The notes under the pieces were generated by a model that ran no database searches, was not told the DNA's origin, and saw only the letters and a list, made by a program, of their open reading frames with translations. From Artemia franciscana (taxonomy: Eukaryota > Arthropoda > Branchiopoda > Anostraca > Artemiidae), in assembly GCF_032884065.1 (NCBI RefSeq), contig NC_088863.1, positions 62,193,512 through 62,257,511 of the forward strand: 64,000 nucleotides of DNA. The letters are read 5' to 3'. The translations under genes and the position numbers were made by a program. Below are positions 1-64,000 of this stretch, piece after piece (the first letter of the stretch is position 1; every line of letters starts with the position of its first letter).

Positions 1-1395
1 GCTGCCCTACTAACATTTTATTGATCCTCTTTGAGTGGTGTCAACTGTGCTTCAGATGGGCAAAGGCCAAGGATTAAGAAATTATTCCCAGGTTTCCCAT
101 GTAATAGGATCAGTTCTAATCAATCTGGGCGCTTCAAGAAGGATCAGCTGAAAAGTGAAATCCAAGTGAAAAAGTTTATCAGTCCTCTTGGTCGACTCTT
201 TCTTTCCAAAAGACGTACTTGAATGAATTGGGAAGGATTAAAAATGGGCTATGCTCTTTCGCATGGTTGCAGGGGCTGTTCTATCATCGACGAATAGGTT
301 CAAATATTCGCAAGATTGATCCCAATAACATGAAATATATTGATACAAGCAAGAAAAAATGTTGGACTTGGGTAATATTTCAAGGACCCCGCCTTCAAAA
401 GATAGGCAAAAGAATGAGAAACTGTCAAGAATAACCTTCACAGGATTATTATTTAATGTATCCTAAACCATATTATAATATACAGTAAGATGTATAAACC
501 TATACTGTCAATAAACATGGATTGCATTATTCTGTTTCAATATTCTACTAACGCCTGATCCAGAGATGAACGAAATAGGAAAACCCTGGATCACAAAATA
601 ACCCCTATGAGGTTTCCCTTTAGAGTAACAGAATTCCTTCGAGACAATAATAAAAAAGAAACTAATATATTGACTGATTATATGCCATAATATATTATTA
701 AAGATACATTGAAAAGTTGCCTTATATCAAGATTAATTGATAAACTGCAACATAAAGATTCATTAAAAACCAAAGAAATATGGGTCAAACATTACCTGCT
801 GTATGTATGAAAGAAAACCAGGAAAAATAAACATTTAATGGGAAATAAAACTGCAATGGTATTATACACACGATCAATTATTATAATAAAAAAATAGCAT
901 CACATATGCAAGTTATTCTGTCAAACAGTACTGATAAAGAGGAAAGAACTTATTATTTAGACTTTATCGCATTATGGCTCAACTCTATCTTAAAAGATAA
1001 GCCATGGCTCAAAATAAATATTTGAACGCAAGTAATGACGACAACTTGAGATATTGCATTGATAGAGTTAAAATTAAGATTTGATGGAAAATTATGCATG
1101 ATTTTGAATGAAATCCAAAGTCAAAAAGCTTTTTTCCCGCCTTTCTGTTAGGGAATTGGCGAATTATAATTTTCAGGATACTTAAAAAAAATATCAAACA
1201 GAAGGAGCCCAAGCTTGACACCAAATATACAATGTCAAAGAGCCAACATTCAAAACAAGAAGGCGCTGGGCTCTTTTGAAATCACCAGATCAAGAGTCCA
1301 GAGTGGAGTTAACAATCCTATAATGCCAGGACTTTGGAGTCAGCATCTATTATTTATTGCTATATAGACTAGCAACTAACTGCAGCATCAAGGCG
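1..1395. other. AT-rich stretch, no gene recognised
   Basis: Short open frames at 31-222 and 219-434 have no recognisable domain and no splice or family context. The rest is AT-rich intergenic sequence. I see no RNA gene or clear transposon end here. Confidence 0.5.
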
Positions 1396-1399
1396 TCTG

Positions 1400-1660
1400 A
1401 GGCCAATACAGCTACAGTCGCTCCTCCTCTATCCCTACCTATTCCGACTCTCCCTCTTCACACCTTCCCAAGAAGTTTCCATTTCCTTAAATCTTTCCTT
1501 ATAACATCCTCCCATCCCAATTATGGGCAACCTGCTTTTGTTTGGCCCTAGACGGTTACCCAGGAAGGATGATCTTGGACAATCTGTCATCTTTCATCTG
1601 CAGAACGTGTCCTAGCCATCTCAGCCCATCCCCCATTATAGCCCTAGAAAGCAGAATTGC
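1400..1660 (-). mobile_element. LINE 3' tail fragment (RTE-like), minus strand
   Basis: Read on the minus strand, the segment encodes LGHVLQMKDDRLSKIILPG and, after a short break, an ETSWEGVKRE-like stretch. This is the end of the reverse-transcriptase ORF of RTE-like LINEs (the W-LGH-VLRM-x-DR-LPK block followed by the KDLKEM-x-TSWEGVKRE block). The same tail occurs at 48950-49210 and, shorter, at 46191-46260, so it is a dispersed family. Only the 3' end is present, as expected of 5'-truncated LINE insertions. Confidence 0.55.
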
Positions 1661-2140
1661 ACACATTTTTCTTAGAGCTTACTGTTTGAGATATGGTCAG
1701 TCAGTTGGGTACCCAGAACAAACCGCTGGGATTAAAGAGGCACTTTGTTTCCTGTTCAACTCACCACTGACATACTGCCCATTAGACAGCTCTTTATTAA
1801 TGAAATTTATAAGCAATTTCCAACATGATTTTAAGCCCAAATTTTCTGTTTGTGAGATCTTAGAGATTAAAAATGTATTTAAAACACTCAAAATTTCCGC
1901 ATGTGGGATAGATTTTTCATAGTGGCTATTATTTACAAAAATGACCTATGATATCTTGCAATACAGATCATTAAGGATGTATGGGAAATGGAAATGTGTA
2001 GTCAGGTAACATATATTCTGATCGAAACTTACATTTTTGGTAAATGGCCTTTTTAGACATTCATCACCAAGTATGGTGGAAATAAAATTTGATTGTTTGA
2101 ATGTATTAAGAGAAAATTAGACAAACATATATATCTGAAA
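1661..2140. other. AT-rich stretch, nothing recognised
   Basis: A 126-codon open frame starting at 1542 runs through here, but its first part is antisense to the LINE tail and the remainder shows no motif. I do not call a gene. Confidence 0.4.
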
Positions 2141-4655
2141 AAAAAAAACAAGAGCTAAGAGCTCATATGGCACTTGTGACGAGGTCGGAAGAGCCAAGAG
2201 CTCATATGGTATGCGCTCTAGCAAAATTCTACGAATCAATAGATTGCTTTAAAAGGAAAATCAGAGGCTTAATGCCAGTCGGGATTAAAATAAGAGCTCT
2301 GAGTCACGGGGTCCTTGTAAACATCAAAATTCATTAAGACCCTATCATCCACTCGCAAGTTAAAAATACCTAAATTTTTCTAATTTTTCCTCTCCCTTCA
2401 GCCCCCCAGATGTTCGAATCGGGGAAAACGACTTTATCAAGTCAATTTGTACAGTTCCCTGACACGCCTACCAATTTTCATCGTCCTAGCACGTCCAGAA
2501 GCACCAAACTCGTCAAAGCACTGCACCCCACCGTCTAACTCTCCCAAAGAGAGCAGATCCAGTCCGGTTACGTCAGTCACATATCTACGACATTTATAAG
2601 CATTTTCCAAAATTTCTGGTTTCCCCCTCCAGCTCCCCCTGATGTCAGCAGATCTGGTCGGGATTTGAAACAAGAGCTCTGATACATGAGTTTCTTCTAA
2701 ATATCATATTTAATTAAGATCCGGTCACGCGTTCTTAAGTTATAAATACCTCAATTTTTCTAACTTTTCCAAATTAACATCCCCCAGCTCCCCTAAAGAG
2801 AACGGATCCGTACCAATTATGTCAATCTCGTATCTATAACTTGTGCTTATTCTTCCCATCAAGTTTCATCCCGATATCTCCACTCAAAGAGTTTTCCAAG
2901 ATTTCCAGTTTTCAAGATTTCTGTTTCCCCCCTCCAACCCTATATGTCCCCGGATCCGATTCCAATTGAAAATGGATCATCTGAGACATAAGATTCTTCT
3001 ATATATCAAGTTTCATTGAGATCTGATCACCCATTCGTAAGATACCTCGATTTCACGTTTTCTAAGAATTCCGGCTTCCCCCTCCAACTCCCTTCAATGT
3101 CACCGGATCTAGTCGGGATTTAAAATGAGTTTTAAAGCAAAAGATCCTTCTAAATATGATCACCTGTCCGTAAGTTACAAATACCTCATTTTTCCGAATT
3201 ACTCCCCCCACCCCGACTCCACCAAAGAGAGCGGATCTGGCTATGTCAGTCACCTATCTTGGACTTGTGCTTATTCTTTCCACCAAGTTTCATCCTGATC
3301 TCTCCACTTTAAGCGTTTTCCAAGATCTTCAGTACCCCCCACTAATGACACTGGACCCGGTCGGGATAAAAAATATCCGTTCCGGTTATGTCAATCCCGT
3401 ATCTAAGACTTGTGCTTATTTTCCCCGCCAAGTTTCATCCCGATCCCTCCACTCTAAGCATTTTCGAAGAGTTTAGGTTCCCCCCTGCATCCCCCTCACC
3501 GGATAAGGTTCTGAGAGCTCTGAGACATGATTTCCTTCCAAACATCAAATTTCATTCAGATCCGATCACTCCTTCGTAAGTTAAAAATACCTCATTTTTC
3601 TAATTTTTCAGAATTAACCCTCCCCCCACTCCCCCAAAGAGAGTGGATCTGTCCCAGTTATGTCAATCACGTATCTAGGACTTGTACTTATTTTTCCCAC
3701 CAAGTTTCATCTCAAACCCTCCACCCTAAGCGTTTTCCAAGATTTTAGGTTCCCCCCTCAATTACAACCAATGTCACCGGATCCAAGCGGAATTTAAAAT
3801 AAGAGCTCTGAGACACGATATCCTTCCAAACTTCAAATTTCATTAAGATCCGATCACTCCTTTGTAACTTAAAAATACCTCATTTTTCTGATTTGTTCAG
3901 AATTACCTCCTCCTCCCCCAAACAGAGCGGCACCGTTCCGGTTATGTCAACCACGTAGCTAGGACTTATGCTAATTTTTCCAACCAAGTTTCGTCCCGAT
4001 CCCTCCACTCCAAGCGTTTTCCAAGATTTTAGGTCCCCCTCAATTCCCCCCCCCCATGTCACCGGATCCAGTCGGGATTTAAAATAAGAGCTCTGAGACA
4101 CGATATCCTTCCAAACTTCAAATTTCATTAAAATTCGATCACTCCTTCGTAAGTTAAAAATACCTCATTTTTTCTAATTCTTCAGAATTACCCCCCCCTC
4201 CCCCAGCTCCCCCAAACAGAGAATGTTCGTCCCGGTTATGTCAATAACGTATCTAGGACTTCTGCTTGTTTTGCCACCAAGTTTCATCCCGATCCCTACG
4301 CTCTAAGCGTTTTCCAAGATTTTAGGTTCCCCCTCCAAGTCCCCCAATGTCACCAGATCTGGTCAAAATTTAAAATAAGAGCTCTGAGACACGATATCCT
4401 TCCAAAAATTGAATTTCATTAAGACCCCATCACCTGTTCGTAAGTTAAAAATACTTCATTTTTTATATTTTTTTCCGAATTAACCGGCCAAGATGGTCAA
4501 ATCGAGAAAATGACTATTTCTAATTTAATCTGGTCCGGTCCCTGATACACATGTCAAGTTTCATCGTCCTAGCTTGCCTAGAAGTAGCAAAACCGGGACA
4601 GACAGACAGAATTTGCGATCGCTATATGTCACTTGGTTAATACCAAGTGCCACAA
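2141..4655. repeat. Array of ~290-bp repeats with subterminal inverted repeats and a 3' hairpin
   Basis: A degenerate array in which the same block recurs about every 280-300 bp, clearest from 3224 to 4213: an AAAGAGAGCGGATC-like start, then a GTTATGTCAATCACGTATCT-like segment, a CCAAGTTTCATCCCGATC-like segment, and AAGAGCTCTGAGACA. TGGCACTTG at 2168-2176 is matched in inverted orientation by CAAGTGCCA at 4644-4652, and a perfect 7-bp stem (4630-4636 with 4643-4649, 6-nt loop) sits at the right end. Short inverted repeats near both ends, a central tandem array and a terminal hairpin are the architecture described for Helentron-derived HINE/DINE-1 elements. That family assignment is inference. 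Some monomers are incomplete. Confidence 0.6.
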
Positions 4656-5170
4656 TTAAAAGGGAGGGTAAGAGGAGAAGCGGAAATCAACAAAATAATC
4701 TAAGTCTTACAATCCTAAACAGCTTAAGAAGGTGTAATTTTCCTTTGGATGTGTAGTTTTCTTTTAACAACTTTTGAATTATTATGAAAAAGTGGTTTCA
4801 AAATTGAATAATTTAGTTTTTCCTATTAGCCGTATTTATTCAAAACTAACTAATGATCGTATTTCAAAACCATTGTTTTAATAATTCAAAAATAGTTAGT
4901 TTAAATTAATTATTTTCACAGATTAAGCAAATTATACAAAGTTTACTTGTTCTATGCATGCAAACTAAAATGTTACTTTTGTAATTAAGTATTCTTACCT
5001 GCTTATGCAGCCTGTCACAAGCCAGGATAAAGAGGGAGGGTTGGGGTGTGCTTGCGACCCACTCTGGTAAAAAACCCTAAGCAAAGAAACATCTATTGAG
5101 AATAGCTTCGGATCTGATTGTTTTTTTTATGACAACCACACGCCCACAGACACGATTTTTGACAGCGAAA
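4656..5170. other. AT-rich stretch, nothing recognised
   Basis: No coding, RNA or repeat signal that I can name between the hairpin-ended repeat array and the LINE endonuclease fragment. Confidence 0.4.
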
Positions 5171-5179
5171 GAAGTCCTT

Positions 5180-5560
5180 TAAATTTGAATTCTGAAACGT
5201 CTGAACGATGTCCCAGTTGTCAAAGAACAAGTTTTATAAGAAATGAGCCAGAACGATCTAGACATCCTCGCTGTGACCTAGGAACGATGGCCTGGTTCAG
5301 GCCTCAAAAAGTTGCTAAGTATATACAGCATCATATTCAGTGGACCGGAGTCAAGGAGAGAACACGGAGTTACCCTTATGATGACGAGAAAAACCAGTCT
5401 ATCCCTTTTAAAGTGGCAGCCAGCTTCATCTAGAACTCTCACCGCCAGGTTTGCCAGCCAGCATCCAAAATTGTCTGTGGTGGTCTGTTATGCACCCAAA
5501 ACGAAGCAAGCGATGATGTAAAAGAAGAATTTTACATATTCCTGTAATCAGTTGCTAATT
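5180..5560 (+). mobile_element. LINE endonuclease fragment (RTE-like)
   Basis: Two overlapping plus-strand frames together show the N-terminal part of an apurinic/apyrimidinic-type LINE endonuclease: a D-ILAVTE-x-RWPGSG-like block, a GVTLMMT block, and SSRTLTARFASQHPKLSVVV followed by CYAPK. These correspond to the EN motifs around the conserved glutamate and the (S/T)-RI-I-ARF / VVCYAPT strand of RTE-type elements. The frame switches near 5312 and ends in a stop at 5521, so it is a dead fragment. No reverse transcriptase follows. Confidence 0.65.
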
Positions 5561-5639
5561 GGTCGTCACTAGTCAATCAGTAATCAGTCAGCTGTAATTA
5601 TTATGTATATGGGGGGGGGGGCTAAAGATCTTTTCATTA

Positions 5640-6510
5640 GTCCAGTAATTCGAGAATTCCTAAACTTGCGAGTTTCATTTTCATAAAGCATTTTTGCTTA
5701 CCGTTTGATATATTAATAAAAAAATTGAATAGTTTTTACTTCTTTGGCCATTCTGTAACTATGCCTTACAAAATTAGTTCCGCGAATATCACTAATTTTA
5801 GTTACGTGGAAGAATCTTTCCATGGAGAAATTGTTCATTGGGGAAGGGAATTTTCCATAGAATGGGATTTAGATTTCCCAACATTATTTAAAAGCGATCA
5901 GCAATTAAGCGAAAAAACAAGTTTTTTCAGCTGAAAGTAAGCAACATTAAAACTTTAAACGAAAAGGAAATATAATGCATATGAGGAAAGTCGTCTCTTC
6001 TCAATAGCTTGGTCTTACACTAAAGCTTCTTGTATACTTTTAAAGAGGTAATTATTCTAATTAAACCGCCTTTATGTTTCAGGAGTCATTCTTTAGTAAC
6101 TGAAACAAAAATCAAACTTGGTGATTATTCGTAAAAAAAAGGTAAAATTAATATGCAAATTTCGTTTTAATAATTCATGCAAGGTGAGCCAAATTCAAAG
6201 CCTTCATTAATTCAAAAATGTTATGAAACTAAACAAAATAAAAACAATTAACTGAAAGTAAGCCGCGACATTAAAACCTAAAACGAACAGAAGTTATTCT
6301 GTATATGAAAGGGGCTGTCCCCTCCTCAACACACCACTCTTTACGCAAAATATTCATTCTTTTTCACAACTCTACTTTTTAAAACAATAAAAACTTTAGC
6401 GTAAAGAGTGGAGCGTTGAGGAGGGGACAGCCCCTTACATATACGGAATAACTTCTGTCCGTTTTGAGTTTTAATGTTGCTCCTTGCTTTTAGTTAAAAA
6501 AAAAATTTCT
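5640..6510. repeat. Dispersed hairpin repeat family, copy 1
   Basis: The right part (about 6249-6497) folds into a long imperfect hairpin. One arm reads GAACAGAAGTTATTCTGTAT then a GGGGCTGTCCCCTCCTCAAC-like block and CTCTTTACGC (to 6345). The other arm (from about 6399) is its reverse complement, GCGTAAAGAGTGGAGCG and onwards. The same arms occur at 40490-40710, 40840-41060, 63190-63400 and 63700-63935. I remember this family from brine shrimp DNA. No protein is encoded. It is probably a non-autonomous element or foldback repeat; the class is unknown. Confidence 0.6.
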
Positions 6511-6559
6511 ATATTTAAATAACAAAGCAATATGGAGGAGTAAAAAAGATTAACAAGCT

Positions 6560-7990
6560 TGCTCATTTACTGAACCTTCAACATGTCTCAGTTTTCACAC
6601 CTGAACCTGATGTCCCTCTACCTCCCCCCTACAAACTATGATATAAAAACCCTAATGGAAAGTACCAAGGTATTACCTATAGATGTCCTCTAATGTACAA
6701 ATTTAAATATCTTCCAAGTCACCCCGACTACTAAGAGAAATTGCTGGTGATAGAAGAACTGCTCATAAAAATCTTTTGGACATCATTTACCTCAAGAGAG
6801 CTACCAGAAGACTGGAAAGTAGCCAACATAATGCTGGTATTCAAAAAGGTGATTGCATAAAAAAAAAGTATAAGCATTATCAACATATTAGCATACCTTT
6901 GGTTGTTGTTGCTATAATGCTTAAGCATATAGTCAAAGATTTATTTTTTTTTAATATTCAACCACCAACAAGATCTTGTCACCTAAGTAGCATGGATTCC
7001 AATCAGGAAAATCAATCAACACAAACCTACTGGAATCATATGACTAAGTATAAATTGACCAAGTACACCCAGTTGACCTACTGCAGCTAAACCTTTGACA
7101 AGGTACAGCATAGTAACTGCACTCCAAATTATCTGCTGCCAGCATCAATTCATCCCTGATAGACCGGCTAATGAATTTCCTTATCAACTGCAAGCAAAAA
7201 GTCTATTTATTTGAGACAGGTAACCAGCCAATCTACTCTGATGAGGCTATATCAATGAATTGGGTACTAGAGGGAACTATACTAGGACTAACCATTTTTC
7301 GTTGATAATCTGCATTTGCTTGCTGATGATGCCACAATTTTTGGTATTACTAAGCCATAGAACAGCCAACATAATCTAGACAGGCTATAGGATTGGAATC
7401 AAGGCTGGCTTCTCCAATTCAATACAATCAATTGCTGTATTGCACCTTGGGCCCAACAACCCAATGGCTACCTACTCAATTTCAAATCTCATCACTAAAT
7501 AAGGGAGTAACTAGAGAATAGAGAAGAAGAAAAGGACCTAGGAGTAACTGTTGAGGTTCCACAGCCATATTCAACAAGTTGTTTCCGGAGTTTATTCCAT
7601 CCTTGGCCTATTGAAAAGGATCATCAGTAGGCAAAAGGCAACAATATTTATATACTTTTTTAAGGTTTTCATTAGGCTCCATCTAAATTTTGGCAAGTGC
7701 CTTGCTGGTCCCTCTTATCAGCAAGATGTTAGACTCATTGATAATGTTCAAAATCAAGCAGCCAAATTTGTGAAAAGCCTAAAATCAGCTTCATATGAGG
7801 AACACCTCACATAACTTAAACCAACTACCCTTGTCTACAGATTCATGCACAGCAATGATGTTGACTTACAAATTCTACCATCTTCATTGGCAGCCATAAT
7901 ACCAGCCATTACCTCCCAAGAGAACACTCAAACAAGCTCACCAAGGCTAAGCTCCTGAATTGGGGCTGTTGAGAAGGAAACATGTATGAA
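6560..7990 (+). mobile_element. Degraded LINE, CR1-like reverse transcriptase
   Basis: Several plus-strand frames in series carry the reverse-transcriptase blocks of CR1-like LINEs. At 6790-6870 there is LPEDWKVANIMLVFKKGD (consensus P-x-WK-A-V-P-FKKGD). Near 7320-7345 is LLADDATIFG (the A-DD catalytic block). At 7551-7814 is the thumb/C-terminal region with ILGLLKRII and CLAGPSYQQDVRLIDNVQNQ. The frames are broken by stops and shifts and the 5' part with endonuclease is missing. The 3' end lies around 7990, where recognisable coding sequence stops. Confidence 0.7.
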
Positions 7991-9215
7991 AAAAAATTCT
8001 TTGCAGAAAAATTGCAATTAACACATTTTGCAACAATTCTTCAATACCAATACCCCCTAATTTTCAAACATCTAGGCCATTTTCTATGCATCACTCTTGT
8101 TTCAATCTGCATACCAATAAATTGAACCAATAACGACAAAATTAAGAAATAGGAAAACACACAAGGTATAGAGGCTACTTTCAGCTATATATTTGCACAT
8201 TAAGGGGGAGGAGTGAAGGTGGGACAACTGTCAAAATGTGTTGACTACAATTATTCTGTATATTATGAAATAAGAGTTGTTTTCATAAGATTTTTCCTAC
8301 TCTACTGCTCTAATTCTAGGTTTACATCTTACCTTCTAAGATAGAAAAAAAAAAATAACTACAACCCTACCCAAAATTTAGACAAATCCAATGTTGTCAC
8401 AACTGCAGGGTAAATTTTCTGAGTAACTCCCTAAGAAAATAAACAAACTTTTAAAATCAGAATTTTACTGTGAAACCACATAAACATTTATTTGTGTTGG
8501 ATATTAACTTTATATCCTACTTCCTATTTTGTAAATAGGTCAAGGTTAAATACCCTGAGTTGTAAATATGAACTCTGTAAGCTGCTCCTTTCTTCAAATT
8601 TATTTAACATTTCATCAAAATGATTGAAACTGAATTGTATATAAACAATTCAGCACATATTTTTGCACATTAGGAGTGTGGGAGTAGGGTTTATTTCTGA
8701 TGCAAGTAAAAGTCATTTGGATTCAGGATAAAATTTTAATTCCAAAAGTAATTCTATAATCTATTTCATAACAAGGATATCTCACTAGTGGGTATTGGAA
8801 ATTTAACCTTTTCTAAGCAGTATTGTGGGGACTGCATAGTGATTTAATGCTTGAAATGGGGTTTAGCTGTCTGAATAGCCTACTGGGCACCCTTAAGCTA
8901 TCAGGGGCTACATCTGAGATCACCATTATAATCCCTTATGTAAAATTCTTTACTAGGTTTCAGGTATATCCAATGATTTCTGAAGTTATAATATCGTGAG
9001 CTACAGCAGTGCTATAAAAATATGGAATTTTTGGTAAAAAAAAAAAGATTCCATTTAAAAAAAAATTGTGTTTTTAATTACAAAAGGCACTAGATGTAGC
9101 AATTTCCTTTAAAATGAGCCATTGAACAACTCTTGACAATATTCCAGTGTCAAGCTATCTGTGGAAAAGAAGAAAAAAGAATTATGTTGTATGTAAAGAA
9201 TATCATATCAAGAAT
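7991..9215. other. AT-rich stretch, nothing recognised
   Basis: Long AT-rich sequence with short poly-A runs (for example near 8346 and 9040). No coding or RNA signal is visible. Confidence 0.4.
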
Positions 9216-10140
9216 ATATGAGCTAATAGCTCATATGGCACTTGTGACAAGGTTGGAAGAGCCAAGAGCTCATATCGCATAAGCTCTAGCAAAATTCTAA
9301 GAATCAACAGATTGATTTAAAAGGAAAATCAGAGGCTTAATTCCAATCAGGATTTAAAATAAGAGCTCTGAGACACAAGGTCCTTCTAAATATCAAAATT
9401 CATTAAGATCTTATCACCCATTTGTACATTAAAAATACCTCATTTTTTCTAATTTTTCCTCTCCCTTCAGTCTCTCAGATGGTCGAGCCATGGAAAACGA
9501 CTTGCCTGCCAATTTTTAGCACTGAACTCGCCAAAGCACTGGACCCCCCCCCCCCCAAAGAGTGGATCCAGTCTGGTCCATCATGTATCTACAACATTTG
9601 CTTATTCTACCCCATCAAGTTTCATCCCAATCTCTCCACTCTAAGCATTTTCCAAGATTTCTGGTTTCCCCATCCAGCTCCCCCCAATATAACCAGGTCT
9701 GGTCAAGATTTAAGATAAGAGCTCTGAGACATGAATTCCTTCTAAATATCAAATTTCATTAAGATCCAATCATCCATTTCTAAGTTAAAAATATCTAATT
9801 TTTTTCAATTTTTCCTCTCCCTCCAGCCCCCCCAGATGGTCGAATTGCGGAAACAACTGTTATTAAGTCAATTTGTGCTGGTCCTTGGCAAACCAACTAA
9901 TTTTCATCATCCTAGCACGTCCAGAAGCACCAAAATTGCCATAGCACTGGACCCCCCCCCAACTCCCCCAAAGAGAGCAGATCCAGTCCAGTTATGTCAA
10001 TAAAGTATCTAGAACTTGTGTGCTTATTCCCATCAAATTTCATCCTGATCTCTCCACTCCAAGTGTTTTCCAAGATTTCTGTTTCCCCCATCCACCCCCT
10101 GATCTGATTTTATTGAAAATGGGGCATCTGAAACACAAGA
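9216..10140. repeat. Second, 3'-truncated copy of the ~290-bp repeat array
   Basis: It starts with the same left end as the copy at 2141: AGCTCATATGGCACTTGTGA, with TGGCACTTG at 9236-9244. It runs through about three degenerate monomers containing AAGAGCTCTGAGACA and the CCATCAAGTTTCATCCCAAT-like segment. It stops near 10140, at the beginning of the LINE fragment, without the hairpin end, so it is truncated there. Confidence 0.6.
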
Positions 10141-10144
10141 TTGT

Positions 10145-10930
10145 TTTGTTAACACCTTGATGTTAATGGTGAATATGAACAGTATTTTGGAAAGTCCTCA
10201 TGCTTGTCATTGATGAGGAAAGAAGGTGAAAAGCTTCTGGTCTGCTTGCAGGAGGTATCTGAAGGTGAGCATCATGTCATTATACCTATGCCAAAAAACA
10301 GATGTTGGGAGGTTAGAGGATTGTAATATATTGCAGTAGGGCTGACTGCATAAACCATAGATGCATTTGGTGGCTCTCTTTTGGACACCTTCAATGAGGT
10401 GGATGTCACTCTTGTAAAAAGGACCAGCAAGACATGTTCCAAAATCCAGGACTGGTCTGATCAGAGCTTTATATAGTTTCGGAAAAACTGTAGAGCATCA
10501 ATGGTTCTTTTCAGGAGTCCCAAATTTGCATTTGCTCTTGAAACTACTAGGGCTGTGTATTCATGGAATTTTAAACCATTATCCAACAGGACTCCTAGGT
10601 CTCTACCACGACTAGATGTAGGAAGCAATACTGTCAAGATGTTTTGCCATTGTACATAGTGTACTGGTGCTGCAGAATACCACAGCTGAAATGTAGAGCA
10701 ACAGATTTTGAGATGTTGAAGGACAGAAGCAACTTATCTGCCTAGGCTTGAATTTGGTTTAGATTGGCTTGTAGGCTACTGTTGTCCACAGTACCAAACA
10801 GCTTGGAGTTGTCAGCAAAAAGAGTCAGGCAGTTTTTGTTTGAGCTGTAGATGAGGAATAAGGTCAGTCCTTGTATGCAACCCAGATTGCTAGCTTCTGC
10901 TTCAACCTGGATGAAACTTACATAATCCAC
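10145..10930 (-). mobile_element. CR1-like LINE reverse-transcriptase fragment
   Basis: Read on the minus strand from about 10930 down, the segment encodes GLTLFLIYSSNKNCLTLFAD followed by NSKLFG (the catalytic A-DD block with one Asp replaced by Asn). It then has SRGRDLGVLLDNGLKFHEY, NANLGLLKRTIDAL and DFGTCLAGPFYKSDIHLIEG, the RT C-terminal region typical of CR1-type elements. It is related to the plus-strand copy at 6560-7990. The fragment has stops and is non-functional. It abuts the truncated repeat array on its left. Confidence 0.7.
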
Positions 10931-11129
10931 ACTTATAGTGAGTTTAATAGTTCTTTAATATAATTCACCAATCTATTAAGTTGTTTTTGGTAGTAAATAT
11001 TTCATTTAGTATTGGATAGAGTTCATATAATCTAAAGTATAGTATTTAAAGCAACATCTTTAAATTTAGAATTTAAAAAATAAATTTTAGTTATTTAAGT
11101 TATTATGGGCAAGAGTTTGTTCTTTATCA

Positions 11130-11460
11130 TAATCTTATTATGGGATGTAATTGCCTCTTACTAGGTTGTAAGATTCCACTGCAACCCAGATTCTCTTGGT
11201 AAGCTATAGGCTAGATTATGTTCTTTATTTTAATTGTTTTTTGATCTGATTCTACTTTTAGGGGTTATGATCTATTTCAATTTTTGCTACATATGGGCTG
11301 TGATTGTCTCTAACTAGGTTGCTAGCTACTGATGCAGCCCAGATGTGTTGAAATTAAAAACAAGGACTTATTGACTATTTCATTTCTTACTATGTGGTGT
11401 GATCATCTCTTACTACATTGCTAGCTATTGCTGCAGCCCAGAAAGTGATTTGATATCAGC
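11130..11460. repeat. Three degenerate ~120-bp repeats
   Basis: Three successive blocks carry a TGTGATTGTCTCTTACTAGG-like segment followed by TTGCTAGCTACTGATGCAGC-like sequence and CCAGA: about 11139-11192, 11287-11342 and 11397-11443. They are imperfect copies with no coding potential. Confidence 0.45.
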
Positions 11461-11564
11461 CAAGTAGTCTAAATATTATGTAGAGATGATGAGTGGAAAG
11501 CTAAATGTTCTATATGCCCACCTCTGACATCTCCCAGCCAGCCATAGAAAAATTATGGGAAAGA

Positions 11565-12375
11565 GAAAATTTAAATTGATTGGCACTTCAAATCAATTTG
11601 ATACCTGACAAGTTTGCTATTTTAAACTAAAGTTTATATATACATGGGATGTTTAAAGCCAACTAGTTAGCTAATTCTATGAAGTATAGCCTACACAGTT
11701 CTCTTAAATATCTAATTCAGGCTGAAGTGCATATACATACATGAGATCTCATAGCCAACTGGTTGGCTAATCTAAACATGTGTATATAGCTGAGACTTCA
11801 ATAGCAAACTAGTTAGCTAATTTTACTGCAAATTCCACAGTCATGTTATTAGCTGACTAATTGGTTAATTTGGACTGAGGTGTATATACAGGTGAGATCT
11901 AATAGCCAACTGGTTGGCAAATTTAAACAAATGAAACTTTATTGATAGTTGACTATTTTGCCATTTTAAAGTAAAGTTTATATATTATGCATATGGATAA
12001 TAACAGCCAACAGGTCAGCTATTTCTAGGTTGTAAAGTATATACTGTTCTCTTATTAACTGACTATTTGGCTAATTTAGGCTGAGGTTTATATAGCCTAT
12101 TAGCCAACTGAGAGGCTAATCTTAATATGTGTAGGCTATATAGTTGAGACTATAGTAGCAAACTAGTTAGCTAATTTTACTATCAATTAGAAACTTTATT
12201 GATAGCTGACCAGTTGGTTAATTTAAACTAAAGCTTACATATAACTGGGAAATTAATACCCAATTAGTTAGCCAATTTCACAAGCATATTAGAAACTTTA
12301 CTGACAGCTGACAAGTTGGCTATTTGAAAAAAAGAGTATGTATATGAGGGATAATAATAGCCAACTTGATAGTGC
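11565..12375. repeat. Array of ~50-bp repeats with palindromic AGCCAACTAGTTAGCTAAT core
   Basis: The core AGCCAACTRGTTRGCTAATT recurs about every 45-55 bp, for example near 11669, 11755, 11804, 11852, 11904, 12007, 12151, 12205 and 12304. The core is itself close to a perfect palindrome. The same CAACTAGTTG-type core builds the arms of the foldback element at 50070-52650, so this could be a fragment of a related element. No open frame is maintained. Confidence 0.55.
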
Positions 12376-12399
12376 ATGTATTTCTATTAGCAACCTGGT

Positions 12400-14345
12400 G
12401 TATCCCAGGGGTGCATCATCAGAGTGGCCTAGCTAATATTAGACCAAGACCAATATTTGGAAAGATCATCATTTGAGAAATTGACTGGAAACATATTAAC
12501 CCACTTTATACTTATTAAGATGCTTCAATCAGGAGAGTTCCTTGACTCTTGCCAGAAATAGTAACAAATATAGCCTAGTGGTGAATCACTTTAGCCATTA
12601 AGGGGAGGGGGCTGGATGCAATAATGATGATAGCAATAATTTACTAGCAGAGAACACTGACTAATGAAAAGGCTACTTTTATTTTCATCTGATTTCTGCC
12701 CAATAACAGCCTAGGCTATAACTTTAGCCTGGACTACTGTCTAAGCAAGTTTGGGGGTAGTAAAGGCCAATAGGATGGCATATTCCATTAAATCAGGTTA
12801 ATTATAATGAAGATAAGGTTAATAGATCTAAAAACTTACAGTTCGAAAAAAATAGCTCAGAAAGATTGTTTAATGTTGTTAGGTCAACTGGTTCTCCGGA
12901 ATGTTGTAATTCAACACAAATACCCAAAGGGTTTAAACCCAAAAGAATGCCAAAATAGCTTTGCTGGCCGGCAGTAATGAAAATGATAAATTTATTAAAA
13001 TATATAATAGATGGCAATACATTTTGCTTTTAACGATAATGATTTATTTCTAGCATCCAGGTTCAGCTCACACGATTTATATTGTATATTTCAATGGTGT
13101 AATTATAAGTGAGAAAACGTACAAAATATCTTTTGTTTTCATTTAAAAAAAATGAGGCTTATAAACTTTTACAAGGTTTTTAGGAGTTTAGGTTTTCTGT
13201 AAGCGGTAATCTCTATGTGTTGTAAGTTCGACCTGGTTATTCATTTTAATTTATGTTCATTTTATAATTGTTTGACCTATCTACAGCAGTGTCTGTTGTC
13301 TTTATATTCGAAATGTTTATATTTTTTCATTACCTACTTGTCCCGTCTGTCACTCTTTTACCAATTGTAATGTCTACTCATGTTAAATTTGAATTATTGC
13401 ATGACTTTTATTTTTTCTCGGCTTAGCTGTTGATAAATGGCTCATGGAATTTTTTTTCTGTAAACTAACTCTTCGGGAAATATTTTTTAACATTATTTCA
13501 TGTCCTTTATCAATTGGCATAGTTTTATTGATGGTTAATTCTAGAATTTTTCACGACTTAACAATTAAAATGTTTGATTCTAATGACAATTTTCGGCATT
13601 TGAATGTTAAGGCTAAGTTTCTGATCGGTAGCAGTTTTGCACAATAAAATTTCAAAAATATTTTCTTATTTAATTTAAAGATGAATAGCGAGAAAAATTA
13701 TTAGTCAAATAAATTGAAAATATGCATAAATTTTAATTTTTTTTTGTAAGGCTGATGCCATCACCACGCCTTTGAATTCTAAATTATCTTCATCATGGTT
13801 TTATTGAAACATTCCTTTGTATTTCTTTTAACTATTCTTTTTTAATAAATATATGCCAGGGTCATTTGAAAAAGAGGTGTCTGTTTTTCTGCCTTAAAAA
13901 AAGAAGAAGAAAAAAGGACGTCAGGGATCAATATAAACAAATTTGTTTTCCCTTTTCTCGTCTTAATTTAAGTTCTCTTGGCCATGTAATTTTGATTGCA
14001 GTATCTACGTGGCCTTGGATTTTAAAACAGGCCGTGAAGGTGAGTAAAAACGTGAATTTTTAGCGCTTAGTATTGATATAGCTATATTTAGTTCCAGTTT
14101 ATTTTGTCCTTGGTGAGGTCCCTGTGAACCAGTTTATTTACCCTGATAGATTTAAAATAAGTAACCGGGCTGAAAAAAGTATTACGAAGACTAGCTATTT
14201 GGAACAGAAAGTTTTTGGTCTATTTTGGGCGGAAACAGCTTTTTCTTTTCAAGTTTTTTTTTCAGTGTAAAGAAGTCTCCTTTGCCTAAAATAAAAGGGA
14301 TTTAAATTCTTTGATTCTTATTCCTTCCCCTAAATATAATACTTT
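12400..14345. other. AT-rich stretch, nothing recognised
   Basis: Open frames at 12802-13017, 13444-13647 and 13866-14063 have no recognisable domain, and their composition is that of the surrounding DNA. I see no supported feature. Confidence 0.4.
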
Positions 14346-14349
14346 GAAT

Positions 14350-15250
14350 TCCCTTGGTCTCCCACAGAGATCAATCCTCCCATGAACGTTTTAACCAATT
14401 TCTCAGTCGTTCAAATGATATCACAGATACACTATTTTGATAACCTGGGTGAACATACAGTCTTTTGATCTACTATACTACTTCCTCATGGATAGATCAG
14501 AACATCTCTATGGGTTAATAGTGCCAAAACATTAAAGTAGATTGGAGGCAAAATTTTGCTGGTCCCCTCATCCCCTAGCTCTGAACGCAATCTATTGAAT
14601 CCTCATGGCTCCTTCCAAATCATAAAAAAAAATCATCTCGATCCCTACAAGTGTTTCCAAGATGTTATAGATATTCCATTTAAATAGCCTGGATGCATAG
14701 TTCCATAGTCTGAAAACTTCATCCATCCTTAGTCAAAATGTGAGGTCTACTTGGCCATTCAACACTCCATGAGAATTTCAACTCTATCCCCCAATCTGTT
14801 CTTGTAAACATTTTATATGTTTAATATCATATATAGAACACCATTATTTCCCCTTGAAGTAAAAATTTGTCCAATCCTCTGACACTCCTTGAAAATTTCA
14901 AATTGGTATCCCAAGGCAATCCCGAGAAAGTGCAGATACTCAATTTTGATTATCTGGTACCACATATATTTTGATCTGTCTTTACCTTACTACGTAGACG
15001 TGAACATATTCCAATTGAAATAGAAGCTCATAGTGCAGATTTTTCAGATGGATTGAAGACATAGCATTTATAGCAGCTCCCTCCAAATACAAAATCCAGT
15101 CAATCACCTTCCCCCAACGCTGCCAATAAGTTTCAACGACAAACCTCCAAGATATTTCCTAGATATTGAAGAAAAGCGATTTCGATAGCCTGAATACGAA
15201 TACCATCGTTCGACATACCTCAGCCCTCTCTCCTTCTTCAAAATTTGAGA
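14350..15250. repeat. Degenerate ~110-130-bp dispersed/tandem repeats
   Basis: Recurring blocks of the type CAGATACACTATTTTGATAA then CCTGG-x-GA-x-CATA, followed by TTTGATCT and a CCTTGAAAATTTCAA-like segment. The same pattern, with GAGATATTTCAGATACACC-like starts and GACAACATGGA, recurs at 43850-45180 and near 46250. It is non-coding and family unknown. It resembles a diverged satellite-like repeat that is also dispersed. Confidence 0.4.
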
Positions 15251-17080
15251 TTCTTCAAAATCAGATTTCGGAAAACGTTGCAGATAAACAGTTGGGTGAA
15301 CAGTCTTGACCCGAGGTCTTTCAGATAAAAATTTGAACTCGAACGAAAAAAATGGATTTTATCGGATTTTTTTTTTTTTTGGGGGGGGGGATGCCTTCAG
15401 TATGAAAGTTCCATTTGCCAGGGAACTGTGAGTGCAATTTTCAAGCCACTCAGAGAAAATTTTCCTAGCTAAAAGATCATTTCTTCCAAAAAATTCAGTG
15501 TGTATTAGGGTATTCTTCGCCCTGGAACTTAAGAACGCAAGTTATAAGCTGCTTGGAAAAAAGCTTCTTACCCTTAGCCAGGTTTCGTTTTCAGAAAAGC
15601 CATTTTTATTTACTTTCCATTTGTGTTGGTGAAAATACAAAAAAGGAACTATTTTCAATGAAAAAAACAAAAGGATATTTATCGAAATATAATTGATGGT
15701 AAAAAATATAGGGGGAGGGTAATTAGCTATCCCTCTCTACAAAACAATACTTTCTATCACTTCATTTTTAATCAGCTGGACATAGCCACAATTTTAATCT
15801 TTTTTTTTTGCGTGCATGAAGAACAAGAAGCTTGTCAGTTTGCATGATTCGCTCGATAGCTTGAAAAAAAAAATCTGACACAGGAAGGACATTACTCTTG
15901 GAAACATTTAATGATAAAGCAAAGCAAAATGGACATTACAGGTTGAATACCATACCATATTTTTCTTAGTAGGTGTCTAAACACCGAACATACATTTGCC
16001 TGATAACGGGTTCGACCAACAATTTTTTTCACCCTCCAATTGGCTATAAAGGAAGGACCTGTGAATAGAAAAAAAAATCCGCGAACAAGCTTTGCAAACA
16101 TTCTAAACAATGTTTTACTGGTAATTAGTTGAAGTGAGTTTTGACAGTCTATTTGAAGTTCTCATCAGTTGAGAAGCTTACATCAACGTTCAACAGTTTA
16201 AAGATTATAGCAATATTTTTTTGGGACCAAAAAGGTACATTTCGTCTTAATTTTTTGTAAATGGGAACAATTATTGCAGTTTCGTATTATGAAACTTTTA
16301 AACTCATACAGATCCAAAACAGAATCAGAGGTATTACGGCTATATCCAGGACTTTTCTTGGGAGGGAGAGAGGGAGTAGCATTATTTTTTTTTGAACGGG
16401 GTTTCACAAACGCTTAAAAACACATCAGATATATTTTTATTGTGTTTTTACGAGTCAAACAAACGTTTCAGGAGGAAGAGAGGGGTAAAACGTCCTAACC
16501 CTCCCCCGAATATGACCTTGAGAAGTATAATAGCTGTTCAAATTGTTTAGATTCAATTCAATGCCTAATCTAGCAGTGTTCTTGAGGAATTTAAAGTGGA
16601 CATTTTCACCTATCATTTAGTCCCAACTTAGCACCAAGCGACTTCCCCGTTTTTATTTTATGTATTTTTGCGAATTATAACATTTTCCTCGTTGCAATTA
16701 TTCTCCGTATTATGAAGAATGAAGTGATTTCTTAACATGTTTCCTTCTCTAGGCTTATACCAAAATGGCGTTCTTTTAGTTTTGGTTTTAAGGTTGATTT
16801 TTTCTGTATTTTTTATTCTGCACTGAAGACGGTCAAGGGGAGGTCTCGACCAAAATATCTGCACATTATTCTTCAATTTTTCACTAGCTGCTTTACCATC
16901 ATTTTCTCTTCTTCACGAATCTATTCCTTAGCTAAAGTTAAAAGGATCTGGTCTCGTCAAAGAGAGGTCCTTAACGAAGACAAGGTTTTGAACATACAAT
17001 CCTTATGTCGTGTTTTTCCGCCAAATGAGTCAATTGTTCCCCTATGTTGTTTTCGAAAAAAAAACAACACTTTTCTCTGA
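15251..17080. other. AT-rich stretch; one hammerhead-like motif
   Basis: No gene is recognised. At 16823-16860 the plus strand has CTGAAGACGGTC, a short spacer, then GACCAAAATATCT. The layout matches the hammerhead-like motif in the palindromic insertion at 31560-32068, but here the core is altered. Confidence 0.35.
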
Positions 17081-17185
17081 GTTTCAATGGTTGAATGGTT
17101 GCCCAGGTTTCCAGCTTGTCTGTAAAAAACAAAACGGAAAGGCTGCATTACTCGTCTATTTCGCCTGGGTTCAATTCCTAAACAT
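17080..17185 (+). repeat. Possible tRNA-derived SINE head (A box and B box)
   Basis: TGGTTGAATGG at 17088-17098 resembles a pol III A box (TGGYNNAGTGG) and GGTTCAATTCC at 17168-17178 is close to the B box (GGTTCGANTCC). The 70-nt separation is longer than in ordinary tRNAs, and no cloverleaf is evident, so this is at best a SINE-like promoter relic. Confidence 0.25.
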
Positions 17186-18098
17186 GACACAAAATGCACC
17201 AGTCTTGCCTCAACAAAATATATCCATCGGTGCTTATGAGAACCATTTTTTTTTCTCTCAAATTTTAAATTACAGAGAAGGCAAACGGGAGAAAATGCAA
17301 AAATTCGGATGACTATCAGAAGTCTGCATTGATAAAATAAAGATTCGGGAATGCTTTTCATAATTATCCAGTGTTTTCCCATATTGCAGAAAATACCCAA
17401 TCAGTTTTCTAAAAAGCAAAACTGCAGTTGTTTCTTTCGATGCTAATAAAAAGAATTCTATACTGAGTAGGAATCTACTCAAAAAGAAGGATTTTCCAGA
17501 AAATCTCTTAAAAAGGGAAGAATTAAAACAATATTAACCTCAATATGACTACAACAGGACAGTCGTTTACACGAATGAATTTTTAAGTGCAATCACTTTT
17601 TTTCTGATAAGTAGTTCCAGCAAATTCCAGCCAATACTTTTGATTTTCAGCAAATACTTTGGAATCCAGTGGTTTAAACCCAAACAGGAACAAAATCAAG
17701 CATTCCCAGTCTGAAAAATTTCTGACTGAGAATCTCAGCATGCCTCCATAAAGCTAAAAAAATTCTAAAGTATGTGCAAAAAGAGCTGACAGTCCCCAAA
17801 ATGGAATAAGAACACTTTTTGTTTCTATATCCAGCCCTAAAAATTCTTTTTTAATGCTTCATCTATTTCATCACTTGCAAAAACTACTATTACCAGTGCC
17901 ACATAAATTTCGGATTTAGGCATGTGTATTTTTTTTATTTATTACAAATTCTTCGAAAGCCATTCAGAAAGCTCACTCCACCTCTTATAAACACCGATTA
18001 TGGTTTCAAAATACCCACTGCCCACTAAAAAAACTTACAAAAATTCCTAATAATACTGAGAGTGCAATTAAAGAGACTTAAAACTGATGATGTCATAA

Positions 18099-18104
18099 TT
18101 TATT
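18099..18104 (-). promoter_or_regulatory. NDUFB10: Candidate poly(A) signal of NDUFB10
   Basis: AATAAA on the minus strand, about 73 nt downstream of the NDUFB10 stop codon (18177-18179). Position and hexamer fit, but AATAAA is common in AT-rich DNA. Confidence 0.45.
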
Positions 18105-18176
18105 TATACCTAAATTTACACAGTTGCACTGAGCGTTTGAAACTAGCATGGACCAAGGAAACAATTCTAAATGGCC

Positions 18177-18292
18177 CTATACAGACTCTTTCATTCCTGT
18201 GCCGATTGGCCCGTGTCGCCTCTCCCAAGCCATTCTATGTTTTTGTCTCATAAAAGCGTCAATCACTGTGCCTCGAACACCAATTTCACCGT
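18177..18292 (-). CDS. NDUFB10: NDUFB10 coding exon 4 (last coding exon)
   Basis: Completes codon 124 as TAC (Tyr), then encodes GEIGVRGTVIDAFMRQKHRM and AWERRHGPIGTGMKESV, followed by TAG. The acceptor is CTTTTGTTTTCAG with CAG at 18293-18295. This acceptor is the last of five copies of a 33-bp repeat (see the repeat entry). The open frame continues upstream through all five copies, so a longer exon 4 is possible. Confidence 0.92.
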
Positions 18293-21200
18293 CTGAAAAC
18301 AAAAGTATATGATTAACAGCACCGTCTGAAAATAAAAGTATATAATTAACAGCACCGTCTGAAAATAAAAGTATATGATTAACAGCACCGTCTGAAAATA
18401 AAAGTATATGATTAACAGCACCGTCTGAAAATAAAAGTATATGATTAACAGTGATCCAAAAGAGTAATTCAGTAGAACCCCTAAACCCCTGGATCTGACC
18501 TTGACTGAGTATGACAAATATCGATGTGAACAACAGGAAAAAACTACGTCAGTGATGATGATAGCGTTTATTTTATGTTTAAGTGACCGTGATCAAAATC
18601 AATTTTGGAGCCGTTTGAATTAAAAACTATTGCAAGATTTTGAATTATTATTTCATGGCTATTCAACTTTTGTTTGACAGAAACAACCAAATCATAGAGA
18701 TTTCATTTTGAAATTAAAATTACAGATTTAATATGAACAAGGGAATAAAATCTTCTTCGCAGATCCATGAAATGAAGCTTGAAGATTAAACAAACTTTAA
18801 GGTAACATACGCAAAACAAAACTAATTAATAAAACTAAAGAAAGTAAGAGGTGCAAAAGAAAAAATCAAACTCAGAATAATTAACACTAGTTTCTAACTT
18901 TGTCCCAAACACTGTATTTTTGCCAGTTTTTTTTTTAAATTTAAATTGCAAAAAAATACAATTAACACGGTCCTTCCTTTTTAATTTGGGACAAAATTGA
19001 GACACAGTTTAATTATGATACCATACCCCTGCCAAAGGCTATTGAAACTATGAAAAGAGAAACAAACAAATAGAAGGGAACAATAATAATTTGAAAAATT
19101 GGGTGCACATTGTATAATTTGACCTTCTCAAGTACCCTTGCCGTTTCTGGATTATGACCTTGTGAAATCCTGGGAATCTATGCCTAAAAAACGATATTCA
19201 ATGAGTTTTTTTTTAGTAAAACTAATCCAAGAACAATGGATAATTGGCATAATCAGGATAATAGTGGGAATTCCGTCGACTCTGGAGACATTCTAGCCTT
19301 GGACTTTGGGGGAGGGGGCAACAAAGGGTACGAGAGATATTTTGAATCATGTTTGGGGTTTAATGTAAACTTATTAATAATCTGAGGATTAACAGTCGTT
19401 TAAATGAATTCAGAGCGATATCACATCTTTTACGCCGGCCTTATTTGATACCTGTTCTAGGGCGGATTCAGTGTTTTTGATGTGAGTTTAGCTTGATAAA
19501 GATAAATACAGCGGCAAATTTCAACTGTTTGCCTGTTGGTAGCTGTGTTCTAGATCCTGCTGGAAATATAGCTGTTACCCGTGGTTTATTTAAACGGCGT
19601 GTATTGCAGCACTTTGCTTCACGTCGGTAAGTAAATGAGCCAATTAAGTTAGACTTATTTATTATATTTATTGAATCTAAGGTGGTCCAAAAGAAGAATA
19701 AACACAATGTTTTCTGGTTTGTCTTCGGATGGTATTACCTTGAAGTCTGGGTGATAGCTTGTCGGAAGTTTTACCAACAGTTAAAGATAATGCTAAAACC
19801 TTCGCTGCCCTTAATTAGAGTATGAAGACAATGGAGGATCAGATTTCTAAACTGGAACCTGTGACTCAGGACTCTGTTAGAGAAGTCGCCATCTGAAAGC
19901 CACAGGTGGATAGAGTACGATCAATAACAGAGGATTTAAAGCTTCGAGTACATGTCTTGAGTGACGAATGTGCGAACGTAAAGGCACAATTGAGCACTAT
20001 GTGGCAAGTGCTTATGATGGATGAAAGTAAAGAGACCGATAAGAATATACTAATTCGGAATATTTCGGCTAAGGATAGTGATGATGCAATGACGCAAAAA
20101 CACTGCTTGAAGACACCGTTTCACAAAGACCTGAAATGAGTGTGAATCTCGAATGCTCAGTGATGGAAGGTAACTCGGTAAAAAAGTTTTTGAAAGTTAA
20201 GGTAAAAGTTAAGGAATTGAAGTGAGAGATATTAATGAATGCACGGCGACTTCGTGATAAAACAGTGGTGAATCTGTCGAATATTCACCTAACTGATGAT
20301 TTCCGATACCTGTACGAGAAACTCGTAAAAAATTGTTTGCATACCGGAATAAATTGCGCACACTTGCAATACAAAGCCTTGAAGCATCGGGCACGAAATC
20401 TGTCCCACCCTATTTATGTTTTATTGATTTTGTAAATTGTTTTTTGGTGGAGTGAAATGAGGGTAAAAAGTCATTTTTATTTTCGTGAAATTTAACTGTA
20501 ATTGATTAGTGACATGATGTAGGTCTGGCGCAACCATTCTGAATTGGCTGCGATCTAACAATGGTTTTATCCATGGTTCTTGGGAATCTGGATATAATGT
20601 TGTGTGATTATAAAAGGTTTTTTTTTTTTTTTTTTTTTTTTTGGAAATATTACTGTTTAGGAGCGCAGTCAGGTTGCTAAGATATTTTTGTGGGAAAGTG
20701 GATAAGGAAACAACTGAGCTACTTGAGAGAAACCCTGTTGACTTTTATGCTAAGGTGCATGTTGTGTTGAGAGAAAGGTTTGGTGAAGAGAGTAGAAGGG
20801 AGAAGATTGAGTCATTGAAATAAATATTTGCAAGTGAGTTAATGTGTAGTTAAAGTATTCGATATAAGAGTGAGTTGGTTATGTTTCACCTTGATTTTAG
20901 GGGGCTAAACAGTTTGCAGTCATATTTGTCTGAGTGAGTTCGAAATGGCACAGATATTCAAATTTTAGGAATGACTGAGACATGGTTGAATTCTTCAAAT
21001 GAAGCACTGCTTGATATTAATGGTAAAATTTTTTTTTGGATAAATAGGAGAACGCGGAAGCATGGTGGATTGGGTACACACGTGAAGTCGGACCTGGAGG
21101 TAAAGTTAAGGAAGGATTTGTCTCTTTATTTAAAATTGTGTTTGAGAGCATTGTACTGGAACTAAAGCTGATGCAGTCTAGTATTTATTTAGTTGCTTCA

Positions 21201-24200
21201 AATAGACCCCCATCTTCTGATCTTTTCCGTTTTTTGCAATTGTTGGAGGAGCAATTAGAAAAGTTGCCGGTTTCAATTTATTCACGTGTGATTATGGGGA
21301 CTTCAATGTTGATTTAAATAAGGATGATGTAGACTATCGTCTTTTTTGTGATAATTTGTTGAATCGTAGTTAGTTCCTATCTATTACCATTTGTACGAGG
21401 ATAACTGTAACTAGTGCGACAGTTATTGATAATATTTTCCTGAATATGAAGCAGAATTTTAAAATCCATACCCCGCGTGTACTCGTAAATGACGTGTCTG
21501 ATCACTGTGCCGTTCTGGTTTCATACCAGCAGCAGAGAACTTCGACACAATCCCGTGAATCTGAAAACACTAGAGCGTATTTTAACCAGAAAACGTTGCC
21601 TAAATTGAAATCTGAATTAGAAAAAGCTGACTAGAACTCTCTAGATGAGCGTCATTCTTATGCCTAGAACTAGAGAAGTGGTAAAGGAGAATGGTTTCAG
21701 TTCTTGAAGAAACTTGTGTGAAGGTAGCTCATGCTAAAAAGAAAAAAGATATTCCAAAGAAACCATGGATGAGGAGAGGACCTTGTGAATTCCGTAAATA
21801 AAAGACATCAACTTTATATGATAGGTGTTTTGATTCATTATGATATTCACCATTAAATCTACACGAAACATAATATTGCTCTAAATAAGTCATTACAGAA
21901 AGCGAAACATGGATATTTTAGAAAACCATGGAAATCCAGCTAAGACGTCGGAAATATTAGATTACCTATTGGTGAAAAGAAAGTATTATTACCAGAAATG
22001 AGTGGAAATCACGGTGCTAGTCAAATTGCCGATGAAATGGCTCAGCAGATTTCTCAAATCGGGGAAAAAGGTAAATTGCAAATTAAGAACCGGCTACAAG
22101 ATTGTTCTTTTGAGAAGCACTTACCAGACCCTAGTGATACTAGTCTTTTGCTTCAGAATACTAGTCAGCATGAGGTGACAGAAATTGTGAGTGAAATGCG
22201 AAACAGAACAAACAGAGCAGATGTGTTGTCTCTCAATTAACAAAATTAATTTAACAAATGGTTGTCTTATAAATAGTGAGTTTCCAGATCAGTTTAAACA
22301 TGCCAGACTAGTGCCATTGTATAAATATAATGACCAAGAAGATTTAAGCAATTATAGATGTATTTCGCTACTCCCTATTCTGTATCAAATCAAAAAAAAT
22401 ATTATATACACGAATGGGTGAGTTCTTGGAGAAGAAAAATCCTCTTTTAAGCAAACCATCAATTTGGATTCAGAAAAGGACACTTTACGGAGCATTCAGT
22501 TCAGTATATTCCTAAACATCTTGAAGGCGTTTGACACGGTGGACCACGTCATTCTTCTGAAAATGTTGGACAACTGTGGTATTAGAGGAATTGCCCTTAA
22601 ATCATTATAGATGAGGAACCGATCTATGTATGTGCAATTGAATGCTATGAAGTGAAGCAATTACCATGTTCGTTGTGGTGTTCCCCAGGGATGCCCACTC
22701 GGCACTCTTTTCTTCTCAATATATATGAATGACATGAATAAAGCAATCTATGATTTGACAATGAATGTTGGAAATGGAGATGAAACGAACAAACGTAGGA
22801 AATCTCTTGTACTGTTTGCTGATGATACGAACTTTTTAGCTGCGGAACGCATTGAAGCTCAGCCTTTAGGGACACTGAGTAGGGGCAAAATCTGGGGCAG
22901 ATCACCTTCATATTACTCCTGGATGAAAGAGCTTACAGTAGGAGACTCGACTTTAAGATGTCCGAAGTCAGTGAAATACCTAGGTGTAATAGTTGACGAA
23001 ATATTAAGTTTTTAAGAACATGCGCATTGTGTATCGTCAAAAGCTAAGCTTACAGAGTCAAGCCATTGACTCCCATCCCAAACCAAATAACTGACCGAGC
23101 TAGGGATTGAACCTGTACCCCTCGGGTTGGACTTCATGCTCTTTTGTGAATAAATTGTGTCATCATTGGAAAACAAAATGTAGAAGGAGTCACAGAACGA
23201 GAACTTTTTATCTGATTACATTATAATGAAGGAATAATCAAAAAAAAGTCAAGAGAATGGTCATTTGATCGCAAATTCTGGGACCTAGAAACCTTTTCAA
23301 GTGAATCTCCTAGTAAAGAGCAATAGCGTCTTAAAACAGCCTCCCGTTAGGATGAAACCAAAATCCCTAAATCTGCGTATTTCTATCGAAGGAAAAAACT
23401 AGGAGATAAAGAAAGATAGGAAAGTCGAGCTGAACAAGTAGCTGATAAAAATGGCACTATAAGAGAAAACGAGGAAAAAGAAAAACAAGAGAACAAGGAA
23501 AACAAGAAAAAAAATCTTATTTATAAGAAAAACAAGGACACTTTCAAATTGAGTGAGAAAAAAAAAAAGAAAAAAAAGATGTAAACACGATGAGAAAGTG
23601 GCAGCTCGTCGAGTTTTAGAAGTTAGACCAACGACGAGGAGTATCAGAAATTCTATTGTTATACCTGCTTCAGCAAGAGTTGAAGGTAAGCATGAAAACG
23701 ACAAGACATATCGACTTAAAACTAACAAGTTGGACTGTTAACACTCCGCAGAAACAACAAATGCCGGCATGATGAAGATCATCTACTTAAGAATATTAAG
23801 TCAGCACCCAAATGACAAACGACTCCAAAATAACGACAAAACAACTGCTGCTGCTGTTCATACTGGTGTTAATTTCAATTCAGGTCACATTTCAAATTCT
23901 TCTCATATAATCTTCTGTCATTCGTTTAAGGTTTTTTTATGCATCACTTCTCAGGCGCTTATTACTACATAAAAGAAATTAAGTGCCAAGATAAACTGTA
24001 TTTAACTTGATAAAACATTTACGTTATCAATCTAGGACATTTCCAGTCTATATGAAAGTATTAATGTACAAAATTTAATAGCAAGCACTGGGGGGTTTCT
24101 TTAGGAGCAGTTACTCCCATTACATCTTGGATCGGCCTGGGTGCAATTCCAAATAAAAGACCAGAAATTAAATTGGAAAAAACTTGTTAAAAAAGACAAG

Positions 24201-27200
24201 CAAGAAGCGATATTAAAACGCACAGAAATTATTTCATACTTGGAGGGATTTCTCTCCTTTTAAATCCCTAATATTTATGCTAAAGTTCTATTTTTTGTCT
24301 CACTTCTTTCAGAAATACTGCTCAAACATAAGTGCGGTTAGTAAGGACTAAGAAGTGTTTTCAAATCCCCGTAAACGTTTCCGTGATTTAACTGCTTCCT
24401 CCTCCTGAAACCCCTGCTCTTTGCGCTAAAGTTTTGCTTTTAGTCTATATTCTTTACGAACAACTGCTCAAACACAACCTTACTGCATAAATCACTCTAA
24501 AACATCAGCGTTTTTTTTCCTGTACGTTTATTAAATGTGAATTTATCCTGGACATGTCCTTCAGATGGAGAAATCAAGATATCAAAACCAAGCATAGCAA
24601 TAGCAGTCACGTGGGTGTGAACGAAGAGAGAGACTGAGAAGTGCGCTCAGGCACACCTAAGACAACGACCTGCAATGTGCACACATGTTTCTACAGCCCC
24701 AGTTGGAGGACATTCTAGCCACAGCAGCCACGCGAGGTATATACCCAGGCTTCTTTGATGTCCTATGTGCCACAGATGGCCAAGGAGGAACGAAATAAGT
24801 ACGTAAATTTATTAAATATACCCTTTCTCCCTAAATAATGTCGTGCATATGTGAATGCTCTAGAGCCATGATTCTTAATGTCGGGCACACCCCCACCGAT
24901 GAAGCGTGGGAGTATTTTCCCAGGTAATGGGTTGGATTTACACCCTTCGACTGACAATACTCTAGAGCCTTAATTTAAAAAGAAATTTTTTATGTAAATG
25001 ACGTCACATTCGCATACATTTACAGAGCAAAACTCATACATGATAGTATTGCAATGATGTCATGCATTGTATGAAAGGTCTTGCATACAGACAAACATTT
25101 TTATTCGCAAAAAATAGAGCTAGAGGACAAGTCGAAAAAACATACCAATTCAATGGACTTTTAAACTTCCTTCAGGTAAACATGCGTAAAAGTTTGGGTG
25201 ACAAAATACAAACGTCACCAAGGGGGCATAAGGATTTTCGAAATGCCTAGGTAAGGTCATGGCCCAAAATCCGTTGGGAGCCACTGCTCTAGAGTATCTG
25301 AAGGTAAAAAATTGTATTTTGAAAGTAGTAAGCACGAACACCTGTATTCACTTTTTATTTTTTGTGTATGGCAGCTTTGAACCTCCTTGTATAGAAATCC
25401 GTAAAGACTGCTACAAAATGACAATGCCCGGCATCTGCTTTGACAGGTTTCCCTTTAAAAGTTTCCCATAAACGTCAAGAGAAACAAAATGGCCTAAAAA
25501 TAGTTGATACCTATTTAAAAAGACCCGTCCATCTTATGATCAATATCAATAGAATGTACTACCCTAACAAATAGCTGCTCGCAGGCCGAAGAAGGTACAT
25601 TCCTTGGAAACCAATCCATAGTTAACAAAATCTAATAAGAAGTACTGATACAAATACAGGAATTTCAAAAAAGCGGCTTAGAGCTGACCAAGAGTAGCTC
25701 TTGACTCATGCTACTGGAAGGTCTTTCAATACCATCTACCTAAGGACTAGGCCTACTCTTTTCTGCAACAGGGTTATTTATATTTGGAATATCCCTCTTC
25801 ATATAATAATAACACTATTTTTATTAACCACCTAAAATAAATAGTAGGTTGTATGTTTTGAGATAATTTATTATAACCTTAAGTTACTTGTACATACTGT
25901 GCTTTTAGATAAAAAAAAATAGATTAGACAAAGCTCTAAGGTTTGGAGTGACACTTTGAAACTGTTTCTGTTTGGATCTAAAATAAAGTTGTCTTGTGAA
26001 CACCCCTTTTCAAAATGAAATACAGGAGAAGAACAGGAATTTAACTATTAAGGACATAAATAATAAGGATATATGAACAATGAAATTAGGGTTGAGCTTA
26101 GAAAAAAAGGGGAACCAAGTTCTTAGAATTTGTGTAAAAAAAAAGTCAACAAACAAAGTAAAAGTAACAGGGGTCGAAAAAAAAATCATTTATAATTAGA
26201 TTTCTAATTTCTCTGTCAAATTTCTAAGTGGTTTGTTTTCAGCCAACTTTCTATTGCAACTCTTAATTTTCGTTTTTATCAGGTTTCTTTTATTCTGGCT
26301 TCTATTATTTTGTGTGACTTCCATTTATGCTTGTTTTAATCCTTTTCAAGTTTTGTTTTCTGGCCAAAAGGATAGCAGAGAGGAATTCCACATATCCAAT
26401 TGAAATGATTTTAGCATTCGAAAGTATTTTTTTCTTTTGCTCAACGTTTCCCTAAGATCTCAAATTAAGCAAGATCAGTAAGGCCGTCATAAACTGTAGA
26501 TACAAGCATACCCAATAGAAAGGGACTAGCAGTGCTTTCACCCCATGGCTACAGCCCATCCTTTCCCTCTCTAAGCCTTAATAAGTTTTGTGTACATTTT
26601 ACTGTCCCCCATATAAACATGAAGGTTCGATAGATAGGGAAAGAATCCCCACCAGGGCCGTAACCAGGGGGAAGATTTGTGGGGGGAGGGGGGGGAGGGT
26701 GAGCCCCCCTAAACAAAATTTCCACTCGTAAAAATGTGACAAAATGCATATAAACAAATTTGGCGCGTTTTCAAAAGCTTTTTTGTAACCCCCTTCTCCG
26801 AATCCAAAATCCTGGACATGCTCTGAATCCCCATTGATATTTTTTCGACGGATATCCTGAAAAATTGAAGCAGCTTGGTCCAAATAGCTCCCTACCCCTA
26901 TAGCTCAGATTAATGGCCATATATATTCATCCCTGGACTAGTAGTACATTACAGAACTATAGAATGAAAATTTGTTTGCAGTTTCAGTCGCTAGAAATTT
27001 GGAGAGGAGGAAATCAGCCCCACCAATTATTTTTTAACTTTTTAAGGGAGAGGGGGGGGGGGCATAATTTTCTAAAAGACAAAGTAAGTTAATAATAAAA
27101 TCGCGACCATTCTAGCGGTGGGCCGCAATACCCCCCTACAGACATGGTGATTCATGTGACAGCACTGGTCAGATTTTTGATACATTTTAAAGAAGAGTAC

Positions 27201-28525
27201 CCTCCTTTGCCCAAATACAAGTTTGAATCCCTCCGGAATTTTTTTTGAAAATAATATAAGATAGTGTTTAACATAATTTAGAACATGTAAGGCCACAAAA
27301 CGTAACCATCAATTTGTAGCTGGTTTAATCTTTTAACACTTACACTTTGAAAAGTAGTTCGTCTCAGCAAGCTGCCAATCTTCTTTGATTTTATCACAGT
27401 TACCAATGTCAGGATGTTCAGAGCGGAGGCATTCAGTGAATCGATTTTTAAGAATATTGCATATGTTCTGGTCTACCAGCCTAGAAAAAATAATCAAACT
27501 TAAAATTAGTTAAATTTTACATAGACAGAATGGGGGAAAAGGCGAGGAGGTGAGAAACACATTGGAATAAAAATTAAATGGCGTGATTTGAGCCGCTCAA
27601 GAGAAGAATTGATACACTCCCTAAAAAAAGGATTGGTACGAAAAATGAAAAAAAACCTGTGCAGGAGTCAGACAAGGAGTACAGTGTGGTCAAATTCTTA
27701 GCACTATGAAAATGGGCTAAAATTATCACTGTTCCAAACAAAAGTAGCAAATTCTAATAGTTGACAAGTAGCAAAACAAAAGTCAAGTTTTTGTAATTTT
27801 ATCAGAGGAGTTTTTAATGCTGAGCAAAGATGGACTGAGAAGCATATTATGATAGAACAAAGACAAACTTCTGTTGGTGAAAACCAAAGAACTTTAGAAA
27901 ATTCAAACATGTTGCCATTCAGAAACGATGCCGACGAGAGTCATTTTCGTAAACTGAATATCAAGTAATAAATTCTGTTTCTGTTGTGTAATTGTCTGGA
28001 TTCGGCAGTAAAATCTGTTTGACCCAGTCGAACGCAGCGTTTTCAGTGTTTTTGATCGACATGGAACAATTACGCGCTGCTTAGAAAAATAGTAGCCAGC
28101 ACAACTGTGAACATACTCTTTATTATGAACAGTATTTCCATTCTTGAGATTTAAACATATTTTGGGACTTCTTTTCTCATTTTTCTCATGGAGAATGTCC
28201 TTGCAATTATGCATTATTAATTTTCTTAATTAATTACAAACTATGCTTTTCAAATATCGTTTTAAAATTAAACCATATAGCGATTTGGTATTGTACTTAC
28301 GTTTTTTTCGTTTCTTTTTAAGAGATAAAGAGAAAAGAACAAAGCAGAAACGCTGGTTATGCAATGCGGTGGATCTGGAGATATTTGATCAAAATTTCTG
28401 TTGAATTTACAACTCTAATCCGTAAGAGCATCGCAGTAGCCATTAAGCTATATTCTGACAAGTGTTAAATTTTATACAAATATAACAAAACAATAATTAT
28501 ATTTGAATATATCTATATATAAATA

Positions 28526-28597
<72 letters not shown>

Positions 28598-31500
28598 TAG
28601 CTGGGTCCTGGTGGCTTTGCCACCGGGCCTCAGCACGGCACACGCCAGGCATCTATATATGGATTCTCATTGTCCCTTGTGTTGTAACCAGAGACAGTGC
28701 TGGGTCCCGGCAGCTTTGCCACCGTGCCCCGCGGGCCCCAGCATGGCACGCGGCAGGCTTCTATATATGGATTCTCATTGTCCCTTGTTTTCTGGTTCCT
28801 GGCAACGCTAGGTCATTTTTGGATCGAAATGATGACGTAAATTGGACATTCCTAATCTGGCCCTTTCTCTTTGAGCCGCAAGCCTGGTTTTGCGTTGCTC
28901 TGGTGTTCCCTTTTTGGTGACATTGTAGGATAATTATATACGCATTGCTTTTGCAATATAGCGACACGCCTTCTTTTACTATCTCTATTAGCCGCAAGCC
29001 TGGTTTTGCGTTGCGAACATGACGTCATTTATAGATTTTTATTATTTATTATTTTTTTCCTTTTTTTATTTTTTTTAATATTTTTAATTTTTTTGATGAC
29101 ATATTTTAGTTTTTTCTTTTTTTAGCTTCTTTTTAATTCTTTTAAGTTTTTTTTTAGTTAGTTTTTTTTTTAATATTGACGTCATACTTAGTGACAGATA
29201 GACAGTGTAACGATAAAGATAGTGTAACGGACAGACGGACACTACATTTTTATATATATAGAAGACTAGCTGTTGGTGGGCACCCCAAAACCTAGTTGGT
29301 GGGGCGCTTCACGCCCCCCCCCCCCCAAGCCCCCCCGCGCGCGTAAGTCGTTACGCGCCATATTAGTTACGCCCCATTGTAGTTGTGTCCCTGTGTCCCG
29401 ACTGTGAATATAGATAGATTTATATATGTGTTTCAAACTACGTAAAAATTGCGATGCAATCGGACACGCATATTTGTAGTTAATTTTAATATTTTTACGT
29501 GTGCCCATAAATTAGAATTTTTCAGGCAAGCATTCATTTCGTCTGCAGGAGTTAAATTACGTAAAAATTGCGAATATACAACATTCTTGGCTTTCCCATT
29601 GTCTGTGCATATACAAAGCCGTATGTACTAATAATGACGTCATATGCAAACGCTCTTTTTACAAACAAACAAACATGCATACACACAACTCGTTTTTATA
29701 TAGATAGATAGATAGATAGATACAATACAAATTAACTGCGTAAAACTTGCGAATATACAACATTCTTCGCTGTCCAATTGTCGCTGCATATAAATAGATT
29801 GTCAGGTTTACCGACCCTCGAACATGCAACGTACAATTGTCCATGGGAAAAACAATCAGTATTAAGATTATACCACATTTTTCTAATGATTGACCTTGAG
29901 CTTTGTTAATGGTGATTGCAAATGCTAATCGAATTGGGAATTGCAATCTTTTAAATTGAAAAGGCAGATCCGTTGGAATCATGGGAATGCGAGGAATAAG
30001 AACAGCCTCACCCTCAAAAGGCCCTGTCAAGATTGTGGCCTCTATTAGGTTTTCCATTGTTTTTTTTTACGGCAAGTCGCGTGCCATTGCAAAGCTTTGG
30101 TGGGTTGATATTTCTTAAAAGTATTATTGGTACGTCTATTTTTAGTTGTAGCACGTGTGGTGGAAACCCTGAAAGATCTATGGAATTTAAAAATTCAGAA
30201 GGATAATTAACCGCTTCATTTGGTTCCAAAACTGTGTCGAGTGACTTGTAAAGGACTGCCTGGTCTCGAATCTTCAAAACAATATTGTTGATTTCGTGGA
30301 CGTCTATATTTTTGGGTGCGAGAATCGCTCTTTCACTTAGCCATTTATTATTTTTATAATTTTTTAGAATATCCGGAAATACTTTTTCAATCAATTCTTT
30401 TTTGGACGTCACTAAATTACAGAAATCAGCAGGTAGTTGTATACGTCCTGAAATTGAGTCTGCTGGGAGCTTTCCGTTTCCAATTGCCAGCAATTGATCT
30501 GAAAATGTTTGACCAGAGTGATCGTTTTGCAATCGGACACGCATATTTGTAGTTAATTTTAATATTTTTACGTGTGCCCATAAATTAGAATTTTTCAGGC
30601 AAGCATTCATTTCGTCTGCAGGAGTTGATCTAGGTATTATAGGTAATGTTTGCCTGAAATCTCCCGCAAGCAATATTAATGTGCTGCCAAAGGGTTTCGA
30701 CTTCCCTCTCAAATCTTTCAAGCATTGATCCAGAGCCTCGAGCGATTTTTTGTGTGCCATTGTGCACTCATCCCAAATAATAAGTTTGCATTGCTGCAAT
30801 ACTTTACCCATCCCAGATGATTTGGAAATATTGCACGTGGGAGTTTCTGTAGAATGCAAATTCAGAGGCAATTTCAAAGCGGAATGAGCAGTTCTTCCAC
30901 CAGGCAGCAATATTGCGGCTATTCCGGACGACGCAATTGCCAACGCTATATCATTTTTTGATCGAATTGATGCCAGAATCAGTTTTATCACAAACGTTTT
31001 ACCAGTACCTCCTGGCGCATCCAAAAATAAAATTTCTCCAACGTTGTTATCGACACAATGCATTATCGTATCATAAATGTCTTTTTGTTCCGACGTTAAC
31101 TTGGAAATGTTATTTTGTACATACGACAATAGATCACTCGTACTGTAACTTTGTTCACGATCCAATTCTACACATGTCGAAACAGCAGCGATACGGTTAG
31201 GTGAAGGCATTCCCAAATCCTGAAGAGGTTTGTTTGTCATACGAGTCTGCTTTCGCGTTGCTCTGGTAGTTCCTCGGCTCGCTTTCTGTTCTTTCTTTCT
31301 CTATCAGCCTCAAGCCTGTTTCCTTGCTGTTCTTTTGATTCCTCGGCACGCTTTCTGTTCTTTCTTTCTCTATCAGCCTCAAGCCTGTTTCCTTGCTGTT
31401 CTTTTGATTCCTCGGCACGCTTTCTTTTCTGACTTTCTCTATCAGCAGCAAGTTTTTTGGCATAGACTCTTTGAGCATCTCCATCGGCTTTTGCCATTGT

Positions 31501-32928
31501 AAGTTCATCAGTCATTTTAAACTTAAACATTAATAGATTTCTACGTGAACATATATGTCAAACAAATACAACGTAGAAACAATAGGGAAAGTTTTTTCAA
31601 GACAATGGAAATTATTTATGTAGATATTTCGGCCCTATGTCCAAGGGCCGTCATCAGCACAATACAATACTATATATATATAAAAGAACTTACATCAAAT
31701 TGTGAGAATTAAAACTGAATATAAAAACACTTATTAAAACAATTTTTTTTTAAAATATAGCCCTAGCATCCTTACTTCAGCGAAGTTCAACCAGTCCTGG
31801 TTGAACTTCGCTGAAGTAAGGATGCTAGGGCTATATTTTAAAAAAAAATTGTTTTAATAAGTGTTTTTATATTCAGTTTTAATTCTCACAATTTGATGTA
31901 AGTTCTTTTATATATATATAGTATTGTATTGTGCTGAAGACGGCCCTTGGACATAGGGCCGAAATATCTACATAAATAATTTCCATTGTCTTGAAAAAAC
32001 TTTCCCTATTGTTTCTACGTTGTATTTGTTTGTTATGGAAAGGCAGTGTGGTCTTCGTCGCTATTTTCGAACATATATGTCTTAAATATCTTTAATGACG
32101 TCACCGTCATAGCAAAAATGACGACAACTAACTTCATGATTAAATATCTTTAATGACGTCACCGTCATAGCAAAAATGACGACAACTAACTTCATGACGT
32201 CAGTCGACACAGAAACATGACGTCACCTGACAGACAGACAACTTATTTTTATATATATAGATATATGTGTAATTATAAAAATAATAGAAAATAGTTTTAA
32301 ATTTTCTTCTGCACCCATATTTCCCGCTACCCAATTAAAAAAAAACCATCATCTGAGTAAATATTCAAATTCGTTTCTGATACAGATTAAATTTGAAAAA
32401 ATTCTTTCTCTGGCCAACATTTGTTTTTTAATAATAAAAACTTGCTGCTATAAATATGTACAGTAGATATTGAATCATCTTTAGTAGATATTCGAAATTT
32501 GCTCCGAGAAGTATAATTAGAGGAACTTAGGTTATTTTGCTTTCAACTAGACATGCCAGTCTTGCCATAGCTTATGCAGCAATCTCAGTTGATTGTTTTA
32601 CAAAATACTACTAGAGCCCAGAGTTGCCACTGGTAGCAATTTTAACACTTTAAAAATTGATCGTGGTGGTAAACCTGCTAGAGCCTACATTAACTTGACA
32701 GCAAGTGAATAGAAAAACTATCACTTTTCGATCCATGTTTCTAATCCCTTGAAAATTAACTGGTTTCCTTTGCTTGGCATTATAGCTTTTCAGTGTAGAG
32801 GAGCAGGCCAGTTAGACCAGCTCGGAGAAAGTAACTATCATTGGTTTTCATGTTGTATATCGACTTCATACAAAACCTTTAATTTCCAGTGTACAGACAG
32901 TAAGGAAGTAAAAACGACCAAAGGATTG

Positions 32929-32961
<33 letters not shown>

Positions 32962-35900
32962 ACTGGTCAATAGCCAATGTATTGGAATGCTGGTAATAAG
33001 AATTATCTGAGGAATTCGTAGTTGTGCTTTGGTCAAGGGTGGAATTCAAGGTTTTTCTCCTCAAAACAAGTTGTTTTCCAACAACTAGCTACCGCTAGTT
33101 GTTGGAAACGAATGATAAAACTAAAAACCCAGGGCCACAAACGCTCCCACATCAATCAGAATGAAAAAAACAAAAAACAAAAACAGAATGCCTGTATAGG
33201 GGTATTGCGGCCAACCTTCGGAATTGTAACGACTTCTATAACTAACATATCATTTTCATATAAAGCCTTTTTGGGCAAACTTCCGCCGTTTACCCAAGCC
33301 ATATTAATCAAACACTTCGAAAACTATGGGTTCTATTACACTATATTAGCTCTATGACTATCTACCTTGGTTCTAATGCCCTAGCAATGATGCATGGACG
33401 GATAATAGATTAGACATATCTATTAACAATGAACTAACCTCCTTTTTATAAAATCCTGATAAGAGGGGGATTAATGCCAGGTTCGCCTCTCAATCAATTA
33501 GACTATCCGTCTTGGCTTTTTCTACAATTGGCCATGACTTGATGCCCACAACTATTCCATTTAATTCTTTCTATCTTTTTGATGAACCAATTAAAAACAA
33601 AGCCCCCACCACCAAAAATAAATCTTGTGTGGGGCTCCACATCAAATACTTTTTTAGCGCAAAAAAAACCTACATATCAATGATATTCGAAAAGAATTTC
33701 GCAAGTATTTAGCTTTGTTCAGGTTGAGCTATGAAAGGGAGAGGTGTTGAGTTCATTGGATTTGCATGAAAACTTAAAATAGTAAAGCCCAAGTCAATTC
33801 TGCCTAATTTTGCAGTGCTTCTGGACATGACAGGTGGGTAAATAAACAGATAAAATTTGTGAATATTGGTTGTAGACAATTCATTCAATGTATCTGTATT
33901 TATTAAAGATGCTATTTATTTCCAATAATTCCTTTTATTGCTAATGGAAATAGATAAGTCAGTTAATTTGACTCAAGGCAAATCAGTAGATTTCTAGACA
34001 TGCTTAAATGTTTTATTGCAGATATAACTACCCCCCCCCCAGTCCTAGAGAATTCGTCTGGTGCTACCTTGAATTATACTAATGTACACTTACGTTTATC
34101 GATATTGAAAATACCATACGTTCTCAGCATAGGTTATCCATCAATAAGTAAAGTAACTGTACTTTTCTATCAAATAAAGCATACCTGTCTCTTTTAAATT
34201 GTTCATCAGCTTCATGGCGACAAATATAATCATCTGTATAACACTCATCAATAGTGGGGACCCTTCTAAAAGTACGATGGTACCATACAGCGTCCTGTTT
34301 TCGGTTTGGCTCAACAATGTTTTCTAAAATAAAGCAATATAGAATTAGAAGAATGGACAACTATTGATATAGACCCAAAGTCTCCCCCCCCCCCAATGAA
34401 GAGAACTTCAAGAGGTATCACTCATCCCACATCCTGTAAAATATATATCTATCTTGTTTAACAAGCAACAACTGTATGTGTAAATATTTTTTTTTCAAAA
34501 ACGGTACAATAGAATAGAATTTATTTGCACTTAAAGCCCATGACAAGATATACAAAACAAAGAACAATTAAACAGAAAAAAAAACTAAAATAATCCTACA
34601 GAAACCCAGCTCTGTGATGCATCGCGAGACAGAGGCATCATGCCAAACTTTTGGCACCCATAAAACATTCACCCGAACACACTCTCACCAACTACTCAAA
34701 ATCAAAACCCTCTGTACCAAAGACTCCAATTCTCCCATCAGTCAGTTCTTCTGATTATTACATCAAGTGACAAACACTTTCATTGAAACCTCCACACATA
34801 GGGAAAAATGAGAAATATATATTTCTTTCTTCTGAAAAATGGCATACAAAATTTTCAGTGTAGAAAAACGATCTAGATAGGTCACAATTTTAGGAAAAAT
34901 CGTTTCCTCTTGCAAGCCTCTTAATATATTATTCTTAAATCTTATAATAATTTAAATTTGCGCAACTGGGTCAACTGTCAACCTGAAGCTTAATTATGTA
35001 CATTTGGGGTGGATTATATCTTTTATACCGACAATCAACTGTAAGGTTTATAAAACAATTCCGGGGTTACGGGATTTGACCCCTTCGCCGAAGTTTTATC
35101 CAACTCTTAAAGACATGACATGACTACAATTGATAATTTCTCTTCTATACCTATTTTAAGCGCATGAAGATATTCTGACATGGTGATATATCTGAACAGA
35201 AACAAGGAAATTTGGCTATATAACGGAAAAACATGAAAAAATTTGAGAAAACTTTATTTAAAAACACCAACAATGACAAGTCATAGCCTCATCATTCATC
35301 TTCTAGACCTGCTTTAAGTGCATCAAGATTTTCTGACATAATGACATATTTGGTTGGGAAAAACGAAATTTGGTGGCATATGGAAAAACATCCAAAGTCC
35401 ATGGATATTTATAATTCATAAAATATTAGTCTTATTCACAAGTAAAAAAATGAAAAGAAACTATCGTCATGGAATGCAACATCCTACTACCTTGTACTTC
35501 TACTAAATCTTTCTGGCTCGAATTTATTTCAAAGAACCTTTGGGCTGCTTTCTATTGCTTTTCTAAGGTTCAAAGCTTAAACGCTTTCATAATATTTATG
35601 CTCAAATTCTGCTATAATCACGAAGGCAATCTATTCTTCAACAAATCTTTTTGCCTAAGTTGTTGGTAACAAAATCCTCTCTCGGTTTTGAAAAATAATT
35701 TTTTCTGCATCTCCCCCCCCACACACTAATTACATGCGTGTTTATTTTTTTTCCAACAAAGCAATGAACAAAAATAAAAACACAACTAACGTTTAATTTT
35801 AAAGAACAATAGATATTCCAATTATTTCAACCCACGTCCAGGAGCCTTTCTCAACAGAAAAAAAAGGGAAAAACTACGACGAAAAAAATAAATAATTTCT

Positions 35901-38900
35901 TAAAACATTACACACAAAAAAAAACACTACAACTAAACACACGATGAAAAAAATGATAACAATAAATAAATAAGAAACTCTAATTATAAACAAACTTCTA
36001 GCACTGGTGTTACAAAACTTAAGAAAATACCAAATCAAATGTGTATAGTGAAAAAATACACATGATAACATGAAAAAAATGATAACAATAAATAAATAAG
36101 AAACTCTAATTATAAACAAACTTCTAGCACTGGTGTTACAAAACTTAAGAAAATACCAAATCAAATGTGTATAGTGAAACCATGGGTCACTCTCCTCTGA
36201 ACAATCAGTGTATAAATGAGAATCTATTAAAAATGAAGACTATATTTATATGAACAGACAAAAGAAGGTCACCAAACCCGAGGTCCATCACCCCTAATTA
36301 TGTCTTACAGGTTAATGAACATTTACATGAATTATAAATTAAATGGATTTTTTGTTTGTTTGCTAGTTTAGCTGCAGTCCGTTGATTTTTCCCAGCATTG
36401 ACCTCATTCTGACTTTTGTTCGCAAGGTTATCACTTGTTTCAGGACAACTATTTAGATCACAACTCGTTAAAGTTTTTACCTGGTACTTCATTAAACTAT
36501 TATAAATTGAATTTATCTTAAAATCTCCCTCATCTCTATTAATGTTAATACCCCCATAGGTATTTTTTTTTATTTCTATAATTTCTTTGAAACTTTGCAA
36601 AAGTCCAACAGATGTATCTAGAATTTTTGTCTGATCAAACAAAATATTGTGATGAGGAAAAGTATAGGCTATATGTGTTCTACTATAGCTAATTCAAATG
36701 TTTCAGGTTTTTTTTTATTATATTTTAGCGAGCAAAATTTGGCATTTTTGTGTCACTGTAGCCTATTTTCTGTATTTTCTACCTACATAAAATTTACAAC
36801 AAGAGCATGGAATTTTGTATAACCCCTTTTGTATGTGTTTTGGAACTTTGTCTTTTCTATTATTTAGCAAAGAGTTTATAGTTTGTCTTGATTTAAATGT
36901 TGTTTTTATATTATATTTTTTTAGTTCTCTTCTTAACTTCTGTGACTAAATTGGGATATAAGGCAAAGTTATTTGATTTGTTTTTTGAGTTGACCCATAT
37001 TCTTCTAATATTATAGGTTCCATTAACTTTTTTTTTCATTTTCTCAATTATTTGAGAAATCATATTTTCAGGATATCTATTCCTACTAGAATATCTATCT
37101 GTATATAAATGAGTTGTTTGTCTGTTGACTGACGTCATGTTTGTGTGTCTACTGACGTCATGTTTGTCGACTGACGTCAATATAAGAATTGAGCTGTATG
37201 TCGTCATGAAGTTGTTTGTCGACTGACGAAATTACAGACCGGGACAGCGGGACACAAATGACGACCGGGACACAGGGAATATAAAAGACGGCCGGGACAC
37301 TAAGAGAAATTACAGACCGGGACACAAATGACGACCAGGACACAGGGAATATAAATGACGACCGGGACACTCAAAGAGAAATTACAGACTGGATCACTGG
37401 GACACAAATGACGACCGGGACATAGGGACACAACTACAACGGGGACGCCGGAGGGCATATAAATGACGACGGGGACACAGGGAATGTTCGATTAGTAATT
37501 ACCATCAACAAAGCTCAAGGGCAATCATTAGAATAATGAGGTATAGATCTGAATACGGATTGTTTTTCCCATGGACAATTATATGTTGCATGTTCAAGAG
37601 TCGGTAAACCTGACAATCTATTTATATGCACAAACAATGGGACAGCGAAGAATGTTGTATATTCGCAAGTTTTACATAGTTAAAAACATATATATATCTA
37701 TCTATATTCACAGGTGGGACACAGGGACACAACTACAATGGCGCGTAACGACTTACACGCGCAGGGGGGCTTGGAAGGGGCGAAGCACTTCCACCAACTA
37801 GGTGTTGGGGTGGCGCAAAGCGCCACCCCAACAGCTAGTCCTTAATAAAAATTAATTCACTGCTGATGTATTCTGGTAATGCTATTTTTAATACCCTACC
37901 AACTAAAGAATTAACTACCCCCCTTTTTACTTGGATTGGATGATTTTTTGCGAAAGACATATAACGATTGTTGTTAGTTAGTTTACGATAAATTGAAAAA
38001 GTTAGTGCATTATTATTTCTATAGATCCAAATATCCAGAAACGATAACTTATTCTCTGTTTCTTTTTCAATTGTAAAAACTCATTCCCCTCCCAAATTAT
38101 TTATATGTTCCAGAAAACCTTCAATTTTTGATTCTCCATTATTCCAAATAACTAAAATGTCATCCATATATCTGCCCCAAAATTTAGGTTTAAATGTTTC
38201 AATAGCTAAAGTTTCTGCAAAGTCTGCATAAATATTTGCTAACAGCAGACTTAAGGGCCCTCCCATTGCTAACCCTCTTATTTGCTGGTAAAATTATCTC
38301 TGAACTTGAAATAATTAGTATACCTTCCCGTTATTTTAACTAAATTTAATTTAGTTTCTATCTTTATTCCAACAGATACTACTTCAATCTCACTCTTATG
38401 TTCATCAATTTTTTTTTTTTGCTAAAACACAAACAGATTTATCGAAAGGTATATACGTATACACTGATTTTATATCAAACCTAGAAACTCTAGATTCATT
38501 TGATATCTCAATATTTATAAGTTTATTTTTTAAGAATTCTGAGCTTTTTACATAGGAATTCTGGAGATATAATAAAGGTTCAAGTTTCATTGCTACCTGT
38601 TTTTCGATTCTTTCTGTTGGTGAATTAGTTGTTGATACTATAGGTCTTAGAGGAATACCTGTTTTATGATCTTTGGCAAACCATACATTCTTGGGCAGAC
38701 TGAACCCCTCGGAAAGAACTTGTAATACGTCCGTGCCCTGATATTTCGATTAGTTTCAAGGCCTTCTAAGTCCTTTCTTAATTTTGCAACATACGATTCA
38801 GTTGGGTCTGAGTTACGTTTCTTGTTTGTTGAAATATCTTTTAGAATCGTTCTTTCAATTTTTTTTTATCTTTATTCTTAAGGTTTTTTTTGAAAATTTA

Positions 38901-41900
38901 CAATATTAAAATCTTTTGAAAACACATGAATCCCTGTCTCAATCTTTGAAACTATTTTTTCTACCGGTACTTTTTTAGGATTTAGTCCAAATTTTATACC
39001 TTTTTCAAGGATTTCCTTTTGTTCTTTGGTTACCTCTCTTTTGCTTAAATTAATCACACCAGGGCCTGGGAAATGTTTATGTTTATACGATGATATTTTT
39101 GTTTTTCATGTTCCCTTTTTAATTGCAAGAATTTTTTGTTTAATCTTTCTCTAGATAACCCTAAAAGATGTTCAAAGAATTTTTAAAAATTGATATACTT
39201 TGTTAGAAATCATACGCATTAAGAAAATCAAAAAGGCTATTAAAAAAAAAAATCTATTTCTTGTACAACTTGTGATCTCTACAAACGTTTATCTTTCCAC
39301 ACATGGTTTAAATTTAGTAAATTTACCTTTCTCGTGTGATTAGCCTCATTATATGTATTTAAATGATACTTGAAACGAAACAATTTTGAAATTATTTTAT
39401 TTTCTCTAAAATTTTCTAAAACTTTTGTTGCGTAATTATATTGGCATGTTTTTTTCGATGATTATAGAGGTGCTGGAAGTTTGTTTATAATGTGAGTTTC
39501 TTATTTATTTATCGTTATTATCTTTTTCTTCTTCTTCGAGAGTTTAGTTGTAGTCTTCTTTTTGTGTGTGTTATGTTTAAAAAGACTTCTTTTTCTTTTT
39601 GCCGGACTCTTTCTTTTTTCTGTTAAGAAAGGGTCCCAGACATGGGGCTGAAATGTTCGGAATATCTATTATTTTTAAAAAATCAAATTGTTGTTTTGTT
39701 TTTATTTATTGCTTTGTTGAAATTAAAACCCGTTTTTTCTTCCTTAATTTTTTCATATTTAAAAGAAAATTAAAAGTTCTGGTGTTGTTTTTAAGTGACC
39801 AAAAAGATTGAAGGACAATTGGCCCCCTGCCATGCTCCTTTTTCGCCTTAAATTACGTAATCAAAATTTTTAGATTGTTATTTTGTTATGTGTAGTTGCA
39901 AGATCAAATAATTATGTCTTTAGGTGTAAAATGATCTACTACAGTCCATGGGGAAAGGCCTGAAGTTATGAAATTCGTCCATTCTTTAGATATAGTATTT
40001 GTTATTGGAGAGTATACAGATATTTGGGGGGGGGGGGGGGGGGTGGTGTGCGCTTGGGGTGGATTTCCATGGGGAAATGCTAGACTGGGAGGATTTGACA
40101 GAATTATTATACGAAATTCTTTTTAGTTATCCTAAATTCTCTTTGCCAAATTCTACATGTGAAGATGTTCTGGAGGAATTACCAGTAGCTTTTTTGAGTA
40201 TTTCGATTTCTGGGATATAATTTCCACGGAAGGGAGCATTTGTAGAGTGATCAAGAAACCGATTAGAGATTAAAGTCTTATTCAAATGAAAGAATGCTTA
40301 GGAAAATTTTCAGGCTGAATCGTCCACAAGTAGCCTAATTTTACAGTGAAGGGGACTCTCATTGAGGATGGAAGGATGGAGGGAATTTGAAGGAGGAGGT
40401 GAAATTGGAGTTTTTCAACGGAGAAGTTTTCCGTGATTGGCAGGATAAAATTTCCTAGAGGTTGAGCAAGATTTACAGGCATTATTTCAAAAACAAACAG
40501 AAATTATTCTGTATATATAGGGTTACTCCTTCCTCAATGCCTTGTTTTTTACGCTTAATTTTGACTGTCTGTCCTAATTTTTTAAGAGCATCTAATGAAA
40601 CATGGGGTCCGTTTAATTAGAATAGGAAGCTTTGTTAAAAGTGCTAACAACTTTAGCGTAAAGAGCAAGGTATTGAGGAGGGGGATACCCTTCATATACA
40701 GAATAATTATGCTAAAATAAATATGTAAATTTTGTTTTGACTTTTCATCTACAGTGAGCCAAATTCAAACATGCATTATTTGAAAAACATTTAGAAATTG
40801 AAATTAAAAAAGAAGTTTTTTTTATCCAAGAGTAAGGATCGAAATTAAAATGAACAGAAATTATTACATATATGAAAGGGACCGTTCCCTCCTCAACGCC
40901 ACACTCTTTATGCTAAAGTTTTACTTTCTGTCACAGCTATACTTTTTAGAACAATGAAAACTAGTGTGAAGAGCGAGGCGTTGAGGGAGGAGGGACAGTC
41001 CCTTTTATATACGTAACAATTTCTGTTCGTTTTGATGTCGATTCTTAGTTTCTATTAAAAAATTTGTTTTTTGCGTTATTTAATTGTTAGCTAAAGTACC
41101 ATGATCATATATCTGCGATTAAAGCCTATCTTCTCTTATTTTGGTTTTTTGGCTTCTCTGATTTGGTCTTTTCCACTTTAGTCTTTGAGCTGGACTATAA
41201 ACTATATGCAATCTAGTTTTAAAGATGATAATTTTGTCCAAGTCTTGATTAGAATATTTTCGGTTTACCACCAAAATTTTAAAACGAACTTTGAGATGGT
41301 GAAGGATTTTTATACTGTTAGACAAATCTAAAGACAAACTGATAAGTTAATTAAATGTTATTTGAGCATTGTAAACGAAATTAAATTCGTGACAAAATTT
41401 GTTACTTGTATTCTTATAAACCATTTGACAATCCCTTTGTAATTATTGGTTCTCGGACTCTCGGCCTTTTAGCTAAGATCAAAATGTAGTATCTGTTCTT
41501 ATCCGCTTAATATCTGATATGGCCTCTACATGGGGCAGGGAATATTAAACTGATTTTGAGGAATCAGATGGATGTCGGGCTTTGTTCCTCTCCTTTCATG
41601 CGTTGACCCAGTATTTCAGTATCTCTGGATTCAGTACACTCCTGTCCAGGGAAAACCCCATGCTCATGCCCCCAATTTGATTTACACTATCAAGTATTTC
41701 AACTCTGATACAGAAAACGCCTTAGTTGGATTGGATTCCAGATTCGTCTTTTTTGAAAATAGTCTGTAATTATTGAATACTGGAATTTGAATTAAACTAA
41801 AAGTTAAGCAGAATTGCTGAAGCAATTTGTTTCGGCCTCAGACGGCTTGGTGGTGTAGTGAGTTGTTAGTAGCAGCAATAATGACTAAAGCCCCCCTTGG

Positions 41901-42505
41901 TTGTTCACAAGAAAATAGTTGCCCTAATCAGTAAAATGGGCACTGGGCCACATAAATTTAAGTTTAGTGTATTCAGCCATGTTGATAACAGAGCGAGACT
42001 CTTTTCTCAAAAAGGTAAATGTTCATTCAAACGATTTAGACGTTTGCATAGCAAAGGGAATGTGGCATTGCTATTTTCAAATAAGACAACAACTGTGCAA
42101 TGGAACAATAAAAATTTCATTGGAAGTCAAATTTGCTAGGTTTAGCTATTGAAAAAAAAAAAACAACTGGATGATTACTACAGAGTAGTCAAAATCAGAA
42201 ATGATTTTGAAGGGTCAAATCAGGTTCCATTTTTGAAAAATGGCAACATTGCAAAACAGTAACTCAACTTTAATTATTATGACACCCTTTTTAAATTTTG
42301 GTCTTTCTTTTTAAAGCGATAAGGATCTCGTTACTTGATAACAATATTGATATGTTACTAAACATTTGACAAAACTACAAAAAAAGAAGAAAAAATCGAG
42401 ATGGTACTTACCTCTAAAATATCTTGCTGGTGCAGTAAAAGTAGAAACCACCTTGCTCATTCCCCTAAGAAATGTAGGTTCTTCATAATCAGTTGTGCCA
42501 CCCAT
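18177..42505 (-). CDS. NDUFB10: NADH dehydrogenase (ubiquinone) 1 beta subcomplex subunit 10 (PDSW), 4-exon gene
   Basis: Accessory subunit of mitochondrial complex I on the intermembrane-space side of the inner membrane. The coding sequence is the join of minus-strand segments 42412-42505, 34185-34323, 27344-27480 and 18177-18292 (94+139+137+116 = 486 nt, 161 codons plus stop). Every intron starts GT and ends AG, and the phases agree (codons 32, 78 and 124 are split). Diagnostic blocks: IVEPNRKQ and YHRTFRRVPTIDECYTDDYI (residues 34-65), then QKHRMAWERRHGPIGTGMK (140-158), the conserved C-terminal signature of arthropod PDSW proteins as I remember them. Paired cysteines C59/C66 (CX6C) and C95/C106 fit the disulfide pairs of the family, which lacks a cleaved presequence. 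Length matches insect homologues. The ATG has a purine at -3 and G at +4. Introns are full of transposons but the reading frame is clean, so the gene looks functional. Confidence 0.9.
18288..18452 (-). repeat. NDUFB10: 33-bp x 5 tandem repeat containing the NDUFB10 intron 3 acceptor
   Basis: Five head-to-tail copies (18288-18320, 18321-18353, 18354-18386, 18387-18419, 18420-18452), with only one or two differences per copy. On the gene strand each unit reads GCTGTTAATCATATACTTTT then a T-rich stretch ending CAG|ACGGT: a TTAAT branch-site-like pentamer, a pyrimidine tract and a CAG acceptor. CAGs lie at 18293-18295, 18326-18328, 18359-18361, 18392-18394 and 18425-18427. In the NDUFB10 frame each unit reads GAVNHILLFSD (one has NYILL) with no stop. 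Confidence 0.95.
18453..19735. other. NDUFB10 intron 3, unassigned AT-rich sequence
   Basis: Between the acceptor repeat and the LINE there is AT-rich sequence with poly-A/T runs. I recognise no gene or element. A short frame at 19468-19707 (minus) has no motif. Confidence 0.4.
19740..23045 (+). mobile_element. Degraded LINE with ORF1, endonuclease and reverse transcriptase, antisense in NDUFB10 intron 3
   Basis: Order on the plus strand matches a two-ORF LINE. ORF1-like coiled-coil segment about 19820-20135 (EDLKLRVHVLSDECANVKAQ, then KNILIRNIS, as in LINE ORF1 proteins). Endonuclease about 20930-21640 (ILGMTETWLNSSNE, GGLGTHVKSDLEVK, later LVNDVSDHCAVLVSYQQQ, the conserved SDH block). Reverse transcriptase about 22000-23015, with LVPLYKYNDQEDLSNYRCIS, GVPQGCPLGTLFFSIYMNDM near 22676-22737, LVLFADDTNFLAA near 22806 (catalytic FADD intact) and VKYLGVIVDEILSF. 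Stops and frame changes throughout show it is dead. A poly-T run lies at about 20618-20641. Clade looks Jockey/I-like, uncertain. Confidence 0.75.
23046..24060. other. Unassigned intronic sequence with a purine-rich tract
   Basis: Mostly AT-rich. Between about 23400 and 23590 the plus strand is strongly A/G-rich (AAGAAAAACAAG-like), low complexity. Open frames here are composition artefacts. Confidence 0.4.
24060..24560. repeat. Diverged member of the hairpin repeat family
   Basis: Contains GCGATATTAAAACGCACAGA, then AATTATTTCATA, and twice the TTTGCGCTAAAGTTTTGCTT-type segment (near 24278 and 24420), which match the arms of the hairpin family at 5.7-6.5 and 62.5-64 kb but are much more diverged. 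Boundaries are vague. Confidence 0.35.
24866..25286. mobile_element. Short non-autonomous hAT-type DNA transposon (421 bp)
   Basis: The segment is flanked by the same 8 bp, CTCTAGAG, at 24858-24865 and 25287-25294. This fits the 8-bp target duplication of hAT elements and their preference for NTCTAGAN sites. The right end, read inward, starts CAGTGGCTCCCAAC and the left end CCATGATTCTTAAT: an imperfect inverted pair related mostly by transitions and close to the hAT terminal consensus CAGNGGTTCTTAAC. There is no transposase. A third CTCTAGAG at 24960-24967 inside the element is probably incidental. Confidence 0.65.
25300..26620. other. NDUFB10 intron 3, unassigned
   Basis: AT-rich sequence with no feature I can support. 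Confidence 0.4.
26630..27170. repeat. Dispersed repeat with G-rich runs and CTGTAGGGGGGTATTGCGGC end
   Basis: Starts with GGGCCGTAACCAGGGGG near 26656 and ends, on the minus strand, with CTGTAGGGGGGTATTGCGGC near 27122-27142. A closely similar block, CTGTATAGGGGTATTGCGGC, appears on the plus strand near 33191-33210. It looks like the end of a repeat family present twice, in opposite orientation. Non-coding, class unknown. Confidence 0.35.
27344..27480 (-). CDS. NDUFB10: NDUFB10 coding exon 3
   Basis: Acceptor TTTTTTCTAG, donor CAAAGT|GTAAGT. Encodes the last base of codon 78, residues 79-123 (LVDQNICNILKNRFTECLRS, EHPDIGNCDKIKEDWQLAET, NYFSK) and the first base of codon 124. It corresponds to the helical middle of the subunit with the second cysteine pair (C95, C106). 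Confidence 0.9.
27485..28500. other. NDUFB10 intron 2, unassigned
   Basis: AT-rich. The frames at 27704-27910 and 27903-28214 (minus) have no motif. Confidence 0.4.
28528..28596. repeat. (TA)n microsatellite
   Basis: Almost pure TA dinucleotides over about 68 bp, directly abutting the 3' end (CTAG) of the adjacent Helitron. Helitrons insert between A and T, so this may have been the target. Confidence 0.95.
28597..29262 (-). mobile_element. Non-autonomous Helitron (666 bp), minus orientation
   Basis: In minus orientation it begins with TCTATATATATAAAAATG at 29262 and ends with a GGTGGC-AAA-GCCACC hairpin followed by AGGACCCAG and CTAG at 28597-28600, then host T. A 5' TC, a 3' hairpin plus CTAG and A/T target flanks are the Helitron signature. 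The 5' end is shared with the larger Helitron next door but the 3' hairpin differs, so it is a different subfamily. Internally there is a duplicated GGCAGCTTTGCCACC-like segment and a poly-T rich block (29035-29175). Confidence 0.75.
29455..29553. repeat. 99-bp duplicate of a helicase segment in the Helitron 3' region
   Basis: The block from TGCAATCGGACACGCATATT to CTGCAGGAGTT at 29455-29553 repeats the helicase-coding block at 30528-30626 in the same orientation, with no difference that I can see. It is bordered on both sides by ACGTAAAAATTGCGA, itself duplicated. Confidence 0.85.
29659..31240 (-). pseudogene. Helitron Pif1-like DNA helicase, frame-shifted
   Basis: A 408-codon minus-strand frame (31240-30014) holds an SF1B helicase domain: Walker A DAPGGTGKT (residues 74-82), Walker B IIWDE (154-158), motif III LAGDFRQTLP (191-200). 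The C-terminal part continues in another frame (30057 downward) with VLIPRIPMIPTDLPFQFKRL and motif VI AITINKAQGQSLE. The switch falls at a homopolymer run at about 30058-30068, so one indel separates the halves. The usual N-terminal Rep (HUH) domain is missing. This is the unwinding enzyme of rolling-circle transposition. In this copy it is probably inactive. Confidence 0.85.
31197..31530 (-). pseudogene. Helitron protein N-terminal segment with 24-residue repeats
   Basis: The minus-strand frame begins MTDELTMAKADGDAQRVYAK and then has three copies of a 24-residue unit (RKRAEESKEQQGNRLEADRE type) encoded by a 72-bp tandem repeat (first copies at about 31294 and 31366). Such charged repeats are found upstream of helicase domains in arthropod Helitron proteins. 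It ends in a stop at 31237 and is out of frame with the helicase. Confidence 0.6.
31560..32068. mobile_element. Palindromic insertion (2 x 236 bp) with 13-bp target duplication and hammerhead-like core
   Basis: The arms 31559-31794 and 31797-32032 are reverse complements around a TC centre; I could find only one mismatch. The whole insert is flanked by the direct repeat GAACATATATGTC (31547-31559 and 32069-32081), as expected of a target-site duplication. The outward half of each arm holds CTGATGA (31651-31657, minus) or CTGAAGA (31934-31940, plus), then a CGGCCC/GGGCC stem and GAAATATCT. That is the CUGAUGA-stem-GAAA core of hammerhead ribozymes, known from terminal repeats of Penelope-like elements. 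It is probably a Penelope-related retrocopy. Confidence 0.7.
32082..32197. repeat. 58-bp tandem duplication in the Helitron 5' region
   Basis: Two consecutive copies of TTAAATATCTTTAATGACGT followed by CACCGTCATAGC and CTAACTTCATGA (32082-32139 and 32140-32197), apparently identical. Confidence 0.9.
32265..34180. other. NDUFB10 intron 2, mostly unassigned
   Basis: Contains a poly-A run of about 33 nt at 32929-32960 and the CTGTATAGGGGTATTGCGGC repeat end near 33191. No gene recognised. Confidence 0.4.
34185..34323 (-). CDS. NDUFB10: NDUFB10 coding exon 2
   Basis: Preceded by the acceptor TTGCTTTATTTTAG and followed by donor GTATGC. Encodes residues 32-77 plus two bases of codon 78: ENIVEPNRKQDAVWYHRTFR, then RVPTIDECYTDDYICRHEAD and EQFKRD. 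This is the best conserved block of the family and carries the CX6C cysteine pair (C59, C66). Confidence 0.92.
34330..35860. other. NDUFB10 intron 1, unassigned; possible LINE 3' end
   Basis: AATAGAATTTATTTGCACTT then AAAGCCCATG near 34512-34545 resembles reverse-oriented 3' ends of some invertebrate LINEs, but no coding part is attached. The rest is AT-rich without signal. Confidence 0.3.
35942..36180. repeat. ~128-bp tandem duplication, Penelope-terminal-like
   Basis: Two nearly identical copies (about 35942-36052 and 36070-36180) of a segment starting ATGAAAAAAATGATAACAAT and ending CAAATGTGTATAGTGAAA. The AAGAAACTCTAATTATAAAC part followed by AAACTTCTAGCAC resembles, in inverted orientation, the sequence at about 39470-39530 next to the Penelope-like element, so both may belong to its terminal repeats. 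Confidence 0.6.
36290..39690 (-). mobile_element. Penelope-like retroelement, minus strand, interrupted by a Helitron
   Basis: Read from 39450 downward, the pieces follow the order of Penelope-like elements. The N-terminal region has NYATKVLENFRENKIISKLF, RFKYHLNTYNEANHTRKVNL and VWKDKRL. The reverse transcriptase has MGGPLSLLLANIYADFAETL and the YMDD box RYMDDILVIWN (TAC/ATG/GAT/GAC at 38159-38170). Then comes PENMISQIIEKMKKKVN, and a C-terminal GIY-YIG nuclease region (GV-YK / YVGR-like near 36800) ending with FKEIIEIKKNTYGGININRD. The element is old and carries many breaks. Between 37094 and 37838 it is split by a small Helitron. A degenerate hammerhead-like motif lies at about 39618-39665. 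Confidence 0.8.
37094..37838 (+). mobile_element. Non-autonomous Helitron (745 bp) inserted in the Penelope-like element
   Basis: Starts TCTATCTGTATATAAATGAG after an A (37093). Ends with a perfect 13-bp hairpin (37804-37816 with 37820-37832, loop AAA) and CTAG at 37835-37838, followed by T. Near its 3' end are remnants of the helicase C-terminal coding region (ACCATCAACAAAGCTCAAGG near 37501, matching the TINKAQGQSLE block). The middle is a degenerate array of GACGACCGGGACACAGGGAA-type repeats. No target duplication, as expected. Confidence 0.85.
39770..41060. repeat. Dispersed hairpin repeat family, copy 2
   Basis: Begins AATTAAAAGTTCTGGTG followed by AAGTGACCAAAAAGATTG (the same start as at 62735). 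It continues through a G-run at 40026-40043 and contains two hairpin modules: 40490-40710 and 40840-41060, each with ACAGAAATTATT-type arms and CTCTTTA-GC-AAAGTTTT. Lies in NDUFB10 intron 1. Confidence 0.6.
41444..41640 (+). pseudogene. U2 snRNA pseudogene or divergent copy
   Basis: The sequence follows U2 snRNA over its whole length. TCTCGGCCTTTTAGCTAAGA, then TGTAGTATCTGTTCTTATC (the GTAGTA branch-site-pairing element intact at about 41486-41491). GCTTAATATCTGATATG-GCC follows, then AATATTAAACTGATTTTGAG in place of the Sm-site region (normally ATTTTTGG). The 3' domain AATCAGATGGATG continues to CGTTGACCCAGTATTTCAGT, corresponding to GGUUGGCCCGGUAUUGCAGU. Near the 5' end TTCTCGGAC duplicates part of TCTCGGCC. 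The changed Sm site, the 5' duplication and many substitutions suggest a pseudogene. It lies in NDUFB10 intron 1, antisense to the gene. Confidence 0.8.
41641..42405. other. NDUFB10 intron 1, nothing recognised
   Basis: AT-rich intronic sequence between the U2-like copy and exon 1. Confidence 0.4.
42412..42505 (-). CDS. NDUFB10: NDUFB10 coding exon 1
   Basis: Encodes residues 1-31 plus the first base of codon 32: MGGTTDYEEPTFLRGMSKVV followed by STFTAPARYFR. It ends at the strong donor AGAG|GTAAGT (GT at 42410-42411). The next exon restores codon 32 as GAA (Glu). N-termini of PDSW proteins are variable, so the start is chosen as the only ATG that gives an open frame into the donor. A further non-coding 5' exon cannot be excluded. 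Confidence 0.85.
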
Positions 42506-43840
42506 GACAGAAAATTTCTCAAGCTACAAAATAATAACAGCACTATTTGTTTTGTTTCACCAAGAAAGGAAATTGGTCTGGTGAGCTAACTACAGCAGTC
42601 CACAGAGAGGAGGGCAAAGCAACAGAGGGGCCAGTGTAACTTTTTTTGCATAAATTTTAGCTATGCTACAAAGTTAATTTTTTTTTTCATTCCAATTTAT
42701 AATCCTAACATTTCCTATTTCAGAAATACTAAATGAGTTCTTTTCTCCCTGAACAGAAAATTGAAAATCAAAAAAGATCTGCCCTTACAGTGTTTGATAA
42801 AACTTACACTACAACTTTACACCAAAACCGTGGTCGCAACAGGAAAAGCTATGGAATGCTGTGTCTAATTATTTGCTTCTGATTCACATCAGAACAAAAA
42901 AATAAATAAAAAATAAATAAATAATGGACTGGTATGCACAGAGAGATTATGGCCTGAGTTTTTAAGAGATTAGAGATGGTCTGAGTTTTTAAGAGATTAG
43001 AGATGGCCTGAGTTTCTGTTAATTTGAGAAATTTAAAATTAGCAAGCAGAGGAAATATTGATTGCAGTCATATTAGCTAGAAATATTATGCTACATTTGT
43101 CATGCAGCTGTTTTTATTACTCTGATTTCCTGAATAAGAAGCCTCTAGTCACAACTGTACACAACAGAAAAGATGAATAGTTTATCAAAGATTGTAGGAA
43201 GGGCCTACCCTAGAAAAGTAGTTGAAAATAAATAAATTTTGTGCTTACCCCCCCCCCCCCCCGTCCCCCCTCTCTGCCTCCCAAGGGGTTTGCCCTCAGT
43301 AGATCTATGCCTATACATGTTAGCTATCATCTTTCCTCTCATTTAAACTGCCCACATGTTTCTGAAGCTTTCCAAAGACAATTTGCCCCAGGTAATTTTA
43401 AATCTACCATGCGTTTATATGTAACATAGCCTACTCCATGAAATTGAGAGTAAATTAGGTAATCAATTATGACTATTGTAAAACCAGTTTCAACTTTACA
43501 CAATAAGAGTCTTAGAACAGAACTCTGCATTTGGACACCATTCCAAATGAGAGGTAAAAAAAACCTATCTCTGAGAGCGATTTTAACCCACAAACTTCTC
43601 TTTTAGTGTTTTGGCCTCTCCTTAACAAATAATCTAATCTCTGTTGTGCCTCTTCTGGGATTTAGATTCATTCTACTGAGTATTTGATTCATTTTTGTAC
43701 TAAACACAAGACGCAAATTTATCTTTGTCATGTTATAATTTAGAGCTAGCAATTGTTCTCTTTCTGAATTTAGGCAATATTACACACATGCTATAACAAT
43801 GTAAAATAACAATTCATTGCATTTTACACTTTTCTTCAAG
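42506..43840. other. NDUFB10 upstream region
   Basis: Should contain the 5' UTR and promoter of NDUFB10 (minus strand), but I see no TATA box, initiator or CpG-rich block that I would call. It holds an (AAAT)n run at about 42897-42924, a 27-bp tandem repeat at 42945-43017 and a C-run at 43250-43262. Confidence 0.4.
42945..43017. repeat. 27-bp tandem repeat, about 2.7 copies
   Basis: GGCCTGAGTTTTTAAGAGAT followed by TAGAGAT recurs at 42951, 42978 and 43005 with single-base differences. Confidence 0.85.
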
Positions 43841-43849
43841 ACTTCATTG

Positions 43850-44200
43850 TCCTAGGTAAGCTTCTCTTGGTCCAAATTTAAAATTTACTTTGTATCTCCA
43901 TCCAATATTCCCTCAAAGTTTTAGATGAGTCCTTTAAGCTGTTAATTCAAACCCTTAACTGTACATAAGATATCACAGGTACACCCCTTTGACAATATGG
44001 ATGCACATAGTATCTTTTAATTTAATTCAACATCTTCTGAAAGTTTCAACTCAATTAACTTTGTCATTCTGGTAAAATTGCAGATGCAACCGTTTACCAA
44101 CATGGATGCACAAAATAAGTTTCCATTTTGTCCATCATCACCCTGAGAATTCCCTAAAAGTTGCAACTTTCCCTTCACCAATCCAGAGAATTTGTATATG
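43850..44200. repeat. Degenerate ~110-130-bp repeats, same family as 14350-15250
   Basis: Recurring blocks ending CACAGGTACACCCCTTTGAC then AATATGGATGCACATAGTAT, and TTCCCTAAAAGTTGCAACTT. Related to the blocks inside the 523-bp duplication that follows. Confidence 0.45.
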
Positions 44201-45246
44201 AGCCATTCTGACAGACTGGAAATAAATTGTGTTTTTAGATTTAGTTCAACATCTCACTCAGCATTCCCTGAAATTTTCAACTAGTATTTCTTAGCTGTTC
44301 CTGAGATATATTTCAGATATACCTTTTTGACAACATGGACACAAAGTGTTGAGTGATTTAGTTCAACATTCTCCTCAACATCTCACAATATTTCCAACTA
44401 AATGCTACTAGCTTTTCCTGAGCTATTGCAGATACACCCATTTGGCAGCCTGGATAGACATTGTGTCATTTAATATCACTTTACCTACCAAATCTTCAAT
44501 TGTGGATTAACTTCTGCTTGTTTTAGATTGACATTTTTTCTATTACTGTTCAATAAAAAGACTTTGTCATACCACTCAAGATTTCAACTTAATACCCTTA
44601 GCTGTTCCCGAGATATTCCACATACTCTCTGTTGACAACCTGGATGATGTTACATGATGAACAAATGTGTGCTGTTCAGATTGATGATTGAGACCTCACT
44701 GATTGGTTCAAAGTCAATTCAGGAGCCATTCTGACAGACTGGAAATAAATGGTGTTTTTAGATTTAGTTCAACATCTCACTCAGCATTCCCTGAAATTTT
44801 CAACTAGCATTTCTTAGCTGTTCCTGAGATATATTTCAGATATACCTTTTTGACAACATGGACACAAAGTGTTGAGTGATTTAGTTCAACATTCTCCTCA
44901 ACGTCTCCCAATATTTCCAACTAAATGCTACTAGCTGTTCCTGAGCTATTGCAGTTACACCCATTTGGCAGCCTGGATAGACATTGTGTCATTTAATATC
45001 ACTTTACCTATCAAATCTTCTTTTGTGGATTAACTTCTGCTTGTTTTAGATTGACATTTTTTCTATTATTGGTCAATAAAAAGACTTTGTCATACCACTC
45101 AAGATTTCAACTTAATACCCTTAGCTGTTCCCGAGATATTCCACATACTCTCTTTTGACAACCTGGATGATGTTACACGATGAACAAATGTGTGCTGTTC
45201 AGATTGATGATTGAGACCTCACTGATTGGTTGAAAGTCAATTCAGG
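44201..45246. repeat. 523-bp direct tandem duplication
   Basis: Copies 44201-44723 and 44724-45246 are nearly identical by eye. Both start AGCCATTCTGACAGACTGGA, contain the degenerate ~120-bp blocks, and end CACTGATTGGTT-AAAGTCAA-TTCAGG. The last ~60 bp of each copy are the beginning of LINE coding sequence (D-x-LTDW-KVNSG), which only the second copy continues. Confidence 0.9.
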
Positions 45247-46145
45247 GATTTGACAGGGGTGCATGATATCCCCAGTGTTGTTTATATACTCATTGATTTC
45301 ACCCTACAAACATGCAACTTCATAGGTGACATCCAGTTGAATGAGAGTTGTACCTCATTTGATGCACATAACAGATGATATAACTCTTCTTTCTCACTTA
45401 AGAGGAGCTTCAGTACAACATAAATGACCTCTCAAAAGAAGGTGAATGAATAGGTTTGACAATAAGCATGCCAAAGACAATAGTGTGAAAAAACTACCTG
45501 TTGAGCTGCTGACAGTTAAAGCAAAGGAAACTGAAGAGGTTGAGATGTTTACATATCTTGGAATTCTAGTGAGCATCAATGGAAACCCTGAGTATAAAAT
45601 TGCCACTGTGTACACTGGAAGTGCCTTTGATAAGTTAAGAAGCATTTGAAGAAGTGTCACTTTCCATTTGAAGCTGAAATTGAGGCTCTTTAATAGTAAT
45701 GTCCTATCAGTAGTAATATATGGTTCTGAAAGCAGGGGGCTGACAGAACAGCTAGAGAAAAAAGGAATCCCAAGTTTTGAAAATAATTGTCTTTGATAGA
45801 TTCTTGGAATCAACTGGATGGACCAAATTACCAACTCATTCATTAGAAAGAAGACTGAACAACCATTCATTATTGATAGTCATAAGCAGTCAGTGGCGGT
45901 ATTGGGGACACATGGTTAGGATGGGCAGTAATTGCCTGTCTCATTATGTTTTCGTTGAACTCCTCCAGGAGTTCAAAGGCGTGGGTAACTGAAGACTACT
46001 CTTGGATGATGCTAAGAAAAAGAAGCAGCACTCTCAAGAACATCCCTTAATGATCTCTGGCCAAATACACTTGAGAGGTCATTATGGAGAGGCATCATTA
46101 CCACCTTTTGTGCTGACTAATGTGGAAAATCCTAAGTCTAAGTAA
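45183..46145 (+). mobile_element. RTE-like LINE, 3' part of the reverse transcriptase
   Basis: Plus-strand pieces in order: LTDWLKVNSGI and QGCMISPVLFI (45183-45290, RT block with RQGC-SP-LF); TDDITLLS (altered catalytic block); LLTVKAKETEEVEMFTYLGI followed by LVSINGNPEYKIA (45500-45600); FNSNVLSVVIYGSES; RFLGINWMDQITNSFIRKKT; RYWGHMVRM; and a final C-T-NVENPKSK ending near 46145. This is the RT C-terminal half of RTE-like LINEs. It is broken by stops and frame changes. Confidence 0.75.
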
Positions 46146-46190
46146 GTTATGACCTCTTGCCATCCCATTTTGAAATGACATGCTTTCCAT

Positions 46191-46262
46191 TTATTTGAAA
46201 AGGACAATCTTTCGCAACATGCCATCCTTCATGTGCAAAATGTCTCCTAACCTGAGATATCC
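46191..46262 (-). mobile_element. Short LINE 3' tail fragment, minus strand
   Basis: On the minus strand it encodes LRLGDILHMKDGMLRKIVLF, the RLGHVL-M-DDRLPKI block also found at 1560-1620 and 49150-49200. Confidence 0.5.
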
Positions 46263-46319
46263 CAGATATATGCTTTTGACACCCTGGATGCAAATAATAT
46301 CTTTTGATTTAGTTTCAAG

Positions 46320-48840
46320 GTAAGCACTTTGATTCCTTCTTCCCATTACTGTGTTTGGGTTGAAAATATCTGGGTTAGACTGCAGTGTGGTAACTCTGCA
46401 ATAGTGGTCGGAGTGGTTTATTGTAGTCCTAATTCTCCCTCTTGTCTTGAATCTGAACAGTATCTTGCTAATATCATTTCTGATATTATCAATGACTCTT
46501 GTAATCAACATGTGGCAATTCCTGGAGACTTCAATCTTCCTGATTATGATAGGGTTGATGGTTCTTGTTTTTAAGCCAAAGAACAGGAATCTCTATTTCT
46601 TACTTGTCTGTCTAAACATTTGTTATTCCAAACTGGTGACCAACCTACACTGTACAGAGATGGTCAGACATCTAGCATACTGGACCTAGTTATTCTTAAT
46701 AATCCTGATTTGTGGACTAAAAATGAACTTCTTGCTCCTGTGCTGCTATCCTCACAGAATTGCACTTGTCTACTACTCAACCTCTTCCTAAACAACATAA
46801 ATTTATTGATTACAAGTGTATCTATGAGAGACTTGCTGACTTTGATTGGGATACCGTATTCACTTCAGATATTTAAGAATTTTGGCAGAAATTCAAGGCT
46901 GTGTTGCTAGTTTTTGAAAAAGCTTACACTAGAATATTTTGAAGGAGACAGGCAAAAACACTACCCTTCATGACTTGTCTAACTAGCAAACTGTCGAATA
47001 GAAAAACCTGGAAACAATTTAAAAAAAAAGAAAACAGCTGCAAACTATCAGAAGTATCAAAAGGCACAGAATGAGGCCACCAATTTCATCAAACAACTGA
47101 AGAAGAGTCATGAAGAAAGGTTAGCTGAAAATGTAAAAAATAAACCCAAGCTTTTTTGGCAGTATTCTTCTGTTAAATGTCGCAGTTTCAGACCCAGCTA
47201 TTAAAGCCAAGATCCTAAATAACCTGTTTGCATCAGCTTTCACACCAGAAACTGCTAGTCACATCCTGGCTCCTCCCTCTTATACTGTTACTGAACCATT
47301 AACACTTCTTGAGGTGACTGAGGAGTCTGTCTTTGAAACAGCTTGCTTTGTTGGATGTAAATAAATCTTCAGGGTCAAATGGTCTCCAAACCTGTCTCTT
47401 GCATGAGTGCAGAACAGAAATAGTATACCCACTCTCAAAGCTCAACAGACTATCTCTTGATAGCTCAAACCTTCCTGCAGAGTGGAAAGTAGCACATATT
47501 ACCCCCATTCACAAAAAGGGAAGGAAAGATTCAGTGAAAAATTACTGGCCTATTAGTATTACCTCTGTTGTTGTTAAGCTTCTTGAGCCTATTGTCAACA
47601 GAGCAGTTATTGAGCATCTTGATCAGAATCATCTTCTCAACAGCTCTCAACATGGTTTCCAATGCAACAGATCAGTTGACACTAATCTGCTCAAGTCATA
47701 TGACTACATTACAAACTACTGGAGTTGGGAATCCCTGTTGACATGATCTTTCTTGATTTTTCAAAATTATTTGACAAAGTTTTTCATAGGAGACTTGAGC
47801 TTCAGCTACAATCTATTGGTTTGGAGGAAATTTTTTTAAATGGATTCTGGATGTCTTGAGGAATTGTTTTCAGCATGTAAAAATGTTTGATGTAGATGGC
47901 AATCCTATTCTCTCCTCCTCTCAGAATGTTATCAGTGGGGTTCTACAGGGTAGTTTTCTTGGCCCCACCATGTTCAATATTTTAATAAATGATGCTCCTC
48001 TAGTGCTTAAAAGCAGGGTGACACTATATACTGATGATTCCAAGGTAATTGGTCCAGCTACCACTCTTGAGGATGCTTCCTGACTACAGAAAGAACTTGA
48101 TCTCTTTAGTGTGTGGGCGAAATCTTGGCTACTCACATTCAATGTGTCAAAATGTCACATTTTACACTTTGAACACAAGAATATCAATACAATTTACTCT
48201 CTTATGGTCAGTTCCTTTCTCCAGTATTGGAAGAATGTGACCTAGGAGGAACTGTTGACAATCATCTTAAATTCAGCACTCATGCAAAGAAGGCAGCAGC
48301 ATCAGCTAGCTCATAAAAAGAACAATTTCCTCCTATTGTCCTAAAATTCTGAGCCTTTTGTATAAAGGACTTGTTTGGCCAAGACTTGAGACCAGCATGG
48401 TCCTTGCTTGGCCAGCATGGCCCTTTTTCAAAAAAGATGTTAAAATTCTTGAAGATGTCCAGTGAAGAGCCACTAAGGTGGTGAGTGGACTACATGAGCT
48501 CTGTTACCCTACAAGGCTATGCAAGCTGAAACTCCCAACTCTGGTTTATAGAAGACAGGGTGATGCCATTCTGGTTCATAAATTTATTAATTCAAAGGCA
48601 CTTCCTGATCTTCTTCCTCTGGTGTCTCAGGACCCTTGTACAAGGGGACATAACTTGCAGTTATCCAGGCATTTCTCCTCAAAGTGGCAACGTTCCCATT
48701 TTCTTACCAACCGTGTTGCCAACCTCTGGAACAAATTACTGCCAGATACTGTTGCTGCCCAAACCACAGACAGCTTTAAGATCTGTCTTGACAATGAATG
48801 GTCAACAAAAGAATGGGAAGTATAGTATAACTGGGAAGTC
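46320..48840 (+). mobile_element. CR1-like LINE with endonuclease and reverse transcriptase, degraded
   Basis: The endonuclease part (46330-46740) has WVRLQCGNSAIVVGVVYCSP and HVAIPGDFNLPDYD (conserved GDFN). The reverse transcriptase (47330-48180) has LPAEWKVAHITPIHKKGRKD, NYWPISITSVVVKLLEPIVN and NSSQHGFQCNRSVDTNLL. It continues with GVLQGSFLGPTMFNILINDA (near 47938) and LYTDDSKVIG (near 48024, catalytic DD). The C-terminal block (48478-48825) has DPCTRGHNLQLSRHFSSKWQ and NRVANLWNKLLPDTVAAQT. Order and motifs are those of CR1/Jockey-group elements. Several frame changes and stops make it non-functional. Coding similarity ends near 48825. Confidence 0.8.
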
Positions 48841-48949
48841 CTCAAATCAGCAACATCAAACCACAAGTCAAGTGTATGTATTCAACTATGTGTCATGTAT
48901 TATCAACTCTGGAGTTTCAACAAGGAAAAATCCTTAGATTGCTCCAAGC

Positions 48950-49210
48950 TGCAATTTAAGGTAATTTTAAGGTCAACATTCCCTGAGGCCAAAATATTTG
49001 TGCATGCTCCTCCTCTATCCCAATCTTTTCAAAGCTTCCCTCTTTACACCCTCCTAGGAAGTAGCAAATTCCTTTAAATCCTTCCTTGTAATCTCTTCCC
49101 ACCCCCATTTGGGAACTACCTGGTTTTGTTTGTTTGATAAGAACAATCTTTAACAATCTGACATCCTTCAGCTGCAGAACATGTCCTAGCCTATTCAAAC
49201 TTTCTCCAGT
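48950..49210 (-). mobile_element. LINE 3' tail fragment (RTE-like), minus strand
   Basis: The minus strand encodes NRLGHVLQLKDVRLLKIVLI, then a YKEGFKGICYFLGGCKEGSF block, a diverged version of the KDLKEM-TSWEGVKRE tail. It is the same family and orientation as 1400-1660. Confidence 0.55.
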
Positions 49211-49214
49211 GCAA

Positions 49215-50065
49215 TGCTGTCACAATTTCTTGGCTAAAATCTCCTCGAGGGATCCCAATCCTCCAGATCACCCAGCAATGTTGTTTACAGTCACTGTTCT
49301 AGTTAGGAAAATTCATGAAAGATCCACCCTGACACAACATAAGTAGGATTCTCCTTTTGGGGACAGGGATGGAAAAAGAACTTATGACAAAGCAGATATC
49401 TCAAACATCTCACAATGCTGGAACATCTCTAATCTTTTATACCCAGCCTATTCTTCTCAAGATATTTTGTGTTTTTAACACAAAAGAAGGGGCTGTATGA
49501 AAAATAGTCATGCAGAACATAAGAATATAGTCATTAACTCATTTTTTTTCTTTAATGTAAGGAGCTAAAATGGTAATGATATTAAAATAAAATGATTTTT
49601 AACCCCTGGAACCATCTTAGGTCTGTTCATTCCTGAAAAACAAGATCTTCAAAGATTTCTTATCAATCATATGAAGTTTTTTGGGAGGTGTTGCATTTTC
49701 ATCAGTGATGTTCAACTGAACCATGAAAATTAGATACCTGGAAATGATAAGCTGTATGCATAAAGTTTCATTAGATTTAATTTTAAAGGCTACTTCAAAG
49801 TCATAGTTCAACATCTACCTAAACTGTTCTCTAGATATTATAGAAATATAATTTTGATGACCTGAATACACACAGTGTCTTTTCACCTACCCTAAAAGAT
49901 TTAGTTTTTGTGTAATTGGGCTGTGTTTGCTTCTAGAGGTCCAAATGGGTAAGGTATAGCTTTCTATATTGCTATTTGGAGTGTCAGTGCTTGTTTTTTA
50001 TATGCAGGCATAGTGTTTTATTTGAAGAATCATGCAAGCCTTTGTAGTTTATACCTATAGGCTGA
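49215..50065. other. AT-rich stretch, nothing recognised
   Basis: No supported gene, RNA or element. Confidence 0.4.
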
Positions 50066-50069
50066 TCAT

Positions 50070-52650
50070 TTTTAGGATGTACACCATTTGACTAATGGAA
50101 AAAATAGCATGTAAGCCTATATAAAAAGGTACTATCCAATCTCCCTATAAATACAAATATTTTTGCCATCTAGTTGGATAATTTGGGAATCTATAGCAAT
50201 ACTCAAATTTGTCAACTAGTTCACCAGAAAATTTGCCCCAGAAAACTATTCCTTTTCTATCTAGTTGACAAGTAGTTTTTCCCAGAAACACTGTCTTTCC
50301 AACTAGCTAGAGACAAACATTGCCACAGAAACACTTTTATTAACCATCTAGTTGGCAAGTAACTCTTCCCCAGAATTTTTTTTTATTAACCACTTAGCTG
50401 ATGAAAAACTTTGACCCCAAAAAAATATTTCCTTTTCCAACTAGCTGGAAAAAGTTGTTGCCCCAGAAACAATTCTGTTAACTATCTAGTTTGCAAACAA
50501 CAATGCCACAGAAACTGTTTTGTTAACCATCTAGTGATCTTTTCTGTCTTGCATTTTATTAGCATAAATGCTATATGTTGCTTTATTCATCTGTCTGTTT
50601 CTTTTCTGTATGTAAGAATGTTTTTATCTCAGTTTTGATACTCTTTTTTTTACAAATTACCTACACTAGAAGCTAATTTTCAAGATTTTGACCTGCTTCA
50701 GGATCTCTGAGTCTGAAGGTATGGTTAAATTTCTAGAAGCTATGAGGTTTACTCCTTTTAAAAGTTGTAATTGAAGGTTTTTCATTACTATCTAACCTTT
50801 AGTGTGTCTAAAGGATGGGTCTTTTTTGGTGAATTCAATGTTAAATGTCTGGATCACATTTTTTTTTTACAAATTAATAATGGTAAATATGTAAGATTGT
50901 CAAAGTTTTTAGTGACCACAATATATTTTCCCCATTGCTAAGTGCAGTTCTAAAATCTAGGGGTTGTTTTTGTTTCTTTGATGGATGTCCCAAAATAGAT
51001 AAATTCTAATTAAAAAACCCTAAAGTATTTTTCAAATTCTGGGGGAATTCCCACTCAATTGATGCCACTGTTGAACCCTAGATCCATCCCTAGGAAAATA
51101 ATTTAGCAAGCTCAACTACTTTTCAAGATAGAGAAAAGACCATCATTTAAATTTTTTACAAGCCAAGTTTAATGTTACAGCCTTAATAATCAGCTTTGCT
51201 ATAGGCCTATAATCCCAACAATAATCAAATTTGTCAACTAGTTGACAAAAAAATTTGCCCCTGAAAAATATTCACTTTCCAACTAGTTGGCAAGTAATTT
51301 CTCCCAGGCCAGACTTACTTCCCAACTAGTTGGCAAGTAATTTCTCCCAGACAACATTTTCTTTCCAACTAGCTAGAAACAAACATTGCCCCAGAAACAC
51401 TTCCATTAACCATCCAGTTGGCAAGTAACTTTTCCCGAGAAAAATTTTTATTAACCAACTAGTTGATGAAAAACTTTGCCCTACTGTGAAACCCACTTGG
51501 ATACAAACTTTTCTTCTGAAAAACTTCTTCTTCTTCTTCTTGATTGGCTATCTGGAGATGCAAGTGCATAATCTCCATGCAATTTCTTTATTTATTCCAC
51601 TTAAATCCTAACTATATCCATGCAAGGTTTGAAGCTGAAAGTAAATTTCCTATTCTATTAAAAAGAGTGGCATAGTGGCTTGTACTTTGTGGGGGAAATA
51701 GTATAGGCACTTCACCTTCTAGTATAGGTCATTTGTAAAAAAAAGAGTATCAAAACTGAGACAAAAACATCCTTACATAAAGAAAAGAAACAAGACAGAT
51801 GAATAAAGGAACAAATAGCATTTAGGCCTTTGCTAATAAAATGCAAGATAGAAAAGATGAAAATATCAATTATGCACCTGTTTTCTTTAAATAGATGGGA
51901 GGATCAAACCTCCAAGCTTTGAAAAATTCAATCTCACTTTGAGACCAGGTAAGTAACTTGCTAACTAGATGGTTAACAGAAGAGTTTCTGGGGTGACAGC
52001 TTTTTCCAGTTAGTTGAAAAAGAAAATGTTTTTCTGGGGAAAAGTTACTTGCCAACTAGATGGTTAATAGAAGTGTTTCTGTGACAATTTTTGTTTCTAG
52101 CTAGTTGGAAAGAAAGTGTTGGCTGAGGAGAAATTACTTGTCAACTAGTTGGAAAAGGAATAGTTTTCTGGGGAAAAGTTTTTCATCAACTAGTTGGTTA
52201 ATAAAATTTTTTCTGGGGAAAAGTTACTTGCCAACTGGATGGTTAATGGAAGTGTTTCTGGGGAAATGTTTGTTTCTAGCTAGTTGGAAAGAAAGTATTG
52301 ATTGGGAGGAATTAGTGGTCAACTAGTTGGAAAAGGAATACTTTTCTGGGGAAAAGTTTTTCATCAACTATTTGGATAATAAAATATTTTCTGGGGAAAA
52401 GTTACTTGCCAACTAGATGGTTAATGGAAGTGTTTCTGGGGCAATGTTTGTTTCTAGCTAGTTGGAAAGAAAGTGTTGCTGGGGAGGAATTAGTGGTCAA
52501 CTAGTTGGAAAAGGAATAGTTTTCTGGGGCAAATTTTCTTGTGAACTAGATGACAAATTTAAAGATTGCTATAGAGATTGGATAGTACCTTTTTATATAG
52601 GCTTACATGCTGTGTTTTTCCATTTGTCAAAGGATGGTGTCCCTCATTTT
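50070..52650. mobile_element. Foldback-type element with long inverted arms of ~44-bp subrepeats
   Basis: The left arm (about 50070-50660) and right arm (about 51720-52650) are inverted copies. CATGTAAGCCTATATAAAAA followed by GGTACTATCCAATCTC at 50110-50145 is matched in reverse complement at about 52576-52610. CTTTATTCATCTGTC-TTTCTTTTCT near 50580 is matched near 51780. The arms consist of units about 44 bp long centred on CAACTAGTTGG-type palindromes. In the right arm a four-unit period of 178 bp is visible (CAACTAGATGGTTAATG-type units at 52054, 52232, 52410). The centre (50660-51720) carries a further left-type array at 51210-51480 but no transposase. Foldback elements of flies have this design. 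Whether this one is related is unknown. Confidence 0.7.
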
Positions 52651-52654
52651 TACT

Positions 52655-54650
52655 ATTTGCCAATCCTTTGAGATGGGAACTTTTGTATATTTAGGCTACT
52701 AGAGGCCTGTAAAATTTCAATGCATTTATTAGGCCAACCAAAATAGTTAGGGGCATAATTTGCTAGAGGGTTGGAGGGGGAGCAACTGCCCCCTCCAGAA
52801 CCCAAGTTTGCCCCTCTCCCAGTCAAAAGCTAGTTTCTGCAAAAAATCTTGTCAAAACTAAGATAACCTGCATAATTCAAGTATCAAGAAACAGGTCAGT
52901 TTTCTTAATAATGTCTTTGCCTTAATGGTATTCTTACCTCAAAGATTTTGAAAAAACTACACCACAGAAAACACTGTTAATGAATCCTGAAATATATTGA
53001 AGAAAATACTGCTAAATATCACTCCAAGCTACAATTTAAGGTAATTTAAGGTACAAATCTCAGATATATATATTTCAGCAAGATGGACTAAAAAACCAAA
53101 AATTCTACTATTTATGACCAAAAAAGTGGTCCTAGCTGTAGAGTAGAAAATGTCAAACAAATGACCCATTGAAGGCTTCAAGATCTTTACTGTAGACAAC
53201 ACTAGAGCATTTTCTCACTAAATCACAATAGCAGTGGCTTGCAGACTAGGCCTACTTCTGTTTATAGCATTGGGCCTACAGAAACATCATACCTGTCCTT
53301 AAAATTGCACTATGAACTTACTACTTAAATTCTAGATAGACCTAGAGGCTGCTCTAACAAACCTCACAAAGTTAGCAATTTGTTTCAAACTTCACAGCTT
53401 TCGTGCTTTTTGAAAATATCCTGTGCTGCTTTATATTATATAATAGAAATATAAGCTTTTTGATATTCAGGAATTAGTGTATAATTAATAATGGAAATTT
53501 ATAAACGCAATATTATTATTTGATTATTTTTCAATATTATTACCACTAAACATGATCAGCAAATGTATTCCCTTTAAATTGTTACTTGTTACAAATTTAC
53601 ATGTTTGGCAACTAAATCCCTTATTCAATTCTGCTCGTAAAAAATATCACAACTAACAAATGATTGATTGATTCATATTTTTCAAAATTATTCTGACTTT
53701 TGAAATATAAGTTTAATTAAATTTTGAATAGCATATCCTGCTAATTATAGCTAAACAATAACCATTGACATAATAAAATCCCTGAGTGGCGGCAATTCTT
53801 TTCAAAATGTTCTTGGCAACACTGTCCGTTAGTTTGTGTAGTAGAAGTTAAAAGACAATCATAAAGTGCTTTTGGCAGCCTGAAAATAGATACTTGAAAT
53901 GGGATTAGTCGTTTGATTCTTGGGATTTTGACAGACATCAAGCTATTTTATACAGTATGTTTTGCTTAATCAGCTTTTGGCTATTTCAACCTGTCTAGGA
54001 TGTAGCCTAATAAGAGCATTTCTTCAGCCTAGGCTACCCCAGTTTAGAAGTAGATTTGGTATTAGCCTAGAATTTGGGATGTTGAGATGAAAACATATTA
54101 AGAAGTAAATTATTACTTCATTGGGTAATATGCAGAATAATTGTTGATACATTTTGACTGCAATTCCACTGTATGTTACTTTACCCTCAACCCCATCTAA
54201 TAAGCAAATATACAGGCCTAGCCCAAAATATGGTAACATACTAGTTAATTGACTTCTTGCTATCTCAGAAAGGGCTTACGTTAGGAAACTGAAACTTTCA
54301 GTGATGAATCTACAGACTGAAGTCTGTTCAGACTTCAGTCTGAAGGTATTTTGAAGTACTCACCTCCACTCCTTCTCCCTCTAGAGGGCCCTGACCTTTG
54401 ATGCTTTTTAAAAATATGTGTGTTATAAAAGTGAAACCTTGCAAAATAGATCTTCTGCTTAATTGAAGCACAACAAAATTGTTTTCAACTTCACCTAAAT
54501 TTTGAAAAAAAAAAAACATTGATAAATAACAGAAATTGCATTTTCAGAACTAAAAGCAGAGAAAGCACAACTGGTAACTGAAAATTAAGGTGAAATGTTG
54601 TTTTGTCTAAAATTTTAATAAGTATAGACCTGTCATGTAGGCAAATTTCA
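52655..54650. other. AT-rich stretch, nothing recognised
   Basis: No gene is recognised. CTCCAAGCTACAATTTAAGG at 53021-53040 repeats a segment at 48939-48960 (dispersed repeat). A perfect 14-bp inverted repeat (54313-54326 with 54329-54342) forms a small hairpin. Confidence 0.4.
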
Positions 54651-55224
54651 GGACCGTGTTTCTGTCAAATATTCATATTCTGGTTAAACTATTAATATTT
54701 CAAGTTCTAAGTAAACTGATTATTTAGAATGCTACTGTAATGTTCTAAATAAGAGAATGCAGTGAGAGAAGAGGAGAAGAAGAACCTTTACAAAGTGGTG
54801 GCAGCGGTTTTCGCCGGAGAGGATTAGAGTTATTATCATCCTCTAGATTCCCATTGCAAGTTTCTTTACCTTCCAATTTTGGTAAAATTCATCTTTATCA
54901 GCTGTGATTGTGCTGAATTGTGGCATAGAGACTATCCGCTGAAAGCTGTTTTGGTTCGTGCACAATTGTGTTATTGATATATGCTAAGAAACTTTTCATC
55001 ATTTGACTTCAGAAGTAAAGAATTGTTGCTGTTTGCATTGTCAAAGATTCCAGTTTCAAGTTCCAGGTTCCCACTCCAGATTCCAGTTTTAGAAAAAGAA
55101 GTGAAGAGCAATTTACAATTGTGTCATGCATTTTAAGTTCGCACGCGAGTAAGAAATCTGTTAGGAGTGCTTAGTAAAAATTGCCTTGTTTTTACAACTT
55201 TAACTTAATCAATTTCTTTTAGTT

Positions 55225-55509
55225 ATGAGCGCAAATCTAATTTTAGATCCTTCTGATCCTGAATTTGTTAGAGATATTGCTTTATTATTTTTGAATGATG
55301 TAAAAAGTAGAGGTTTAAAAGCCCCTTTGAATTTTGATTCTACAAGTCGGGATTATAATCCAAATTCTGTAGTAAAATTTTTGACAACTGTGGGTGATTT
55401 ATTGGCCAAAGAAAGTGCCAGGATAAATATGGGAGATATTTTGGGGGTTAGTATAACCGATATACCTATGGATGGCAACAGAAAGCAGGATTTTTATCAG
55501 CAACCATAG
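55225..55509 (+). pseudogene. Gag-like N-terminal remnant of the LTR relic
   Basis: An open frame starting MSANLILDPSDPEFVRDIAL directly downstream of the left LTR and leader. Its position suggests the gag start. It is short and has no recognisable domain. Fossil remnant. Confidence 0.4.
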
Positions 55510-55641
55510 ATGCTGAATTTGGACAGGACAGATTAAAGGACTCCATCAGAACTGGACTGACGTAAAACGTGACCAGGGGAGAGGTAGATTTTTTTTAGAT
55601 AGGATGTAAAGGTTAGATTAATATTTTAGACAGGCATTTTA

Positions 55642-56304
55642 GTGGAAATAAATATGATGAGAAATTTGTTATTAGGCACTGATGTAGTGAGGCGTTGTGT
55701 CGAGAGAGATGAGGCTGATGAAGGGGCGGACTGCAGTCGACCGAGGGAGTTAGCGGCTGACATGGCAGAAAGGAGTTCCGTACATGGGATAATAACAGCC
55801 GATAGGGCGGAAAAGAGTTCCATACCTGAGGAGTTAGCGGCTGACATAGCGGAAAGGAGTTCCATACATGGGATATTAACAGCCGATAGGGCGGAAAAGA
55901 GTTCCGTACCTGAGGAGTTAGCGGCTGACATGGCGGAAAGGAGTTCCATACATGGGATATTAACAGCCGATAGGGCGGAAAAGAGTTTCATGCCTGGAAA
56001 AATAATAGATAATAATTTCGCGTCTTGGCTGTTAAATATTTTTGACGGTCTTTTTCTAAATGAAGGTGTTCTTTATTGTTATCCATTAGGAGGTGTTGGT
56101 AAGGACAATGGGATCCCTAGAACAGCTAAATTAGTTCTGCCAGGTATCCTAGTAGACTCGGCAATAAAACTGGCTCATGATCACTTACTCATTGGTGGTC
56201 ACATGTCTATGGAGAAGACATTAGACCGAGTGAGCCGTACCTTTATATTTGAGAGAATGAACACAAAAGTTCGAAGGTATTGCGAAAACTATAGAGTCAA
56301 GTAG
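55642..56304 (+). pseudogene. Integrase zinc-binding remnant preceded by an 84-bp repeat
   Basis: The C-terminal part of this frame (LPGILVDSAIKLAHDHLLIG, GHMSMEKTLDRVSRTFIFER) is the N-terminal HHCC zinc-binding region of Gypsy-type integrases. The middle has three copies of a 28-residue unit (AADMAERSSIHGILTADRAE type) encoded by an 84-bp tandem repeat at about 55751-56000. It is a fossil remnant inside a deleted element. Confidence 0.7.
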
Positions 56305-57101
56305 TTTTAGGAGAAATAACAGGAAAAGAAGCAATAAGCCTCCAGGCTATTATAGAGAGTACTAAGAGATAAATAGAGTAGGGCTAATATAGAGACTAGT
56401 AAGGGATTGATATAGACAGGTAGATAGAGGGAAGGATGTAGATAGAATTCGTGATGATTAATAAGACAGAAGAAACACTTCCTTTCAAATAGGAATAATA
56501 GAAAAATAAATCTGGTGAACGAAAGCATTGTAGCGACTTTTCTCAAACGGCGTATTAACTTCATTTTGATATATTATGAATAGTAAAAGAACTGAATAAT
56601 TTTTGGAAAAAAAAAAATTAAGGCTTTGGTAAAAATCTTCAAGTTAATCTTCATGAAGACAAACACAAGGTTTCTTTTGTTACGTTCAAATATTTTTCTA
56701 CAAATTTTTTCTACTAGGTGTAGTTATGCGAATTTAATGCGAACTTAGCGTGACAATATAAAGTGCGATGAAAGTTAAAAGTGCCAATTGGAACAATATT
56801 TTCTTGCGTCTTATTGTTCAGTTTTAGTATCAGTAGTTTAATTTGTGTGTGTTCTTATTAAGTGTACCTTTGTTTGAGGATCGAAAATCATTTTTAATTT
56901 TTTTTGAAAAAAAAAAAAAAATGATTTTGAAAACCTGGGGGAAAATCTGTAAACAGCGGAAGCGGAAAAGCGGCAGTGGGATTTTCCGTGTTTCTGTCAA
57001 ATATTCATATTCTGGTTAAACTATTAATATTTCAAATTCTAAGTAAACTGATTATTTAGGGATGTCAGTTTCCTGTACCATGTTCCGTGTTTTATAAAAT
57101 A

Positions 57102-59038
57102 CTAGCTGTTGGGGTGGCGCTTCGCGCCACCCCAACACCTAGTTGGTGGGGGCGCTTCGCGCCCCCCCAAAGCCCCCCCGCGCGCGTAAGTCGTTACGCG
57201 CCATATAGTTACGCGCCATTGTAGTTGTGTCCCTATGTCCCACCTGTGAATATAGATATATATATATATATATGTTTTTAACTACGTAAAACTTGCGAAT
57301 ATACAACATTCTTTGCTGTCCCATTGTCTGTGCATATAAATAGATTGTTTACCGACTCTTGAAAATGCAACACATAATGGTCCATGGGAAAACAATCCGT
57401 ATTCAGATCTATACCTTATGATTCTAATGATTGCCCTTGAGCTTTGTTGATGGTGATTGCTAATCTACCATTCCCTGTGTCGCCATCGTCATTTATATAT
57501 CCCCTTGTGCCCCCGGCATCCCCTTTGTAGTTTTGTCCCTGTGTCCCGGTCGTCATTTGTGTCCCGGTGTCCCAGTCTGTGATTTCTCTTTGAGTGTCCC
57601 GGGCGTCATTTATATTCCATGTGTCCCGGTGTCTCGGTCGTCATTTATATCCCCCTGTGCCCCCCGGCGTCCCCGTTGTAGTTGTGTCCCTGTGTCCCGG
57701 TCGTCATTTATATTCCCTGTTTCCCGGTCGTCATTTGTATCCCGGTGTCCCGGTCTGTATATACATTCGTTTTTTAGTTTTGTTTTTCTCCTTTATTTTT
57801 GTCCTTTTTTTTTTTTCTTTTTTAGTTTATTTAGATTTTTAGATTTTTTAGTTTTTTTATTAGTTTTTATTTTTTTTTCTTTTTAGTTTTTTTGTAGTTT
57901 TTACCTTTTTTTTAGTTTTTTTAGTTTTTTTTACTTATATCCTGGTCGTCATTTATACTCCCTGTGTCCCGGTCGTCATTTGTGTCCCGGTGCTTTGTTG
58001 ATTGCTAATCGAACATTCCTTTTGTCCCGGTCGCTTTCTCTTTGAGTGTCGTCATTCATATTCCCTATATGCCGGTGTCCCGGTCGTCATTTGTGTCCCG
58101 ATGTCCCGGTCTGTAATTTCGTCAGTTGAAAACTTATGATGAAATAAATTTTTAATTTTTTCCCTTTTTTTGTTTTTAGTTTTTTTTTATTGGTTTTTAC
58201 CTTTTTTTAGGTTTTTTAGTTTTTTTCTTTTTTCTTTTTAGTTTTTTTGAAGTTTTTATCTTTTTAGTTTTTTTATTTTTATTTATATTTTTTAGTTTTC
58301 TTTTTCTCCTTTATTTTTCAGTTTTTTCCTTTTTTTAGTTTTTTTTCTTTTTTAGTTCTTTTAGTTTTTACCTTTTTTAGTTTTTTTTTTAGTTTTTTTA
58401 GTTTTTTAGCTTTTTTTATTTTTTTTTATTAGTTTTTAGTTTATTTTATGGTTTTTTCCTTTTTTTAGTTTTTTATCTTTTTTTATTTTTTTTTTAGTTT
58501 TTAAGCTTTTTTAGATTTTTTTATTTTGTTTTCTTTTTTTTTTTTGTAGTTTTTACCTTCTTTAGATTTTTGCTTCTTTTTTAGTTTTTTTTCGTTTTTT
58601 CTTTTTAGTTTTTTTGTAGTTTTTATCTTTTTTATTTTTTTGTATTTTTATTCATATTTTTTTAGTTTTCTTTTTCTCTTTTATTTTTCAGTCTTTTTTT
58701 TTTTAGTTTTTTACCTTTTTTTAGTTTTTTTAGTTTTTTTAGTTTTTTAGATTTTTTAGTTTTTTTATTAGTTTTTAGTTTTTTTTGTAGTTTTTGCCTT
58801 TTTTTAGTTTTTTCAGTTTTTTTTAGTTTTTAGTTTTTTACCTTTTTTTAGTTTTTTTTTAGTTTTTTAGCTTTTTTAGTTTTTTTTTCTTTTTAGTTTT
58901 TTTTGTAGTTTTTACCTTTTTTAGTTTTTTTTCTTATTTTGTATTAGTGTGAAATAATTCAGACGTCATATGCGGACAAACATGACGTCACCTGATCCAC
59001 AGATCCACACACAGACAACTTATTTTTATATATATAGA
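57102..59038 (-). mobile_element. Non-autonomous Helitron (1.9 kb) inside the right LTR
   Basis: In minus orientation it starts with TCTATATATATAAAAATAAG at 59038. It ends with a GGTGGCGC-GAA-GCGCCACC hairpin, CAACAG and CTAG at 57102-57105, followed by T. It carries the same 3' region as the Helitrons at 29266 and 37838, including a helicase-derived segment (TINKAQGQSLE block on the minus strand near 57430), degenerate GTCCCGGTCGTCATTTGTGT repeats (57530-58130) and a long T-rich tract (57770-58930). No complete gene. Confidence 0.85.
57770..58930. repeat. T-rich low-complexity tract (TTTTTTAG)n
   Basis: About 1.1 kb made almost entirely of T-runs separated by AG, interrupted near 57935-58135 by GTCCCGGTCGTC-type repeats. 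It lies inside a Helitron. A shorter similar tract sits in the Helitron at 28597-29262. Confidence 0.95.
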
Positions 59039-59279
59039 TAAGTTAGAGTTGCAAATTAGCCGAGTCAGTCGAGATTCGGATTCTGTCCTCAACGTTGTAT
59101 TATATGTATAAATAAACATTTTTATTACACTCTATGAGAGTTAGAGATACTAGATATCCTCCACCGGTCAAACCCTATACTTTAGGCCAACGCTACCGTA
59201 ATGTTCTAAAGAAGAGAATGCAGAGAGAGAAGAGGAGAAGAAGAGCCTTTACAAAGAAGTCAATTAACTAGAATTTTGC

Positions 59280-61900
59280 CTGAGCCCTCTTGTGACATTC
59301 TAGGACCCCTGGGTCAATCTATGATCTGGTTTCTAGAAAAAAAAAAATTAAAAAAATTCCACATTCTTGAAGATAGGATCTTGAAACTTTAACAGTAGGG
59401 TTTTTTGATAGTTTTTTGGAGCAATTCATAAATTATTAACTCAAGGTATTTCAGTTCTGACATACCAGGGACTGAATGATTTGCAAGGGAAACAATATTT
59501 CTCTTCATCATGTTGAAAGCTAGAAACTCGCACTTTTCAATGCTGTTAGTGACACTGTGACAATACAAGTCTATCCTGAAAAACGTCCAAGCCAGCTAGA
59601 AATCTTCTCTTCATAATATTTGCTTATGGCAAGATTTTTGATCCCATAAACTGACGTGTAATAAGAATTCCAATCATTCATAGTCGGAGAAGAACAAGGT
59701 GAGCTTCCATCCATTTGGATTATATTTTGCCATGGTGTCTTATTTCCAGTGAAATGTTGTGAAATAATACAGTATTTTTTCAGCTTAGCTTTATATTTTT
59801 GTTTAGTGCTCTGTTTCAACTCAAAAACATTCTCATATTTGGGTCTCCAGATGCTCAGCCACATATTTGTGCATTGCTTTGCGGTCTGAAGCTCAACAGA
59901 CTTGGACCATCTTGGTTCATCTTTGCCAATCTTTATATTCCTAGTAGGGACTGCTGTTGATTTGGACACTTCCATGTAATGAAAAATCTGATGGTAATAA
60001 GTGTAAAGATCAATCTTGGCAGATGTTTCAGGAGGACTGGAGCATAGTAAGTAGAATGGCACTTAATGCAAGAAAGAATAGAGCAGACAGAGGGCATATA
60101 CAAATCAGTGACACATTTTTTTCAATTCTTCTTATACACCCACCTTCATGTCTTTTGAATGTTAAGGTTTTGTGATGGCTGTAGATGAAAAGATAGTTTA
60201 ATATGATCACTAATTGGATCATCTGTGTAGACTGTGATGGGGAGACAAGGGAATGTGGTCAATATTTGATATACGTCCACTAGAATGGGTATATGTGAAA
60301 TCCAAGTACTCTGGCCAAATTTGAAAGAAAGGAGGTAGGCAATAATGTCAGAATGGAAATTGCCTTTAACTGGATTGCAGTTGAAATCGCCAGCCATAAC
60401 CCATTCACTCCCACTATGCTCAAGAGATTCCATATGTCACCAAAGTGCATCAAATGCTTAAGAAAAATTTGTCAGCAAGATAAAATTATTATAATTAGTA
60501 GGCATATATGCATTCATTAACTCAGTACCTACAGCAAAAACAGACAAGTTGCTGTTTATAATTGACAACTTTGCTGATAATTCTTTCTTGTGTATGTTAC
60601 AAGGCCCCCAGATGGACGCCTTGCCGTTAACTTAGCAGGCTGTATGAAAAGGTCATGCAACTTGGATCTATTTTAAGAAGTTTGCATTCAATCCAGAGAA
60701 CGTATGTTCCTGAATAAATAACACATTGTACAGTTGAAGGAGACCATCCAGAGCATTTTCTTGTTTGTAGCACCCGTTAATATTCAGTCTTAGAGCTTTT
60801 ATAGAACTATTCATGAGTAACTCTTATGTCTAAAAATTCTTATAGTCGCTGACATTTTCGGCTAGATTAGAGGTTTCCTTCAATACATGAAATGCATTTG
60901 ACAAGTCCCTGCTACTGGTGTGAGATCTGGAACATATATCACTTCTGGAACCACTTCTACAGTTTTTAATAAGGTGGTCCAAGCTTTGGCACCTAAAGCA
61001 TCTCCGTGGGACCTATTGTACTTGACCACTCGGAAAAAAGGATATCCCAATTCAATTCCACTAGAAATTGCCAAGTTCAATGACTGCCTATTCTTGAAGG
61101 TCAATTCGTCAGTTTTGGTTTGGGCAAAGCGTGAGGCTTCCTCTATGAGGTCCGGGTTGTGTACTGCCAACAAACTTGTACTGATGTCCATAGAAAACCT
61201 TGTATATCGCCAAGTTTTCTTTCTTCTCTAAGTTTACATTTGGTATTGTTTGGGATACCATTCGGTAATTTTGTAGAGAGAGCAGAAGGGGCCTCCTTGC
61301 AAAAAGCTTTAGCTTTAACTGTATCACTAAATTTGACTTATAGCTTGTCATTTCTTAAATACTTGACCCCTTGTATCCCATATTCAGATTTCAGATAAAT
61401 GGCTGCTGTCTGGACAAAGGTTCATACAAGGAGCGTCTTCTGTGATGACAGAGCAAGTTGGAGTCTCTTTTGTTGTAGGTATAGCACTGGCTGTTGATGG
61501 AAAAGCTGCCTGGTTGTACACCTGTAGTATACTGTTTTATCGCCGACATAGAGCTTTTGAGATCCAGAATTTCACAAAGTAAAATAGATAAATTTGTTTC
61601 TGGAATCTGTGCAACATTCGAAGTGTGAGAGATTACAAAGGTTGGAAGCTGATTTTGTTTCCTGTCACAGTCAGCTCGAATTTCCAATATTTCTGAGATT
61701 GCTGAATTTTTTCTTTGGCTTTTTGTAGCTAGAGATACTCGTGCAGGGAATGCTAGTTCAAGGAGTATCATTTTTGCTTCACCTAATGCAGCAATCTCGG
61801 AAAAGTCGAGTGTCATTTTTGACATCAAAGCTAAATCCAGCATTCTATTTGCCTGGAGGAAAATCAGAATAGGGTTTAAATGTAGAGCCATTAGAGTAAA
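59280..61900 (-). mobile_element. LINE with ORF1 and endonuclease, minus strand, partial reverse transcriptase
   Basis: Read from 61900 downward: an ORF1-like frame (61891-61391) with no clear domain, and its continuation (61191-60880) with ELGYPFFRVVKYNRSHGDAL. An endonuclease remnant (60433-60146) has SEWVMAGDFNCNPVKGN and DDPISDHIKLSFHL (GDFN and SDH blocks). The EN-RT linker (60062-59571) has KQCTNMWLSIWRPKYENVFE. A last piece near 59500-59560 has KCEFLAFN and LKYLELII, the RT KCEFL / FKYLG strand. Most of the RT is deleted. The clade is uncertain. Confidence 0.65.
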
Positions 61901-62455
61901 GGATACGATAATGGCATCAAAAGATCAGTCAAGGATAAAATATAAACGAAAAGAGAAACTTTAGTATGGTAGATGATTCTGGGGGTAAATAATGTGTGAA
62001 TGAGATATGGTGTCATTTCAAATTGTAATAAAATGCGAAATGCCTTAGATGAATATTAATTAACTACTGATATCTGCTATAAAACATGTAATAAAACCTG
62101 TGAGAAGTGCCGGTGCCCAAAAAGCCTTTCCTCTGCAGTTTAAGGATGAATGTCCGGCCGGTACCGATACAGCTCTTGGGTTTCTTCCCGCTCTCTTCTG
62201 CGCAGGCTGTCACAGAATTAGCGACAAAACGGATGATAGTTGAAGAGACTAAAATATCGTGCCTGTTAATGCTACCATATTATTACATTCAATCAAAGCT
62301 ACCCATAATTAGTCCATGATAATAAGGTCACTTTATATTTTAGTACATAGCAGAGTATTGTAAACTTCTGTCAATCAGTTTGTGGTAACGAATGAATCGC
62401 ATTTAAATGCTGATTTTGAATGTATAAGTTTTATGAAGTTTAGTTTTACCCATCA
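61901..62455. other. AT-rich stretch, nothing recognised
   Basis: No supported feature. The frame at 62107-62319 has no motif. Confidence 0.4.
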
Positions 62456-62459
62456 AAAG

Positions 62460-63960
62460 TTACGAGCATGAGAAAATTTGCCTTATTTGATAAAAAAGGG
62501 AAAATGCTTCCTAAAAGTCATAATCTTAACGGAAATCACACTATCAGATTCTACGTATCAGAACCCTACTGTAGAAGTTTCAAGCTCCTATCTACAAGAA
62601 TGTGTAATTTGTATTTTTTGCCAGAAGACAGATCACGGACGCGTGTTTATTTATTTGTTTGTTTTTTTCCCAGGTGTGGTCGTATCGACCCAGTGGTCCT
62701 AGAATGTCGCGACAGAGCTCATTTTAACGGAAATTAAAAGTTCTAGTGCCCTTTTTAAGTGACCAAAAAAATTGGAGGGCACCTATGCCCCTCCCACACA
62801 CATTTTCCTCCGAAGTCAGTGAATCAAAATTTTGAGATAGCCATTCTGTTCAGCTTAGTCAAAAACCTAAAAACTATGTCTTTGAGAACGACATAATCCT
62901 CCAAATTCCCCGGGGGAGGGGCTGCAAGTTTGAAAACCTTGACCATTGTTTACATATAGTAATGGTTATTGTGAACTGTTCAGATGTTTTCAGGGGGACT
63001 TTTTCGCGTTGGGGTGGGGATGGGTCGGGGAAGGGGGCTACGTGGAAGGATCTTTCCATGGAGTAATTTTTCATGAGGGAAGAGAATTTCCATGAAGGGG
63101 GCGCAGGATTTTCTAGCATCATTTAAAAAAATGAGCAAATAAATATTTTTTTTTCAAATGGAAGTAATGAGCAGCATTAAAACTTAAAACGAACATAAAA
63201 TATTACGTATATAAGGGGGTTTATCTTCTCCACAATACCGTGCTGTGTATGCTAAAGTATTTTTAGTAATTTCAACTATTTATTCTACGTTCTTTGTGAT
63301 TCAGGGGTCATTTATAAAGATTTAGGACAAAATACAAGCTTTAGTGTAAAGATCGAGGTATTGACGAGGGGGCAAACCCCCTCATGCACGCAAAAAACAC
63401 ACAAATATAGACCTTCGTAAACGTAAAGTTCGAAAACGTTCGTAAAAAAATCTAGTTGCATTTTTAAGTAGCCGAAAATTGGAGGGCAACTAGTCCTCCT
63501 CCCCTACCCTTTTTTTATATCAAAATCGTCCGATCAAAGCTATGAGAAAGCCATTTAGCAAAAAAAAAAAAAAAAAAAAAAAATCAATTTGTAAATTTCG
63601 TTTTATTTATTCATGTGCGGTGAGCCGAAATCAAAACATGAATAAATTCAAAACCTTCAGAAATTAAATAATTTTTTTTTTTTTAAACTGCAAGTAAAGA
63701 GCGACATTAAAGCTTAAAACGAACAGAAATTATTCCGTATATGAAAGGGGTTGTCCCCTCCTCAATGCCTCACTCTTTACGCTGAAGTTTTTGAATTGTT
63801 TTAAGAAGTAGAGTTGTGACAAAGAGTCAAACTTTAGCGTAAAGAGCGGAGCGTTGAGGAGGGGACAACCCCTTTCATATATGGAATAATTTCTCTTCAT
63901 TTTAAGTTTTCATGTCGCTCCTTACTTGCAGTTTAAAAAACTTGTTTTTTATTTAATAAT
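62460..63960. repeat. Dispersed hairpin repeat family, copy 3 (longest)
   Basis: This copy includes the left part seen only faintly elsewhere: AAATGCTTCCTAAAAGTCAT onward, CGTATCGACCCAGTGGTCCT at 62681-62700 and AATTAAAAGTTCTAGTGCCC at 62734. Then come a CCCCGGGGGAGGGGCTGCAA block (62910) and two hairpin modules (63190-63400 and 63700-63935). The last module has arms GCGACATTAAAGCTTAAAAC with ATTCCGTATATGAAAGGGG on the left and the complement on the right. No protein. I recall this family as abundant in brine shrimp DNA. Confidence 0.65.
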
Positions 63961-64000
63961 CACTAAATTTAGTAAAGTTCGAGGCACTGAATTAATACGA

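Follow-up and report, generated by a model that had tools for sequence, protein, structure and literature searches.

If the 3' splice site of an intron is itself repeated in tandem, which of the copies is used, and does the protein change with the choice? This question is raised by the NDUFB10 gene in the 64,000-nt stretch of Artemia franciscana DNA that was analysed here (the window). A first-pass annotation had claimed that the intron 3 acceptor of this gene lies within a 33-bp repeat present five times, and this was confirmed both with Tandem Repeats Finder and with a pattern search. Judging from the sequence, we lean somewhat towards the view that at least one upstream unit would be used to a measurable extent, in a mixture of isoforms.

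NDUFB10 is located on the minus strand and has four exons, which together encode a product of 161 aa:

42505-42412, minus strand: exon 1, with the ATG at 42505 and the donor GAG/GTAAGT; codes for MGGTTDYEEPTFLRGMSKVVSTFTAPARYFR and the first base of E32
34323-34185, minus strand: exon 2
27480-27344, minus strand: exon 3, with 27344 as its last base and the donor AGT/GTAAGT
18292-18177, minus strand: coding part of exon 4, from the ancestral acceptor to the stop codon TAG (18179-18177)

An AATAAA motif was found 3' of the stop, at 18104-18099. For exon 1 we listed candidates of 20-45 codons with G as the last base, giving four rows with two donors under the pattern GTRAG and 21 rows under GTR. 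The exon at 42505-42412 was picked by eye from these rows and then checked by its Pfam and fly matches; an earlier search for exon 1 with an ad hoc motif filter had retained none of 13 candidates. With exon 1 included, the Pfam score was 163.3 bits instead of 151.9, and the match with the fly protein was extended to cover residues 18-160 of the 161. The score of 163.3 bits was obtained against PF10249.14 (cut-off 22.2), with residues 25-149 of the product corresponding to positions 2-126 of the 126 in the profile, and chain 8esw_BL matched residues 18-160 with an E value of 5.2e-50. With its near whole-length profile match and intact frame, the product was assigned to the complex I subunit PDSW. 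The top solved chains were 8esw (173 bits) and 8b9z (169.7 bits), with all remaining chains at 72.8 bits or below, in a set where few species have solved structures; both top chains are presumably from Drosophila, and their lead over the rest would fit an arthropod. The donors of exons 1, 2 and 3 matched the consensus at 8, 7 and 7 of 9 positions, respectively. As the frame is unbroken across all four exons, the gene does not resemble a pseudogene, and it looks complete from its sequence. As is to be expected of an animal gene, the product had no relative in viral contigs, and six pattern matches in prokaryote contigs yielded no confirmed one.

Several other elements were also seen in the window. 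Intron 2 of NDUFB10 contains a perfect inverted repeat at 31559-32032, whose two 236-nt arms are 100% complementary and separated by 2 nt. It represents an artefact of assembly or else a fold-back element of very recent origin, and lies next to a helicase reading frame. This PIF1-like frame (30014-31240, minus strand, also in intron 2) matched PF05970 with 229.5 bits. A second reading frame after it had no Pfam match (both lie within 29659-31240, minus strand), and a 69-bp tandem repeat (31270-31446) was found just upstream of the helicase frame; the region 29659-31240 looks like a broken element of the Helitron type. Decayed reverse-transcriptase-like reading frames were recognized by eye at 36300-39000 (minus strand), and may resemble Penelope-type elements, going by their motif. 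An ORF at 55642-56304 (plus strand) encodes an integrase H2C2 zinc-binding domain (PF17921, residues 169-216) with an in-frame 84-bp tandem repeat (3.0 copies, 55746-55996) ahead of it in the same ORF, and may represent a retroelement-like protein with an in-frame repeat. Finally, a 285-bp unit is arrayed in tandem at 3514-4463 (3.3 copies).

The array at the intron 3 acceptor was detected by Tandem Repeats Finder at 18287-18451, with a period of 33 bp, 5.0 copies, 97% matches and 0% indels. The span given earlier, 18288-18452, denotes the same array but is offset by one base. The array and its units, numbered in transcript order, are:

18287-18451, minus strand: five-unit 33-bp array, unit CTGTTAATCATATACTTTTATTTTCAG/ACGGTG, found by Tandem Repeats Finder and pattern search
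18419-18451, minus strand: unit 1, 5'-most in the transcript; first exon base 18424; potential addition of 44 aa
18386-18418, minus strand: unit 2; first exon base 18391; potential addition of 33 aa
18353-18385, minus strand: unit 3; first exon base 18358; potential addition of 22 aa
18320-18352, minus strand: unit 4, one substitution compared with units 1-3; first exon base 18325; potential addition of 11 aa
18287-18319, minus strand: unit 5, one substitution in the pyrimidine tract compared with units 1-3; first exon base 18292; canonical protein

Read on the gene strand, each unit consists of the last 27 nt of the intron followed by 6 nt of exon, and is built of a TTAAT branch-like motif, a pyrimidine tract, CAG and ACGGTG. 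The claim that every unit would hold TTAAT, a pyrimidine tract and CAG/ACGGT thus agreed with what was found in all five. Allowing up to three mismatches, the pattern search gave five matches within the whole window, as compared to none in 100 shuffles, and no dispersed copy of the unit was found elsewhere in the window at this threshold; the repeat pattern also had no match in viral contigs. Units 1-3 have the same sequence; relative to them, one base is changed in unit 4 and one in unit 5. This near-identity suggests that the array is young, and because the unit includes exon bases the array derives from the intron 3 splice site of NDUFB10 itself. The substitutions between units (n = 2) are too few for any test. 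We consider it highly improbable that the copy number is an artefact of assembly or haplotypes: three of the five units are identical and short-read assemblies may miscount such arrays, but units 4 and 5 can each be told apart by a base change of their own, the 165 bp fit in single reads of common lengths, and a miscount would leave the acceptors duplicated unless their true number were one.

Joining exons 1-3 to 18292, 18325, 18358, 18391 or 18424 gave open proteins of 161, 172, 183, 194 and 205 aa, respectively, all in frame and with a single stop at the end. These five positions (first exon base, minus strand) were the acceptors proposed in the first-pass annotation, which had also pointed out that 33 is divisible by three and that the unit has no stop in the gene frame; both points are borne out by the five open joins. 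Its placement of the insertion between Tyr124 and Gly125 proved correct once exon 1 was set at 42505-42412. The added 11-residue unit was GAVNHILLFSD, as described, in three of the four cases, but the fourth reads GAVNYILLFSD. Going by the sequence, NDUFB10 could be produced in versions that differ in steps of 11 aa. The tryptic peptide YGEIGVR of the canonical protein is predicted to become YGAVNHILLFSDGEIGVR with one extra unit and YGAVNYILLFSDGAVNHILLFSDGEIGVR with two. Single-sequence AlphaFold prediction of the added units with the exon-4 tail gave strands at E3-10, E13-21, E25-32 and E35-43, roughly one for each added unit; with a mean pLDDT of 60.9 and a pTM of 0.39 their confidence is low, and we discarded them as evidence.

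The open frame was compared with what is expected by chance. Tract-YAG sites were collected from the two strands of the window (n = 432), and a unit of 27+6 nt was read at each in all three frames. Of these 1296 readings, 718 were free of stops; leaving out the five sites of the array gave 708 of 1281 (55%). A stop-free unit with a length divisible by three is thus expected in about 18% of cases (55% x 1/3), so that the in-frame open unit is weak evidence for use, with a likelihood ratio of about 5 at most. At this frequency by chance, it was rejected as proof of selection.

The canonical protein indicates which acceptor is the original one. Its alignment with 8esw_BL has no gap at the junction (KYGEIG vs KYGDLG), the two single-residue gaps being elsewhere, and 18292 is therefore the ancestral acceptor. 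In another reading 18424, the first complete module, would be the main acceptor and the usual NDUFB10 would carry 44 extra residues. Unit 1 is transcribed earliest and is closest to the donor, and it forms a complete module, as do units 2 and 3 with the same sequence. Where a 3' splice site is duplicated the donor-proximal copy tends to be preferred, which would also favour 18424. However, a lead of 132 nt is minor in an intron of about 9 kb, and an insert of 44 aa in a conserved Pfam domain should be costly; it lowered the Pfam match from 163.3 to 150.1 bits and split it in two stretches. We regard this as very unlikely.

Next the strength of the five acceptors was assessed. With a simple scheme of untrained weights the local acceptor score was 3.82-3.85 for units 1-4 and 4.13 for unit 5, in comparison to 2.15 for the exon 2 acceptor and 5.72 for the exon 3 acceptor. 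Among the 474 AGs scored in intron 3 and the 200 nt past 18292, unit 5 ranked 12th and units 1-4 ranked 16th-19th. Since 11 of these AGs outscore unit 5 and units 1-4 come lower still, the local score does not settle which sites are used; the five acceptors are credible but not outstanding. In each unit the branch-like A of TTAAT lies 21 nt upstream of the exon start, with no AG between TTAAT and the AG of that unit. It had been argued that the first AG after the branch point is often taken. An excerpt of PMC1431707 indeed describes scanning in which the first AG downstream of the branch point is used, and this rule pairs each branch point with its own AG, but it does not give the choice among five near-identical modules.

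The units do differ in context, as exon 4 directly adjoins unit 5 only. For the mRNA, according to an alternative explanation, the array would be just an intronic minisatellite: sequences in exon 4 (enhancers, terminal-exon definition) would fix 18292, and the upstream copies would be silent. Protein conservation points to 18292, the score of unit 5 is slightly higher than that of the other units, and the G of AGs 1-4 was predicted to be mostly paired (see below). An in-frame, stop-free unit would, on the other hand, be up to about five times likelier if the sites were used and filtered by selection. Taken together, we consider silent upstream copies possible but rather unlikely.

RNA folding was examined as a cause of unequal use. 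The 12-nt unit junction GACGGUGCUGUU is self-complementary via many wobble pairs, and one hairpin with the next copy was predicted at -13.0 kcal/mol. The G of AGs 1-4 had an unpaired probability of 0.06-0.10 across four span settings, as compared to 0.34-0.53 for the G of AG 5. The A showed the opposite: it was mostly unpaired in AGs 1-4 (0.70-0.99) and mostly paired in AG 5 (unpaired 0.30-0.40), which speaks against silencing of the upstream copies. The same holds for the stability of the array, which folds no stronger than its shuffles: when shuffled units were put in arrays of five, 369 of 1000 (dinucleotide shuffling) and 487 of 1000 (base shuffling) were at least as stable. For the whole region z was -0.71, with 20 of 100 shuffles equally stable, and in idealised arrays of 1-9 perfect units the last AG was not clearly free (0.09-0.21). 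Masking of AGs 1-4 by hairpins was rejected on the grounds of stability and of the pairing of the A. Neighbouring units (18287-18451, minus-strand RNA) can pair through GACGGUGCUGUU into a hairpin that touches the extra AGs, but they fold no better than shuffled arrays.

Returning to the use of at least one upstream unit, the following course would account for the anatomy of the array. A local tandem duplication would have copied the 3' splice-site module of intron 3 plus the initial 6 nt of exon 4, followed by expansion of the array to five units. From general knowledge of splicing, U2AF and U2 could assemble on any of the five modules, each having its own TTAAT, and the second step would then use the AG belonging to the chosen module. 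With near-equal modules the result would be a mixture of transcripts for the 161-aa canonical protein and for forms with one to four extra units, GAVNHILLFSD or GAVNYILLFSD, between Tyr124 and Gly125. Because all isoforms are in frame, they would be expected to escape nonsense-mediated decay.

In our view the array is a nearly neutral consequence of repeat expansion rather than a regulated switch. In a stronger version the acceptor minisatellite would act as a dial of protein length: the repeat number, changing by slippage, would determine a series of NDUFB10 isoforms 11 residues apart, of which some would assemble into complex I and differ between individuals or tissues; we find this very doubtful. 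Work on the effect of position on acceptor choice has otherwise mostly been done with artificial minigenes. If upstream units are used, the locus would offer a natural experiment in which five near-identical 3' splice modules follow one another and the position effect could be measured directly from junction counts, and a minisatellite would provide a route for stepwise lengthening of a conserved protein with its frame kept.

How does the array compare with known systems? In NAGNAG acceptors the two AGs have a common branch point and tract, and compete at the second step. Excerpts of PMC3250501, PMC2375911 and PMC1449888 describe these tandem acceptors as two AGs 3 nt apart. The NDUFB10 array does not belong to this class, as its AGs are spaced by 33 nt and each has its own branch-like motif and tract. 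The likeness to a NAGNAG site that had been suggested is right in that close in-frame alternative acceptors are present, but it is loose, since whole 33-nt modules are repeated here instead of AGs 3 nt apart. NAGNAG sites consist of two AGs, whereas an array with a whole module every 33 nt could expand.

In the AGGT model of intron gain, a duplicated segment with AGGT supplies a new donor and a new acceptor. Intron gain by tandem duplication across AGGT is described in an excerpt of PMC4974935, and in both cases tandem duplication of genic sequence affects, or would affect, splicing. The NDUFB10 array falls outside this model, as no AGGT is present in the array or the 6 nt on each side. Nine GTs were scored in the array, matching 2 to 5 of 9 donor positions; without AGGT and without a good donor (best GT 5/9), a new intron is not expected. 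River prawn lectins were also considered as a parallel and rejected, since by an excerpt of PMC7536079 their 33/30-bp coding repeats belong to exon 2 and do not coincide with the alternative acceptors. Among the matches listed, as titles and abstract openings from searches that were partly aimed at other things and with most subscription journals outside their scope, there was no case of a complete acceptor multiplied in an array. Arrays with multiplied donors are already known; the acceptor-side array is apparently new, although its absence from the literature is not proven.

The closest relatives are therefore minisatellites of the ABCA7 and IFI6 type, in which every repeat unit carries the gene's own splice site, and this was found for all five NDUFB10 units, on the acceptor side. 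The intron-18 VNTR of ABCA7 has a 25-bp unit with the donor at the unit start and 23.7 units in the reference allele, and one-unit retention is about 2 ± 1%, the 2% being assigned to unit retention from the sentence order in the excerpt of PMC5954066. Extra splice sites are thus sometimes nearly silent, and this precedent counts against heavy use of the upstream copies in NDUFB10 and in favour of their being silent; the figure may, however, be lowered by decay, the frame being broken in ABCA7. In both genes a minisatellite of similar unit length adjoins an exon and contains its splice site. In ABCA7 it multiplies a donor, in a frame-breaking unit of 25 bp, whereas in NDUFB10 it multiplies an acceptor, in an in-frame unit of 33 bp. 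Splicing to the next unit has been observed for ABCA7, as the same excerpt reports, and its copy number varies among people, whereas the NDUFB10 array was read from one sequence.

The IFI6 minisatellite, like the NDUFB10 array, keeps the frame, with a unit of 12 bp. Turri et al. reportedly described it in 1995 as a minisatellite with multiple splice donors in IFI6 (6-16, G1P3). According to an excerpt of PMC4526556, two downstream repeat units act as donors and three mRNA species are formed, a precedent in favour of measurable use of upstream units in NDUFB10. Repeat units as splice sites are thus common to both genes, in IFI6 as alternative sites in use and in NDUFB10 as candidates. In IFI6 they act on the donor side of an interferon-induced gene, whereas in NDUFB10 they would act on the acceptor side of a conserved enzyme subunit.
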